A DNA stretch of 64,000 nt from Coriaria nepalensis (lineage: Eukaryota; Streptophyta; Magnoliopsida; Cucurbitales; Coriariaceae), in the NCBI GenBank assembly GCA_027186245.1, contig CP114484.1, forward strand, positions 9,620,001 to 9,684,000, in the 5' to 3' direction. The translations under genes and the position numbers were made by a program. Below the pieces are notes generated by a model, which saw only the letters and a list, made by a program, of their open reading frames with translations, had not been told where the DNA came from and ran no database searches. Positions 1-64,000 of the stretch are shown here, piece after piece; within the stretch, counting starts at the first letter, position 1, and every line of letters starts with the position of its first letter.

Positions 1-1099
1 GGTTGGAACACTTACATTCTAAATGCACGGAACTTAATCTAATCTAATATATAACTAATGTTAGATCACAATTAGGTGGGCAATCAATGATCAAATATGC
101 ATGTGAATATTATAATTATGATGTTGAGACGAATTAGTAATTAAAACACTAAAAATTTATAATACGGATAAGTCGCATATTTATATAGCGATAAATATAC
201 AAATTCATATATAAAGACTCGTTCTACCAAGCTATACATATGAATAAACAATCACATGTACATGACTGGGGATTCACAAAATTCTCATCATAAAAGTGTA
301 AATTAGTTAGAAAGCGCAAAAGAGGAAAAGAAGAAAAAGGGTAAGAAATTAAAGAGAAGAATTTGGTGGTGTAACATAGAGTTTGGCAAGCCTTTTATAG
401 CTAATACTTACCCTATTCATTGAATTTGATACTAGACCTAGCTAGCTACAATGAAATATATGAATGGAAGAAAAAGTTGCAATAATTGACAAGCATATCT
501 AATTAATAATGAAAATCAAGAAAGGGGGTGCCTTATCATAACTAGCTAGAAGGGTAACACACAAGCATACGAGTGGCTGCTGCTGGTGCTGGTAATTGAA
601 ATTCTAACCTAAATCTCTCCATCTCTTCCCTCGAGTCGTTGTATCAAACCCCCACAAGTAAAGAAACTCTAACACTTGATATCGAAATTCTTGGATAGAT
701 CGAGAATACGCGTATTAATTATGTATTTTCTAATTAGTTAAGAAGATATCATACATGCATGATCTCTTCTTACTGATTTGAGAATATGTTATTACAAACT
801 AATTAGCAGTGTTGATAATGGTCTAGACTCATTTCCAGCTATGTTAAGAAATCGTTTTGCTTACGTTAATTCTTCTCCATTCATTAATCCACTTCTCTCC
901 GCATCTTCTTAATATCGGTATGATAAAGGGATCAGAGAATGCTAAGATATCAGAAACATAGAAACAATAATCAAATAATTGAAGCTCATGCATGTAGTAG
1001 TACTATATAGATTCATTCATACATATATTTCATAAAGAGAATTCATGATAACTTTTTCATTTTTCTTTCTGGGGAAATATGAAGAACATAAACTGATGA
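1..1099. other. AT-rich intergenic DNA, no gene seen
   Basis: No open frame with recognisable homology and no RNA gene was seen. The stretch lies on the 3' side of the minus-strand MIR166 hairpin, so part of it may belong to the primary microRNA transcript. Confidence 0.4.
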
Positions 1100-1214
1100 G
1101 TTGATGGGAATGAAGCCTGGTCCGAGACCGTTCGAGATATTTGACCACTTCATCCATAGATGATAGACCTTCTTCATCTGAAAGATCTCGAACCAGACAA
1201 CATTCCCCTCAACT
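1100..1214 (-). ncRNA. MIR166: MIR166 microRNA precursor
   Basis: Read on the minus strand, positions 1125 down to 1106 give TCGGACCAGGCTTCATTCCC, the conserved core of miR166; the next base (1105) is A where the commonest family form has C. About 60 bases upstream on the same strand, 1208-1187 carries the matching star arm, starting GGGGAATGTTGTCTGGTTCG. The arms fold back on each other, with the short pairing GTTGA/TCAAC (about 1213 and 1104) extending the base of the stem. This star-5'/mature-3' layout is that of known plant MIR166 genes. miR166 is known to target HD-ZIP III transcription factor mRNAs that control leaf polarity, vasculature and meristems. An alternating TA palindrome at 1275-1296 lies upstream on the minus strand and could be the TATA region. 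Precursor ends are approximate. Confidence 0.93.
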
Positions 1215-1215
1215 T

Positions 1216-2585
1216 CATTCTTAGATGTATAGATAAACCAGAAAAAGATGAAGGAGTTAAGAAATTGATTTATCCATATATATATATATATATATGGAAG
1301 TGAGAGATACTTTTTGGGTTTGCATTGACGATGAAGAGTCCACTTTCTACACGTAGGGCTGCCAACTTACATTTGCTTTTCACACATATAAGTCTCATAT
1401 CATATTGTTAATTAATGTCTTTTTTTTTTTTTTTTTTTGGCTGAAAAAACATTATTGTATGCATGCATGGTATGTTATTAATTACTAAATTATTCATTTA
1501 TATAATTTTGATCAAGCTGATCACAATTCTCGATGATTCCTGATTAAAATCAACCATAAAAACTATATTTTTCATAATAGATTACAATATAATAACATCA
1601 CACAACTACTCTGTTGACCCAAGAGTAAAGTAGAGGTGGGAGAAGAACCCTAATTCAGTAATGATGGATCACTTAGGCATATCTTTAATTATTTATGGAG
1701 CTAATTAATTGGCTAGTTAAGACAGGTCTAGAGGCTAGAGTGGTACATATGGTATGGTATGGTATGATGCCAAACTTGCAACCCAAGCTTGCTACTTTGA
1801 TTAGTCATTCATTTCCTAAAGATGTTTTCTATTCAAAGCTACTGACTAAAGTTATTAAAGGGATTTATGCACCAGAATATATTCTTTTCAACTCTTTATT
1901 CCAAGATACAATCTATGATTTTGGTTTGCTAACTAATTACTTAATATCATCTATAATAAGTTACGCTATCTATCGATAAAATGAATCTCTAAAATATTTG
2001 ATAGTTCATATTAAAATCTTAAATGTGGGATCAAATAATCATTAGTATTACTTAAGTATGTAACTAAACCGAATAGTGTGTAATGTGATTTTAACTATTA
2101 TGTAAATATGTTTTGTTTGATGAACGCACTTTGTATCTAACCCAATTCAACTATTATGGGTTCAAGCTGCAAGACTTGATAATTCATCTAAACCCAGTTC
2201 AAGGCCCATTTATTTTACCGGCTGACTTTTAGGCCCATTACAGCCGTGAATCCGATTTTCAAGATAATTTATTTAAACTTATTATAATAAAAAAAAAAAA
2301 AAATAGAAAAAAAATAAAAATGGAAAAAGGAATTAACCCAAAATTTAAAATAATTATAATAAATTATCTCTTAAATTTCATCTTCGCAAGGCTGTAATGT
2401 ACGGATCTGCAGTGTTTCATATTTGGTCTTCGAAGTTTGATTCCATAAGGCTGATAATTCAAATTCTGACGATTAGTTTCTGTCAAAAGACTACACCGAG
2501 AACACTTGATGGTCAAAATGTGTGTATACTAAGTCAGTCCTTCACGAAGCAGAAGTATGTTGTTGTCTGAGTGCAAGTGTTTGAT
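1216..2585. other. Intergenic, probable MIR166 promoter side
   Basis: AT-rich DNA with a T run near 1421-1438 and an A run near 2290-2303. A 94-codon open frame at 1695-1979 has no recognisable domain and was not accepted. The part next to 1300 lies upstream of MIR166 on its strand and probably holds its promoter. Confidence 0.35.
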
Positions 2586-3049
2586 AGTTGTGCGGGGTAG
2601 GGGGGGTGATCATGGTGGGGCTTGACAGGTCGGGATCAATCGGTTTGAGACGTGCAACGGTGTTAATGCTGTCTATGTTCATGGCGCAGGATCCACATAA
2701 CGGTATGATCGCCGGTAGGTTAAGGTGGGGTCCTCTTCCGCTTTGATCTTCTGTAAGGCGTCTAGGACCATGGGGCCGCAAGTGGAGAGGTTTATGTAGT
2801 AGGATTGGAGGTACGGTTTTTGGTTTGGGTGGAGGGAGGGGTTCCATCTGTAGATTTGGAACTCCTTGCCGTCAGAGTAGGTCTGGTTTGCTTGTTTTTT
2901 AAGGTGGTGGTGTAGGTGGTTAGAGCTTCTTCTGCATGAGATTGGGCGGTAGAGTGTACTGGGAAATCTTCCTGTTTTTTTGGGTCTTTCCTGGTGATCA
3001 GACGAGCTACCTTGTTCAGGCCTTCGCGTAGAAAGCCCTGTTTTGACAT
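2586..3049 (-). pseudogene. Succinate dehydrogenase iron-sulfur subunit fragment
   Basis: Minus-strand translations, joined across frames, match the N-terminal (2Fe-2S) half of plant mitochondrial complex II subunit SDHB, closest in my recollection to the seed-type SDH2-3 form. Visible blocks are FQIYRWNP, the stretch [15 protein letters not shown], a YRRS block, then GSCAMNID, a TVARLKPID stretch and MITP. The reading frame breaks at least twice: near the T run at about 2897-2902, and at the CREGICGSC cluster (about 2690-2715). There the first cysteine codon reads TAC (Tyr), and about seven bases are missing before GSC. The cysteine expected in VACLK is Arg. The C-terminal domain with the 4Fe-4S and 3Fe-4S clusters is absent. 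Upstream frames from 3181 are open but unmatched. I infer a decayed partial copy; a functional gene should exist elsewhere. Confidence 0.75.
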
Positions 3050-3365
3050 GATCACTGTTTCTGTTTCTGTTTTTGCATGTGACACGTGTCTCTGCAATAG
3101 ATATTCTAAACGGACAAACTTTTTTTGGCAACTGTAATATAGATTTGCACTTGATAGCTTTTTGTTTAGATAAAAAGACATGCTCGCAGAATTTCAATGC
3201 TCCGGCCTTCTAAAGGATCAGAACAATACACAAAATGAACAGAACAGACTCTTTCTAAGCAAGTTAGGCTCCCTCCCTCATTTCATGTTAGTGGAACCTA
3301 GTGAAATCAATGACTCAAAATTCTAAAGAATTAAAAGTGTTACTATACATCAATTAAACCTCCAC

Positions 3366-5724
3366 TCAAGAAGTAACTTTCCCTTCAAACTGAGCCGGTT
3401 CGAGCCTAGGCAGTAGCTCCGAGACCACCTTCTGCAGGGGAACACGGTTCACCCGGCTATTATTGCTTCCCTTTACAACCCCTTTGGACAGAACAGTAAT
3501 TTCCTCTGCATCTAGATTTCCGGACAGTAGCTCATTCCAAAAGTCAACATCCTCGTTGAGGTTTGACTCCTGGATGAGTTCTAATACTTTCTCCAAGGTT
3601 GCTACGTTCCTGCCAGCCCCACAGCCCATGGCAGTTGCGGCCCCAACTGCATTTGCGACTGCTAATGTGTTGACAGGTGGCAGTTTGTTAATGAACCCGA
3701 ACGCAACTGCTGCTACGAAACTGTCTCCACACCCGACTGTATCAAGCACTTTCACCTGATTACATTGTTCGGAATAGAAATCCAGATTCATACACATTAA
3801 AAGAAAAAGAAAATAACAAGAAAGGGGGAAAAAAGGGGGGGGGGGGGGGAGAAGAAGATATACATGGAACGTAGGTGCACAAGAGATGCTGGATGAAGTT
3901 ATTAGAATGGATCCTCTAGCCCCCATTTTAACAATCACCCATTTTGTTCTCAAACTTTTATTGAGCAACTCTTTCCCAGCTAATATCGGGTTTTTTATGC
4001 CAGTTAGTGATTCAGCCTGGCAAATAAAATGAGACACAAGTATAAATAAGATTCCATATTAGATTAGAGGGTCATAAAAGTTAATATTAGATACCTCATC
4101 AGAGGTTAGGAGAATGACGTCGCTTAATCTCAACAACTGACTCAAAGCTCTTCGTTCTTCAGGCGTCCCAATGGAGAGGCTCTTCCCCCGTGGGCCCGGA
4201 TCAAAAAATACCGACGTTCCAACCTCCACAGCATACTCTATGGTAGAGGTTATCATACGAGGGGAGAGTTCGTCAAAGCCATAACCATTGCAGAACAGTA
4301 CCTTGGACCTTTTAATAGCCTTCTTTACTTCTCCTGATAGTTTGCTAATCCAATTGAATGCTGGCTCCTCGCTAAAATCAGCTACACTGTTTAGCACAGA
4401 CAAGCTCATGAGATTATTTAAAAAGAAACCAAAAAAAAAAAAAAAATTCAAACAAATTTTAAAAACCGAAAGAGGCTTCCATAGCAAAAATAAACTTTAC
4501 CTGCAAAAACCATGCCTATGGGAAGGATCCACTAAAACCCAGCATAATAGGGTTTCATATAAGGAAGAAGAGGGGTCAATAACATCACCATGTTCACTCA
4601 TCCCAACCATATCAATCCCCTCTTTGTAAAGAACGTCTACAAGGAAGTTCCCATAGATTTCACTGCCCACATGTCCAATTGCTGTGCAGTTAAGTCCCAA
4701 TCGAGCAGCGGCTATTGCCATATTGCAGTTTCCACCAGCTTCCCAATATTTCTGCTTCATCATTTATATATGACAAAGTTGACCGAGATAAATAATGAAA
4801 CAAAGCAATGAAGAGCTAAAAGCCTGTACATTTGATATAGTACATCGACCTGACAAGCTTTTACAAACAAGCTTCTATTGCTCGAAAAAGTAAAAAACAG
4901 GCTTTTGCTAATTGATAATTCAAGATAGTATATAAGAAGTTTTAAAGCAAACTACTAGTAATCTGAAATCAAACCAACAGAAAGAATCTAAAATAATAAG
5001 CAGGCAATCAATTTAAACCTTTTTCTCTGTCTTTGAGTCCCTGATTCCTGTAAGCTACATAATTAATCAATCATCTAGCATTGTATTAACTTAAGAATTC
5101 ATAATTCATACAACTTCCTTAATCTATCCTTTGTCATCCCCTTGCTATAAAATATATAATCCATCCAACGCAATGCCAAGAAAAATTCCAACATTTTGCA
5201 ACACAAATGGGTCAACACAGAACAAGCAAAATACAGCAGAAAAAAGGAAAATCAACACCCAAAAGAAGAGCACAAAATAAAGAAAACAATAAGATGAGCT
5301 GACTGACCTTATCAGGCGGAGATGCGGATAACTGTTCCATGTAAGCCTTGCGGTCCTCAGTCTTGGATGGCGGTAGAGTGGGAACATTAAGCACTATATC
5401 GACGCAAAGATTTCCGAGAGTAGCGACGTCTACGTTTTTGAAGCTAACGCTCCTCAAATTGAAACTTAAATCGGAAACGGACCCATTTCCAGAGCTAGGA
5501 GAAGATGAGGAGGAGGAGGAATAAGAAGTGGGGCTAAGGGCGTGTCTAGGGGCGGAGATTTCAAGCCCTTTACTACAGTGGAAGACGGAGTGGACACCTC
5601 GAGGAATTGGCAGGAGAATGGTGGAGAGGGTTAGCCTCTGGTTTTGGAGAAAAACGTGGGTTTTTGAGATTCCATGGTGATAATAGGGAACTGGGCATTC
5701 GAGGGTTATGGTGCTGCGATGCAT
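3366..5724 (-). CDS. PfkB-family carbohydrate kinase, probable organelle form
   Basis: A ribokinase/PfkB-fold kinase that phosphorylates a sugar or nucleoside with ATP; the exact substrate cannot be read from sequence. Coding exons (minus): 5724-5308, 4751-4501, 4386-4095, 4016-3864 and 3755-3366, joined at GT-AG borders with consistent phase to give 500 residues. The start at 5724 was chosen because an upstream in-frame ATG (5808) would add a hydrophobic stretch unlike the rest; either is possible. The Ser-rich first 100 residues suggest a plastid or mitochondrial transit peptide. Family landmarks are the Gly-Gly motif EAGGNCNMA (about 143-151), the block VFFDPGPRG, and the C-terminal signature DTVGCGDSFVAA with catalytic Asp382. 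The signature has Cys where most members have Ala (GAGD). Intron 4 contains a run of 15 G. It resembles plant PfkB proteins annotated only as 'PfkB-like carbohydrate kinase'. Confidence 0.9.
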
Positions 5725-5808
5725 CCAGAGAAGTTGAAGAAGAGGAAGAAGAAGAATATTAAAATATAGACCGGAAGGAATGAAAGACTGTAAAATAGTC
5801 TCTCTCAC

Positions 5809-6567
5809 TTCTTAATTTGGAATCTCTCATTCATCGTGATAACCCTTAAGCTTAGGGGAATTTCCTTTCTTTTTTTTTCTTTTTTTTTTTTTTCCTAAAA
5901 TAATAATAAAATAAATAAATAGGTTAATTAAGAGTGTTCAAAGATGGATATCAATCCAAAACGAAACCAACTGTTACGATGGTTTAAAACATAACCCACC
6001 CGATATGTCGGATGATGATTTTGCCCATCTGCCAAATTGGCACCCGATCAAAATGAGAAAAAAATATATATATATATAAAAGTTTGAGTTTAATTGTATT
6101 TAAATATAATGTTACAAAATTAATATTTTCATTTAATATATACTTTCATACGAATAAAAATAAGAATTATGGTTCAAACTTAATCACAGACCTTTTGAAT
6201 CTAAAAGTTGATACTTATATATGGTAGAAAATAATATACTAATTTTTCTTGATGTATTTTAGGTCTCCAAATAGGTTATTTTAAGTTTTATATTTTTAAA
6301 TTGGCTAAATAATGACTCGGCGATCAAAAACCAAGTTTGATTAATAATAAAAAGATCAAATAAAAATTAAATTTAAATAAAATGTGATAACTTCACAACC
6401 ATTTACACTCACAATTAATTTAATTCAATAAATAATTAATATAAATAATTGCTATATCACCCATTTACTCGAAGTTTGATTTGCATTTGTAGTGCATTTT
6501 CCTCTATTCATTTTTATTTTTCTCCATTTAAGAAATTACATCCATTAGAATAGAAGGGAGGCAGGGA

Positions 6568-6624
<57 letters not shown>

Positions 6625-7064
6625 TGGTCTCAAAGATTCGTATTCTAAATTTCTCTTTCAATCCTCATCATCGAATTGAAGAACATATGCTTCGTTCAAA
6701 AATGGTGGCTACGTTGCAAATATCGTAAATGGTCAACATAATCCGAGTATTATTCTATGTCCAAAATATATGTTAGCATGTAAATAGAGAAAGCGGTAAA
6801 TGAAGATATCATAGATATTGAATTAAACGATAAAATATGAAAATATCGTATAAATTGAAAAACCAATATTCATATACTCGATTTTGAAAATAATAGGAAC
6901 GAGGTTAGATAATGATAAATATTTTAATATTAAGAATATTAATATTTTTAAAAAAAACTTTATATAAGTTAAAATAACTATTATATATGCATAGTCACAA
7001 AACAAATATTTAAGTTGCAAAAGCATTTCAGTAAAGTACCAAAAAGGGTGGATGAAAATATTCT
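5809..7064. other. Intergenic between two minus-strand genes
   Basis: AT-rich apart from a hexamer repeat listed separately. The left end (5809 onward) is the promoter side of the PfkB kinase, with a T-rich run at 5868-5895. The right end is the 3' side of the IND1-like gene. Open frames here are short and without homology. Confidence 0.4.
6568..6623 (+). repeat. (GGTCGT)n hexanucleotide microsatellite
   Basis: About nine perfect copies of GGTCGT in an AT-rich setting. Read in one plus-strand frame the tract would encode alternating Gly-Arg, as in RNA-binding protein tails, but no domain flanks it and the frame stops soon after. I treat it as a microsatellite, possibly a fossil of a GR-rich tail. 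Confidence 0.85.
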
Positions 7065-9445
7065 TCAGAGTGAAATTTTTGGATGGACTTGTTCTTCCTT
7101 CTCCATTAGCTCAATTCTATGCACAACTTTCTGTGCAATTTCCCCATATGCTTTAGACACTATGGAATCCGGTGACGATATTACAATCGGAGAACCTTCA
7201 TCGCTACATATTCTGATATCCGCTTCTAATGGCACCTGAACGACAATTACAGCGTAAATAGGTACTTAGTGCTATAATCCTCATATCATTTCAATGTTAC
7301 CAATGATTATCTCAAACTTCAACTTTATTTTGTCACACTTCCTATAATGCAACTGTAACTATTTTGTCGAGAAGCGATAAAAAGCGACCGAACAAAAAAC
7401 TGTGCCTGGAGGCATGGAACAAATTTGTGACACCAAGAGGAAAATCGTTACAGAAATAACTTCCCCACGGAATTAATATGTCAAGCTAAGCAAACAGGAT
7501 TTTAACATACCTCACCAATAAGTGAAATACCCATCTCATCAGCTGTCTTGCGGGCCCCTCCTTTCCCGAAGATATATGAAGCTTCACCACAATGAGGGCA
7601 GTTGAAGCAACTCATATTCTCTACAATCCCCAATATCTGTAGGGCCAATTATAATTAAAGATTCTTTTCGTTTATAAACTAAAAAAGGGGTACGAATTCG
7701 TACAGGAATGTGGACGCTAGAGAACATTTTAATTCCTCTACGAGCATCCATAAGGGCGACATCTTGAGGAGTCGAAACAATCAATGCACCTGCCATGACA
7801 AGCCATGATCACGAACAACTAAACAGAGCTTGGTAAGTGAAACATGGTTTGGACGATAAGGTAATAATTGTTATTGTTGACCATTAGTGAGTTTATCACC
7901 TACCTGATAATGATAGCCTCTGAGAGATAGTTATCTGAGCATCACCAGTGCCAGGTGGCATATCAACGACAAGAATATCAAGATCTCCCCATGAAACTCC
8001 CCTAGTCATTTTCTCAAGAGCACTTGACACCTGTGTGAATTAACCAAGTTTGAACAGGAAAGCAACAAGACAGAAATAGAGAAAACAAGCATTTGTCAAT
8101 GTAATGGTAATATGATTAAAAGGTGTAAAGACAATCTGAGTTGACTGAGGTAGAAAAGAAGTGTCAAGTTACTAACTAAATTTCAAACTTGCTTCTTAAA
8201 ATCCTCTGTATATAATGATAAAACACACATCACTCCCGATCTTAAAATATCCTAATAAAGCTGGTTACTTTCAAAAAGAAAATATATACCCAACAATCAA
8301 ACCAAAATTTTTTTCATCTTTCAACTGAATCAAACATCTAAATAGCATACTTGTCTACTCTAACTATAATGTAGGGGAGTTCTTTCTATCAACGGATAGA
8401 ATCACCCTGTCCAATTAAGCTCATCAATAGTCTTCCCCATAGATTACCCTACTATGATCTAAAATAGAAAAAGAATAGGTTGAAACCATAGAGAAAAGTT
8501 CTGACTAATATAAAACTTAAGTAGGGCATAATACCATAGGACCTCTCCACACAAGAGCTGCATTGTTATCCACGAGTAATCCCATTGACATGCACTTCAC
8601 TCCATAGTTCTCAACCGGAACCATTTTATTATCTGCCAGAGAAAGAAATGAAGAATGATTTACATCACCAAAAACTACTCGTGAAAGTGAAAGTGAGGGA
8701 AAAAAATAATTATTGACACTGAATCATATGAACTTACAAAGTATTAAAACTCAGTTCAAAAGTAACTAAAAATGGCGAAGAAAGCACCTTTAGTTATATC
8801 TGGCTTTTGACTAATATTCATCATGGTTGGAACATTTGGTCCGTACACATCAGCATCAAGTAAACCAATCCTCAATTGACACTTGTTAGCAAGGGCAACA
8901 GCCAAATTAACTGCCATTAACAATAGTAACCGCCCCAAAAAAAAGAAAGAGCAGAATATAAGGCATAAGTTTCACCTCCAAAATCAATGCTTGAACATGA
9001 AAGGTAAATTCTTCAAGTAATAAGAAGTATCAGGGTAGCAGTCATCAACATACCCAAACAACAATTGACTATGAAATAAGATTCGAACAAACTCACAGGG
9101 CAGTAAACCCCTTAATATTCCATTTTTCAAAGAAAAAATGAAAATATAGGAGAAAAGGAAAGAAGAAAGATAAGAAAGTGTACCTGCGGTGGTGGATTTG
9201 CCAACGCCACCTTTACCAGAAGCGACGGCTATAGTGTGCTTGATCCCATCAATCTGAAGATCCCTTTTCCGGGCATGTGAATACCCTCTTACCCCTCCAA
9301 GCCTCTGTGTAAGGAGTTAGCCCTTCAGTTGGAAAAGAACAAACAGAAGCAAAAACATGGAAAAAGAAGAGAAAAAGCAAAGATCAAATTGTCGATTGTA
9401 GACCCAAAGAGGACTTACAGAGAATGAACCGAAGAAGCGCTTCAT
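7065..9445 (-). CDS. INDH: Mrp/NBP35-type Fe-S carrier ATPase, IND1-like
   Basis: A P-loop ATPase that carries Fe-S clusters. The IND1/INDH subfamily is mitochondrial and known to be required for respiratory complex I. Eight coding exons (minus) were read: 9445-9419, 9304-9184, 8910-8788, 8632-8535, 8030-7904, 7789-7704, 7636-7511 and 7235-7065. All have GT-AG borders and matching phase, giving 292 residues, close to the family length. Visible are the deviant Walker [10 protein letters not shown] (about 39-47), [10 protein letters not shown], the WRGPM block, [12 protein letters not shown] (switch/Walker B), and the cluster-binding pair C207-x-x-C210 in CFNCPHCG. The first about 30 residues are Arg-rich and nearly free of acidic residues (MKRFFGSFS, then RGYSHARKR), as expected for a short mitochondrial presequence. 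The start is the first ATG in frame with exon 2. No lesion was seen. Confidence 0.95.
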
Positions 9446-9828
9446 AAAGTTGGCCAAAAATGACGACGAACACCAAGCTAAGCTAAAATTGTAGCTTCCG
9501 TGGTTGCTTTCTGGCCTTCATAAATGGGGATTTCGAAAGGAAGAAGGAGAAGGAGGAAGGAGAAGAAAAGAGCTGCAATAAGAATCAAAATCACTCTTAT
9601 GCCCCTGCTCTGGGAATCGAACAGACGAGACCTCTGGAACGAAGAAAGAGAAGAAGTGAAGTTTATTCGTGGGCTGGGCTTGACTGTAAGTTTAACTTTT
9701 AACGTTTTCTGGGCTGGGCTTAGAAGTGGGCTGTAATATCTATTGATCAGTGATTTACATCATTTACTAATAATGTCAACTATATTTTTCTTCATTAAAT
9801 ATATGTATCTAAATAATATCCTACTCGC

Positions 9829-10725
9829 TAGAGACGACAATTCATGCCGGTACAGTCCGGCCTAACTAAAATACGGTATGGATTGTGTCGTATTATGTCC
9901 GATATGAATTGGCCAGTGTCGTGTCTAAAAGTAAAGATACGACACAACGCGAGTATAGTAATAAGTCATAAATATGTCGTATCAGTTAGTGAGCTCGTTT
10001 ATTTAACAATTTCATTTTTTTAAATCAGATATTAAAAAATCAAATTAAATCATTACTCATTTCATAGCTACATAGGCTAACAAAGTAAAAGTTATGATAT
10101 TCGACGGATCGAAGTAAACTATAAGTTATGATACTCGACGGGTAAATGGAGCCTTCAACCTTTCGAGTAAACAAGAAGTTATGAGTTGATGAGGCTTTCG
10201 ACCCGTCGAGTATTATAACTTCTAATTTACTTATAGGTAGATGGAGTGTTTGACCCATCGAGTATTATAACTGATAGTTTATGAAATAAATAATGATTGA
10301 GTCTGATTCAAAAAAATTGGATTGTTAATGTATTAGAAGTTAGTACCATTAAAATAAATAAATTATTTTATTACACATTATAAAATAAATAAATAAATAA
10401 TTGTTCTTAATAATTATTATTTAATAAAATAAAAATTAATATCATTAATAATTAAAATTATAAATAAACTATAAAAAATATTATTTAACTAAATAAGATT
10501 TTATATTAATCGAAATGTTTCAACATATAAAATAATTTTGGAAAAAAAATTAGGAGGCCCTTTTAGGTCAATGCCTTACATTGGCCCAAAAGGGCCGTAC
10601 CGGCCCACGTGCCTGCATAATTGAGCACGACATAGCCTAACATCTGACACATGTGTCGTGCTTTTATCACGCCGTGTCGTAAATACTTGTGCCGGCCCCA
10701 CTAGTACTTGCCATTTCTTCAAGCC
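9829..10725. mobile_element. Possible non-autonomous hAT-like element
   Basis: Both edges carry GC-richer subterminal sequence with inverted CCGG/GTGTCGT-type motifs: ATGCCGGTAC and TGTGTCGT at the left, CGTGTCGT and TGCCGGCCCC at the right. They flank an AT-rich centre with an inverted repeat. This arrangement is typical of plant hAT-type non-autonomous elements. The outer ends match only weakly and I could not find a convincing 8-bp target duplication, so edges are approximate and the class is tentative. Confidence 0.35.
10078..10275. repeat. Imperfect inverted repeat, about 80-bp arms
   Basis: The left arm (about 10078-10160) contains AAGTTATGATATTCGACGG and AAGTTATGATACTCGACGGG. The right arm (about 10198-10275) contains the reverse complements CCCGTCGAGTATTATAACTT and CCCATCGAGTATTATAACT. 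Each arm thus carries two copies of one roughly 20-base motif, about 50-65 bases apart. The palindrome lies inside the putative hAT-like element and could fold into a hairpin if transcribed. Confidence 0.7.
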
Positions 10726-11695
10726 CTTAGATTTGTTGTTCTCGATCCTTTGAGATTTATTTTCTTTATTTTAAGATTTTTTTAAAAAGATATTTCTATC
10801 AAATTTTTAGGTTTTGAATAAATAATGTCCTCATTTATTTCTTTATTTATAGTGTTCAATAAATACTTCAATCTCATTTAAGATTTTAGGAAATAGAATT
10901 GGTGGATGTTTTCGATCACTTTACTCTTTCGTTTTATTTAAAAAGTGTTTGAAATATTTATTTTATTTATGTATATTTATTTTGATAAAATGAGTTTTTT
11001 TTTTCTTTGAGAAAAAAAAAATATTATTTTTAAAAATATCAAACATTACTTTTATTAGAATACCAGTTGTCCGAAATATCTTTAACATAATACCAGTTTC
11101 CCCTTCCCTCCCCGATCAATGATCATGCATTAAAACTTTTCCCAGCAGGTACAATCCCCCTTTTCTCCTCTGTTTTCAATTCTCTGCATTTCTGTATCAT
11201 CATCGTATTAGATTTTTTTTTTTTTTTTGGGGGGCGCTTTCTGGCCTAATATGCGTTTGATTGCCTTGTACATTGCGTATTTCTTTCATGGGTTCTTAAT
11301 CTAAATTGGGTTTTTCTTTTGTTATGGGGTATGGCCATCTGCATTATCCAACTGAATATTCATGTCTTTTCTTGAATTAATGTTCCTGTTGGTTCATATT
11401 TTCATTTAGCTCTATTCAGTTTTTGGAGAGCTTTCTTTCTCTGTTTATCATATTACTTAATCACATGCTTCAACAAGGAGCCGGATTAATCATGAATTTT
11501 CTGAAAGATGTTAGGTTTCTGCAATTTTCCCTGATTTTTTTTTTTTTTTTACTTACAGTAGTCTCTTGCTTCTGAGAATCTCTGACAAAATCTTCTAATA
11601 TATATGTAAATATATTTTTGTTTTAGAAAAAGAATTATTTCTTCCGATAATAATGATATTAGGCATGTTGAATTTCAGGACGGGATACTCGGACT

Positions 11696-14600
11696 ATGAA
11701 TTTGGAAGATTGGAATATTGTTATCTTGCTAAATCATCAATTACCTTCTCATAAAGTCATAAAGAAGTTTTTGGGAACAAAAAAAAAGGCAGCAAAGGCG
11801 AATTCATTTGGTAAAGTACAGAGGAATTTACGAAGACTAGCAGCCATTGTGGCATCAACAGCTTGTGAATGGATTCTAATTTTTCTTCTGCTTATATATG
11901 CCGCTTTTTCCTACGTCCTCATAAAATTCTCCCATTATTGCAAGTTGCAAACTCCTTGCATTTTGTGCTCAAGGCTCGACCATGTCTTTGGCAAAGCCCA
12001 TTTCTAAACAGAAGCTATGGTCATGGTTTTGGGGGGGCGCTGGTTTGTTCTTGTTGTAGTAAACCATGGGGTTCGAGGAAAAACAGGTCTAGACTGTTAA
12101 AACTGAAATCTTCTGGTAATTCGGTTATGAAACCGAATATTCCCTTGCCACGTTTAACTCGCAATAACCGTTTTAACAACCGGGACAAAGTTTCTGCCTT
12201 GGAAACATCCCATTATCTTGGAAAATCCCGTTTGGTTCAGTTGTCTCATGTTAGATACTCCAAGCTGACGCTCAATTCTGATTCCGAATCAGAGTTCTTA
12301 CTATCTGACGAGGATGATGTGGTTTGTGAAGAGAACACATCTAAAGATGTTAGAGGTAAATATGTGCCCGAGTTTCCGTGAACAGTAGGGCTGAATGACC
12401 ATAAAGCGGCAGTTCATTCTATTGAATGCATGCCTTTACTTGTGGAACCATTTGTGCTGCCCGATATCCAAGAGCCCCCCTCCCCCCCCCCCCCCCCCCC
12501 AAGAAACGAATTTTGTTGCCTCTTTTGATCATCATGGATTGAGTGAACTTGATTGGCATTATCAAGCTGATCAGAAGGTGAAGAACACTTGTTCATTTCC
12601 CAAGCTTATTTCACTAGATGATCCCCCTTCAACTGTTGGAACTTCGCCCGAGAAATGTAATCTCTCTTTCTCTCTCTCTAGCCATACATATAATTTTGTT
12701 TTTGTTTCTGTTTTTTTTTTCAAAATGATATTTTTTTTTCATTTGCAGCTGAGGACACCAGACTATGTGACACTGAAAGTGTATTGATCAGGAAGAAGCA
12801 AGAAGATCTTTTAAGAATTACGAGCACTATTTCTCGAGGATGCCAAAGCGAACTAAGCAATAGTAGTGGAAGCATACAAGAAGATGTTTCAAGGCCTACT
12901 ACAAGCACAATTTCTCAAGGATGCCAAACCAAACCTTTTGATACTGAAAATACATCAATTGAAAAACATGAAGATGTTTCGAGAATGACAAGCATGATTT
13001 CTCGAAAATGTCCAGCTGATCATGTGGTTCATGAACCTGCTATAGTCGTGAAGGAAAATTATCCAAAGGACAGAGATGTTAAGGAAGCTGTTAAGGAACA
13101 GGAAATATCATGTTCTAATGTGAAGCAAATTGGTAAAGATGTGAAGGAAACCGTTGAGGAACAGGAAACATCCGATTCTGCTGTGAAACAAAGTGAAGAT
13201 GTGAGGGTATCTGTCATGGAACAGGATATACCCATTTCTACTGAGAAGCAAATTGATAGAGATGTGAATGACCCAGTTAAGAAACGAGAAATATCCAGTT
13301 CTGATGTGAAGCAAATTGCTATAGATGTGGAGGAAACCGTTAAGGAACAAGACATATCTACTTCTTCTGTGAAGCAACTTGGTAGGGATGTGAAGGAAAC
13401 AGTCAAGAAACAGGACATATCCAGTTCTTCTGTGAAGCAAAATAAAGATGTGAAGCAAACTGTTAAGGAACAGGAAATGCCCAGTTCTACTATTAAGGAA
13501 GTTGATAGAGGTGTGAAGGAAATCGTGGAGGAACAGGAAATACCCAGTTCTTCTATTAAGCAAATTGATAGAGATGTGAAGGAAATGGTTAAGGAAATAT
13601 CCAGATTTGCAGTGAAGGAAATTGATAGAATTACACCTACACCTAGAGAAAAGATCATTATATCTTTATCCAATCCTAACGCAAAGACTAGGATTGAAGG
13701 TCTTGAAAAGACAGTTTCAGTTGCATCTAGTCTCGAATTGTTGGACGGGAACGGAAGCGAGATTGAAGGTGAGAATATAGTTGATCAGTTAAAACAACGG
13801 ATTGAGAATGATAAGAAATGCATTAGTTCTCTGTACAAGGAGTTGGAAGAAGAGAGAAATGCTGCTGATTCCGCTGCAAATGAGGCCATGGCCGTGATTA
13901 CAAGGTTACAGGAGGAGAAGGCAGCTTTGCATATGGAGGCTCTTCAATACTTGAGGATGATGGAAGAACAAGCAGAGTATGATGTAGATGCACTAGAGAA
14001 AGCTAATGATCTGTCAGACAAAAGGAGAAAGTGATTCAAGATTTAGAAGCCGAGATTGAATTTTATCGGTTGCGTTCTGGAGATGTAGTAAAGGAGGATA
14101 CAGATGAAGAAGAAAATGTTGGGTTAGAGAAGAAAACTAGTGAAAGGAGCAAGAAAGATGATCCTGATAGAACCTGTGGCCCTCTGATAAATGAGGTGTC
14201 AAAAGGAAGCAATGGAGTTTTAGTTTCGGAACCTCCATCTTTCAAATTTGAAGATGAAAAGTTTTACATCCAACAATGTTTAAAGGAATTGGAGAGGAAA
14301 CTTACCGAAATTTCAAATAATGTCAAAGAACAGTCCGAAGGAAAGAAGGTGGAGGAAAATGTGGACGCTGTATCTATGAGCAAAGACACATCTTTGTGCA
14401 ATGGAAGAGCTAACGGGGATAAAGAAGAAAGGCAGATTGCTTCAGAGAATGGAGATCATGTTGTCAGGGAAGAAGTTGATGGAAGTTTGGACTTGGAAGA
14501 GTATTCCATGAACAAGATAGATGGTGATTTGCTGACTCTTGAATCTGAAATTGTGGACCTTCATGACAGGTTGGAAGCTTTAGAGTCTGACCATGATTTC

Positions 14601-14747
14601 CTCGAGCATATTGTGAATTCACTTCACATTGGAGATGAGGGTATTAGGTTTATACAAGAGATAGCTCTTCAATTGCAAGAGTTACGGAAAATCCGAATTG
14701 GTTTGCGATCTCAAAGCTGTTCGTGCAAGAGTTTGCACGCATCATAA
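11696..14747 (+). pseudogene. MyoB/GTD-binding (DUF593) myosin receptor gene with frame lesions
   Basis: Homologous to plant MyoB proteins, membrane-anchored receptors that tether myosin XI through a GTD-binding (zein-binding) coiled coil. N-terminal part: 11696 to about 11990, with a membrane segment (WILIFLLLIYAAFSYVLI) and CSRLDH. An intron runs from about 12657 to 12748. The coiled-coil GTD-binding domain lies at about 13760-14010 (SSLYKELEEERNAADSAANEA), and a second coil with ALESD...FLEH ends at 14747. Four lesions are visible. Near 11990-12010 the segment usually following CSRLDHV is missing and the frame changes. An in-frame TGA lies at 12379-12381. A frame change occurs at the 19-C run 12482-12500. 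A one-base frame change lies near 14010-14030, before VIQDLEAEIEFYR. The centre holds an expanded repeat. The homopolymer break could be a sequencing error, but the missing segment and TGA point to a pseudogene or a strongly altered allele. The frame from 12784 to 14034 is intact for 416 codons. Confidence 0.8.
13075..13629 (+). repeat. Nine-unit coding tandem repeat of 60-63 bp
   Basis: Inside the MyoB-like gene, units start at about 13075, 13138, 13198, 13261, 13324, 13387, 13447, 13510 and 13573. Every spacing is 60 or 63 bases, so frame is kept. The consensus unit is DVKETVKEQEISSSSVKQ followed by two or three residues. The last unit is shortened to DVKEMVKEISRFAVKEIDR. The units are highly charged and probably helical or coiled-coil. 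A shorter upstream repeat (EDVSRxTSTISRGCQ-like, starting at 12802, 12880 and 12970) precedes it. Confidence 0.92.
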
Positions 14748-17700
14748 CATGACATGGTAAGCACGGCACACTATAATTATACCATGTAGAGCAATAAGCA
14801 AGCGAACCACAAAATTTTCACATCGTTTTTTTTTTCCTTCTTGTTATTTAGACATAACTGTCACATGATATTCTTTAGTTTCATTTTCCAATATGATGAC
14901 TTAAGCTGTCTTCTTTTCTTCTTAGATTTTTATTGCAAATCAAAAGGCGGTTACCTGAAAATGGAAGTTGGGATTCTCAATCGCCTACGGGTTTTCTAGT
15001 GCAAAGGTAGATGAAGACCTGGTTTATTTCTTCCTCTAGTTGAACTACATATCAAGGAGATTTGAAACCAGGGGACGCCCACATTTTTGGTAAAAATTTG
15101 GAATGTAATAAAAAAGGAATGATAACAGTCATCATCGGGAAGATTTTTGTGGCCACTTTCTTTTGTTTCTCGTGTCTATGAAATTCATGTTCTCAAGATT
15201 GGTTCGCGATGAGGAAAACTGTTGCGCTTGCATGTTATATTTTCTTATACATATTCTGTTCTATCAATTTTTTTTAAGGAAAAAGGGTCTACACTTTAAG
15301 GAAAAATATATCATAGATTTTTTAAAATATATATATATTTATGTAGACCTTGATACGGATTATAAAGTACTTTGTACCCATTGCCGAAGGAACGGGATGA
15401 AATCTTTTAGATATCCAAAAAATATATATATACCTTCATCTTCTTCAATGTCACTACCTTCTACTCCTGCCATGCTTAGTAGGATGAACAAATTCGATCC
15501 GATCCGATCAATTGATGATGCCTTTCGGTCGATTCGGATGGATGTAATCAGGATCAAGTTAGATATTTGATCCAGCTGTTTTTTATTTGCTTAAAATATA
15601 TATATATATATAAAGAATTTTTAAAACAACTCTTCAATCATATATGGCTATCATCTTTCTCCCCTTTTCCAAAATCTCTATAAATCAAAACCAATAAAGT
15701 AGAACATATAGAAACATGATAAAAAAGTTAAGAGCACCAAAATAAAAAGCATTTACTAAATAGATTAATATTGATCCATAATGTGAGAACTCATGTTAAA
15801 AAGAAAAAAGAAAAAAGAAAAAGTCAAGTTGAAAACTTAAGGGGTTAAATAATAAAAGAAGAAAGTTATGGGGTTAAATTATAATATCACAAATTTAAAC
15901 CCCCTTTCTCCATTTAGTCGTGAGGAAGTAAAGAAGAAGGGATGCAGAAAAAGAGAGAAAAAAAAAGAAGAAGGGATGTTTAAACCCTTCAATTTCTGAT
16001 TCAATCTACGAATTCATAACAACCTCTTCAACCCTTACCTTCATTTAGCTCGATTTTCCCTAAATTTCAGAGATTAGGTCAATTTCTCCTCCTATTGTAG
16101 AGATTAAGAGGTAAGAACCTAATCCCCAAATTTTAAATTTTCTCTTCTGGGCTTAGATGGAAGTTGTTATTGGTACTTTGATAACTCAATATTGTTAGAT
16201 TAATGGAGGATATTAGGTTGCTTAATTAATTTAGGACAATTAGGTTTTGTAAAGAAATTGTTAGGTGAACAATTTGATTGTGGGTTGTTTGAATAAGAAT
16301 GGTGACGGTGAATCAAATGTCAGGAGATGATAGTTTTGAGTGTGGGTTTGTTGGAATATTTGGTGGTCATAGTGAATTTGAAGTGTTACTAGTCTGATGG
16401 TGGATATTAGGGTGTTACATTAAAATTGGACAATTAAGGTTTGATTGAAGTACTTAAGGTTTAGGAAGAAACTGTAATTGAACTTGACTATATAAAAGAA
16501 AAAGGGATGTTTAATCATCATGGACTTGATTGAGCTGAGTGAACCTATTGGACTATAAGAAACAAGTAACATAAGGTGAGAACTTGAGTTCTTAAGAGAT
16601 ATTAGATACATGTTTTAGTTAAACTATACTACTTTGAGAAATTAGAGGTACATTATTGTTAGGGTAAGGAATAATGAAATCCTATTATGAGTGAAGTTTT
16701 CTTCTAAGTACTAAATAATTGACATTTCATGTTAAGTTCAAAGACTTCCTTGTATTATTAAAAAGTTTTGATGATTGGATAGATATCCTATAACTTTATT
16801 TTATTTTATTTTTTATTTAATGAAGATGATTCTTATTGAATACGAATATTTAATTATACTAACTTAATATTTAATGTAAGAATGTTTTGACAATATTAAT
16901 ATGCATACTGTAATCGTAAAGGATGTTAATGGTGATTTGAAATCAAGTTTACTATTCTAGGGAAGGTTAGAATAGTAAAAGGAGTCCTCCTATATTTTAT
17001 GAAACGAATTTAGTATCCTTACTATCAAGAGATTAGATAATATTGTAGGAGTTTGAATATAATACTTCATTCCATGATTGTTAATGGTTGATCTGAGTGT
17101 TTACTCACTGTAATAAGGATATTCTAAAAGTCTTTTAGTTAACACGAAGCGGTATGAGGCTTTCCTAAGTGTAGGTGATAATTGGTTTATAGATTAGATA
17201 ATGAATTACTCTAGTTGTAAAAACTTAAATGAAAAGATTAAGGATGATCACGACATAACATGAGGATATAATCACACAATTAAGAGATTCATTTAAAAAT
17301 CGAGTTTCTTTAGTTTTAGTAATGAGAATAAAGATCATTGATATTACACAATATCGACGAGTGGTAGGGTAATGCAAACAAACTTAAATTGGTGTAAACT
17401 TGTAACATAAGTTTTAGGAATCATGAGCAAACGTTGTATCAATATCGACGAGTTTGACATGAGGGTGCTTGAAGGAATATACATTATAATAGGATTTTTC
17501 CTATTACTATTGACTGTTAGATCAAAAGTTATCTCATCATCCGATGGTTTATTTTTCGGAAATGACAGACCTACAAGAAGATGGAGGAGGTATAAGAGGA
17601 AAAAAAAAAAAAAATCCAAAATAGGCTAAGGGAAGGAATTCTAAATTGGAAAGTTGGCTTACTATCAGTAGAGTAGAAAGCTTATAAGGATGCCACTCTA

Positions 17701-20484
17701 GAGTTCTCATAAGGAGATGCTCTCCAATGGCCGATCAGAACTAACCATCTCTTAGCCCATTTTTTTTATTGGAGTTCAAGAGTTTATTAATTGGGCTACT
17801 GTCAAACTGAGATAGATTGAACTAAGATCCATCTAATTTGGAAGAGAAGGCATTTATGAAGGCTTGAGGGTCTAGGTCCCAACCAGTTGCTTCTCTCCAA
17901 GGGATGAATGAATCGATCAATGACCTCCAGAAGTTAGGTACGGACTGGCCTGAGGGAACGCTCTAATTACCGAGTATGTTTTGAATAAAATGGTGTAAAT
18001 GAAATTTAAGGCCAATTTTAAACAAAGCTTTATAGACCACAATTTCTTTTTAGTAAGCCTTATGAATATTTGTCATAGCCTTATCACGCTCAGAAAGCCT
18101 AAGGGATACATGCTCAGGAAGATCACTAAAAATCAAGAGGTAGTCAATATCAAAAGCTCGGTCTTAACAGTTGTCTCATGTTCCCGAGTTTCTTTGAGGT
18201 CTTATTATCGGCCTTTTTGGATGACCCAACTTTATTAGGGTCAGATTTACCCCTAGGCATTCTACCTAAAGGAAGGTACGAAGTCCGGACAGAAAGGGAA
18301 ACCTGGTCAGCTAAAGAAAGGCCAGGTCAGTCCTATTAGCAAAGATTGGGGTCGGCTATTTAGAGGATCTCTCCTAGTTTTCTAACAGTTCTGAATAGCC
18401 TCAGCCTAAAGAATGGCCAGGTCATGCATGCCCTTGTTAAGCTTTCAACGAAAGAAGGAGCCGAGGTGGATCCTAGTGATCGGGGAGGGCAAACCTCATT
18501 CGTAAGGTAGTAATCGAAGTTCAAATATGTCGACTAGGTTAAGGCGGCACTCGAGCACATGATTTGGTCGGGAGTCCTAGTCTTAAAGGCCTAACTTGGA
18601 TGTTGTGGGAATGGGTGAGCTGACCAGGTTGGATCAAACCATTATGTTGCGCTATAACCAAAAGGGAGCTAAATAAATAAGGACCTTCTGACATAAGTAG
18701 TGGTGAGAAAATTCATATATGTGTTAAGGTATATTCAAAGAAATGGTAGAGGGCACTATGGCATTAAGAGTGTACACCAATAAGAGAAAGCTAAGTATTA
18801 TACGTCGAACACAATCTTAACCTACTATTTATTCTTTTTATGCATGAGAAGAGCTCTACTAGGACCAAAACATATAAGAGAATAGAAATAATAGATGTAG
18901 AATTTTCTACATTCCTATATTACACTCTAGTACGAGTGCTTTCTGAACATAATAATTTTATTTTACATGCGTGCAAAAGCGTTTCTAATATAGTTAAAGG
19001 AAGTGACTTACGTCATGGGAAAGGAGCAAAAGGTTACAGTTACTTAGTAAACTTTTAAGGTAAATAAATAGTTATACTACATTTATTCATTTGCTTTTTT
19101 TAAATATTAAATTATTATTTTGGTTATTTATTTACATTTTTTTTTTCCAATTTTTTTTTTAAATTTTTGATTAATTTAATTAAGTCATTTAATTTTTATA
19201 TTTTTTAATCTGGCCGAAAATATAAAAATATTTTCAGATCCACCTTTGTTGTTGCTGCAGTTGTCGCTCCACCTCCATTGTCAGATCGCCGTACCTTTGC
19301 TCCACCTTCATTGGTGTTGTCGTTGTTCACCTTCATCATCGCCGACATTGATGGTGGAGGGGGCGAAAGTGGGGCAGACGACAAAAATGTTAGGATAATT
19401 ACAAAGGTGGGGTGATAAAAATGAAGTAGTGGCGATGGTGGTAACAATGAAAGTGGGACGTCGAAGTTGAGGAGGTAGTGGCAACAAAAGTGGGGTGTTT
19501 GCCGGTGTCGGCAGCAGCGGCAACAGAGTTTCGGTGACGGTAATAGGACGAAAATAAAGAAAATGGAAGAATAAGTGATAAAATTTTATTTTATAAAAAT
19601 TAAATAGAAATTTTTTGAATTTGTTAAGTTTTGTTTTTTAATTTATATTTTTTATCTAAATGATTAGCAAAAAATAAAAGTTAAATAAATCAAATGAGTT
19701 AAACAAATATCAAGATATAAGAAGAAAAAAAACTTAAATAGAGACCAAATAATAAGAATGAAATTGAATAATTTAGTGAAACTACCCAGACTCAATCACG
19801 TTTATAATATGACTTAAATCTGATGGTAGAGAGCTACTGGAACATCAAGGATAAAGCCTAAAAGGAATGTTTTGAGATGATTAAGTTATGTCCACTTTTG
19901 TTGCGTCTCTATCGAAATCCAAATTATCGGACGCCACTTTGAATATATTGAAAAGGTGACAAAATGATCCAAATCCAATCAGACGCGTGCATCTTTTTCT
20001 TCCTCTGTTCTTCGAAAATGAGATGCACAAATGTGTTATCAGTCTGATGTCTTAACCTACAATGCCAAAATGGCGGCGGTAGCCACTATTTGTGTGCTGC
20101 CGACTTAGTTGAAGTTGTATCCAAATGGCAACACGTATATAATTTTTATCCGTCTTAAACAATGTTTCCGGCTTCGCATAACTTAGTTATGTGCTGCCGA
20201 CTTAGTCGACGTTGTCTCGAAGTGGCAAGTACCACGTAAAGTATGACAGTATGATTTTTAGCCCATCAGTTTCAGCAAAAACACGTGGAATAAACTTAAT
20301 TGTCGGGAAAATGATCTCCCCTTTCTCCCGTTCACACATGAACACACCACAGAAAGACAACGGCGAAACCCACGTTTTTATTACATCACTGCCGCTGACG
20401 AGCACTGATAAAAGGCCTTCCCCCTTTCTCTCTTTCCTTATTATTCCCATTCTTCGTCGGGTAATAAACAGATTAAAAAAAAAG
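14748..20484. other. Long AT-rich region without a supported gene
   Basis: The left end is the 3' flank of the MyoB-like gene. Short open frames at 15163, 17344, 17423, 17999 and 18840 show no domain. TA-rich runs occur near 15330 and 15595. The segment 19205-19560 is GC-richer, with Pro/Ser/Thr-rich open frames on the minus strand that look like low-complexity sequence. The last about 500 bases are the promoter side of the P450 gene. Confidence 0.4.
17640..18680. other. Degraded repeat-like segment
   Basis: This kilobase is richer in G+C than its surroundings and contains recurring phrases such as AAAGAAAGGCCAGGTCAG, GAATGGCCAGGTCATG and CTGACCAGGTTGG. Frames are riddled with stops. The base composition and motif style resemble the gypsy-type remnant at 48.2-51.5 kb, so I suspect old retroelement sequence, but no domain could be confirmed. 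Confidence 0.3.
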
Positions 20485-22062
20485 ATGGCGGCTGACTTAT
20501 CATCCTCTGCGATTTTCCTCCTCTTATTTTTCCCTCTCCTCCTTATTTTCCTTCTCGCCAAACAGCGCCCTACTCCCAAAAGGTCGCCCTCTTCTTCCTC
20601 CTCCCTTGTCCCTAAATCCTACATATTCATAGGCTCCCTCTTCTCCATCTACTCCAACCACCACCGCCGGACACAATGGACCTCCGACATAATCCAAACC
20701 CTCCCCAACGCTACCTTTGTTCTCCACCGCTGGTTTGGCCAACGCCACGTCTTCACTGCCAACCCCGCCGTCGTTCAACACATACTCAAGACCCACTTCC
20801 ACAACTACCAGAAAGGCGACATCTTCCGCAAAACCCTCCGTGACTTCCTAGGAAATGGAATCTTTAACGCCGACGGCGTTGACTGGAAGTTCCAACGCCA
20901 TGTTTCCAGCCACCAATTTAACACCAAGTCCCTCAAAAAATTCGTCGAAACCGTTGTGGAAACAGAGCTTTCCGACCGCCTCATACCTATTTTACTACAA
21001 GCTTCTGAAACAGACAATGGCGATGGCGTTTTAGACCTACAAGACGTACTTCAGCGATTCGCCTTCGATAATATCTGCAAGATCGCTTTTGGGTACGACC
21101 CATCTTACTTACTCCCTTCTTTCCCGCAATCGGAATTCGCTCGAGCTTACGACGACGGCGTTTTTATCATAAGCGGGAGGTTCAACGCCGTCGTTCCTCT
21201 ACTCTGGAAACTGAAGAAGTTTTTCAACGTCGGTTCTGAGAGGAGGCTCCGAGAAGTGGTCAATGAAATCCGGACTTATGCAAAAAATATCATAGAAGAA
21301 AAGAAACGAGAGCTTAAAGAAACGGCCTCGATCCAATCGGATGATTTGTTGTCGAGATTTTTGAGCTCTGGTTATTCGGATGAGGATTTTGTTATAGACA
21401 TTGTCATAAGCTTCATCCTGGCAGGAAAGGACACGACGTCAGCTGCTCTCACATGGTTTTTCTGGCTTCTTGCGAAATACCCAGATGAGGAGAAGAAAAT
21501 ACTTGAAGAAATCAATGAGAAAGTATCCGTAGGTAGTAGTAGAAAACCTTCGATTTATGATGAAGCAAAAGACATGGTTTATACTCACGCTGCTTTGTGT
21601 GAGAGTATGAGGTTGTATCCGCCTGTGCCGGTGGACACCAAATCGGCCGTGGTCGATGATGTGTTACCCGACGGAACGGCGGTGAAGAAGGGGACGAAGG
21701 TGGCTTACCATCCCTACGCGATGGGGAGGTCGGAGAAGTTATGGGGACCGGACTGGGCGGTGTTTAGACCGGAGAGGTGGTTGGAGAAGACTGGGCAAGA
21801 AGGGGAGGTCGGAAAATGGAGGTTTGTGGGGAAAGATACTTACGTGTATCCGGTGTTTCAGGCCGGGCCTAGGGTCTGTTTGGGGAAGGAGATGGCGTTT
21901 TTGCAGATGAAGAGGGTGGCGGCTGGAATCCTGCAGCAGTTCAGGGTACTGCCGGTGAACGGTGGTGATAGGAGTGAGCCGAGGCTTGTTCAGTATCTGA
22001 CCACGAAGATGGTTGGCGGGTTCTCGGTTAGGATCATGAAGAGGAGTAATAATATTATGTGA
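20485..22062 (+). CDS. CYP94A: Cytochrome P450, CYP94A-type fatty-acid omega-hydroxylase
   Basis: An intronless ER-anchored haem monooxygenase of 525 residues. CYP94A members hydroxylate the terminal carbon of fatty acids (cutin monomers, stress lipids); the related CYP94B/C enzymes oxidise jasmonoyl-isoleucine. Visible are the N-terminal membrane anchor (residues about 8-27), a Ser/Pro-rich hinge, and the I-helix oxygen-binding motif AGKDTTSA (about 313-320). Also present are ExxR as ESMR (about 373-376), the FRPERW block, and haem loop FQAGPRVCLG (458-467) with ligand Cys465. Blocks such as NYQKG, SGYSDEDFV and YVYPVFQAGPR fit CYP94A better than CYP94B/C; this assignment is from remembered family patterns. 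The frame is open from 20212, but the first 91 codons before ATG 20485 look unlike a P450, and the chosen start gives the usual length. No lesion seen. Confidence 0.95.
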   Translation: MAADLSSSAIFLLLFFPLLLIFLLAKQRPTPKRSPSSSSSLVPKSYIFIGSLFSIYSNHHRRTQWTSDIIQTLPNATFVLHRWFGQRHVFTANPAVVQHILKTHFHNYQKGDIFRKTLRDFLGNGIFNADGVDWKFQRHVSSHQFNTKSLKKFVETVVETELSDRLIPILLQASETDNGDGVLDLQDVLQRFAFDNICKIAFGYDPSYLLPSFPQSEFARAYDDGVFIISGRFNAVVPLLWKLKKFFNVGSERRLREVVNEIRTYAKNIIEEKKRELKETASIQSDDLLSRFLSSGYSDEDFVIDIVISFILAGKDTTSAALTWFFWLLAKYPDEEKKILEEINEKVSVGSSRKPSIYDEAKDMVYTHAALCESMRLYPPVPVDTKSAVVDDVLPDGTAVKKGTKVAYHPYAMGRSEKLWGPDWAVFRPERWLEKTGQEGEVGKWRFVGKDTYVYPVFQAGPRVCLGKEMAFLQMKRVAAGILQQFRVLPVNGGDRSEPRLVQYLTTKMVGGFSVRIMKRSNNIM

Positions 22063-23424
22063 ATGGGTTGGACTTTGACTTGCTCTCATGCAAGTTCGTT
22101 GAAAAAGTGTAGGTGCATCAGGAACTGTGCCACGTCTACATTTCAGAGGTGTAGTAATGGGTTTTTAACTAATCGAATTATTTGTGTTGCTAGCTACCCC
22201 ATATAATATACTATTCGCTATTTCATAGTTTGTTTAGTTGATTCCTTGTTGTGATGGAAGAAGTCGCTCACGATCTTTATTAAATCCACTAAACTAACTA
22301 CGTTGAGTCACGTGTTTAAGGAATGTAATTCTAAGCCATTTCAATAGGTAGGAGTTTAAAAATCAATTACATTTTGATTGGCCATAAAAATTGTCCAAAT
22401 CCAAACCACTTAGCCTCGATTCAGTTTTGGTTTTTCTCGTTTCCTATACTAGTAAATCATGTATATAGAAAAAGTAATGAAGTTGCAGATGATCTAACGA
22501 AAGTTAGAAATCAAATCCCTTATATAAATCACACTGAAGTGTTTTTGTAAAATTATGTTTACAGATGGATATGAATGCTATTCCTTAATTAAGCATGTAA
22601 TCTTTTTCCTATCTAATAAAATTCTCTTTAATTAAAAAAAAAAAAGTTTAATTACATATAATTCATATATTTAAAGAGGCCCCACCTCGTAGACTCTTTT
22701 AACTCTATGCGAGGCGTAAAGTCAACTGTTTATTTTATTGTGTGTATCTTATCTACTCTCCAAATTCCTTAGATATTAAATTGTAATGTTAATATTATAC
22801 ATAGTCACCGCCACACGCATTTTGCTATGAAGCATGAAATTTGGATCACTGGGGGGACAAGGATTCAATATGACATTCTGGTACTTACAGTATTCTTGGT
22901 AATTTGGACAAGACAGAGAATGAAAACTTATTACAGCGACATAACCGGGCGTAATGCAAAATAGCGCGTCGGTTACATTCGACACTGTCAATTAGCTCGT
23001 AATTTCTTGATGGCTAAGGCATTAGATGTTAAAATTTGTCCCCCCACCATCCAAAAAAAAAAAAAAAAAGAAGAGAAAGAAGAGTTGTTAATTAAAGAGT
23101 GGCACGATCGTGATATTGACATTATTAATTACGTGCTGCAGCTTATTTCTTCTCCGTAAGTCCATGTGCCCATCACGACCTTTTCAGCAAGACTTACCAA
23201 GAATTTGTGCTGCAGCTGACATCTTACTTGTCAACCATGAGCCGCATTTTAGTATGTTATTTTCCCTGAAATTGTGTGACAATTTCACTTCAGCTTCATC
23301 ATCTTCTACTTTTGTTTCGGTTCGATCATGCGTATATATATACATAGCAGCTCTTTAACATTCTTCTTCATCAAGTCTACATATTAAAAAAGAAGTAAAG
23401 AGAGAGTTTTGAGCGATAGAAAAA
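22063..23424. other. Intergenic between P450 and peptide gene
   Basis: Contains the P450 3' flank and an A run at 23053-23069. Upstream of the next gene are W-box cores (TTGAC at about 23115-23119 and GTCAA near 23229) and an alternating TATA tract at 23333-23342, about 90 bases before the ATG. No other gene was seen. Confidence 0.45.
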
Positions 23425-23655
23425 ATGGGAAATTTGAAGTGCGTGATCGACATTGTTAAAGTGGTTATCTTAGTGTTCTTTATTTCGAGCATCAGTCCGA
23501 CGCTAGTTCTTGCAGCCAGGCCGATACGAGCCATGAAATCTATGTTGTTAAGTGTAGGGAAGGTGTCTGTAACTATAAATAGAGCTCCCGTAGTTGAACC
23601 TGGGCCGAATCCCTGCACAAACATCCCTAATCATGGAAAAGGACATTGCAATTAG
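23425..23655 (+). CDS. CTNIP/SCREW-type secreted signalling peptide precursor
   Basis: A 76-residue preproprotein. Residues about 1-31 form a signal peptide with a hydrophobic core (VVILVFFISSISPTLVLA), predicted to be cut near ALA/ARP. A short basic propeptide follows, and the C-terminus ends in GPNPCTNIPNHGKGHC plus Asn. The CTNIP block between two cysteines is the hallmark of the CTNIP/SCREW phytocytokines, known to be induced by stress and perceived at the cell surface by the LRR receptor kinase HSL3/NUT to modulate immunity and water loss. A TATA tract lies at 23333-23342, and W-box cores occur further upstream. The gene is intronless and isolated, about 8 kb from its closest canonical relative at 31.3 kb on the same strand. 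Function is inferred from the motif; which family member it is cannot be told. Confidence 0.88.
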   Translation: MGNLKCVIDIVKVVILVFFISSISPTLVLAARPIRAMKSMLLSVGKVSVTINRAPVVEPGPNPCTNIPNHGKGHCN

Positions 23656-26600
23656 TGTCTTACTTTGTTGTTCTCTTCTATTTTGCAAACAGTGAGCAAT
23701 ATATGTAGATCGTCCTGTTTTAGACCGACCCTCATATATTTAGCTCGTGTATAGAATAGAATATGTATAGGTGGGAGGTGTTACTTTGTTTAATTTGAAT
23801 CAATTTATTTATTATTTCAATTGATAGGATTTTATTGTAATTCACTCCCAGAATGACAAAGGTAGTTACATTTACATATATAAATAATATGTTTCGTTGT
23901 GACTTCTGTAACTTAAACTCTAGGAACTTACCACGTGCATGCGCATGTAATGGAGCAAATATTGCGTAGTGGAAGAAATTTCAAGGAAAATAAGCACGAA
24001 TTTGTAGTACTATTCGATCTGTGGCCAATGTAACAAAAAGTGTCTTATGGTTAAAACAAAGAGCATTTATATTCTCAAACATATGACATTAGTTTAAATG
24101 TAAGAACCTTTTTTTTTGTTTTGTTTGACAATGAAGCGAAAAATTTGGTTAAAACATATGTTCATGAGTTTTGTGTTATGGAGAAAAAGGTACAACATAA
24201 GTTTAAACTTATTAAGGTCTCACTAATTTTTTTCTGTATAAAAGCTGTAAATAAATTACTGTTTATTTATAAAATTTGGGATGAAACAGAAAATTTGGGG
24301 AAGAAAATATAAAATTCATAACTTTTTGGGGATAAATTTTATAGAAAAATATTAAACTTGTTTGAATTTATAATTTATAATTTTGGTTGCTAACATGAAA
24401 TTATATAAAAATCACATCCTTCTCAAACACAAGTTCGAACATTGGGGCAAAATGTGTAATTTTTCGAGTGATTCTATCTCTAAAGACTCATAATGATATT
24501 TTATTCTATATTCATCAAATTCTATAAATCATATATGATTTATCTATTTCAAATAAATTGATAAAAAATTCTTTAAAGTCTCTTGATTTCCAGAAATTAA
24601 CAATGATAAAGTTTTGTTGAATTTTACTATATTTAATATCTTCTTAAATTACAGATTAATTTATTATTTTAATAACAACTAATATTTAAAAACTAATATA
24701 TATATATATATATATATATAATAAAAACTGAGTTTAAATACAAAATTACGTCATAAGTGAATTTTCACTCCTCTAGCACGTCACGTGGCAAGTTAACAAC
24801 CAAGCTCTAAAAATTATTCGAATTCCATATTTCACAATCAAACTTACTAAAATACTCTTATTTCAAAATAAATATAATATTAAATCTATAAATTAATAAT
24901 TACCTGCATCTTTATTTACAAAAATGAAGAAAAAATCACATTACTCTACTATATGTTCATTTTAAATATCCTATAACATTACACGTGTAATATCCCAAAT
25001 TTTATACTACCTATATTTAGACAAAATGTAGTCTACATATTAGAAGGAAAATTTTTTCATATAGTTAGCACCAAAAATTTTGAGCAGATGGTGAAAAGGG
25101 TAGAGAGAAATCCAAAACAAAATTTGTCTTTAAAAGTTTAGATAAATAATCAATTTTAATATAAACTGTAATGTTATATTATAACAGCGAAAGAAGAAAA
25201 TAGAGGCTGTGGGTTCATTGGTCAACCTTCTAATCTCTCAGGCTAAGAGATAAATATGAATGAATATTTATTTGTCCATTAATAGTAGCCATCCACGTAG
25301 TAAGCTTAATCAAGAAGTTAATAACACAGTTGCCACCTTCGTACAATATTACGAACCCAGAAATTTCAGTAACCAAAATTTTTCTTTCCTTTCCTTAGCT
25401 TATGTGAAATCTCGAACCGAAATCAGAAATTCCATTTTTTCTTCATAGTCGAGAATCAACAAAATAGAAAGCATAAATTCCAAGCTTACACAACAGGACA
25501 CGAGCAGTTCATCCGAAACATGAGTATATCAGCCAAGAATAGTTTTTGGTAAGAATCACTACTGCCCTTGTACTCGAAATCTTTAGTTGATGTACAATAG
25601 GTTGGAACTAAGAGTAGAATTGATAAAGCATAAGAAATCAAATTGAAACAAAGAACTAGGATAGGCATCTATCGTTCTAGATCGAGAACTCTGTTTGGGA
25701 AGAAAGGAAAATATCTCGGTCTGGATTGGGAACTCTGACCGAGAGAAGTATATGAGACCTCGGTCTGAGAAAACCTTAGTCTGAAGAAGAAGAGACCTTG
25801 GTCTGAAGGAAATGTACTCGGTCTAGGAAGAGTACTCGATTCGAAAGCATTTTGACACGGGTTGACAACTCGACGCCTTTAGTAAGAGAAATACTCAAAG
25901 GGTCAAAGGGGCTGATAAGGTCGATGAGTACTGTAGCATAAACAAAATTTTCAGCAGCTTAAGTAAATTATATGTTTTAAGTAGAATTGAGAATTAAGTT
26001 CTGAATAAGATAAAAATAAATGCTTGGCTAGATTAGTAGCTGGTCAAAGCCAAAAGGATTGTAGTAGGCTCTTACCAAGATAGACCATCCAACATGTAAA
26101 TAAAGTCTCACCTATAACACAAGTTTTTTCACTATTTGTTTAACATGAGATTTATGTTATTGTTATGAATGCAACCTAGTATGCCGAACATTGAATTGAT
26201 TGCGTAGTGATATGTCTTTATAAAACATGTTGGAATTGTGATTATATAGTTGAATATATAACTTTTCAAAAAGTAGATAATGCACCTTCAATTTTTACTC
26301 AAAAGCAGTAAAAAGAAGTGTTATGCTTTTTAGTTGATGAATGTGATGCTTGACATTGCATAATCATAACATTTTAGTAAGGCATTATCTGGTCAGGACA
26401 GATTGAGCGAAGTCATTGACCCTAGAGATTTCTCAATTAGGTCTGACTGAGAGAAGTTGCTGATCCGAGATGTGATCTGATCATGGCGGACTGAGCGGAG
26501 TCGTTGATCACAAATATATTGGTCATAGAGGACCATATACATCATAGTAGAGTCGGCAGCAGCATCCTCAAGATCCATAATAGAAAGAACATCTCATTTG

Positions 26601-27663
26601 CATAGAAAGTTTTAGAAGAGCTTACAAAATTACTCAATCGAGCTTAAAAATGTATTTAAATATGTTTTGTGCATGTGAGATAAAACCTTTACTTACTAAG
26701 CTTTTTAGCTCATAGCGATTACTTGTGTTTGTAGATGAGCATAAAAGAGGAAAGATAATAGTTCCAGAAGAGGATGAGTGAAGCGTGATCAACCTAGTGT
26801 GAAGTACATATGAGCCCGACCTGTGGAGAGTCATTAAAGTAAATATATAAAGTTTTGAAAAATACGTCTTATAACGCATTTTGAGAAATCCAAAGGCGGG
26901 ACTTGTTTTGATAACGTAATAGTAAATATTATCAGAGATTATATAAATAATTTTTAATATTTTAGATTTATTCCGCTGTCGAAAGTTATTGAAAATGAGT
27001 TTTAGAGAGTTTCAAATTCCTCCATATTTTTTGTTTAAGAGATTTACAAGTTAATAAGTAACGTTCATACTAATTATATTTAAATTAACAATAAGGGTAA
27101 CCATTTCCAAAAAAGTAATTCGATAAACAATATAAAAATGGATCCTTACAATACGTATAAGTTTTTACAATAAAATTTTAGAAATACTTTTTATTCTATA
27201 ATAAATTCAATACTAAATACAAATTCATAATCTCACTCATCTATCCTTAAATAAATATTTATAAAAAAAAAAGAGGTTTATTTTTCGTATAAAAAAGTAT
27301 CTTTATATTGATTGATCATGTACTATATTAAATATAGTCAATTAAAATTAGCTAAAAATAATTTAAATATAGTATATACATATATATATATATATATCTT
27401 AAGATAAATCTATACAATACATATATTTTTAATTTAGTATATTGATAAATGCACTTCTACTCATTAAAAATATAATATTTTAAAAATTTTGTTAATAAAA
27501 TTAAATATTTAAGAATTTAAGGACGAAAATTAATTTGAAAAAAATTTAAAATTAAATGATCACTTATAGGATTGATGGCTTATGTAGTTGCTTACGATAA
27601 AACAAAAAGACTAAACACATGGAAGATAATGTCAATTACAGAACCACACACAGTCACACTCTT
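23656..27663. other. AT-rich intergenic DNA with scattered repeats
   Basis: Holds a (TA)n tract at about 24698-24721. At 25680-25850, irregular reiterations of a GGTCTGA/TCGGTCT phrase occur, with similar GGACTGAGCGGAGTC-like phrases at 26390-26510, probably decayed repeat sequence. A second TA tract lies near 27378-27397. Open frames are short and lack domains. Confidence 0.4.
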
Positions 27664-27712
27664 CACGTGGAATCTCTTATTAACTTAACTTCCTTGCTTA
27701 CCTCTGACGTCA
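27664..27712 (+). promoter_or_regulatory. G-box and TGACGTCA element upstream of bHLH gene
   Basis: CACGTG at 27664-27669 and the palindrome TGACGTCA at 27705-27712 lie about 0.6 kb before the bHLH start codon. They are known binding cores for bHLH/bZIP and TGA/bZIP factors respectively. The distance allows for a 5' leader, possibly with an intron (a potential donor lies at about 28020). Use in vivo is inferred. Confidence 0.45.
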
Positions 27713-28273
27713 CATCATCACATGGGTAACATATTGAAAAAGCCAGTTCTACATGAAAAGAAAAAGGATAATAATAATAATTAATTATTAATGGTAATAA
27801 ATTCGGAATAAAACGACAGAGAAGAAGTAAGAACCCTTAAATCCAGATCTCGACCTAAATCAAAATTTTCTTCATATCCAAAATCAGAGTTAAACAGAAA
27901 GAAAAAGGGGGGGAAAGAAAGAATCGAGCGTAAATAAAGCATACTTCTCGCAACCCTTTACCCTTCTTCAACGCCGATCGATCCCTCTTCGAGTTAAATT
28001 CTTCATATTGGCTCTTTCAGGTAATTCTTATGTATATCCCCTTCTGTATATTTTTTGGGATTTTAGGAATTTTCATTGTACTGAGCTAGTAATTTTCCAA
28101 CTCCCATTACTGTACTTAACTAGCTCTTCACTTTTCGTAAGGATCCATGAGACGAGAAGGCTAAAGTTTCAAGTTTTCAGTATGATTTCTGAATTATTAT
28201 ATGATTCGCTGAAAGTAGAATTATTGAGTTAGTTTGTAAAAATTGGGGTTTTCTTAGAGAGGAAGAAAGAGAG

Positions 28274-29749
28274 ATGGGTGAGAAATTTTGGGAGAATGAA
28301 GAAGACAAGACCATGGTTGAATCCATAGTAGGTACAGAAGCGAGCCAGTTCCTGATTTCATTGGCTTCTAGAGATTTCTTATCCGAGATTGTTACACCAC
28401 CACCCCCTGCTGGTGATTTGGGTGTGCAAAGAGGGCTTTATGAACTCGTTCATGGGTCTAATTGGAATTACGCAATTTTTTGGCGGGCTGTGGGCTTGAA
28501 ATCCGGTTCCTCGACCTTGATTTGGGCCGATGGACACTGCTCTGATCCTAAGAGCGATGGTGTTGGCCAGTTTGGAGAAGATGAGAAGAACAGGGAGGTT
28601 AAAAGGCAGGTGCTCCGAAAGCTTCAGACAAGTTTCGGAAGGTTTAGCGAAACTAATTACTTGCCAAAACCAGACGATTTTTTTTCGGATTTGGAGATGT
28701 TCTACCTTACATCTATGTATTTTGCATTTCCATGTGATTCCGCAAGTGGGCCACCTGGGGAATTGTACAAGTCTGGCAAATCCATTTGGGCCTCAGAAAT
28801 TGGCACTTGCTTACACAATTACCCATCAAGAGCATTGCTAGCAAGATCGGTTGGGTTCCAAACTGCAGTTTTTGTACCTGTGAAATCTGGAGTTGTTGAG
28901 CTAGGTTCAGTGAAATCAATCCCAGAAGAACAGAATGTTCTTGAAATGGTCAAAACCATGTTTGGAGATCATTCTAGTTCCTTACAATCAAAGGCTGTCC
29001 CAAAAATCTTCGGGCGGGAACTAAGTCTAGGTTCTAAATCCCTTAGTATCAACTTCTCCCCTAAGGTTGAAGATGATACGGTCTTCACTTCAGATGCTTA
29101 TGAAATTCAGGCATTGGGTACTAATAATATTTACAGGAATTCTTCTAACGGGTCTCCAATTGATGTTAATGAGGCAAAACTGTTTCCTCAAACAAGAGGG
29201 TCGTTTTTGGAATTTCCAAAGGATGATTCATTGCCGCCACAGGCTGAGGAGAGGAAGCCTAGGAAGAGAGGGAGAAAGCCAGCCAATGGGAGAGAAGAAC
29301 CGTTAAACCATGTGGAAGCAGAGCGGCAAAGGCGGGAGAAGCTTAACCAGCGTTTCTATGCCTTAAGAGCTGTTGTCCCTAATATCTCTAAGATGGACAA
29401 GGCCTCTTTGCTTGGAGATGCCATTACCTATATAACTGATCTTCAGATGAAGATTAAGGTTTTGGAAACGGAAAAACAGATTGTGGGCGATAATGAGAAG
29501 CGGTTTTCAGAAACCGAAATTGATTTTCAGGCAAGGGAGGAGGATTCCGTTGTGAGGGTGAGTTGCCCGCTTGATTCTCACCCGGTTTCTAGAGTGATCC
29601 ATACGTTTAGAGAGCATCAGATTGTTGCTCAAGACTCCAATGTTTCCACGACTGAGAATGACAGAGTGGTTCATTCTTTCTCCATTCGACCTCAAGGTGG
29701 GTCCGCCGAGCAATTGAAGGAGAAGTTAGTGGCTGCCCTCTCTAAATGA
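28274..29749 (+). CDS. MYC-type bHLH transcription factor, JAM/bHLH3-bHLH13 clade
   Basis: An intronless nuclear protein of 491 residues. The N-terminal bHLH-MYC_N region covers about 45-235, with blocks such as [10 protein letters not shown] and the JAZ/MED25-interacting type of fold. It is followed by a variable linker, a basic stretch [13 protein letters not shown] (nuclear localisation), and the bHLH domain at about 340-395. That domain's basic region, [17 protein letters not shown], keeps the H-E-R residues that read CACGTG. An ACT-like C-terminal domain covers about 415-490. The short acidic linker and overall length fit the JAM subgroup (bHLH3/13/17), known in Arabidopsis as MYC2-related repressors of jasmonate responses, rather than MYC2 itself. 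That placement is from remembered sequence style and could be wrong within subgroup IIId/e. The ATG at 28274 is the first in the frame and leads straight into the family N-terminus. Confidence 0.93.
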
Positions 29750-31020
29750 ACTGATTGTAAATCTGTACTTATTGTTAAGGTGAATTTCCTGCATATCTCC
29801 TGTACTAAAAAATAGGGTTTCCCTGTAATGTTCATTCGTTGATGGGGATTATTATATTATAAACTTTTTTATTTATTTATTTTTTGAAACTCCAGTTTAG
29901 AATGAAGTTGATTGTAAAGTTTGGGGAGTATGGTGTTTTGGTTGAATGAAAATTATTTGCATTTCATTTTACTCTTAGTTTGAAAGAATGATAAATTAAG
30001 AATAATTTTTTTATAATGAAAATATTCTTTCTTTTATTTTTATTTAAATAAATATTTTTAGTGAAAATTAAAATAAGTATTTATTTTTATAATTTATTTT
30101 TCTTCATTTTTTTAAATTTTATTTTAATATTTGAAATTCTTAAAAATCTTTAAATAAATATTAAAAAATTATTATTTTATTTTTATTCTTACTCATTCAT
30201 ATTTTATTATTATTTTTATGTAACCAAAGATATACAAAGAAATTTTATTTTTTCCCGTTTGGAATGCTTGAAAAAACATGCTTATAAGTAATTTATAAAT
30301 AGAAATGTGTTTAAAATTCTTAAAAATAAAAGTCAATTAATTTATTTCTAATATATTTATTTTAATAAATACTAATTCAAATTTATAAAAATAAGTAGAA
30401 AAATTGCTAAGCAGTTTTTTTTTTCACAAAACACTCAAAAATCAAAACTGTTCATTTAAAAATAAATATTACAAATTTTTTTTTATCAAATACCAAAAAT
30501 TATTTATTTTATAAAAAAAAAAAAAATTTAACACTTAAAACATTTACATAAGTTTTTTTTTTTAATAAAATTTTTCAAATTTAATTTATTTAATTAATAT
30601 AATATTTTAGCTAATATCTTTTCAGACAATTTCATATCAAATTCTCTAATTTATTCTTAAAATCAATTAATTATTTTATTTTTTATGTAATAAAAGAGTT
30701 AGTGGAATAATATTGTTTATTATTATTATTTTTAATAAGAGAATTAATGAAAAAAATAAAAATATCATTAAAATAAATTTAAATTTATTAAAATATTTTT
30801 TTATTCTTCAAATTTAAAGAATGATTTTAAAAACATTAAACTTAAATTTAAATATATAATTAATATCATATATATTTTTTTATAGACTTTTATGCATCTG
30901 AAATCAGCGGTCAGGCTCTATTTAAATTTTATGTTTAAAATTAAAATTATTTAATTTTAAATAAATGTCTCTATGTTCCTCCTACCTTTCTCCCTCTGCT
31001 CCTTTCTGCTTGCATAAGAA
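29750..31020. other. Very AT-rich intergenic DNA
   Basis: After the bHLH 3' flank, about 1 kb is almost entirely A and T with long homopolymer stretches. No gene or clear repeat edges were recognised. Confidence 0.45.
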
Positions 31021-31030
31021 AATACTACAG

Positions 31031-31264
31031 TTGACCAACTTGGTCAACATTGCCACGTGGTATAATAACACCTGACGGTTTGGTAGACCAAGTTTTGTTT
31101 CATTTTAAATATTTTTGATTCATTCAACTTGTCTTTTTGATTCATTCTAGTTTCTAGCGCGTGTTCAACCTTCAAAACCTGGCCCAAGTCAAATTCAACC
31201 AAAAACTAAACCTCAATGGCACAAAGGCCACAGTCAAATCAAACCACTTCCAACTTATATAAAT
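31031..31264 (+). promoter_or_regulatory. W-box pair, G-box and TATA box of a CTNIP gene
   Basis: TTGACC (31031-31036) and its inverse GGTCAA (31042-31047) form a closely spaced inverted W-box pair. CACGTG lies at 31054-31059, and TATATAAA at 31257-31264 sits about 70 bases before the start codon. WRKY factors bind W-boxes in defence-induced promoters, which fits the known elicitor induction of CTNIP genes. Regulation is inferred from the motifs. Confidence 0.55.
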
Positions 31265-31330
31265 GTCTCTTCATGCTACCCTATCATACATCAAACCATC
31301 CCATAATTAAAGCTTACACAAACTTCGATC

Positions 31331-31552
31331 ATGAACATGAAAAACTTCATATTGTTAGCTATTTTGATTGTGGGTGTCTTGTTAGTTGTTCCAAGATCAT
31401 GTGAAGCAATAAGAGTAGTAATGGATGGAAAGAAATGGGCTAAGAATGAAGAAGGGTTTGGGTTTCAGTCTCTGAGGGGTATCGTTCCGGGAACAGGTCC
31501 GAATCCATGCACTAATATTCCCAGACAAGGCGGTTCCGGCACCTGTAGTTAG
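31331..31552 (+). CDS. CTNIP/SCREW-type secreted signalling peptide precursor
   Basis: A 73-residue intronless preproprotein. The signal peptide is MNMKNFILLAILIVGVLLV and continues to a likely cut after CEA (about residue 26). A charged propeptide and the C-terminal core GPNPCTNIPRQGGSGTC plus Ser follow, with both conserved cysteines. It belongs to the same phytocytokine family as the gene at 23.4 kb and is the canonical copy closest to the variant array that begins 2.2 kb downstream on the opposite strand. A second ATG two codons in (31337) is an equally possible start. The upstream W-box pair, G-box and TATA box suggest stress-induced transcription. Confidence 0.9.
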   Translation: MNMKNFILLAILIVGVLLVVPRSCEAIRVVMDGKKWAKNEEGFGFQSLRGIVPGTGPNPCTNIPRQGGSGTCS

Positions 31553-32008
31553 TTATATGAGCGGCAGGATAGTGCTTGAAGCATTGTTGTTCACACTACT
31601 AATTCAATTAATCTTAGGAGGGGAATGCATGGAAAACAAGCCCTTAGCTTTTAAGACACAAGCTTTCTATTTAGTTAGATGATCATAAATTTGTTTATTC
31701 TAATCAATTTGTTCATTAGTTTATCTCTAATATGTGTCTATAGATGATTTTCTTTTTTTAATCCTTGTGAAGGTCTCCCCATGACAAATTATAATAAGGA
31801 GAAAATAAAACTAATTGCAACCAAGTAATATGAAGCATCTAGATATGACTGTGAATCATCACCACCAATCTTTAGAACATAAACAGCAGCTGCCATGTCT
31901 AAACTCTTCGAATATATACATCATTCTATTCTGATGACTATATATCGGTGGGTTAGACTTCTCGACGGAGCGAAAACCACACAATATTCCGGTTTGAAGC
32001 TAACCTCC

Positions 32009-33420
32009 TTAATCAGTAAGAAAAGTGATATCACTCTTATGAACATAAAGGAAAAGATAGATATGCAAGGCTGAATGGCTATCACAATATAGAGAAGCAG
32101 GCCTGGAAATAGGATATCCTAAATCACGGAATAACTGAAGAAGCCAAATAATCTCACAAGAAAAAGTGGCCATTGCACGATACTCAGCCTCATCAGAAGA
32201 TCTAGATACAACTTCTTGTTTCTTCGATTTCCATGACAACAAGGAATCACCAAGCTTAATGCAGAACCCAGTAGTTGATCGTTGTGATATAAGGCAGCTG
32301 GCCTTATCACTGTCACGTAAAGCTTGAAATTGAAGAGTGTTGTTGGATGAAAATAAGATGCCCAAGCCTGCACAAGTCTTGAGATAACGTAAAATGCGGT
32401 GAGCTGCATGTAGGAGAGAAGTCTAGGGGAATGCGTGAATTGGCTAAGGATTTGAACCAAGTATGAAATATCGGTACGAGTCATGGTCAAGTATATCAAC
32501 CGACCTATAAGATGCTGGTAAGCTTGAACATCATCTAAAGAACCATCTGAGGAAGAAGAATGCAAAATATTATCAAATTAGGTGGCGGTGAATTTGCAGT
32601 GTTGTTCCATGGGGGTAAATACAGGCTTTGTTCCAGTGAAACCAGCGTCATGCAAAAGATTCAACATATACTGTCTCTGAGATAGGAAAATGCCAGAATC
32701 TGTCCGTGCTACTTCGATCCCTAAAAAGAATGTAGCTCTCCTAGGTCTTTAATGCGAAATTTGGAAAGAAGAAAGGCATTGAGAGAGTAAATGGCAGCAA
32801 GGTTGGAGCCCGTAATGACTATGTCATCAACATAAACAAAGCCATATGGTAGTATGGCCAGAGAAGTGATGAGTGAAGAGGCTGTAATCGGACTTTGATT
32901 GCACAAAACCAGCTTCAATCATGGCGGAAGTAAATTTAGCATTCCATTGCCTAGAAACTTGCTTCAAGCCATATAGGGATTTGGTAAACTTGCAGACTTT
33001 TCCTTAATCTGAACCATACAGGCCTTGAAGCACTTTCATGTAAACGTCTTTAAATAAGTTACCTTATAAAAAGGCAATAAACACATCCATTTGAAAAATG
33101 GGCTCATGATGAATGGAAGCAAGTGATAAAACTGCCTAGACTTTTACCATTTTGGCAACGGGGAAAAGGTTTCATGATAGTTCAACATTTCTTGTTGAGT
33201 GTATCCTTTAGCCACAAGTCTTATATTGAATCGTTCAACACTACCATCCTTTGATCTTAAGAACCCATTTGCAACAGATCAGTTTTTTGTTGGGAGGAAG
33301 ATCAACAGTGTCCCAAGTATATTTTGATTCCAAAGCTTGAAGTTCTTGATCAATGGCCTTGAACCAATATACTTTCTTTGATAGCCTTATGAACAAAACT
33401 AGGTTCTCTCATTAGAAATA
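32009..33420 (-). mobile_element. Decayed Ty1/copia retrotransposon, RT and RNase H part
   Basis: Minus-strand fragments in changing frames match copia polymerase. The reverse-transcriptase block [10 protein letters not shown] has its catalytic Asp pair at about 32822-32827. Then come SQRQYMLNLLHDAG-like sequence, AYQHLIGRLIYLTMTRTDI, and the RNase H block STTGFCIKLGDSLLSWKSKK with EAEYRAMA (about 32180-32290). Upstream, at 33000-33400, further pol-like sequence ([15 protein letters not shown]) is broken by stops. No LTRs, primer-binding site or complete frame were found, so it cannot move by itself. It separates the canonical CTNIP gene from the variant array. Confidence 0.85.
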
Positions 33421-33752
33421 TTACAAAGAAACTAGATTCATAAAATCTGTAATGCATGGGCCACGAGGCATGCACTATCAATATCATAAGCACCGAACTC
33501 ATAAGCACCGAACAACTCATAAGCACCGAACAATGCATGAGCCACGAGGCATGCACCATCAATATCACTATAAGGATTTCATTAATGCGTCAATAAATTA
33601 AGCTAGGTACATGTGTTTTATTCTCGCTTTATTCTCAATCATCAAATACTCTCTTAGATCTTCCTATTATAATCATTGCACGAATCTGCAAATCTAATCA
33701 CTTGAATTTATTAATTGTTAGCTACGGGTGCTCCAGATGGAGTCTTGACTTC

Positions 33753-34001
33753 TTAATATGCTTTGGGACGAGAGGTAGCACGGTCAGAAAACTTCATCGG
33801 CGGTGAAGGGATGTTGGTGCCCTGATTAGAGCCATGTTGCGGGACTTGAGAACGGACTGACTCGAGCAACAGTTCTTTGCTCATTACTTTTTCCCCTTCA
33901 TTTCCACCGTTGATCAAGATTCTAGCAGCATCACTCGGATGCTTGGAAATGACAAGAGCAAGGATGGTTATGACAACCAAAAGCATTTTCAGGAACTTCA
34001 T
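33753..34001 (-). CDS. CTNIP-like secreted peptide precursor, cysteine-less variant (copy 1)
   Basis: 82 residues from ATG 34001; an in-frame ATG 17 codons upstream was not used because the sister copies all begin MKFLK. The signal peptide MKFLKMLLVVITILALVIS ends near SDAA. A propeptide ARILINGGNEGEKVMSKELL follows, then the core GSNQGTNIPSP. The core aligns with GPNPCTNIP of canonical CTNIPs, but the first cysteine is Gly and no second cysteine exists. Relative to copy 4 the frame ends early: the codon after SRPKAY is TAA where copy 4 has TCA, removing a 19-20 residue tail. A TATA element lies upstream (34122-34129). Whether it signals through the CTNIP receptor, another receptor, or not at all is unknown. 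Confidence 0.75.
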   Translation of the reverse strand: MKFLKMLLVVITILALVISKHPSDAARILINGGNEGEKVMSKELLLESVRSQVPQHGSNQGTNIPSPPMKFSDRATSRPKAY

Positions 34002-34121
34002 TTTTTGGGGTAAGAACTTTTCTGAACTAGTATATAAGTAAAAATGAAACAATTTATGAATTAGTATATAAAGGTGAAAGGAGAATAGATTGAGGATGAA
34101 ATGGATTAATGCAGATAGGGC

Positions 34122-34129
34122 TATTTATA
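34122..34129 (-). promoter_or_regulatory. TATA box conserved in the peptide array
   Basis: Minus-strand TATAAATA about 120 bases upstream of copy 1. The same octamer occurs at 41636-41643, 44831-44838, 47109-47116 and 53220-53227, each roughly 110-170 bases before its start codon. It lies within conserved sequence that extends to the GAATAGATTGAGG phrase, so the core promoter was duplicated with the gene. Confidence 0.65.
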
Positions 34130-34607
34130 TGTATCGAGGGGGCGACTATAGACTATGGAGGAAACAAAATTCTATGAAATGGAAATTAAAGTTTGAACGT
34201 GCTCTAAACTCTTAATTAATGACTTGAAACGGGGTTAGAAATTACGAAATTAGTACGTGTTATATGAAACGGAGTTTACGCCTTAATGTGCGAATGGGTA
34301 CATGGAAACCTATAATATTGAGTTTTGCATGCATATGGTGATCTGGAATGCAGCTTGGGCTATTTGTATTTGCTTATGTGGATTATGAATGAAGCAACTT
34401 CTATGACTTGGAAAAACATTTGAGGTTTTAAGGACTTGAATAGGTCAAATGCATTTGCATGATTTTTTTTTTCCTCTGAAGTATTCAATTAGTCGGATTC
34501 AAAGTACATCAGTTGGTGAGTCATGAAGACATAATTTCAAAAAATAGAATACTACTTGATTTTGAATTTAGGCTTTGGGAATATGAAGATGAATGGGAAT
34601 AATGTAT

Positions 34608-35240
34608 AGAAATTTGAGCTTCTGTTCCAAAATCAATTAGTTTTGAGAAAAATTGATTAATATTTCTTATATATTAGTTTCTCAAATATTCTCTTTCAGA
34701 TGTATAACATAATATTCTCAACACGCTCCTTTATATATGGAGTTATTTTGAGCCTAAACATAAATATTTCTTATATGAGTAACGTGGAGCACGTGTGATG
34801 GTTAGTTCAATCATGTATTGGGCCCAGCTCTAATACCATATAAAAATTTGGGCTTTCATCTCAAAACCAATTGTCAATGAAAGGAGTTGACCTATATTTT
34901 TTATATATTAGTTTCTCAAATATTCACTTTTAGATGTGAGATATAATACTCTTAATACGTCTCCTCACGTGTGACGTTATTTTGAGCCTATGCATGGATA
35001 TTTTTCATATGTGTGATGTGAAACATATGTGGTGATTACTTTAATCATGTATTGGGTCTAGCTCTGATATCATGTAGAAATTTTAGCTTCCATCTCAATC
35101 AATTGGCTATAAGAGGAGTTGACCCATCTTTCTTATATATTAGTTTCTCAAGTGTTCATTTTCAGATGTGAAATATAATATTTTTAACACACCCCCTCAC
35201 GTATGGTATTATTTTGAGCTTACATGTGGACATTTTTAGA
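34608..35240. repeat. Three tandem copies of a 230-235 bp repeat
   Basis: The phrase TATATTAGTTTCTCAA recurs at about 34669, 34904 and 35135. Each copy also holds a GATGTGAGATATAATA-like phrase, an ACAC/ACGC...CTCACGTGTG-like phrase and TTATTTTGAGC. The copies end in TCTGATATCATGTA-like sequence. This monomer resembles a repeat common in many plant genomes. Divergence between copies is visible, so it is not recent. Confidence 0.8.
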
Positions 35241-36611
35241 AGCGCCTCAACTTGAACTCGCTAGGATGGGTAGCTAGGATGGGTAGTTGGTGGGAGTGAG
35301 TTGGATCGGAAGTTGATGGGGAGTGTTCACAACCATGAGGGGAATTCCCGTTAGACCAACTAGAGGATTAGATCTTTTGGAGGCAAAGCGGCAGCAATGG
35401 TTGCGGCAAGGGCTGAGGCGGAGGTCTCACTTTCTTTTTCAGACAACGACATGGGAGGTCTCTCTTGTTAGAGTGTCATTGTTCTGATACCATACAAAAG
35501 AAAAATACTTGATTATTTATTAATATGAATAAGATTACATCTTATAGAGCTTTATACAATTAATTACTAACAAGTGGATACATAGTATATTTAAGATGTA
35601 AAGAATCTCAAGAGATTAGGAGGATGAGATACATTATGTTATAGCTACCTCAAGCGTTTCATCTTCCTCTAAAAGGTATTTTAAGGAAATAAATAGTTTG
35701 ATTCAAAAAATTTAATATGATATCAGAGTCAAACTCAATAGAAATGGGCATATTCTGTTTCGTAAAGTGTTTCTTATGTATTATATTACTTGTTAGACTC
35801 TCAGAATAACTAGCCTACATATGGGATGAGTGTTAAAATTGTCTCACATCGTTTAGGGAAAAAAATATCTAATTAATTTATAACTAAAGAGTTTATTCTT
35901 CTTCTAAAAATGTATTTTAACAAAAGAAATAATTAGACTCTAAGGACATCATATGCTGAAGCCAAGGTTTGGTTCCTTGAACTCGGACTTTGCATTTCTT
36001 GGGGACTTGGAGTTAATGGGAGCATGCTTGCCTATTACTACATTTATTTAGACATGACATTTGTATTTAAGTTGGATCAGTATGAACTCACAATTCTCAG
36101 TTGTGTTAGTTATGTTAAATATTCTTTTATTGGGTTTTGGTTCACAGTGGATACATCTTAACAGTGGTTTATATATATATATAAAGATGAAATATTAAAA
36201 ATCTTAAAATAATTATTTTTTTTAAATGAGGTATATATGTCATGTCATGAAAAAAATACCACCATAGTCTTTTAACTAGAAAAATTAATCAAAGTGATTA
36301 AAAAGTTCTATCTTCTTAATGCAATACAAAAAAGTTCACCAAAACTAATTTAGAGATGAATTCTTAAAAATAAAATTATACATGAACTAAAATTTGAAAT
36401 AACCTTATTTGTATACACCAATGAGCTTCGCATGTCATTAACATGGCTAAATCTTTAATGGCCCCTTGGCAAGCGTGCAGTGGGTACCAAGTTTGTACTT
36501 GTTGAGAATCCGTAGTGCAAATTGGTATGATCATTAAGTTTAAACAAAATTTAAATAAGAAGGTTGAGGTGACACACCACTTCTTTATTTACCGATTAAA
36601 TAGTTGATGTG

Positions 36612-36619
36612 GATAGTTG
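36612..36619. repeat. hAT target-site duplication, left
   Basis: GATAGTTG directly before the left terminal repeat; it matches GATAATTG at 39931-39938 in seven of eight bases. Confidence 0.8.
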
Positions 36620-39600
36620 TAGAGGTGTCAAAATGGGCTGCCAGGCCAGGGAAAAAAATAGGCCGAGCTGGGCTTGACCCGTTTTTAAAATGTATGTCCG
36701 AGCCCAGCCCGAAAAGCTCTTTGGGTTTATTTCGAGCCCATCCGGCCTTAAAATGGGTCGGGTTCTACCGGGCCTTACCAGGTCTAAAATAGCCCAACCC
36801 TTTTAAATAAAATATTTGTAATAAATTATTATTAAAGTAAGAGATATTATTTGAGATTATGAGTCATAAGAAAATACTCTTGTTAGTTTACTCTACGGTT
36901 CGAATGGGTCAAATAAATTACACATATATGTAACTAAGAGTCTAAGAGCATCTCAAATAAAGAATAAACTTTTGGTCAAATAAAGACTTCATTGTGTATT
37001 ATTAAATAATGGATCCGTAAAAAAAACCTTTCGGCCTTAAGGAGGAAAAACGGACCTTACAATGAAACCATAAACAAAAACAATAATAATAATAAAAGTT
37101 TGCTAATACATTATAATCTATTATCTATCATCTATTTATTAATGGTGATTGGTCATTGGTGGACTGCAGAACTGCTTCCCGTTGCAGAAGGATCTTCATC
37201 TAAGAACATATTATGAAAATATCCAGCCAAGTCTTCATTATGAGTTGTATGTTGACCTTGATGAGATGCATGCTCCTATCTTCAATAACTCTCCCACCTA
37301 TGCTGAATGCTGATTTAGAAGAAACTGTTGAGACGGAAACAATTAAGACATCTCGTGCAAGTTGTGCTAGTATAGGAAATCGTGTAAAGCTTTTCTTCCA
37401 TCAATCCAAAAGGCATAAAGATTCTAAATAATTTGCACAAGAATCAAAAAATGAGAAATCGGTTTCGAGGTATTTCTGGAGCTACATCCCAGTAAAACTA
37501 GAACTGGAATTGGAATTAGAACCGGAACCGGTAATAAAATTCCAACTATTCCTCTTAGGTCGAGTCTCTTGTTCTCATGTTTGTTGCCGCAAGTAGCTGT
37601 ACTTATTATTATAAAGACCAAACACTTCATATAACTTGTTAGTAGCATTATTAATAGCGGAAAAATAATCAACATTTATAGGTTGACTCATAAATGTAAG
37701 AGTATTTGTTAAACCCTGTAATTTAACCCTAGGATCTAATCTAAAAGCAAAAGTATATAAAATATGAATTTCCTTCCAATATTTTTTAAAATTTGAAACT
37801 ATTTTCTGAACAACTGGTTTAAACACTTCATTATTCTCATATATCTGAAACAAGCTAGTTATTTCAACAAGTGAATACAAAACAAGAGGAGATGTAGGAT
37901 AATAAACACCTGAAAGTCGAACAGTAGAATTATAAAATATTTCTAAAAAATATGTAAATTTTTCAGATATATCTTAATCAGAACTATTCAATATAACAGG
38001 AGGATCACAAGAATTAAAAAAAACACTAATTATTTCTTTATGTGGGAGGGCATTTTTCAACATCAAATATGTGGAATTCCATTTTACCGGCATATCAGTT
38101 CCAAATTTTCGAGACTTCATATTGAATGCCCTACAATATTTTTTAAACTTAGCTATCCTAGAATTCGAACTAGTAATCCAAGATAATACCGTACAAATTT
38201 TATCAACACAATTATTTACCTATTGTTCTTTCATACCTGATTTTACAATGAGATTTATGATGTGACACATGCAACATTGATGTAGGAAGACTCCACCATT
38301 ATATTGGATAAGCTATGATTCAAATAAAGAGACGACCCTTGTGTTTGCTGCAGCATTATCCAAAGTTATGGATATTATACGGCTTTTGATATCAAACTCA
38401 CTTAAGACTTCTATTATTAAATCACATATATATTCAATAGTATGTGCTTCATTTATAACTCCATATCCTATTCATTTTTTAATTTAAAATCCATTCTAAA
38501 TCTAAATAATGAATATCAACACATAAATAGTCTTCTTTAGAACATGCATTCCAAATATCATAAGTTAAGGCAAAAGTTAGATTTAAATCACCACATTGTA
38601 ATTTTAATTCATCACGTTTTTTTTTCTAAAATATATCAGATCTAGTAGTATTTCTACTTGTGCTCTTATATTATTGGGTATATGCTCTTCTAATGTGCTC
38701 TTCTTAATAAACACTATCACCAAAATTAATAGGTAAATCAGTAGCAGTAATAAGTCTAACTAGAGATTCTTTAGTAGCCATTGGATCATAAGTTCACATA
38801 CTAATTGTACTATCAATGTTAAAATTCAGTTGAATTTGATTCATATCTGCACTAACTTGAGCCATGCATTTGTCGTTGTAGCGTTTCAAGTGATTAGTTC
38901 TATTATTTGGACCTGCGACCAAAATACTTTTGCAATACTTGTACATTGCATCATCAATGTCTGCACCTTTCTTATTTTTGTGTGGAACTATGTCGAATAT
39001 ATCCTAAATTCCAGATATTCGCTTATTATGTCTCTTTGTAAGCATTGTATTTGCGACAGTAGCAGTATCAGTATTAGATGAATATGATGGTGGTGGTAGA
39101 TTTAGACCACCTAGTAATATATTAGATTGTGCTGGAACTAATCGTATCGGCGGTGAATTTGAACCGATTTTGACATAAATTTTTTGCTCATACTCATTTA
39201 GAGAGTTAAAGTCATATTGATGATGATCCATTTCCTATAAAGAATTTAAGAGTAAATAATTAATCATAAAAAATATAAATATTAAGTAAAAAAGTAAAGT
39301 ATTAAATATTAAGTATAATAATAAATAATAAACAATAACAATAAGTTTAATTACCTTGGACTTTGGTTTAATTTATGGAAAATAGAGGATTAGGGATTAA
39401 GATTAACTAATAAGGATAAGAGAGATAGCAATAAATAAATATAAGAGAGATAACAATGAATAATAATAAGATATTGAGATTAATGATAAGAAAATTAGGG
39501 ATTATGTAAGAATGAAGATTAATTATAATTTATAATATTAGATAAGAGATTGAGAGATAGTATGTGTGTGAGAAAATGTGAGAAAAAATTAGAATGAAAG

Positions 39601-39930
39601 AGTTGATATTTATAGAGAAAATTCGGGTGAGAGAAAATTTAAAAATTATTTATGTCGGGGGGGGGGGGGGGGGGGAGGGGGGGTGTAAAATAAAAAAAAA
39701 TTTACCCGCTCAAATTTTTAAGCGAGTCTCCTACTTTCAAATTTGAAAGCAGCATGTGCGGTAGGCTGAAAAGCTTATTGCACATGCACCCTACACCGCA
39801 AGCTACAGCCTGCGATGTAGGTAGTGAGCTGGGTCGGCTCTCTGAATTTGGAAATTTGTCCAAGTCTGATCCCATATTTAGGTCAGGCTTTGGGCAGGAC
39901 CAAAAAATCTGGCTCATTTTAACATCTCTA
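36620..39930 (-). mobile_element. hAT-superfamily DNA transposon, inactive
   Basis: A 3.3-kb element with terminal inverted repeats. The left end TAGAGGTGTCAAAATGGGCT and the reverse complement of the right end, TAGAGATGTTAAAATGAGCC, agree in 16 of 20 bases. The flanking 8-bp duplication (seven of eight) is the hAT signature. GC-rich subterminal sequence with GGGC/GCCC phrases follows at both ends (about 36635-36800 and 39710-39920). The inside carries a minus-strand transposase with stops. It inserted into the CTNIP-like array: sequence that is continuous in other units (about 45870-46070 and 47610-47790) resumes after the element at about 40000. A run of 19 G at 39657-39675 sits near the right end. 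Confidence 0.9.
37190..39231 (-). pseudogene. hAT transposase, multiply broken
   Basis: Fragments appear in the expected order from 39231 downward. First is an N-terminal stretch beginning MDHHQYDFNSLNEYEQ, then a degenerate BED-type zinc finger near 38840-38960 (KGADIDDAMYKYC...NRTNHLKRYNDKC). A block ITLDNAAANTRVVSLF follows near 38330-38400, then CCMCHIINLIVKSGMKEQ near 38220-38280. A 101-codon open piece with FRLDPRVKLQGL covers 37575-37880. Last, near 37278-37315, is the hAT dimerisation signature SAFSIGGRVIED. In-frame stops and frame changes separate the pieces, so no functional transposase is encoded. Confidence 0.85.
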
Positions 39931-39938
39931 GATAATTG
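39931..39938. repeat. hAT target-site duplication, right
   Basis: GATAATTG directly after the right terminal repeat; partner of 36612-36619 with one mismatch. Confidence 0.8.
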
Positions 39939-41479
39939 CCACTCATCTCACTTTATTCATGTTTTGTCAAAGTCTAGTCTATCTATAACTACATGTACCG
40001 TAGCATCCAAAAAATAGAAAACTTGGAATAATACTTAATAATAAATATCAAGTCACTTTAGTAATTACTAATTAATTTTGAATTAAAATCCAAGACATTA
40101 TGCTATCTGAGTAAATATGATATTAAAATAGAGATTTTAATTTAAATTATGTTGCTTCCTTAATTGTTATTTTCACTTAGCAATATTTTTGACTCTCATT
40201 TCTTATATCAAGAGTTTGTATATGAAAAAATGTTAGCTAATAGTAATTTTAATATAAATTGTTGGACTCTTTATAATCAATTCGAACTCTTAATACTAAT
40301 GATAATTTAATATAATATCAAAATTATATCAATATATAATAAATTAATCACTACATATACTTTATATCTCCCATACAAAAATCCATATGTAGGTTTATTA
40401 TCAGGCTATACGTGTTTCGCCATACCCATTACCAATTCATTTTAAATCGTAAGTTTACACTTTTGTATGACTCTTCAAATTAGTCGGCACTCGTGGACAT
40501 CCCCAGATCATCCAAAAACAAATAATTATAAGCTAAGTCTTTTACATTAGAGCCTCCATACACACAAACTAGTTTTAAATTTTATTTGCTTTTGATAATT
40601 TCATACTATTTTAATAGTTAATCTTGATTTTTATGACATGTTTGATTCAATTATTTAGTCTACTCTTTGATTCAAAGATTGATTAAGTGGGAATGAAAAT
40701 TCATTCTCATCGAAATGAAAAAAATCATTCCCACTTAAATAAAAAAAATCATTCATTCATTCTTATCAAAACGAGTATCTTTAGTGAGAATCATTTTAAC
40801 AATTCATTTACATGAAATATTTTACGTATTTTTTAAATCTTATTATTATACTAGAATAATTTTTAAAATTTCTTAAATCTTAAAATATTATGTTTTTTAT
40901 TCATTTTTCTAATTCTCATTCTCATTTTTTATGTAACAAAAAAGATATAAATAAAATTTATTATTCTCATTCTCCTTTTCTCAGGAAATCAAACCAAACG
41001 TGCCCTTAATCTCTCACAATTTAGTACTTATAGAATTGAAACATTGTTTAGTTAATGCAACTTATATATTAAGTATCCATGTAATTGAAACACTAATTAC
41101 GTGTCATTCTGAATAAGTAAATCGGGTCCTGAACGATAATTTAATGTTGTGTATTATGAGTGAGTTCATAAAATAATCATTTAAGAGGGGAAAAAAAAAA
41201 AACTCAAGCTTAATAAATTTACACAACACGTAATGAAAAATTTATTAGATACAAAATTTAAGAGCGTGATCAAATTCTTATCTAACCCAAATAATTGATT
41301 TTACTATATCCAAATATATATAATAAAACAAGACAAAATCTTAGATAGGTTTTCTTATCGAAAAAATGAATAATCATGCATTTCCATGCATTGCACAAGA
41401 ATTTTTCTCCATATTATATTAACTATTTAAAAATAGCAATATATAATATATAAATTACATGTTCCTTTTTTTAAGTTCA
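39939..41479. other. Continuation of duplicated array flank
   Basis: No gene. About 40000-40110 resembles 45945-46070 and 47700-47790. About 41020-41140 resembles 43850-43980 and 46170-46250 (shared phrase TATTAAGTATCCATGTA). These are flanks of the peptide-gene duplication units. The remainder is AT-rich. Confidence 0.55.
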
Positions 41480-41521
41480 TTATGTTTCAATGACAACCAA
41501 AAGTATATTCAAGAACTTCAT
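41480..41521 (-). pseudogene. Truncated CTNIP-like gene remnant
   Basis: Read on the minus strand, the frame begins MKFLNILLVVI, matching the signal peptide start of the sister genes, then ends after 13 codons (ET, stop) in unrelated AT-rich sequence. The upstream promoter segment with TATAAATA (41636-41643) and the GTAGCGAGG phrase is still recognisable. Everything downstream of the signal peptide, including the peptide core, is gone. Confidence 0.8.
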
Positions 41522-44477
41522 TTTTGTGGGTATGATCGTATAATGTAGATGGAACAATTTATAAATAAGTAGAATGGAACAATTTATGAGTTTGTATATA
41601 AAATGGAACAATATATGGATTAATGCAAATAGGTCTATTTATATGTAGCGAGGGGCTTGCCAGGACTATAGACCATGGAGGAATCAAAATTCTATGAAAG
41701 GGAAATAAGTAATGATTTGAACGGGTCAGAAAGTAAGAAATTTGTACGTGTTTTTTAAAAGGAGTTTTTGCCTTGATGCATAAATGGGTTAATGGAAACA
41801 TATTTCGGATTCACAACAGTAATTTTTGTACCTGGCCGAAGCACTTTAAAACAATCGTTCGATGCATGATATTCTAAAACGTTGATACACAATAAGATAT
41901 TGAGTTTACATCGTTCGATGCATGATATTCTGAAGACGGCTCGCTGTAAGATTGTCCCCGTTCAAAATATAACTCCCCGATTGTGGGTTGAGCCTTTGAC
42001 TTGGACTAGAGTCGTGTCTTGAATATTCCATTTAACAAGTACGGAATGACTTAGAAGGTGTTTGTTTTGTGCCTCACGACATGTTGTCAGATGACCAGTA
42101 ATCATTTTGCTCACTTTGAAACGTCGGGTCTAGGTAATCAAGTTGAAAAAGTGCAGTATATGAGAGGCAAGATGTATTTTCATTAATTTGAAGATTTTTT
42201 TTATAAATATGAGAATTAACCCAAAAAAAAAAAAAGTTCGGTCATATGATTAGCTAATATTTTATAAAACCGACTTTCTAAATAAAAAAGGAACGAATGG
42301 ATATATAAGAGTGGTAATTTGAAAATTTGAGTATTAAAAGGGTTTGAAGTATGGAAGATTATTTTAGTTGAGAAATATATATTTTTTACTGATACATTAG
42401 AAATCATCTTTAATACTATTTATGTTTATTATCCTAGATCAGTCATTCAATATTTATAAAAGATGAGACGGATATAAAACTATTTTTATTTAATATATGT
42501 TTGAGTAATCCATTTTCATTATATATTATTTTAATTCCGAAAGAGAGAAGTGTTGTGTCTGTTCAAAAGCGACGTCACGTACTTGATCTTGGTATTAACA
42601 AAAATGAGAATTTTATGAGTTATGTTGATAATAATGATGAATATTAAAATTAAGGTCTGAATCTGAATGTGAACCGATGTGTTAATTCCGAAATTGAGAT
42701 TGAGGATGATGAAGAAAATGAGGATGAGATAGAAGATGATGAGGATGAGATAGAAGATGATGAGGATGAGAGAGAAGATGAAGACGACAGGTTTAGAAGA
42801 ACGAACGTAGAATATGATAATTATCATAACAATGAAATAATTCTCAAGTTTCATTTCTATGAGAGTGATTTCTTTGATACAGTAGTACTTATATCTGATA
42901 TTTTATCTCTTTCAGATAATACGGTTGCTCCTGATTTTTTACTGCATAATATTCAATAACTGGAAAATGAAGACGGGTGTAGTAATATACTCCCTTTTAC
43001 TTGTTCACAAGGGAGCAAATATGAGTTTTATTGTACTCAGTTCTTTGATTCAAAGAATGATCTAAAGATGCGTCTGTAGATGCATGCGATCTAACAGAAT
43101 TTTGAATTCAAGATAAAGAAGTTAGATAAGACTACATATATAATTGGTTGAGTATATTTAAATTGCAAGTGGATGCTCTGAGCTATATGTAAGAAAGATT
43201 ATCAACTTTTCTAAATTCGTACTTATAATGACCAACATACTTATATTAAAAGAGAGAATGGGAGAAAGAATGAGAACAAAGGAGAGGGGCTAACAAAAAC
43301 AACAAGAAAACGAGCCATAAGAGAAAGGGGAAGGAGATCATTTGTGTGAAACCCTTTAGTGACAAGTGCTAAGATATCACCGAGAGCTTCAATCTGGGGA
43401 GCGAGGAAGGTCGCAAATCGAGGGACGAGTGATATCCGAAAGGGTCAAGACATATACGTTTAAAATCACGCCATACATGAAGGGAAGTAGGGTTGAGCAA
43501 AAAATCTATGGATAGCAGATATCCACAAATACAGAGTGAATAGCGGACGATAAATATTTTCAAAACAAGCAAAACAAAACAAAAAACACATTTTTTTCTT
43601 TTTCCGACTTTTCCTCTCCATTCCCGAAGCTGCTGCTGCCCTTCCCTAAGCTCTCCTCCTCTCCACTCAAGTCTTCCCTTGTCAGCGCCACACAGACTGC
43701 CGGCCGACCACTCCCTCTCGTTATTTCAGTCCCCATATATAAATATATATTTGGAGTCTCATTATAGTCTATAAATAATGAATGGTCGTATAAAATTTAA
43801 GATCAAATTTAACTTCCAACTAGTTTAATAGTTAGTTTTGCCTCTTATCTCTCAATTTAGTACTTGTAGCATTGAAACATTGTTTAAGAAAGGTAACTTA
43901 TATTAAGTATCCATGTAGTTGAAAGATTAATTACTTGTGCATTGTGATTAAGTAACAAGGTCATGATTGATAATTTTGTGCGTATTAAGGAAATTTTTTT
44001 GGATGAACCGTATTTATGGTAAATCGATTTATCTTAACTATATATATAATATTTCTACTATCACAATTCACAATATATATCATATCAACTTTCAACATAA
44101 TTGAAATGAATCATTTTACCATAAACACGACTTCGATAGATATGAGCTCATTATTATCAATATAAAGATTTCATAGAGCCAGGAGGCATGCACGACCAAT
44201 ATCATTATAAGGATTTCATTTTAAGAAAAACGTATAAAAAACAAAACAACTCCCTTTATTCTTATTTTTCGTAACAACTAAGACGTACAGTTCAGTGAAG
44301 AGCAATGGTTAACCACATGAACGAGATCGACTCATTACAAGAACATCATCAGAAAAAAGAAAAAGAAAAAAAAATTGAAGCGTTAATAAATTAAGCTAAT
44401 TATAAGAGTCAACAAATCTTTTAAATCATCCCATTATAATCATATCTCAAATTTGAAAACCTAATCTCTTTAATTTA
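41522..44477. other. Array flanks, AT-rich DNA and an acidic low-complexity frame
   Basis: 41930-42060 is similar to 53700-53830 (shared phrase TCTTGAATATTCCATTT) and marks upstream flanks of two array units. At 42690-42790 a GAGGATGA-type reiteration gives a 96-codon frame (42669-42959) rich in Asp/Glu, without a domain; I do not accept it as a gene. 43600-43740 is a short GC-richer patch without homology. Confidence 0.4.
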
Positions 44478-44723
44478 TTAATTGTAAGCCATGAGTACCC
44501 TAGAAAACTTCCTCGAGCCAATCGGTGAAGGGATATTAGTATCCTGATTAGAGCCGCTGGGCGGGACCTTCGACAGGACTGACTCGAGCAATAGTTCTTT
44601 GCTCATTACTTTTTTTCCCTCGTTTCCACCGTTGATCAAGATTCTAGCAGCATCACAAGGATTCTTGGAAATGACAAGAGCAAGGATGGTCATGACAACC
44701 AAAATCAATTTCAGGAACTTCAT
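44478..44723 (-). CDS. CTNIP-like secreted peptide precursor, cysteine-less variant (copy 2)
   Basis: 81 residues. The signal peptide MKFLKLILVVMTILALVIS and propeptide ARILINGGNEGKKVMSKELL are nearly the same as in copies 1 and 4, followed by the core SGSNQDTNIPSP, in which Asp stands at the first cysteine position. After IGSRKFS it jumps to RVLMAYN. Compared with copy 4 this is an in-frame internal deletion of roughly 55 bases that fuses the two ends of the tail. A cysteine inside the signal region (KNPCDAA) is not the family cysteine. The conserved TATA box lies at 44831-44838. Confidence 0.75.
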   Translation of the reverse strand: MKFLKLILVVMTILALVISKNPCDAARILINGGNEGKKVMSKELLLESVLSKVPPSGSNQDTNIPSPIGSRKFSRVLMAYN

Positions 44724-46670
44724 TTTGGAGGTATGAAGTTATAAATTAAATAGAACAATATTTTATGAATTAGTATATAAAATGGAAGAGAATAGATTGA
44801 GGCGTGATTAAGGATTAATGCAGATAGGGGTATTTATATGTATCGAGGGGGGAGAACTTTAGACTATGGAGGAATCAAAATTCTAAGAAATGGAAATTAA
44901 AATTTGCACACGCTCTGGACTCTTAACTAATGACAACTTGAACGAGTCAGAAATTAAGAAATTGGTAAGTGTTTAAAGAAACTGAGTTTATGCCTTGACG
45001 CATGAATGGGTCTATACATGCATATATTGAATATTGTATGCATATAGTGATCTGGGATTGCAGCTTGTCTGGATTATGAATGAAGCAACTTCTATGACTT
45101 GGAAAAATATTTGAGGTTTTAAGGACTTGAATTGGTCAAATGCATTTGTATGATTTTGTGATTTTTTTCTAGTCCTAAACATTTAATTAGTAAGATTCAA
45201 AAGTAGATCAGTCGTTGAGTCGTGAAGATATATAATATCAAAAAATTGAATACTATTTGGTTGTGAATTTAGGCTTTCGAGAATATGAAAGATAAATGGG
45301 AAAAAGGGAACATCATGTGTTGAAGCCAAGGTTTGGAACCCCTGGACCTCAAACTTAGAATATCTTAGAGACTTGGAGTTGGAGCATCCTTGCCTGTTAC
45401 TGTAGTTATTTAGACCTGACTCATTTGTACAAGGGTCAAGTCAGTATGAAGTTACAATTCTCGGTGTGTTTTGGTTTTGTCAAATATTTTTTCATTTGGT
45501 TTTCGGTAGATGCATCCTGAAATTAGGTGAAGTTGCTAGTTTAGTCTCCATAATAAATTGTTTACAAATAATAACAATATTTAATAAGAGAAAATTTGAG
45601 AAACAAAATAAGGTATAGGAATGAAATATTAAAAAAATTTAAATAATTATTTTTTAATGACGTAATATATTATGTCAACGCAAAAAATATTACGTGAGTC
45701 CCTTTGTCGGAAAAACTTATGGGAGTGACTAAAATATTTCATTAATTTTAACAATCCTAGAGACTAAAAAGTTCATGGAAATTAGTCTATAGATGAATTC
45801 GTAAAACCGGAACTATAACAATGATTAAAAAGAGAATTAACCCTACATGTATTTACAATTGAGCAATGGATGTCATTAATATCGGCTAAATATTTAATAG
45901 CCAATGGGCGGTCAGGCAGCGGGTCAGAAATTTGTACTTATTGAAATACCGTAGTATCAAAAAAATAATATATCTAAAATAATATTTAATAAAAAAGATA
46001 AGTCACTTAAGTAATTGCTAATTAATTTAAATTGAAATCTTAAATTTCCATATGATATTGGAGAAGATAAGATATCATAGAGAAGACATCAATTCAAACA
46101 GCATTGTCTTCCTAATTGTTAATTTCACGTACAATATTTTTAACCCTAACTTCTTATATTAGACGTCTATACGTTATATTAAGTATCCAAATAATTGCAA
46201 CTGTAATTACTTGTGCATTCTGAATAAGTAATCGGGTCATGAACGATAATAAGGAAGAATTTAATATATAGATCTTATTTTAAAATCTAATAAATAAGAA
46301 AATATAATCTATAATTTTTATATTTCTCCGTAATTGCAGCCTGTAACTCGCAAGCACCAAACAATGCATGAGCCATGAGGCATGCACGATCAATATCATT
46401 ATAAAGAATTGATTTTTAAAGAAAAATAAATAAATAACTCCCTTTATTTTTTATTTTCGTAATACGTACAGTTCAGTGAAGAACAATGGTCAATCACATG
46501 CACGAGATTGACTCATTACAAGAACATTAAAAAGAAACATCAAAGACATAATTTGAGGCGTACGTTAGTAAATTAAGGTAGGTATATGTGTTTTATTCTC
46601 CCTTTACTTTCAATCAACAGATAATCTTTTAATCATTTCTCGAATGTGCAAATCTAATCACTTGAATTTC

Positions 46671-46955
46671 TTAATTTTTAGTTACGAGTACTCCAGATGG
46701 AGCCTGGACTTCTGAATACGTTTTGGGACGAGAGGTAGCTTCCTTCAATCTTCTCGGTGAAGGGATGTAGGTGTCCCGATTAGAGCCACTTTGTGGGACA
46801 TCAGACCGGACTGACTCTAATAACAGTTCTTTGCTCATTACTTTATTTCCTTTGTCTCCAACGTTGATCAAGATTCTAGCAGAATCACTAGGATGCTTGG
46901 AAATGACAAGAGCAAGGATGGTTATGACAACCAAAACCAGTTTCAGGAACTTCAT
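46671..46955 (-). CDS. CTNIP-like secreted peptide precursor, cysteine-less variant (copy 3)
   Basis: 94 residues from ATG 46955; twelve extra codons upstream are open but are not shared by sister copies. The signal peptide is MKFLKLVLVVITILALVIS, with propeptide ARILINVGDKGNKVMSKELL. The core is SGSNRDTYIPSP: besides the lost cysteine, the Asn of TNIP is Tyr, making this the most changed core of the array. The long tail, containing TSRPKTYSEVQ and ending SGVLVTKN, is kept, as in copy 4. It lies only 2.2 kb from copy 2, the tightest pair, with the conserved TATA box at 47109-47116. Confidence 0.72.
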   Translation of the reverse strand: MKFLKLVLVVITILALVISKHPSDSARILINVGDKGNKVMSKELLLESVRSDVPQSGSNRDTYIPSPRRLKEATSRPKTYSEVQAPSGVLVTKN

Positions 46956-47119
46956 TTTTGTGGGTATGAACATATAAATGAAATGGAACAATCTATGAAT
47001 TAGTATAAACTATAAATATATAAGTAATAATGGAACAATTTCTGAACAATTATATAAAAGTGAAAGGAGAATAGATTGAGGCATGAAATAGATTAATGCA
47101 GATATGGCTATTTATATTT

Positions 47120-48159
47120 GCTTGTGTCAGTGTGAATGAAGCAACTTCTATGACTTGGAAAAATATTTGAGGTTTTAAGGACTTGAATAGGTCAAATGTA
47201 AAAAAAAAAAAAAAAGTATGATTTTCTGATTTTTTTTTTCTTTTTTTTTTCCCTTCTAGTCCTAAAGTGCTTAATTAGTCTGATTCAAAAGTAGAGTCAG
47301 TGAGTCATGAAGACAATAATTTCAAAAAAAAAAAAAATGCCGAAGTTTGGTTCCTTAATCCAAGACTTTGCATTTCATTGAGATTTGGAGTTGGCGCATT
47401 CTTGGGTGTTACTGCATTTATTTAGACCTGATTTAGTTATATTCGAGTTAGGTCTATGTGAATCTACAATTCTAAGTGAGATTTAGCTCTGTTAAATATT
47501 TATTCATTAGGATTTGGTCGACAGTAGATCCATCCTGAAATTAGGAGATATTGTTAGATTAGTTTCCATATATTGTTTATAGAAATTAGTTTTCAAGCGA
47601 TATAATTATATTGGATGTCGTTAATATGGACTAAATCTTAAACGACCAATGGGTGGGCGAGCGACAGGGAAGGTCTCAAGTTTATACTTATTAAGAACCA
47701 TCGTAGTATCCAAAAAATAAGACCTGAAATAACACTTTAGTAACTGTCAATTAATTTTGAATCAAAATCCTATATTTTCATATAGTATTAGAGTAGATAT
47801 GTGTTGATGCTCAGATTTTGGTGCAACCATATCCAGGAACTAGTAATATGTCCGCTAGTTCAAGAAATCCTCTTATATACATAAAATAAGTATGATTCAA
47901 GTTTACATTCGGCGCAACTCTTTTGATGGTTAAATTAGCTAAAAAAAATTTCTCAGACACTTGATGAACGGTACATATTTTTCTTAGTGTCAAAAAGTAT
48001 GTAATCTTTACTAGGATCAGGGTTTTGTTACTTATAATACTTCACTAAAGATGAAGATCTTATTTACTTTACACATAACACATTCCCAATAGTGGTGCAT
48101 ATTGACATCCTTAGTGCTTCATTCACTCTGTCCATTGACACAAATATAAATTTTCTCCC
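47120..48159. other. Upstream flank of array copy 3
   Basis: Shares GAAGCAACTTCTATGACTTG and later phrases with the flanks of copies 1 and 2. It holds A and T homopolymers near 47200-47250 and 47325-47337. No gene seen. Confidence 0.5.
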
Positions 48160-51100
48160 CACTACCTATGTTAGATGAGCCTCCTTATCCTTCCGTAGTA
48201 CTGCCTCGAATAGTTAGTTTGGCGTCCCACTCTTGGAGTCCCTATTTTCATGATCCATACCAATTTATCCAAACATGTCATTGTGACCATGGCCGACCCC
48301 TAACCAACACTAACTCTTGCCCGGTCCGATTGCTTGAGTCAATCTCCATGTTTCTCAAGTGGCTTACTAGTGAGTTCGAGGTGGGCCCTCTTCACTTCAA
48401 CCTAGCCCGACCAAAGCCAATTGCTCCTCACAGAGCTCGGTTAGCTCATAACGAGATTCCTCTCCCCTCCCCCCCCCCCCCCCCCCAACAGTTAGTCCCT
48501 TATCATTTTGGTAGTTCGGCATGCTAGATCAACCTCACCTGATTACTGTGCATGGTGTACATGTCCTCCTCTCATGGCAACTGCTCCATAAGCCCGATCG
48601 CATCACGTCTTTTCACATTCCTCTCACTTGTTTAATGCTCTCGTTTATCTTCCCAATGACCTCTCTCTTTACCACGTGTTGTGGGTTCATTGGGGGACCT
48701 AGTGAATATTTAAACCCTTTGTTTCCCTTCTTCTTCATTTTACCTATTTTCGCCATTGTTGGATTCTTTGAAGTTTTCATACTCCCTCTCTCCCGTTTCT
48801 GAAATCTAGCCAAACACCTTGCACCCGAACCATTTTCTCGTATCTCGTGTTCTCCGCTACTTATTCTCACTTCGTCGGGTCTCTCTTAAGCAAAACAAGT
48901 TTTTCTCATAGATTTCTCTTTGCCATTACTATTATTTGTGTTCTAGGTGTTTTCCTTCGCGCCCTTTCAGTTTTTTAAAAAATCAGACCTTATAATTTGA
49001 AATTTTATGGTTTCAACACTATGCCAAGTGTTTATGGGTTTGCTCATTTTCTTTTATAGGGTATTCATACTTAGAAAAAATTACTATGTATAAACCATTA
49101 GTTCTGAGACACAAGTACCTAGGATTGACCTCTCTAAGAGTGAGTGTAGCTTTCCTGACCGTGCCAACCAACATTTTACTGTTGAACCGAATTTCACTTT
49201 TCATTTTCTCCAACTTAGTTCTTCTTTATTGACCTATCTTGTGAAATCAGAGTACTGAGTTTACCATTATATCAATTAATTTGTTTAGACTTCTACGTCC
49301 CAATAACTAAGAATGGATTTTGAAGAAACCAATCAGAGCCGACCTAGGAAGTCTAGTGAGGGATGTAGGAAACCTGCTAGGAGGCTCCGAAAATGCACTG
49401 AAACTAACTTAAGATGATATAGACTATCTTTCCACTTTCGATGATCTCTCAGATGATGTTACTCTAAGATTACCTCGAGAGGAAGAAAGCATGTTCGACG
49501 TAGGGAAAGAGAATGAGAATGAAATTATAATGTATAGAGAATTGTTCAATGCGGGACTTAAAATTCCCCATCCTCCCTTTTTTCTAAAACTAGCTCGGCA
49601 CCTGGGGCATTCCTTTTGGTTAGCTCAAACCTAACTCTTCAAGATTTTTTCTCGGGTTGTTCATTCTATGGAGAGAAGCTACAGATGAAGAACTCAACCT
49701 CCAACACTTCATCAATGCTTTTCGGCCAAGTATGATGGCAGAGTATGTTCTGCATCTCTCATTTTGACAGTAGCCAGGTGAAAGTCTTCTCAGACTCCAA
49801 CAAAAAGTGGGCAAACAGGTGGTTAATATTGGTCGGACACTGGCGCGCCTCCCCTTATGAATTTCTTAGAGTGAAGCCTCTTCAATCCTTTCAATCGAAC
49901 AGAAAGTAAGCACCTTCCCCTCATATTTAGCCTTTCCTTCTCTTCATCTCATTTTCATCCTCTCATAGTTATATTTACCTATAAGTATCAACCCTCTTCA
50001 AATTAAACTCTCAGATGAGGAGCTGAGAATCTTGGACATTCTCGACATGGTGTCTATACAGAAAGAGACTACAAAATTCTTTTAATCCCTGAACCGCTGA
50101 AGGAGTGTGGTTTGATTCTTACTCTCTCTCTGGAAGTTACTCCCATTTAAACCAACTTTGAGGAGGAGTTTTGTTATGTAGAAGAGGGTATTGATTTTCC
50201 TTATCTTAACACTTAGGCTTTATTTTCACAAAATTCTAGGTTCATTGAACTTTCCTGATGTCTTTCTTTCCTATTTGTAGGTATGAGCAATAAGATTATG
50301 GAAGAAGTGTTAACTAAGTCTCATGCTGACCGGCTATAGGAAAAAGTTGATTGGCTGAGCATGATGCAACTCGAAGGAGTCAGGGCACTTCCAATAAAAA
50401 ATGTAAGAACTTCTGCAGAGCCGAGCCTAGAGAAGGGTTTTATGCTACCCCGACCTATACGTGTAACTCATGTCCGGACTTCGACTTCAATAGGGGTTCC
50501 CCCGTCCTCCACGTCACCCACCCATTGGTGTGGCTAGGATCTGCCCTACCTAGTTGGATCGGATTTCCTCAAGCTGACAAGAAGGGATGGGGAAAATTCG
50601 GTGGTCGTCCCCCAAGTCACGAGTTCTTCTTTGAAGGAGCTCTCTAAGAAGCTCCCCGAACTAGTCTCTTCTCAAAACCTATCTCTTCTTCCTCAGCTCA
50701 AAGTCTCGGACCTTATGGAGAAAAGTTTCTATGAATTACTAAAGGTGAACTACTTCCCTTTTTTTTTAAGTGTGTTTCTCACTTTTACCACTTTCATTTG
50801 CAGCTAGTCATAGCCATTCTCCGCTAGGCCTTTCTTCTTTTTTTGTTGATCCAGAGGAAGTTTCCCAACTCCAAAAGGAGATTGAGAACCATGAGGCTCT
50901 TGTTGCCTCAGCTCAGAAATAAGTAGCTGAAGTGACCTCTAAAAAGAGGGCTTTTGAAAAAAAGTACCGAGTCGAGCTGGAGGCTAAGAATCAAAAGCAC
51001 GGGCTAAGGAAAAGTGTTAAGGTTGAGTTGATCAAGTTAAAGGCTGACCTCTCTGAACTAAGGCAGGAGGCCATATCCGAGTTTAAAGAATCTTCTAAAT

Positions 51101-51480
51101 ACAAGAAGGAGATCTTTGACAATATAAAGGAGGGGTTCATCTGGACCCGAGTTATCCTCAACATGGTCAGGTCGAACTTGGATGCCAACTCCTCAAGTTT
51201 CTAGTAGATCCATCCATTCCTCTGGAAGTCCCAATGGTTGAGGCCTGGGAAGAAGATGAGGGAGATGGTGATGAAGTCAAGATCATCGAGGAGGCTCCTG
51301 AGGAGCGAGACCATGTCGTGCCTTAAGAGCATGCTGAAGAGATGGAAATGATCAGATCGGGACTGAGCTGACCTCTCTTGCAAAAGGAGAAGACCCTCAT
51401 TGATCTTAAATATTTTTATCTTTGTACTACGGACTATTTGTCTCATTTATCTCTTTTATTTTTTATTTCGATGTAACAAC
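48160..51480 (+). mobile_element. Degraded gypsy-type (PF04195-like) element
   Basis: Plus-strand fragments recall the 'putative gypsy-type transposon' proteins common in plants. One piece, about 49540-49605, reads MYRELFNAGLKIPHPPFFLK followed by LARHLG. Around 49670-49900 further pieces occur in shifting frames. At 50932-51204 lies a charged coiled-coil stretch ending EAISEFKESSKYKKEIFDNI and GFIWTRVILNMVRSNLD, a typical C-terminus of such proteins. Stops and frame changes are frequent, and an 18-C run lies at 48469-48486. No LTRs were recognised. It sits between array copies 3 and 4, so it probably inserted after the duplication. Confidence 0.6.
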
Positions 51481-51596
51481 TTAAAACATTTCTTTTTTTT
51501 TTAATGAATGATTTCCTTTTCCTCTATATCTTGCCTTATTCTTTTATCATTTTCTTATGGTAGGTGTCTAAGTTTAAATCGGCACCTTAAGTTGAA

Positions 51597-52090
51597 AAAC
51601 TTTGGTGTTGTTTACACCCAGACTAAAAGACCTTGTAGAAACACTTGACCTTATAGATCTAGGCTGATGACATGTGGGTTGATCAGCCTCTAGCCAAATA
51701 GGGAGCGGAACACTACTCAGACTTTGAATTTTCCTTACAATATTTTGACTTTGTAAGTCTAGGTTGATGACACGTGGGTCGATCAATCCCTGGCTAAGAA
51801 AGGCATATAGCACTACTCAGACTTTGAACATTCCTCAGAAAATTTTGACCTCATTGGTCTAAGCTGATGACATGCAAGTCGATCAGCCCTTGGCCGAGAA
51901 AGGCATGCAACATCGCTTGGACTTTATATTTTTCTTAGAAAGGTTTAGCTCTGGGGTCTAGACAGATGACACATGGGTCGATCTGTCCTTGGGCGAGCAT
52001 TGCTCGAATTTTAAATTTTTCTTAGAAAATTTTCGACCTTATGGGTCTGAGCTGATGACACGTAGGTCGATCAACCCTTGGCCAAACACA
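51597..52090 (+). repeat. Five tandem copies of a 90-100 bp repeat
   Basis: The phrase GCTGATGACA and its variants recur at about 51663, 51763, 51863, 51962 and 52051. Each copy continues CRYGTGGGTCGATCA-like and CTTGGCCGAGAAAGGCA-like, then ACTCAGACTTT. It lies just downstream of the gypsy-type remnant, and such non-coding tandem repeats are known near the 3' ends of some plant gypsy lineages. Confidence 0.85.
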
Positions 52091-52754
52091 AACTTTTTTT
52101 ATAAATTCACTTTATTAACTTTGGCTTCATAAGAGCCTTCTGGAAATTAAACATTGTAGAAGGAACAATACAATACTTCATCTCTGAACACGATTTTCTC
52201 TTTCATCTCATCTTAATGTGGCCATTCTCCTCCATCTTATGGTATACTTTTGAGTGTTCAGAATTCCATGAGTGTGGCATCATCCTTCCAGCCTTGTTTT
52301 GGAGTCAATAAGTTCCAGGTTTGACTTCTTCCACTACCGGTTTGCTCAACTTGGGTATGTCTCCCAAATAGATGACATAATTTTATTTATTTAATTAAAA
52401 TATTATTTTTAAAATATGATCTATACTTCGGCCAAAAAAAAAATATTCATACAAGAATTTCGCCTGCAACTCGCAAGTACCAAACAATGATGAACAGGCA
52501 ATTTCAAATGATCGATATCATTATAAGGTATTTTCAAAGAAAATAAATAAATATATAACTCCCTTTATTTTAAATTTTCGAAACATACAATTCAGTGAAC
52601 AGCAATGATCAACCGCATGCACGAGATTGACTCATTACAGGAACATTAAAAAAATAAAAACACAATCAAAGCAAAGATTTGAGGCGTTAATAAATTAAGC
52701 TAGGTACATGTGTTAATCATTGCACGAATCGGCAACTCTAATCATATCAATTTA

Positions 52755-53054
52755 TTAATTGTTAGCTACGAGTACTCCAGATGAAGCCTTGACTTCTGAA
52801 TATGCTTTGGGACGAGAGGTAGCACGACCAGAAAACTTCCTCGAGCCGATCGGTGAAGGGATGTTGGTGCCCGGATTAGAGCCAGGTTGCGGAACATCAG
52901 AACGGACTGACTCGAGCAGCAGTTCTTTGCTCATTACTTTTTTCCCTTCATAATTTCCACCGTTGATCAAGATTCTAGCTGCGTCACTAGGATGCTTGGA
53001 AATGACAAGAGCAAGGATGGTTATGACAACCAAAAGCATTTTCAGGAACTTCAT
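52755..53054 (-). CDS. CTNIP-like secreted peptide precursor, cysteine-less variant (copy 4)
   Basis: 99 residues, the longest and most complete copy. The signal peptide MKFLKMLLVVITILALVIS is cut near SDAA. Propeptide ARILINGGNYEGKKVMSKEL runs to LESVRSDVPQ, followed by the core PGSNPGTNIPSPIGSRKFSG, closest of the array to the canonical GPNPCTNIP but with Gly for Cys. A tail with TSRPKAYSEVK, ending SGVLVANN, follows. No cysteine remains in the mature part. Its upstream region keeps the shared promoter (TATA at 53220-53227). I use it as the reference for judging lesions in the other copies. Confidence 0.78.
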   Translation of the reverse strand: MKFLKMLLVVITILALVISKHPSDAARILINGGNYEGKKVMSKELLLESVRSDVPQPGSNPGTNIPSPIGSRKFSGRATSRPKAYSEVKASSGVLVANN

Positions 53055-53859
53055 TGTTTTTTTTTTAATTTTTAGGGTAAGAAGTTAATTAATTAAATGG
53101 AACAATTTATGAACTAGTATATAATATATAAGTAAAAATGGAACAATTTATGAATTAGTATATAAAAGTGAAAGGAGAATAGATTGAGGATGAAATGAAA
53201 TGGTTAATGCAGATAGGGCTATTTATATGTATCGAGGGGGCCGGGGAGGACTACATATAAACTATGGAGAAATCAAAATTCTATTCAATGGAAAATCAAA
53301 GTTTGCACGCGCTCTAGTTTCTTAACTAATGACTTGAATGGGTCAGAAATTAAGAAATTGGTACAAGGTTTTTGGAAAGGAGTTTATGCCTTAATGCATA
53401 AATGGGTATACATGGAAACATATTTTGGACCCACAACAGTTTCTTTTGTACTGAACAAAGTTTAATTTACTAATAAAAGTATGACACATCTGCTAAAATG
53501 ATTGTCCATTCTATGTCACGTTTTTTATTAGTGAATTAAGTTTTATTAGTGAACATATTTATTCTATTTGATTATACTAAACTAACTTAAGATACCCAAG
53601 TTTTTGATCCATTACTAGTAAGATACTTGTTAATCCTAACTGAAACGTTAATTCACCTCGATTCATAATAAGATTTTGAGTTTACATCATTTGCTACATT
53701 TTCCGAAGACATCTCGCCGTAGATGCTCCGCGTTCAAAAGGCAACTACCCCGTTTGTGGGTTAAGCCTTTTGACTTGGATTAGAGTCTTGTCTTGAATAT
53801 TCCATTTGACAATTACGGAAAGACTGACTTTGCCACATGTTGCCACATGAGAAGCAAGA

Positions 53860-56800
53860 GCTAGCATTCAATGATAAATTGTCAATTTCCTATTTCATTA
53901 CGGCAATATAACCCGTAATATGGTTTTATATGACCCAAGACAGTTGTTGACATTTGAAAAGAAGAGGACTCGAACATTTTCTCTCGACTAAAGTTGACCT
54001 AAGAAAAGCTGGTTTGATCATGCATCAAGAAATATGAATAAATTGAGCTTGGTCAATGTTTTGAAAAATTACAAACGTGTTGCATATATGTGAATCTTCT
54101 CGTCCAAAATTCTGATTTCTTGACGGTGGAAGAAAGCTGAATGAGATTTAAATCGATTACATAAAAAAGCCACCTGGAAAAATTATCAATTTTCACATAG
54201 TATATAAATCACGTAATTTGCTTGAGTAAATGCTTTGTTTTGAGTATAAATATTGACTGCTTCTTTCCATTTTTACAAAATCAGTATTCAATTAAGGTTA
54301 AAGATTTGGCTCGTATTTCTCATGTTTCCTTGATATAAATTTAATATAGATTTAATATAAATTTAATATAATTATTAACAGTCAATATTAATTATAGCAA
54401 TAAACCTATTACAACTACAAGTTGAGAGGCATAATATTTTGATATCTTGATGTAGTTTTCATTACAATATAAGATAAATTAGTTTAGTTTTTCGTAATTA
54501 TTATTATTTCAATTTTTTTTTTTTAAGTAATGTAATTCAATTCTAAGGATTTTAACGAAATGAAACGAGTTTATATCGAGTATTTATAGGTTTGATACAT
54601 GTTTTATTTAATGTAGTTCTAAGAGCATGTAAAAGGTATCATTAACATAATATTGTGGTAAATTAAACCCATTTACATGCTCTTTAGAGCTAACATGCAT
54701 TTATATCTTTTAACTATTAAAAATTGATTGATCGTCATGATTTTTAATAATTAGATTAAATTTATAATTTATAATAAAATTGAGAGGATTCAATTAAATT
54801 TATTATAAATTTAAAGGGATTCAATTGTAATTTTCAAAACATTAGAATTCACTTATCATATTAATAAATGTCAAGAGATTCATGATAAATTTTCATTGAT
54901 TTTACAAGGGAGACTTTAAAAATGATTTGCATTATCCGAAAAGATCTTTTAATCATGTTTTTCGTAAAGTTAACTAGGTTGCAGATCACTTGAATATTTT
55001 TTTTTTTTTTTTTTTTTTTTTGGAGATATCTAGATTAGTTTGGAATCTTCATCACTATTAACATATAACTATATTACTAGTAGATAAAAATAGAGATACT
55101 TTTGTTAACTCTTTTGATTCTTGCTCTAAGCAATCGTAAGGTAGGCTTAATTACACTAGACAAATATAATGTTGATAGTCTTAGACCCCTTCATTTTTCT
55201 ATTGGTACGTTTTGTAGTCAGATTTTTCTTGCTCCTTATTAATAAAGTATCCGTTTATATTCATAAATTGAACTCTAACAAAATATATATAATTAAAAAC
55301 GTGGAAATGAACTTCAGTTAATGCAGTGGGGCACCTAACGTACATTTCATTGTCTAGATGATTCAAAATACATAGAAATTTGGCATCCGTAAGTTCAGAT
55401 AGGGTTTCCAAAATCCGGGATTGATGATCATGATCTCATGCATGTTCCCTATGTACACAAAGTGTTTGGTTTCGATAACATGATGGATGGATGGCCCTTT
55501 AGTTTCCTTATAACAATTAAGGAATCATATAATTCAGACTGTACATCCCAAAATAACATAAATGACAAGACACAAACACACACACACAGTGCACATTCAT
55601 GCATGATTGACATAATGAACTCTATCTCTCTCTCTCTCTTTCAAATTAAAGGCAGAAGTAATTAGGAAATGAGGGCATGCAAAATTAGAGCATGGGGAAG
55701 TGAAGCCACTCGAGTAAGAGGTAAAGAAAGGGTGTAAGAAAAAGGACATCTGGGGTTTATAACAGAACCTGCCAAAGTGAATGTTTTGGTGAAAGAAGGT
55801 ACTGATTGAGAGCATGGGATAAAGCTAAGCTAAGCTTAGCAAGTAGCAGCTAGTCGGCACACTTCTGATTTCGCGATCCTCATTTAACATATCTCATTCT
55901 TTCATGCCCGCCACCCATCTCCTATCATAACATATGGTCAAACATTGGTCTTAGTTTCTTTATATTTTGTTGTTATGGTATCAAGCTAACTACATACTTG
56001 TGTTTACCAAAAAGATTTTTTTGACAATTCTTATTATATATAATCTTTAAATTAATTAAATATTATTACTTATTTGATTATTTATTATTTTTAATAAAAG
56101 AATTGAGGTGAGAGAAAAATTAAACTTAAATTTAAATGTAATTAACTTAACGTGAAGTGTCTTTTTATAAAATTATTCATATTCTTACAAAATATAATTG
56201 ATATATATTTAATTAACTTAATGTGAATGCGATAATAATTTTTCGATAACTATATATCAAATTTAATATTATATTATTTAATTTAAATTATAAAAAAAAT
56301 ATAATGATTATTATTTAAAGTGAGAAATTAAATAGATATATTTTATTTTATTCATTATATTATAACTAACTATAGCTAACCTGGATTGCGCTAATGGTTT
56401 TATTTTTACTACTAAAGGATTGTTGTAGCCTGTAGGCCTAAAAATAGGAGAACACATTTATCATGCATCCGTTGCATGCAGCGAATGCATGAGACAAATT
56501 TATTTTCTTTCTTGCTTTCTTAGTTAAAAGAGAACCATTGTATGATTAAACGGGCTATATAGAGTGATGAAAGTGGAGTTCAGGAGCTGAAGTACCTTCT
56601 CTGCCTGTGCCGATTAAACCCAAAACGCAACCCATAGCAGGCCAGGTCGATGTACACTATTTTAGCATTTTATGTTTATTGGAGTATAGGTTAAGTCTTC
56701 ATCTTTGCTGATTAACAATATTAACTCTTGTTCTTTGATTTTGATGAGAAATTTCCTTGGATTTTCATTAAGACCCATTTGATGGGTATGAAAAAGTGTT

Positions 56801-56981
56801 GATTTTTGTCTCTGTTCATGTTTTGCCAAGTTGTTTCTATTTTGTCATTGGAATTGAATTTTTAAGTACTTGATCCAACTATTGATCGATCTCTGATCAT
56901 GCACTACTAACCCTAATATCTAAAGATGGCTTCATATTCTTGTTGTGTGATTTAGGTTGAAATCTAGCAGAAGATATCGTC
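53860..56981. other. Intergenic, AT-rich
   Basis: Contains a T run at about 54997-55020, a CA/TC microsatellite pair near 55572-55640 and AT-rich DNA to about 56350. 56540-56981 is less AT-rich, with ATTTAGGTTGAAATCTAGCAG-like splice-acceptor sequence just before the zinc-finger gene, so it probably includes its promoter and leader. No other gene was found. Confidence 0.4.
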
Positions 56982-57647
56982 ATGGACAGACCTTATTGGA
57001 GCAAAGGCAAGGTAAAAGAAAGATTCGAAGATGATCTTCAGGAGCAACAGTACTCATCGTTCGATCATCTTTCATGGCCAGCAAGAAACTATGTATGTAG
57101 CTTTTGCAAAAGAGAATTCGGATCTGCTCAAGCACTAGGCGGTCATATGAATGTTCATAGGAGAGATAGAGCCAGGCTGAGACTCTTACCTTCATGGGAT
57201 TTTGATCAAAACCCTAACCCACCCGACCCACCTAATTATTACAACTCCTATTACCCTATTACTAATTATCCTTCTAATTCACAATTATCATCATCATCAT
57301 CCTCCTCATCTCATTCAACACGAGTTCCCAATCATGTCTTACCATTCATGGATAACAAACATGACGACTCCTACATGTCTTCTAATTTATCTCTTGCTAA
57401 TAAATATCCACCATCACCATCTTCCCCTTCTACAACAAGATATGCAGTCGATCATCTTCATGTTAATGGAGATCAATTCAATGGTTTGACTAAAAAAGAT
57501 GATCATGATCATAATCCTGAGCTTGAGCTTGACAAACATCAGCTTCTGAAGCAGAAGAGCGATCGTACTAGCTTAGACTTGGATATGAAGCTTTTCAAAG
57601 ATCCTAAAGAGGATGTGGATTTGGAACTTCGACTTGGATTTGTTTAA
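56982..57647 (+). CDS. SUPERMAN-like C2H2 zinc-finger transcription repressor
   Basis: 221 residues, intronless coding region. One plant-type C2H2 finger has C39, C42, H55 and H59, with the QALGGH signature (50-55) in [20 protein letters not shown]. It is preceded by SWPARNY and followed by a basic [10 protein letters not shown] stretch, the exact context of the SUPERMAN/RBE/ZFP10 subfamily. A Ser/Pro/Asn-rich middle with a run of eight Ser follows, and an EAR-like repression motif [10 protein letters not shown] lies at the C-terminus. Family members are nuclear repressors acting in flower organ boundaries, trichomes or hormone responses. The particular orthologue cannot be told; the N-terminus [10 protein letters not shown] recalls ZFP10/ZFP11-type proteins more than SUPERMAN itself. 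The start is the only ATG before the finger. Confidence 0.93.
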
Positions 57648-58263
57648 TTAACTGCAATTACTCCATTTTCATCAACCAGTTCGATGATATATAACATATA
57701 TGTATATATATATATATATATATAAATATATGGCAATAATCAAGTTAATATTATTAATTTCTCTTCTCTTTTTCTTTCCTTATGTTGAAAATTATGATCG
57801 TGTACGTTAATGATCTACGTAAGACAAATTTCTAAGGAAGAGGAACAAGAAAATATAGTTATAACATCAAATTTTCGACAAATTTCTTTTAACTGTTTAA
57901 TACTTCGTTCATCTGTTGCTGTTTATGAACCCTAATCCAAACCCTAGTTACTTTGGTATTAATGGTATAAGTATGTATAAAGTACTCCTTGTTCTTGTAT
58001 TGTCTTTGTTTTGATTAATTAATTAATTAGGGTTATCTTATAACACATCATTAATCTCTACGTACGTATTGATAAGTCACTGATGGAGACACAGTCATTC
58101 ATCATCACCAGTAAAAATAATAATAATAAAAATAAAAATGATGTGTCAACAAAATTAACAATTTAGATACAATTTTATTTAATCACAATCATGAACTTGG
58201 ATTAATTCAAATCCGTACCATCTGTGCCAAATCATTTTCCCTTAATTTATGACCAATTTTCTT

Positions 58264-58305
<42 letters not shown>

Positions 58306-59430
58306 GTGCTTAGGGAAACATTATCAATATCTTGGAATTTCACGATGTTAAATTGTGATGTGATGGCCGGTAAAAAGAAACATACACATATACATTTGTG
58401 TATGTATATTTTAATTTAGCGTAGAAGAAGTTTCCTTCATCTTTATGATTGATGTCTAAGTACTATAATCAGCACCTATAAGTAGAAATCAAAGGATCTG
58501 ATTATATGACGAAGAGAATGAGAGCAGATTAGCGACTTGAGAGATCTAATTGCACCTCTTTCTTTTCGACACTTCCAGCTTTAATGTTCTTTCCAATTTT
58601 TCCTTCTCTTTTTGCCTTTTGTAATGAAGCTTCTGTGCACAACTAATCCAAAACACACAAGAAAAGCAATCTTTGGGTAAGTAAAAACTCCACGACAAAG
58701 CAGTTTCGTTATGACCAAGGAGTTCAATATTTAATACTAACTGTGCAAGAGTACGCAGTTTGAAATCCCGGATTTCGATCTTGGTTCGAGGCCAAGAGTC
58801 AGATCGAGATTTCTTCTTAGCCACCGGAATAAGATCCGAGAGTGAGAGAGGTAGAGGATACGAACCCCGGCGGTGGAAGCGGCAACAATGTGGCTGTGGC
58901 GATGGCTGGGGAGGAAGAAGAAGGTGGGTTATTTTTATAATATTTAAAACTTAAAGGACTACATTTTGATTTTTTCTTTTTTTTATTCATTGGTCACTTG
59001 TTTCATTTCTATTGATTATTCTCTCCACGTGTGAAAATGATGTGGAATTACGGTAATACAGAATCCATTCTCGATTATTTTACATGTAGATTTTCAATCG
59101 ATGCGGCTGAAAATTTGTCACGTTATCTATCCGTTAAATTGTAACAGATTATTTAACGGTAGAGGTCTTTTAGCCCAAAATAAATGTACAGGTTTTTTTT
59201 TTTTAATCTCGTTTAACCTTTTAACCCATAATTAAATAAAAAGAAGTTGGGCCTTAGTTAAATGTTATTGGCTAAACTACATATATAAATATATACATAT
59301 ATTAAGATATCAAAACTAATTTCTTGATTCTCAATATTGGATCAGTATTAATCATTTGAGTTCCGATCAAAATGAGATTTAAATTGGGATCTTATCAAGA
59401 TCGGAAAAAATGTCTACCTCTATCTTCAAT
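57648..59430. other. Intergenic, with poly-T tract
   Basis: (TA)n tract at about 57703-57724 after the zinc-finger gene; a 36-base T run at about 58266-58301. 58546-58824 (minus) is a 92-codon frame starting MAKKKSRSDSWPRTK with no recognised domain. Its upstream (58825-58960) is GC-richer and exon-like, so a small or non-coding transcript is possible. 59326-59425 resembles the right half of the adjoining MITE. Confidence 0.35.
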
Positions 59431-59797
59431 TAGGGGTGAGAAAGAAATCTCATCGAGATCAGGATGGCCCCGGTACTGACTATCCTGAAATTGAGACTCT
59501 GAATCTTTTGATTAAATAAATCTATTAGTTTAATAAAATATTAAATTATTGAAAAAAATAAAACGTGTTATCTTTAAATTAGTATCAATAAAATTATTAT
59601 TTAAATAAATTTGTTAATTTATATATATATATATTACTTCTATGTTACTCAGGCCGGAGTTAAAATTGGTCTCGGTCCCGATTCCAATCCTCAATAATGG
59701 GATCAAGACAGGTATCGGTACTAATCCTCTGAGTCCCTGTTAAACACAACTGAAAACAGAACTCTTGTCAGGATCGGGAAAAAAAATCCCACCCCTA
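59431..59797. mobile_element. Small hAT-like MITE
   Basis: A 367-bp segment starts TAGGGGTGAGA and ends with the inverse of TAGGGGTGGGA. It is flanked by TCTTCAAT (59423-59430) and TCTAGAAT (59798-59805), six of eight bases equal. It contains GATC-rich internal repeats and no coding capacity. The sequence left of it (59326-59425) is similar to its right half, so two copies may be nested or adjacent, which weakens the target-duplication argument. Confidence 0.55.
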
Positions 59798-60059
59798 TCT
59801 AGAATGAGAGTTTCAATTTGTGTTGAAACAACGAAGAAATCAGGTAATAGGGTTATGAATTTAGGGTTATAAGCACTTCATTTCAACAAATTTCATTTGA
59901 TATAGCAAAATTTTTTTACAAATGCATGGTAGAATATTGTAAACAGTGCGAGAAGAGGTAACGCTGATTACAGTAAAGCAGAAGCAGAACAAAAATCACT
60001 TCAATTCCATCCAGCATATAAAACCTCAAGGCCTGTTTGGGGCTATTCCGCGGATTTCA

Positions 60060-61776
60060 TTACCTAGTGAGATAGTATACGACTACGAAAATGGCCACAA
60101 AGGAGGCAACTAATGTAAACATCCTCCGGCTTGACTTGGTCTCGAACACCTAAAACAAGGAATAACACCACAACAACCTCAATTATGGGAAACGGAAAAA
60201 TAACACGGTTATACAAGAATAATGCTAGTAATAGTAATAGCAACTATTTAGTGTAAGTACCATCTTAAACCGATCCATAACGCCTGTCAACACACCCCTT
60301 GATGCATCCATATCATTGCCCTGACCCAATCCATGGAAAGATATTATATAACAAAGAGAGTTGGTAAGAAATTTTGCTGATGTTTGGAGTTAGATATACC
60401 ATACGGTCAAGCACGCGGTTATGACTTTCCACCTCTTCATGTATGTCACCCGATAGCTGTGTGAAAATAAAAAGAATGTTAAGTTGCTTTTGGGGATAGC
60501 TGTGCGGAGAAACTAGAAACTTTTGGTGCATATGTAAATGTACTGCAAGATAACATGAAGATTCTCAGTATAATAATAGGGTTCCAAGTTAGTCTTATAA
60601 ACAATACAGAGGTGTGCCCTTATTTCCAGATTTTGTTTATGGCCAAGGACCATAGACTCAAATAATAATGTACGACTGGAATAATCAAACTAGCACTATG
60701 TTGTTCAGTCAAATAAACATACCATTTTTAGCAGATTGACCCTGTCTTGTAACCCGTCCATTGCTCTTTCATTATCGTGCTCCTCAATTTCATGGGAGTA
60801 TGAAGATGAGGCCCTAATACCACCCTCCTCAATTCCATCAAAAAGAGCAACTCTGCTGTTACGAGGATCCCTGCGCATATAGAGGTCCTATAGTCATGTC
60901 AAGTTAACCAGAACAGTCCTTGAGATAATATAACAAAATAATACACGATAGCCATAGGTAATGTTGCAATAATGTGTGCAATCATAAATGAAGACAGAGC
61001 AAATACTCATTTGAACACCTCATGTAGCACAACGAGAACCAATTTTCCAACGGTCAAGAATTAAATACTTAGCTACATTTTTCAGAAGATGTTGAAGAAT
61101 TAGAGGTGAAATGTTTAAGATTTCAACATTTTAGTTCTGTTCCACACTGTAGAGTTCTAATGTTCTATGAATGGAAAAGGCTGTTTTGAGAGAGCTACGA
61201 AGCCAGTCATTCAGAGTTTGCCTTGGGCTAAAACCAGGTCCCAACCAATTCATGAGAAAAGTAGATGTAGATTTTTTTTGGGGGGGGGAGGGGTTTCCCA
61301 AAATCCTTCATACTGAGAAACTAGAATGGTCCGTACTTTACTTTAACCAATTGAATCGATTCTAATTGGTGCTTCTACGTGATTATTGTGATGTGAAAAC
61401 CGATCTTTCACGCAATTTATATGTTCTTGGAAAGATACCATGAAGATAGAGCTATGCACAACATAAGAAGAGAGAACAGAAATGAGATCATCTTCTACAA
61501 AATTTATAACAAGAAATCCTCGGATTAAAAGCATAAATAGGTTACAGAAGCATTTATATTGTTAAAGATACTAGTTCATGAGTACCAAGGCATTATCCTA
61601 CCTCACCGATCTAAATTAGTATATAGTAATTAGAATAACTAAATCAAACAAAACATATTTTCCAGAAACATCTAGAAATGATTGATCCAGTAAAATCTAT
61701 GCGAAAAGAGTCAAAATTAACAAGAGAGAAACTAAAGTAAGGATTAGAACACTCAAACAAACCTTCTGGCATTCAT
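60060..61776 (-). CDS. BET11: BET1-type SNARE (BET11/BET12-like)
   Basis: A Qc-type SNARE of the ER-Golgi membrane fusion machinery. Five coding exons (minus): 61776-61763, 60870-60723, 60456-60400, 60320-60261 and 60149-60060, all GT-AG with consistent phase, give 122 residues, the length of Arabidopsis BET11. The N-terminus is MNARRDPRNSRVALFDGIEE. The SNARE heptad region covers about 35-95 (ERAMDGLQDRVNLLKM, then LSGDIHEEVESHNRVLDRMG), and the C-terminal membrane anchor is FTLVASFVAIFVVVYYL, followed by TR. The first coding exon holds only 14 bases; its ATG supplies the expected MN start. A leader intron between about 62094 and 61860 is likely. No lesion seen. The choice between BET11 and BET12 is not certain. 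Confidence 0.95.
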
Positions 61777-62160
61777 GGCTCACAGGTCGAGGATGCTATC
61801 TATGCCCGTTTCCTTGATCTTGAGCTGGCAAGTAAGCCTATTCGATCTTCAATTGTAGTTCCTGTTAAAAAGATTCAGATTCACAACGAAGATTAATCAG
61901 AAACACAGAAAACGACCGAATCAAGTAAAAATTCAGAGGGGCGAAAAATGGAAAACGTCAAAAAATAGCAATTCGAAAAGGAAAATCAAAATGGGAGTGA
62001 GAAAACAAATCAGATCTGCAGAGATGGCGAAGAACCGATGAAGAAGAAAGATCGATGAAAAACGAAGCGAGTATCGGAGTGAGAATTTGCGTACCTTCGT
62101 AGAGTAGACAAAAGAGAAAGCTAGCAGTGTGAGAGAGAGAGAGAAGGGGGGTTTGTTACG

Positions 62161-63011
62161 CAGTTTTATACTGAGCGAGGGAGATTTACGTACCCATTTG
62201 ATGTTAAATAAAATGGAATCGAAAAATTTACTCCAACAAATTGCTTGGTTGTTAATTTTTAACTGTAGAAATTGTCTCAACGCCGATAGATAATCTTACT
62301 GCAAATAAAGAAAATATAATAAACTACAAAAAAAAAAAAAAAAAAAGGGGGGGGGTTGGGGGGGGAAACCATAATTAACTAAAGTAGCTTAAACATTATT
62401 ATAAATTATATCTCATAATATATATGAACATAAATTATATAATCAATATAAATACAAATCTTTATAAATTCATTATCATAATATATATAAACCTATATTA
62501 TATGGTCAATATAGATGTAAGTCCTTATAGATTTATAAATGTAGAAAATCCCACAATTATACAAACTATAATTAATTATAATGATCAAATGGGTAATGCC
62601 AAAAATGAAAAGATACATTAGATTCTTGATATAATTTATATATAATATAGTATCATTTTATATAGTAACCACTTTTTAATTACATCATTAATAATCCAAT
62701 CTAGGCTATTAGATTTTCTTCTCGAAAAGAGATTATGAAGAGTCATTACTCTTAATATCATTTTTGTAATTAAATTAAACTAAAATGATATTTTCGGAAA
62801 AATGAAGCAAAATTTGATGACATATTATATGATGGAAGGTGACATGTAGCGTGTAAAAGAGATTTATATTATATATAAAATATAATATTACTCATAAGGG
62901 AATTATCAGACAACGCACATGGCTCTGTGTAAAACCCTCCCGCTGTGAAAACAACGCCTGGGCGGGTTTTGTACCGGCGCGGACCAGTTATTCGCCGGCC
63001 AATAACTAGTT
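62161..63011. other. Shared upstream region of BET11-like and DOHH
   Basis: Intergenic DNA between two divergent genes. It holds an A run followed by G runs (about 62328-62366) and AT-rich DNA to 62900. A GC-richer leader of about 110 bases follows before the DOHH ATG. No gene seen. Confidence 0.45.
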
Positions 63012-63928
63012 ATGGGCTCCCTGATCGAAGGAGACTCTACTTCCTTCAATTCCTCACCGGAGATGGAGAAATTTCTTTGCGATCGGTTATTGGACCCGGC
63101 CCAGCCAATTTCGGAGCGGTTCCGAGCTCTCTTCTCTCTTCGTAACCTCAGTGGTCCTGCCCCTCGAAACGCTCTAATTCTCGGTCTGTAGCAGTTTCTA
63201 TTTTTTCTCTATTTTTTGCGTAAAATTTGATTCTTCTTCCTATGTTTTAATAAGCTTTTGAAGTGTATTCGCTTAGCAACCCTTAGCTACTACTTGCTCT
63301 TTGAATCCTGGATTATCAGTTTTAGGGCAAGATCAGTTCTACAAGCTTTGAAAAGTGTTATCCTGATTGAGAACTTAAAATGAAAGCAATCATTTTGATT
63401 TCTAAGGATCTCATTTAAAAAAAAAAAAAAATTAATGGTGAGAATATGTGATCATCTCCCTGCACAGCGACTCGAGATTCTTCGAATCTGTTGGCACACG
63501 AGGCTGCATTTGCACTGGGTCAAATGCAAGAAGCTGACGCTATTCCAGCTCTGGTTGAAGTTGTTAATGATCTCTCCCTGCATCCAATTGTTCGACATGA
63601 GGTCGGCTATTCTCTTTTCTGATTATGGTTGGCTATTCTTGAAATTCCCTTTTTTGAATATCGTATTTTCTTTTGGCACTATGAATTTGAAGGCAGCTGA
63701 GGCCCTTGGTGCAATTGGTTTAGAGAGTAATATTCCAATTTTAAAGCATAGTATGGCTTTAGATCCTGCTCAGGAAGTTAGAGAGACTTGTGAATTAGCT
63801 CTGAAACGAATTGAGAACTTAGAGGGTGCTAATATAGAAGGCAGACTATCTACGATTGAGAAATCACCTTTTATGTCAGTTGATCCTGCTGCACCTGCAT
63901 CTTCATGTTCTTCTGTACTTGAACTGAG
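63012..63928 (+). CDS. DOHH: Deoxyhypusine hydroxylase, 5' part (runs off window)
   Basis: Catalyses the last step of hypusine formation on translation factor eIF5A, using a di-iron centre held by HEAT-like repeats. Exons in the window: 63012-63183, 63468-63601 and 63693-63928, with GT-AG borders and consistent phase; the protein continues beyond the right edge. The N-terminus starts [20 protein letters not shown]. The block [20 protein letters not shown] is family-typical, and two His-Glu iron-ligand motifs are visible, [14 protein letters not shown] in exon 2 and the split [13 protein letters not shown] across exons 2 and 3. Exon 3 ends ...SSVLEL plus a split Arg codon at donor GTGTGT. The C-terminal repeat half with the other two His-Glu pairs lies outside the window. 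It is a cytosolic housekeeping gene. Confidence 0.95.
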
Positions 63929-64000
63929 GTGTGTTTTTAACAGAAAAATGGAAAGGAAGCTTCTTTTTTTGTTTGTTTAGCTTACTTATTCTTTTCTTCA

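Follow-up and report, generated by a model that had tools for sequence, protein, structure and literature searches.

We analysed a window of 64,000 nucleotides from Coriaria nepalensis, which has a G+C content of 34% and was taken for plant nuclear DNA; the genes around the region of interest include a cytochrome P450, a plant-type bHLH-MYC transcription factor and a C2H2 zinc-finger gene. An array of four short CTNIP-related genes (copies A to D) and a remnant unit (R) lies at 33.7 to 53.1 kb of the window. This agrees with the first-pass annotation, which had described four intact minus-strand genes and a remnant and had placed two canonical CTNIP genes within 30 kb. The features are as follows:

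23425-23655, plus strand: second canonical two-cysteine CTNIP gene (23425 gene), 76 aa, GPNPCTNIPNHGKGHCN
31331-31552, plus strand: canonical two-cysteine CTNIP gene (31331 gene), 73 aa, GPNPCTNIPRQGGSGTCS, 2.2 kb from copy A
33753-34001, minus strand: copy A, 82 aa, cysteine-free CTNIP-related precursor with core GSNQGTNIPSP
34002-34600, minus strand: upstream region of copy A, in part common to the other units, with TATAAATA at -128 and a W-box-like TTGACC at -447
41490-42051, minus strand: remnant unit R, consisting of an upstream region with a TATA-like box (recognisable to about 42051) and a coding start of ~11 codons (ATG at 41521, codons running down to 41490), after which homology breaks
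44478-44723, minus strand: copy B, 81 aa, core GSNQDTNIPSP, its tail interrupted by an in-frame gap of 51 nt
46671-46955 (from the aligned ATG), minus strand: copy C, 94 aa, core GSNRDTYIPSP; a second in-frame ATG six codons upstream gives the listed ORF, 46671-46973, of 100 aa
52755-53054, minus strand: copy D, 99 aa, core GSNPGTNIPSP, with the longest tail of the array

All four copies have the same layout, in which a hydrophobic start (MKFLK...) is followed by a propeptide (RILIN...VMSKELLLESV), the core GSNx(G/D)T(N/Y)IPSP and a C-terminal tail. Copies A, B and C are 79–91% identical to D. It had been proposed that Gly or Asp replaces the first cysteine and that the second is absent, and this is the case in all four: the codon at the cysteine-1 position is GGC in A and D, GAT in B and GAC in C, and no Cys follows that position in any of them. 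Copy B has a single Cys, at residue 23, in the signal-peptide region. The proposed common core, GSNxxTNIPSP, is found in A, B and D but not in C, which has TYIPSP, and the signal peptide and propeptide, which had been called almost invariant, are conserved but vary at 12 of 54 columns (core: 5 of 14). The highest 12-residue mean hydropathy near the N-terminus ranges from 3.38 to 3.57, and judged by this strongly hydrophobic N-terminus alone the proteins are likely to be secreted. Tail lengths differ, with copy A ending early at a TAA codon where C and D carry TCA, and copy C reaching the same end point as D with a 12-nt in-frame gap. Sub-threshold matches to the Pfam family Moricin (17.9 bits for A, 14 for D, 19.4 for B and 20.1 for C, cut-off 27.6) were rejected; these span residues 3-44 in A, B and C and 3-32 in D, mostly the hydrophobic start.

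The duplicated units have several hundred flanking bases in common, and the pieces aligned between units by BLAST are 72–98% identical (main pieces 80–90%). The array is therefore a tandem segmental duplication which includes flanking DNA, and four ORFs of such similarity with matching flanks are not due to chance. It is located among repeats. Each of A to D has a TATA-like box 115–173 nt upstream of the ATG, and TTGACC occurs in the 700 nt preceding A, B and C, is absent there from D and is present once, on the reverse strand, in R. These elements are compatible with stress-inducible expression, but only suggestive of it.

Liu et al. 2022 reportedly describe SCREW/NUT. CTNIP/SCREW peptides are known as ligands of the receptor HSL3/NUT (Rhodes et al. 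2022 eLife, PMC9191895). In that paper a “confident” set was limited to candidates with two cysteines spaced 9–11 aa apart, and the tree was built on a “relaxed” set. By sequence homology the array belongs with the CTNIPs, as its profile matches the canonical CTNIP profile (hhalign: E = 9.4e−9, 95.7%). In shuffle tests copy D exceeded all 2000 shuffles against both canonical window genes. Copies A, B and C were equalled or beaten in 0, 0 and 4 of 2000 shuffles against the 31331 gene and, more weakly, in 13, 136 and 89 of 2000 against the 23425 gene. When A to D were tested against six relatives, D was beyond all 2000 shuffles in six of six comparisons; the match of B to P0011, a Bertholletia protein described below, was weak (359 of 2000). 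However, none of the four copies has two cysteines spaced 9–11 aa apart. The motif GPNxCTNIP is also altered, with G, N, T, I and P kept, Pro changed to Ser, Cys changed to Gly or Asp and, in C, the Asn of TNIP changed to Tyr. The array is thus CTNIP-related but outside the strict CTNIP definition.

A profile built from A to D and the two canonical window genes matched the PDB chains 9w1s_C (E = 1.7e−4) and 9wum_B (E = 0.0093), which, given the canonical genes in the profile, is indirect support for the array; copy D alone matched no PDB chain at E ≤ 10. Both chains contain the string NGCTNIPRG and are named only “Transmembrane protein”. We presume both to be CTNIPs, possibly in structures that include the receptor; no paper naming 9W1S or 9WUM, and none for the string CTNIPG, was found in the literature searched.

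We compared substitution rates between the copies. Pooled over six pairs, dN/dS (NG86) was 0.35 from the ATG to TNIPSP (prepro-region 0.32, core 0.48) and 0.83 in the tail. A value near 1 had been named as the mark of decay, and up to TNIPSP the observed values are not near 1, although pairs ranged from 0.24 (B-D) to 0.68 (A-C). In neutral simulations under three sets of branch lengths, hand-chosen to bracket the flank and CDS distances, the median dN/dS was 0.83–0.85, a pooled value of 0.35 was reached in 5, 1 and 30 of 5000 runs, and 248, 128 and 708 of 5000 kept every one of the four ORFs intact. Gaps tell a similar story. All four coding gap runs (3, 6, 12 and 51 nt) are multiples of three, with P about 0.012 at a one-in-three chance per gap, vs 11 of 33 flanking runs (7 of 21 upstream and 4 of 12 downstream, of which 3 and 1 respectively touch the edge of the examined stretch, so that their lengths are cut). 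These results show that the reading frame is under purifying selection between the ATG and TNIPSP. The tail, with its stop in A and its 51-nt gap in B, is relaxed and without clear constraint. The core was not measurably more conserved than the prepro-region. Its 14 codons, of the 68 up to TNIPSP, hold 25.5 of the 76.5 nonsynonymous differences, and a permutation test for lower conservation of the core gave P = 0.10 (2003 of 20,000). Diversifying selection, with a core evolving faster than the prepro-region, was rejected on the same non-significant permutation.

We searched a protein database including plants with the profile of A to D and the two canonical window genes and obtained 9 proteins at E ≤ 1 among 3483 candidates. 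Eight of these are two-cysteine CTNIPs and the ninth is a Camellia protein, P0004. A further search with trimmed array sequences and pieces of P0004 returned three of 16 candidates. A search with copy D alone gave three candidates, none at E ≤ 1. The three proteins returned with the trimmed array sequences, all gene predictions, are:

P0004, Camellia fascicularis ACSBR2_021038: predicted, two repeats, one Cys, in repeat 1
P0010, Camellia fascicularis ACSBR2_021016: predicted, two repeats, no Cys at all
P0011, Bertholletia excelsa NMG60_11014092: predicted full precursor with PSPNPGTYIPSS and the tail GFVGHAMPPP...VPFGVAK

The scores of P0004 and P0010 are high because pieces of P0004 were in the query; P0011 (E = 2e−7) was absent from it. 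The two Camellia genes, whose locus numbers are 22 apart, lie on contigs of equal length (169,506,018 bases) and so presumably on one contig. Their models have no annotated signal peptide. The two species belong to the Theaceae and Lecythidaceae respectively, both Ericales; the search relies on shared exact words and may miss relatives elsewhere, and nothing here implies a restriction of the group to this order. At the cysteine-1 site, P0011 and repeat 2 of both P0004 and P0010 read GTYIP, repeat 1 of P0010 has Pro, and repeat 1 of P0004 keeps cysteine 1 without cysteine 2. The sole Cys of P0011, residue 26, lies at the end of the signal-peptide region. The profile of these Ericales cysteine-free sequences matched those of the array (E = 4.3e−9) and of canonical CTNIPs (E = 1.9e−13), as well as 9w1s_C (E = 0.012). 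The array had been described as local: it is indeed a tandem array, but cysteine-free relatives with a C-terminal tail, which are a new finding, are predicted in Camellia fascicularis (two genes) and Bertholletia excelsa. Relatives in other plants had been suggested as something to look for, and cysteine-free relatives, at most candidate orthologues, were found in two Ericales families.

The Ericales proteins share the tail motif FxGHAxPPPxxPxxxVPFGVAK, and the tail of P0011 is clearly homologous to those of Camellia (0 of 3000 shuffles in two pairs). Between Bertholletia and the Camellia repeats, the tail is conserved at 18/34, 16/34 and 13/20 aligned residues and the core at 12/18, 13/18 and 11/18. 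When scored on the Ericales tail profile, the array tails were equalled in 1 of 3000 shuffles for D, 15 for C and 2189 for A, which is no match; that of B is mostly missing. In pairwise tests D gave 19 (P0011), 11 (P0004) and 346 (P0010) of 3000 shuffles and C gave 96 (P0011) and 31 (P0004); D thus fails to match P0010 taken singly, and C has no clear match to P0011. By comparison, the ten canonical CTNIPs compared (two from the window and the eight database matches) all end 1–3 residues after cysteine 2 and have no tail, a difference absent from the first-pass annotation. No frameshifted fossil of the tail was recognisable by eye in other frames downstream of the window's canonical genes. We also considered the Phe of RKF as a former cysteine 2: its distance from the cysteine-1 site in B and D equals the Cys-Cys distance of the 31331 gene, and a single substitution separates TTT from TGT. 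This was rejected, as the Phe aligns with the F of the Ericales tail FxGHA.

A tree on 57 columns, leaving out the cysteine-1 column and the tail, did not group the cysteine-free rows; a single change sufficed in 6% of 200 bootstrap trees. Bertholletia, Camellia, P0001, P0006, the 31331 gene and the array formed one weakly resolved set. Forcing together nine rows, which include the Camellia repeat bearing cysteine 1, cost 4.95 log units (p-AU = 0.089). These data neither show nor reject one clade of cysteine-free sequences, so the cysteines may have been lost separately.

We consider it moderately probable that copies A to D are maintained cysteine-free CTNIP-related precursors, giving rise to linear secreted peptides with a re-tuned contact to an HSL3-type receptor. 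The peptides would be released in linear form, centred on the GSNxxTNIPSP core, with signalling by way of a contact independent of the disulfide; this receptor step is the weakest part of the reading. As to the origin of such precursors, it is likely that cysteine 2 of a paralogue disappeared as a C-terminal tail replaced the original stop, leaving cysteine 1 unpaired and free to change. Repeat 1 of P0004 would represent an intermediate of this kind. CTNIP recognition was species-specific in the pairs tested (PMC9191895), which suggests that the receptor contact can change. The A-C dN/dS, the TYIP of copy C and the cysteine requirement of CTNIP4 are counter-points to this explanation. A wider version, in which several plant families share a linear CTNIP branch that dropped the disulfide, acquired a new tail and has its own co-evolved receptor, is conceivable, but we lean against it.

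The main competing explanation is that these are former CTNIP genes which no longer signal and are drifting, still open through young age or residual constraint. We regard this as unlikely. The relaxed tail, the A-C value of 0.68 and the position among repeats would fit it, remnant R shows that units die, and a divergent Arabidopsis member, CTNIP5, is inactive as a synthetic peptide (PMC9191895). However, a dN/dS of 0.35 up to TNIPSP is rare under neutrality, the coding gaps are all in frame, and cysteine-free relatives are conserved between Bertholletia and Camellia. As all four copies lack both cysteines, the loss most simply, by parsimony, preceded the duplications, and the constraint found by comparing copies is then later than the loss. 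This timing counts most against decay. Neutral decay is thus disfavoured, and the suggestion of a cysteine-free CTNIP-related group rather than simple decay gains support from the pooled dN/dS and the in-frame gaps.

Two other functions were weighed for the array. Its peptides might lower the response by competing for HSL3 or BAK1 with the canonical CTNIPs of the two neighbouring genes, and they do share a core lacking exactly the residues that activity needs, with the canonical genes linked at 2–30 kb. Yet mutation of the cysteines abolishes CTNIP4 activity, and the C58S/C68S peptide loses both binding to the HSL3 ectodomain and BAK1 recruitment (PMC9191895); the two cysteines of CTNIPs are likewise described as required for binding in PMC12907539. 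With binding lost in the mutant, passive competition by a peptide that lacks the cysteines is unlikely, and simple competition would depend on new contacts. The proposed antagonist role through simple occupancy of HSL3 is disfavoured; we hold a dampening role of any kind to be improbable. Because the same residues are needed for activity, ordinary CTNIP agonism is not expected of the array peptides either. Alternatively the tail might now be the active unit, with the CTNIP core reduced to a piece of the propeptide. Conservation of the tail between Bertholletia and the repeats of Camellia is good, but in the array no part is less constrained and two of the four copies have it truncated; we hold this role, too, to be improbable.

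If maintained precursors are the correct reading, a conserved branch without the needed cysteines would show, as a natural experiment, how the contact between a peptide hormone and its LRR receptor changes. No description of a cysteine-free CTNIP branch was found in the literature searched. The two-cysteine filter with 9–11 aa spacing excludes such genes from the “confident” set by design; the “relaxed” set might hold some (PMC9191895).

With PIP, CEP, IDA and CLE peptides the array would share the character of short, proline-containing secreted signalling peptides; no match to them was noticed in the searches made with array and CTNIP-related sequences. CTNIPs themselves have been grouped with them by a core PSGP sequence (PMC11331138) and called sequence-unrelated to IDA, CEP and PIP (PMC12907539). 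Arabidopsis CTNIP5 resembles the array in being a divergent CTNIP paralogue. Canonical CTNIP/SCREW precursors are like the array in being short, with a hydrophobic N-terminus, a serine-hydrophobic-arginine stretch before the core and a core G(S/P)N..TNIP; paralogues stand side by side in the window, and homology is detectable by profile. The array differs in lacking cysteines 1 and 2, in having S for P in GPN and in its C-terminal tail. The Camellia ORFs differ from the array in having two repeats each, no annotated signal peptide and Cys (P0004) or Pro (P0010) in repeat 1. The predicted Ericales proteins P0004, P0010 and P0011 nevertheless resemble it in their cysteine-free core (P0011 and the second repeats), their similar propeptide and a tail like those of D and C.

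The cysteine-free CTNIP-related copies A, B and C have in common a 95-bp upstream block containing a TTGACC (W-box-like) element, which is 95% identical between A and B and 75% for C (ungapped), as listed here with an additional start codon in copy C:

34372-34466, TTGACC-containing 95-bp block upstream of copy A
45063-45157, the same block upstream of copy B
47119-47213, the same block upstream of copy C
46956-46973, minus strand, extra in-frame ATG of copy C, six codons upstream of the aligned ATG

A longer match between A and B spans 819 bases at 81% identity, and among the matches listed none placed the TTGACC-bearing block at copy D. Translated from its upstream ATG, copy C has the alternative N-terminus MFIPTKMKFLK, in which the PTK preceding the aligned ATG is common to copy C and the array remnant R.

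Approximately 600 bp upstream of copy A, a unit of ~233 bp is repeated three times in tandem (34598-35237; 73-79% alike over 141-nt parts). A 100-bp unit, also in three tandem copies, lies within the array region (51645-51944), its copies being 69-74% like the first. Short minus-strand ORFs at 37974-39231 resemble fragments of a hAT-type transposase and are putative remains of one.

In the predicted Camellia fascicularis relatives P0004 (ACSBR2_021038) and P0010 (ACSBR2_021016), each ORF carries two tandem CTNIP-like repeats, and therefore two peptides could be produced from one predicted protein.
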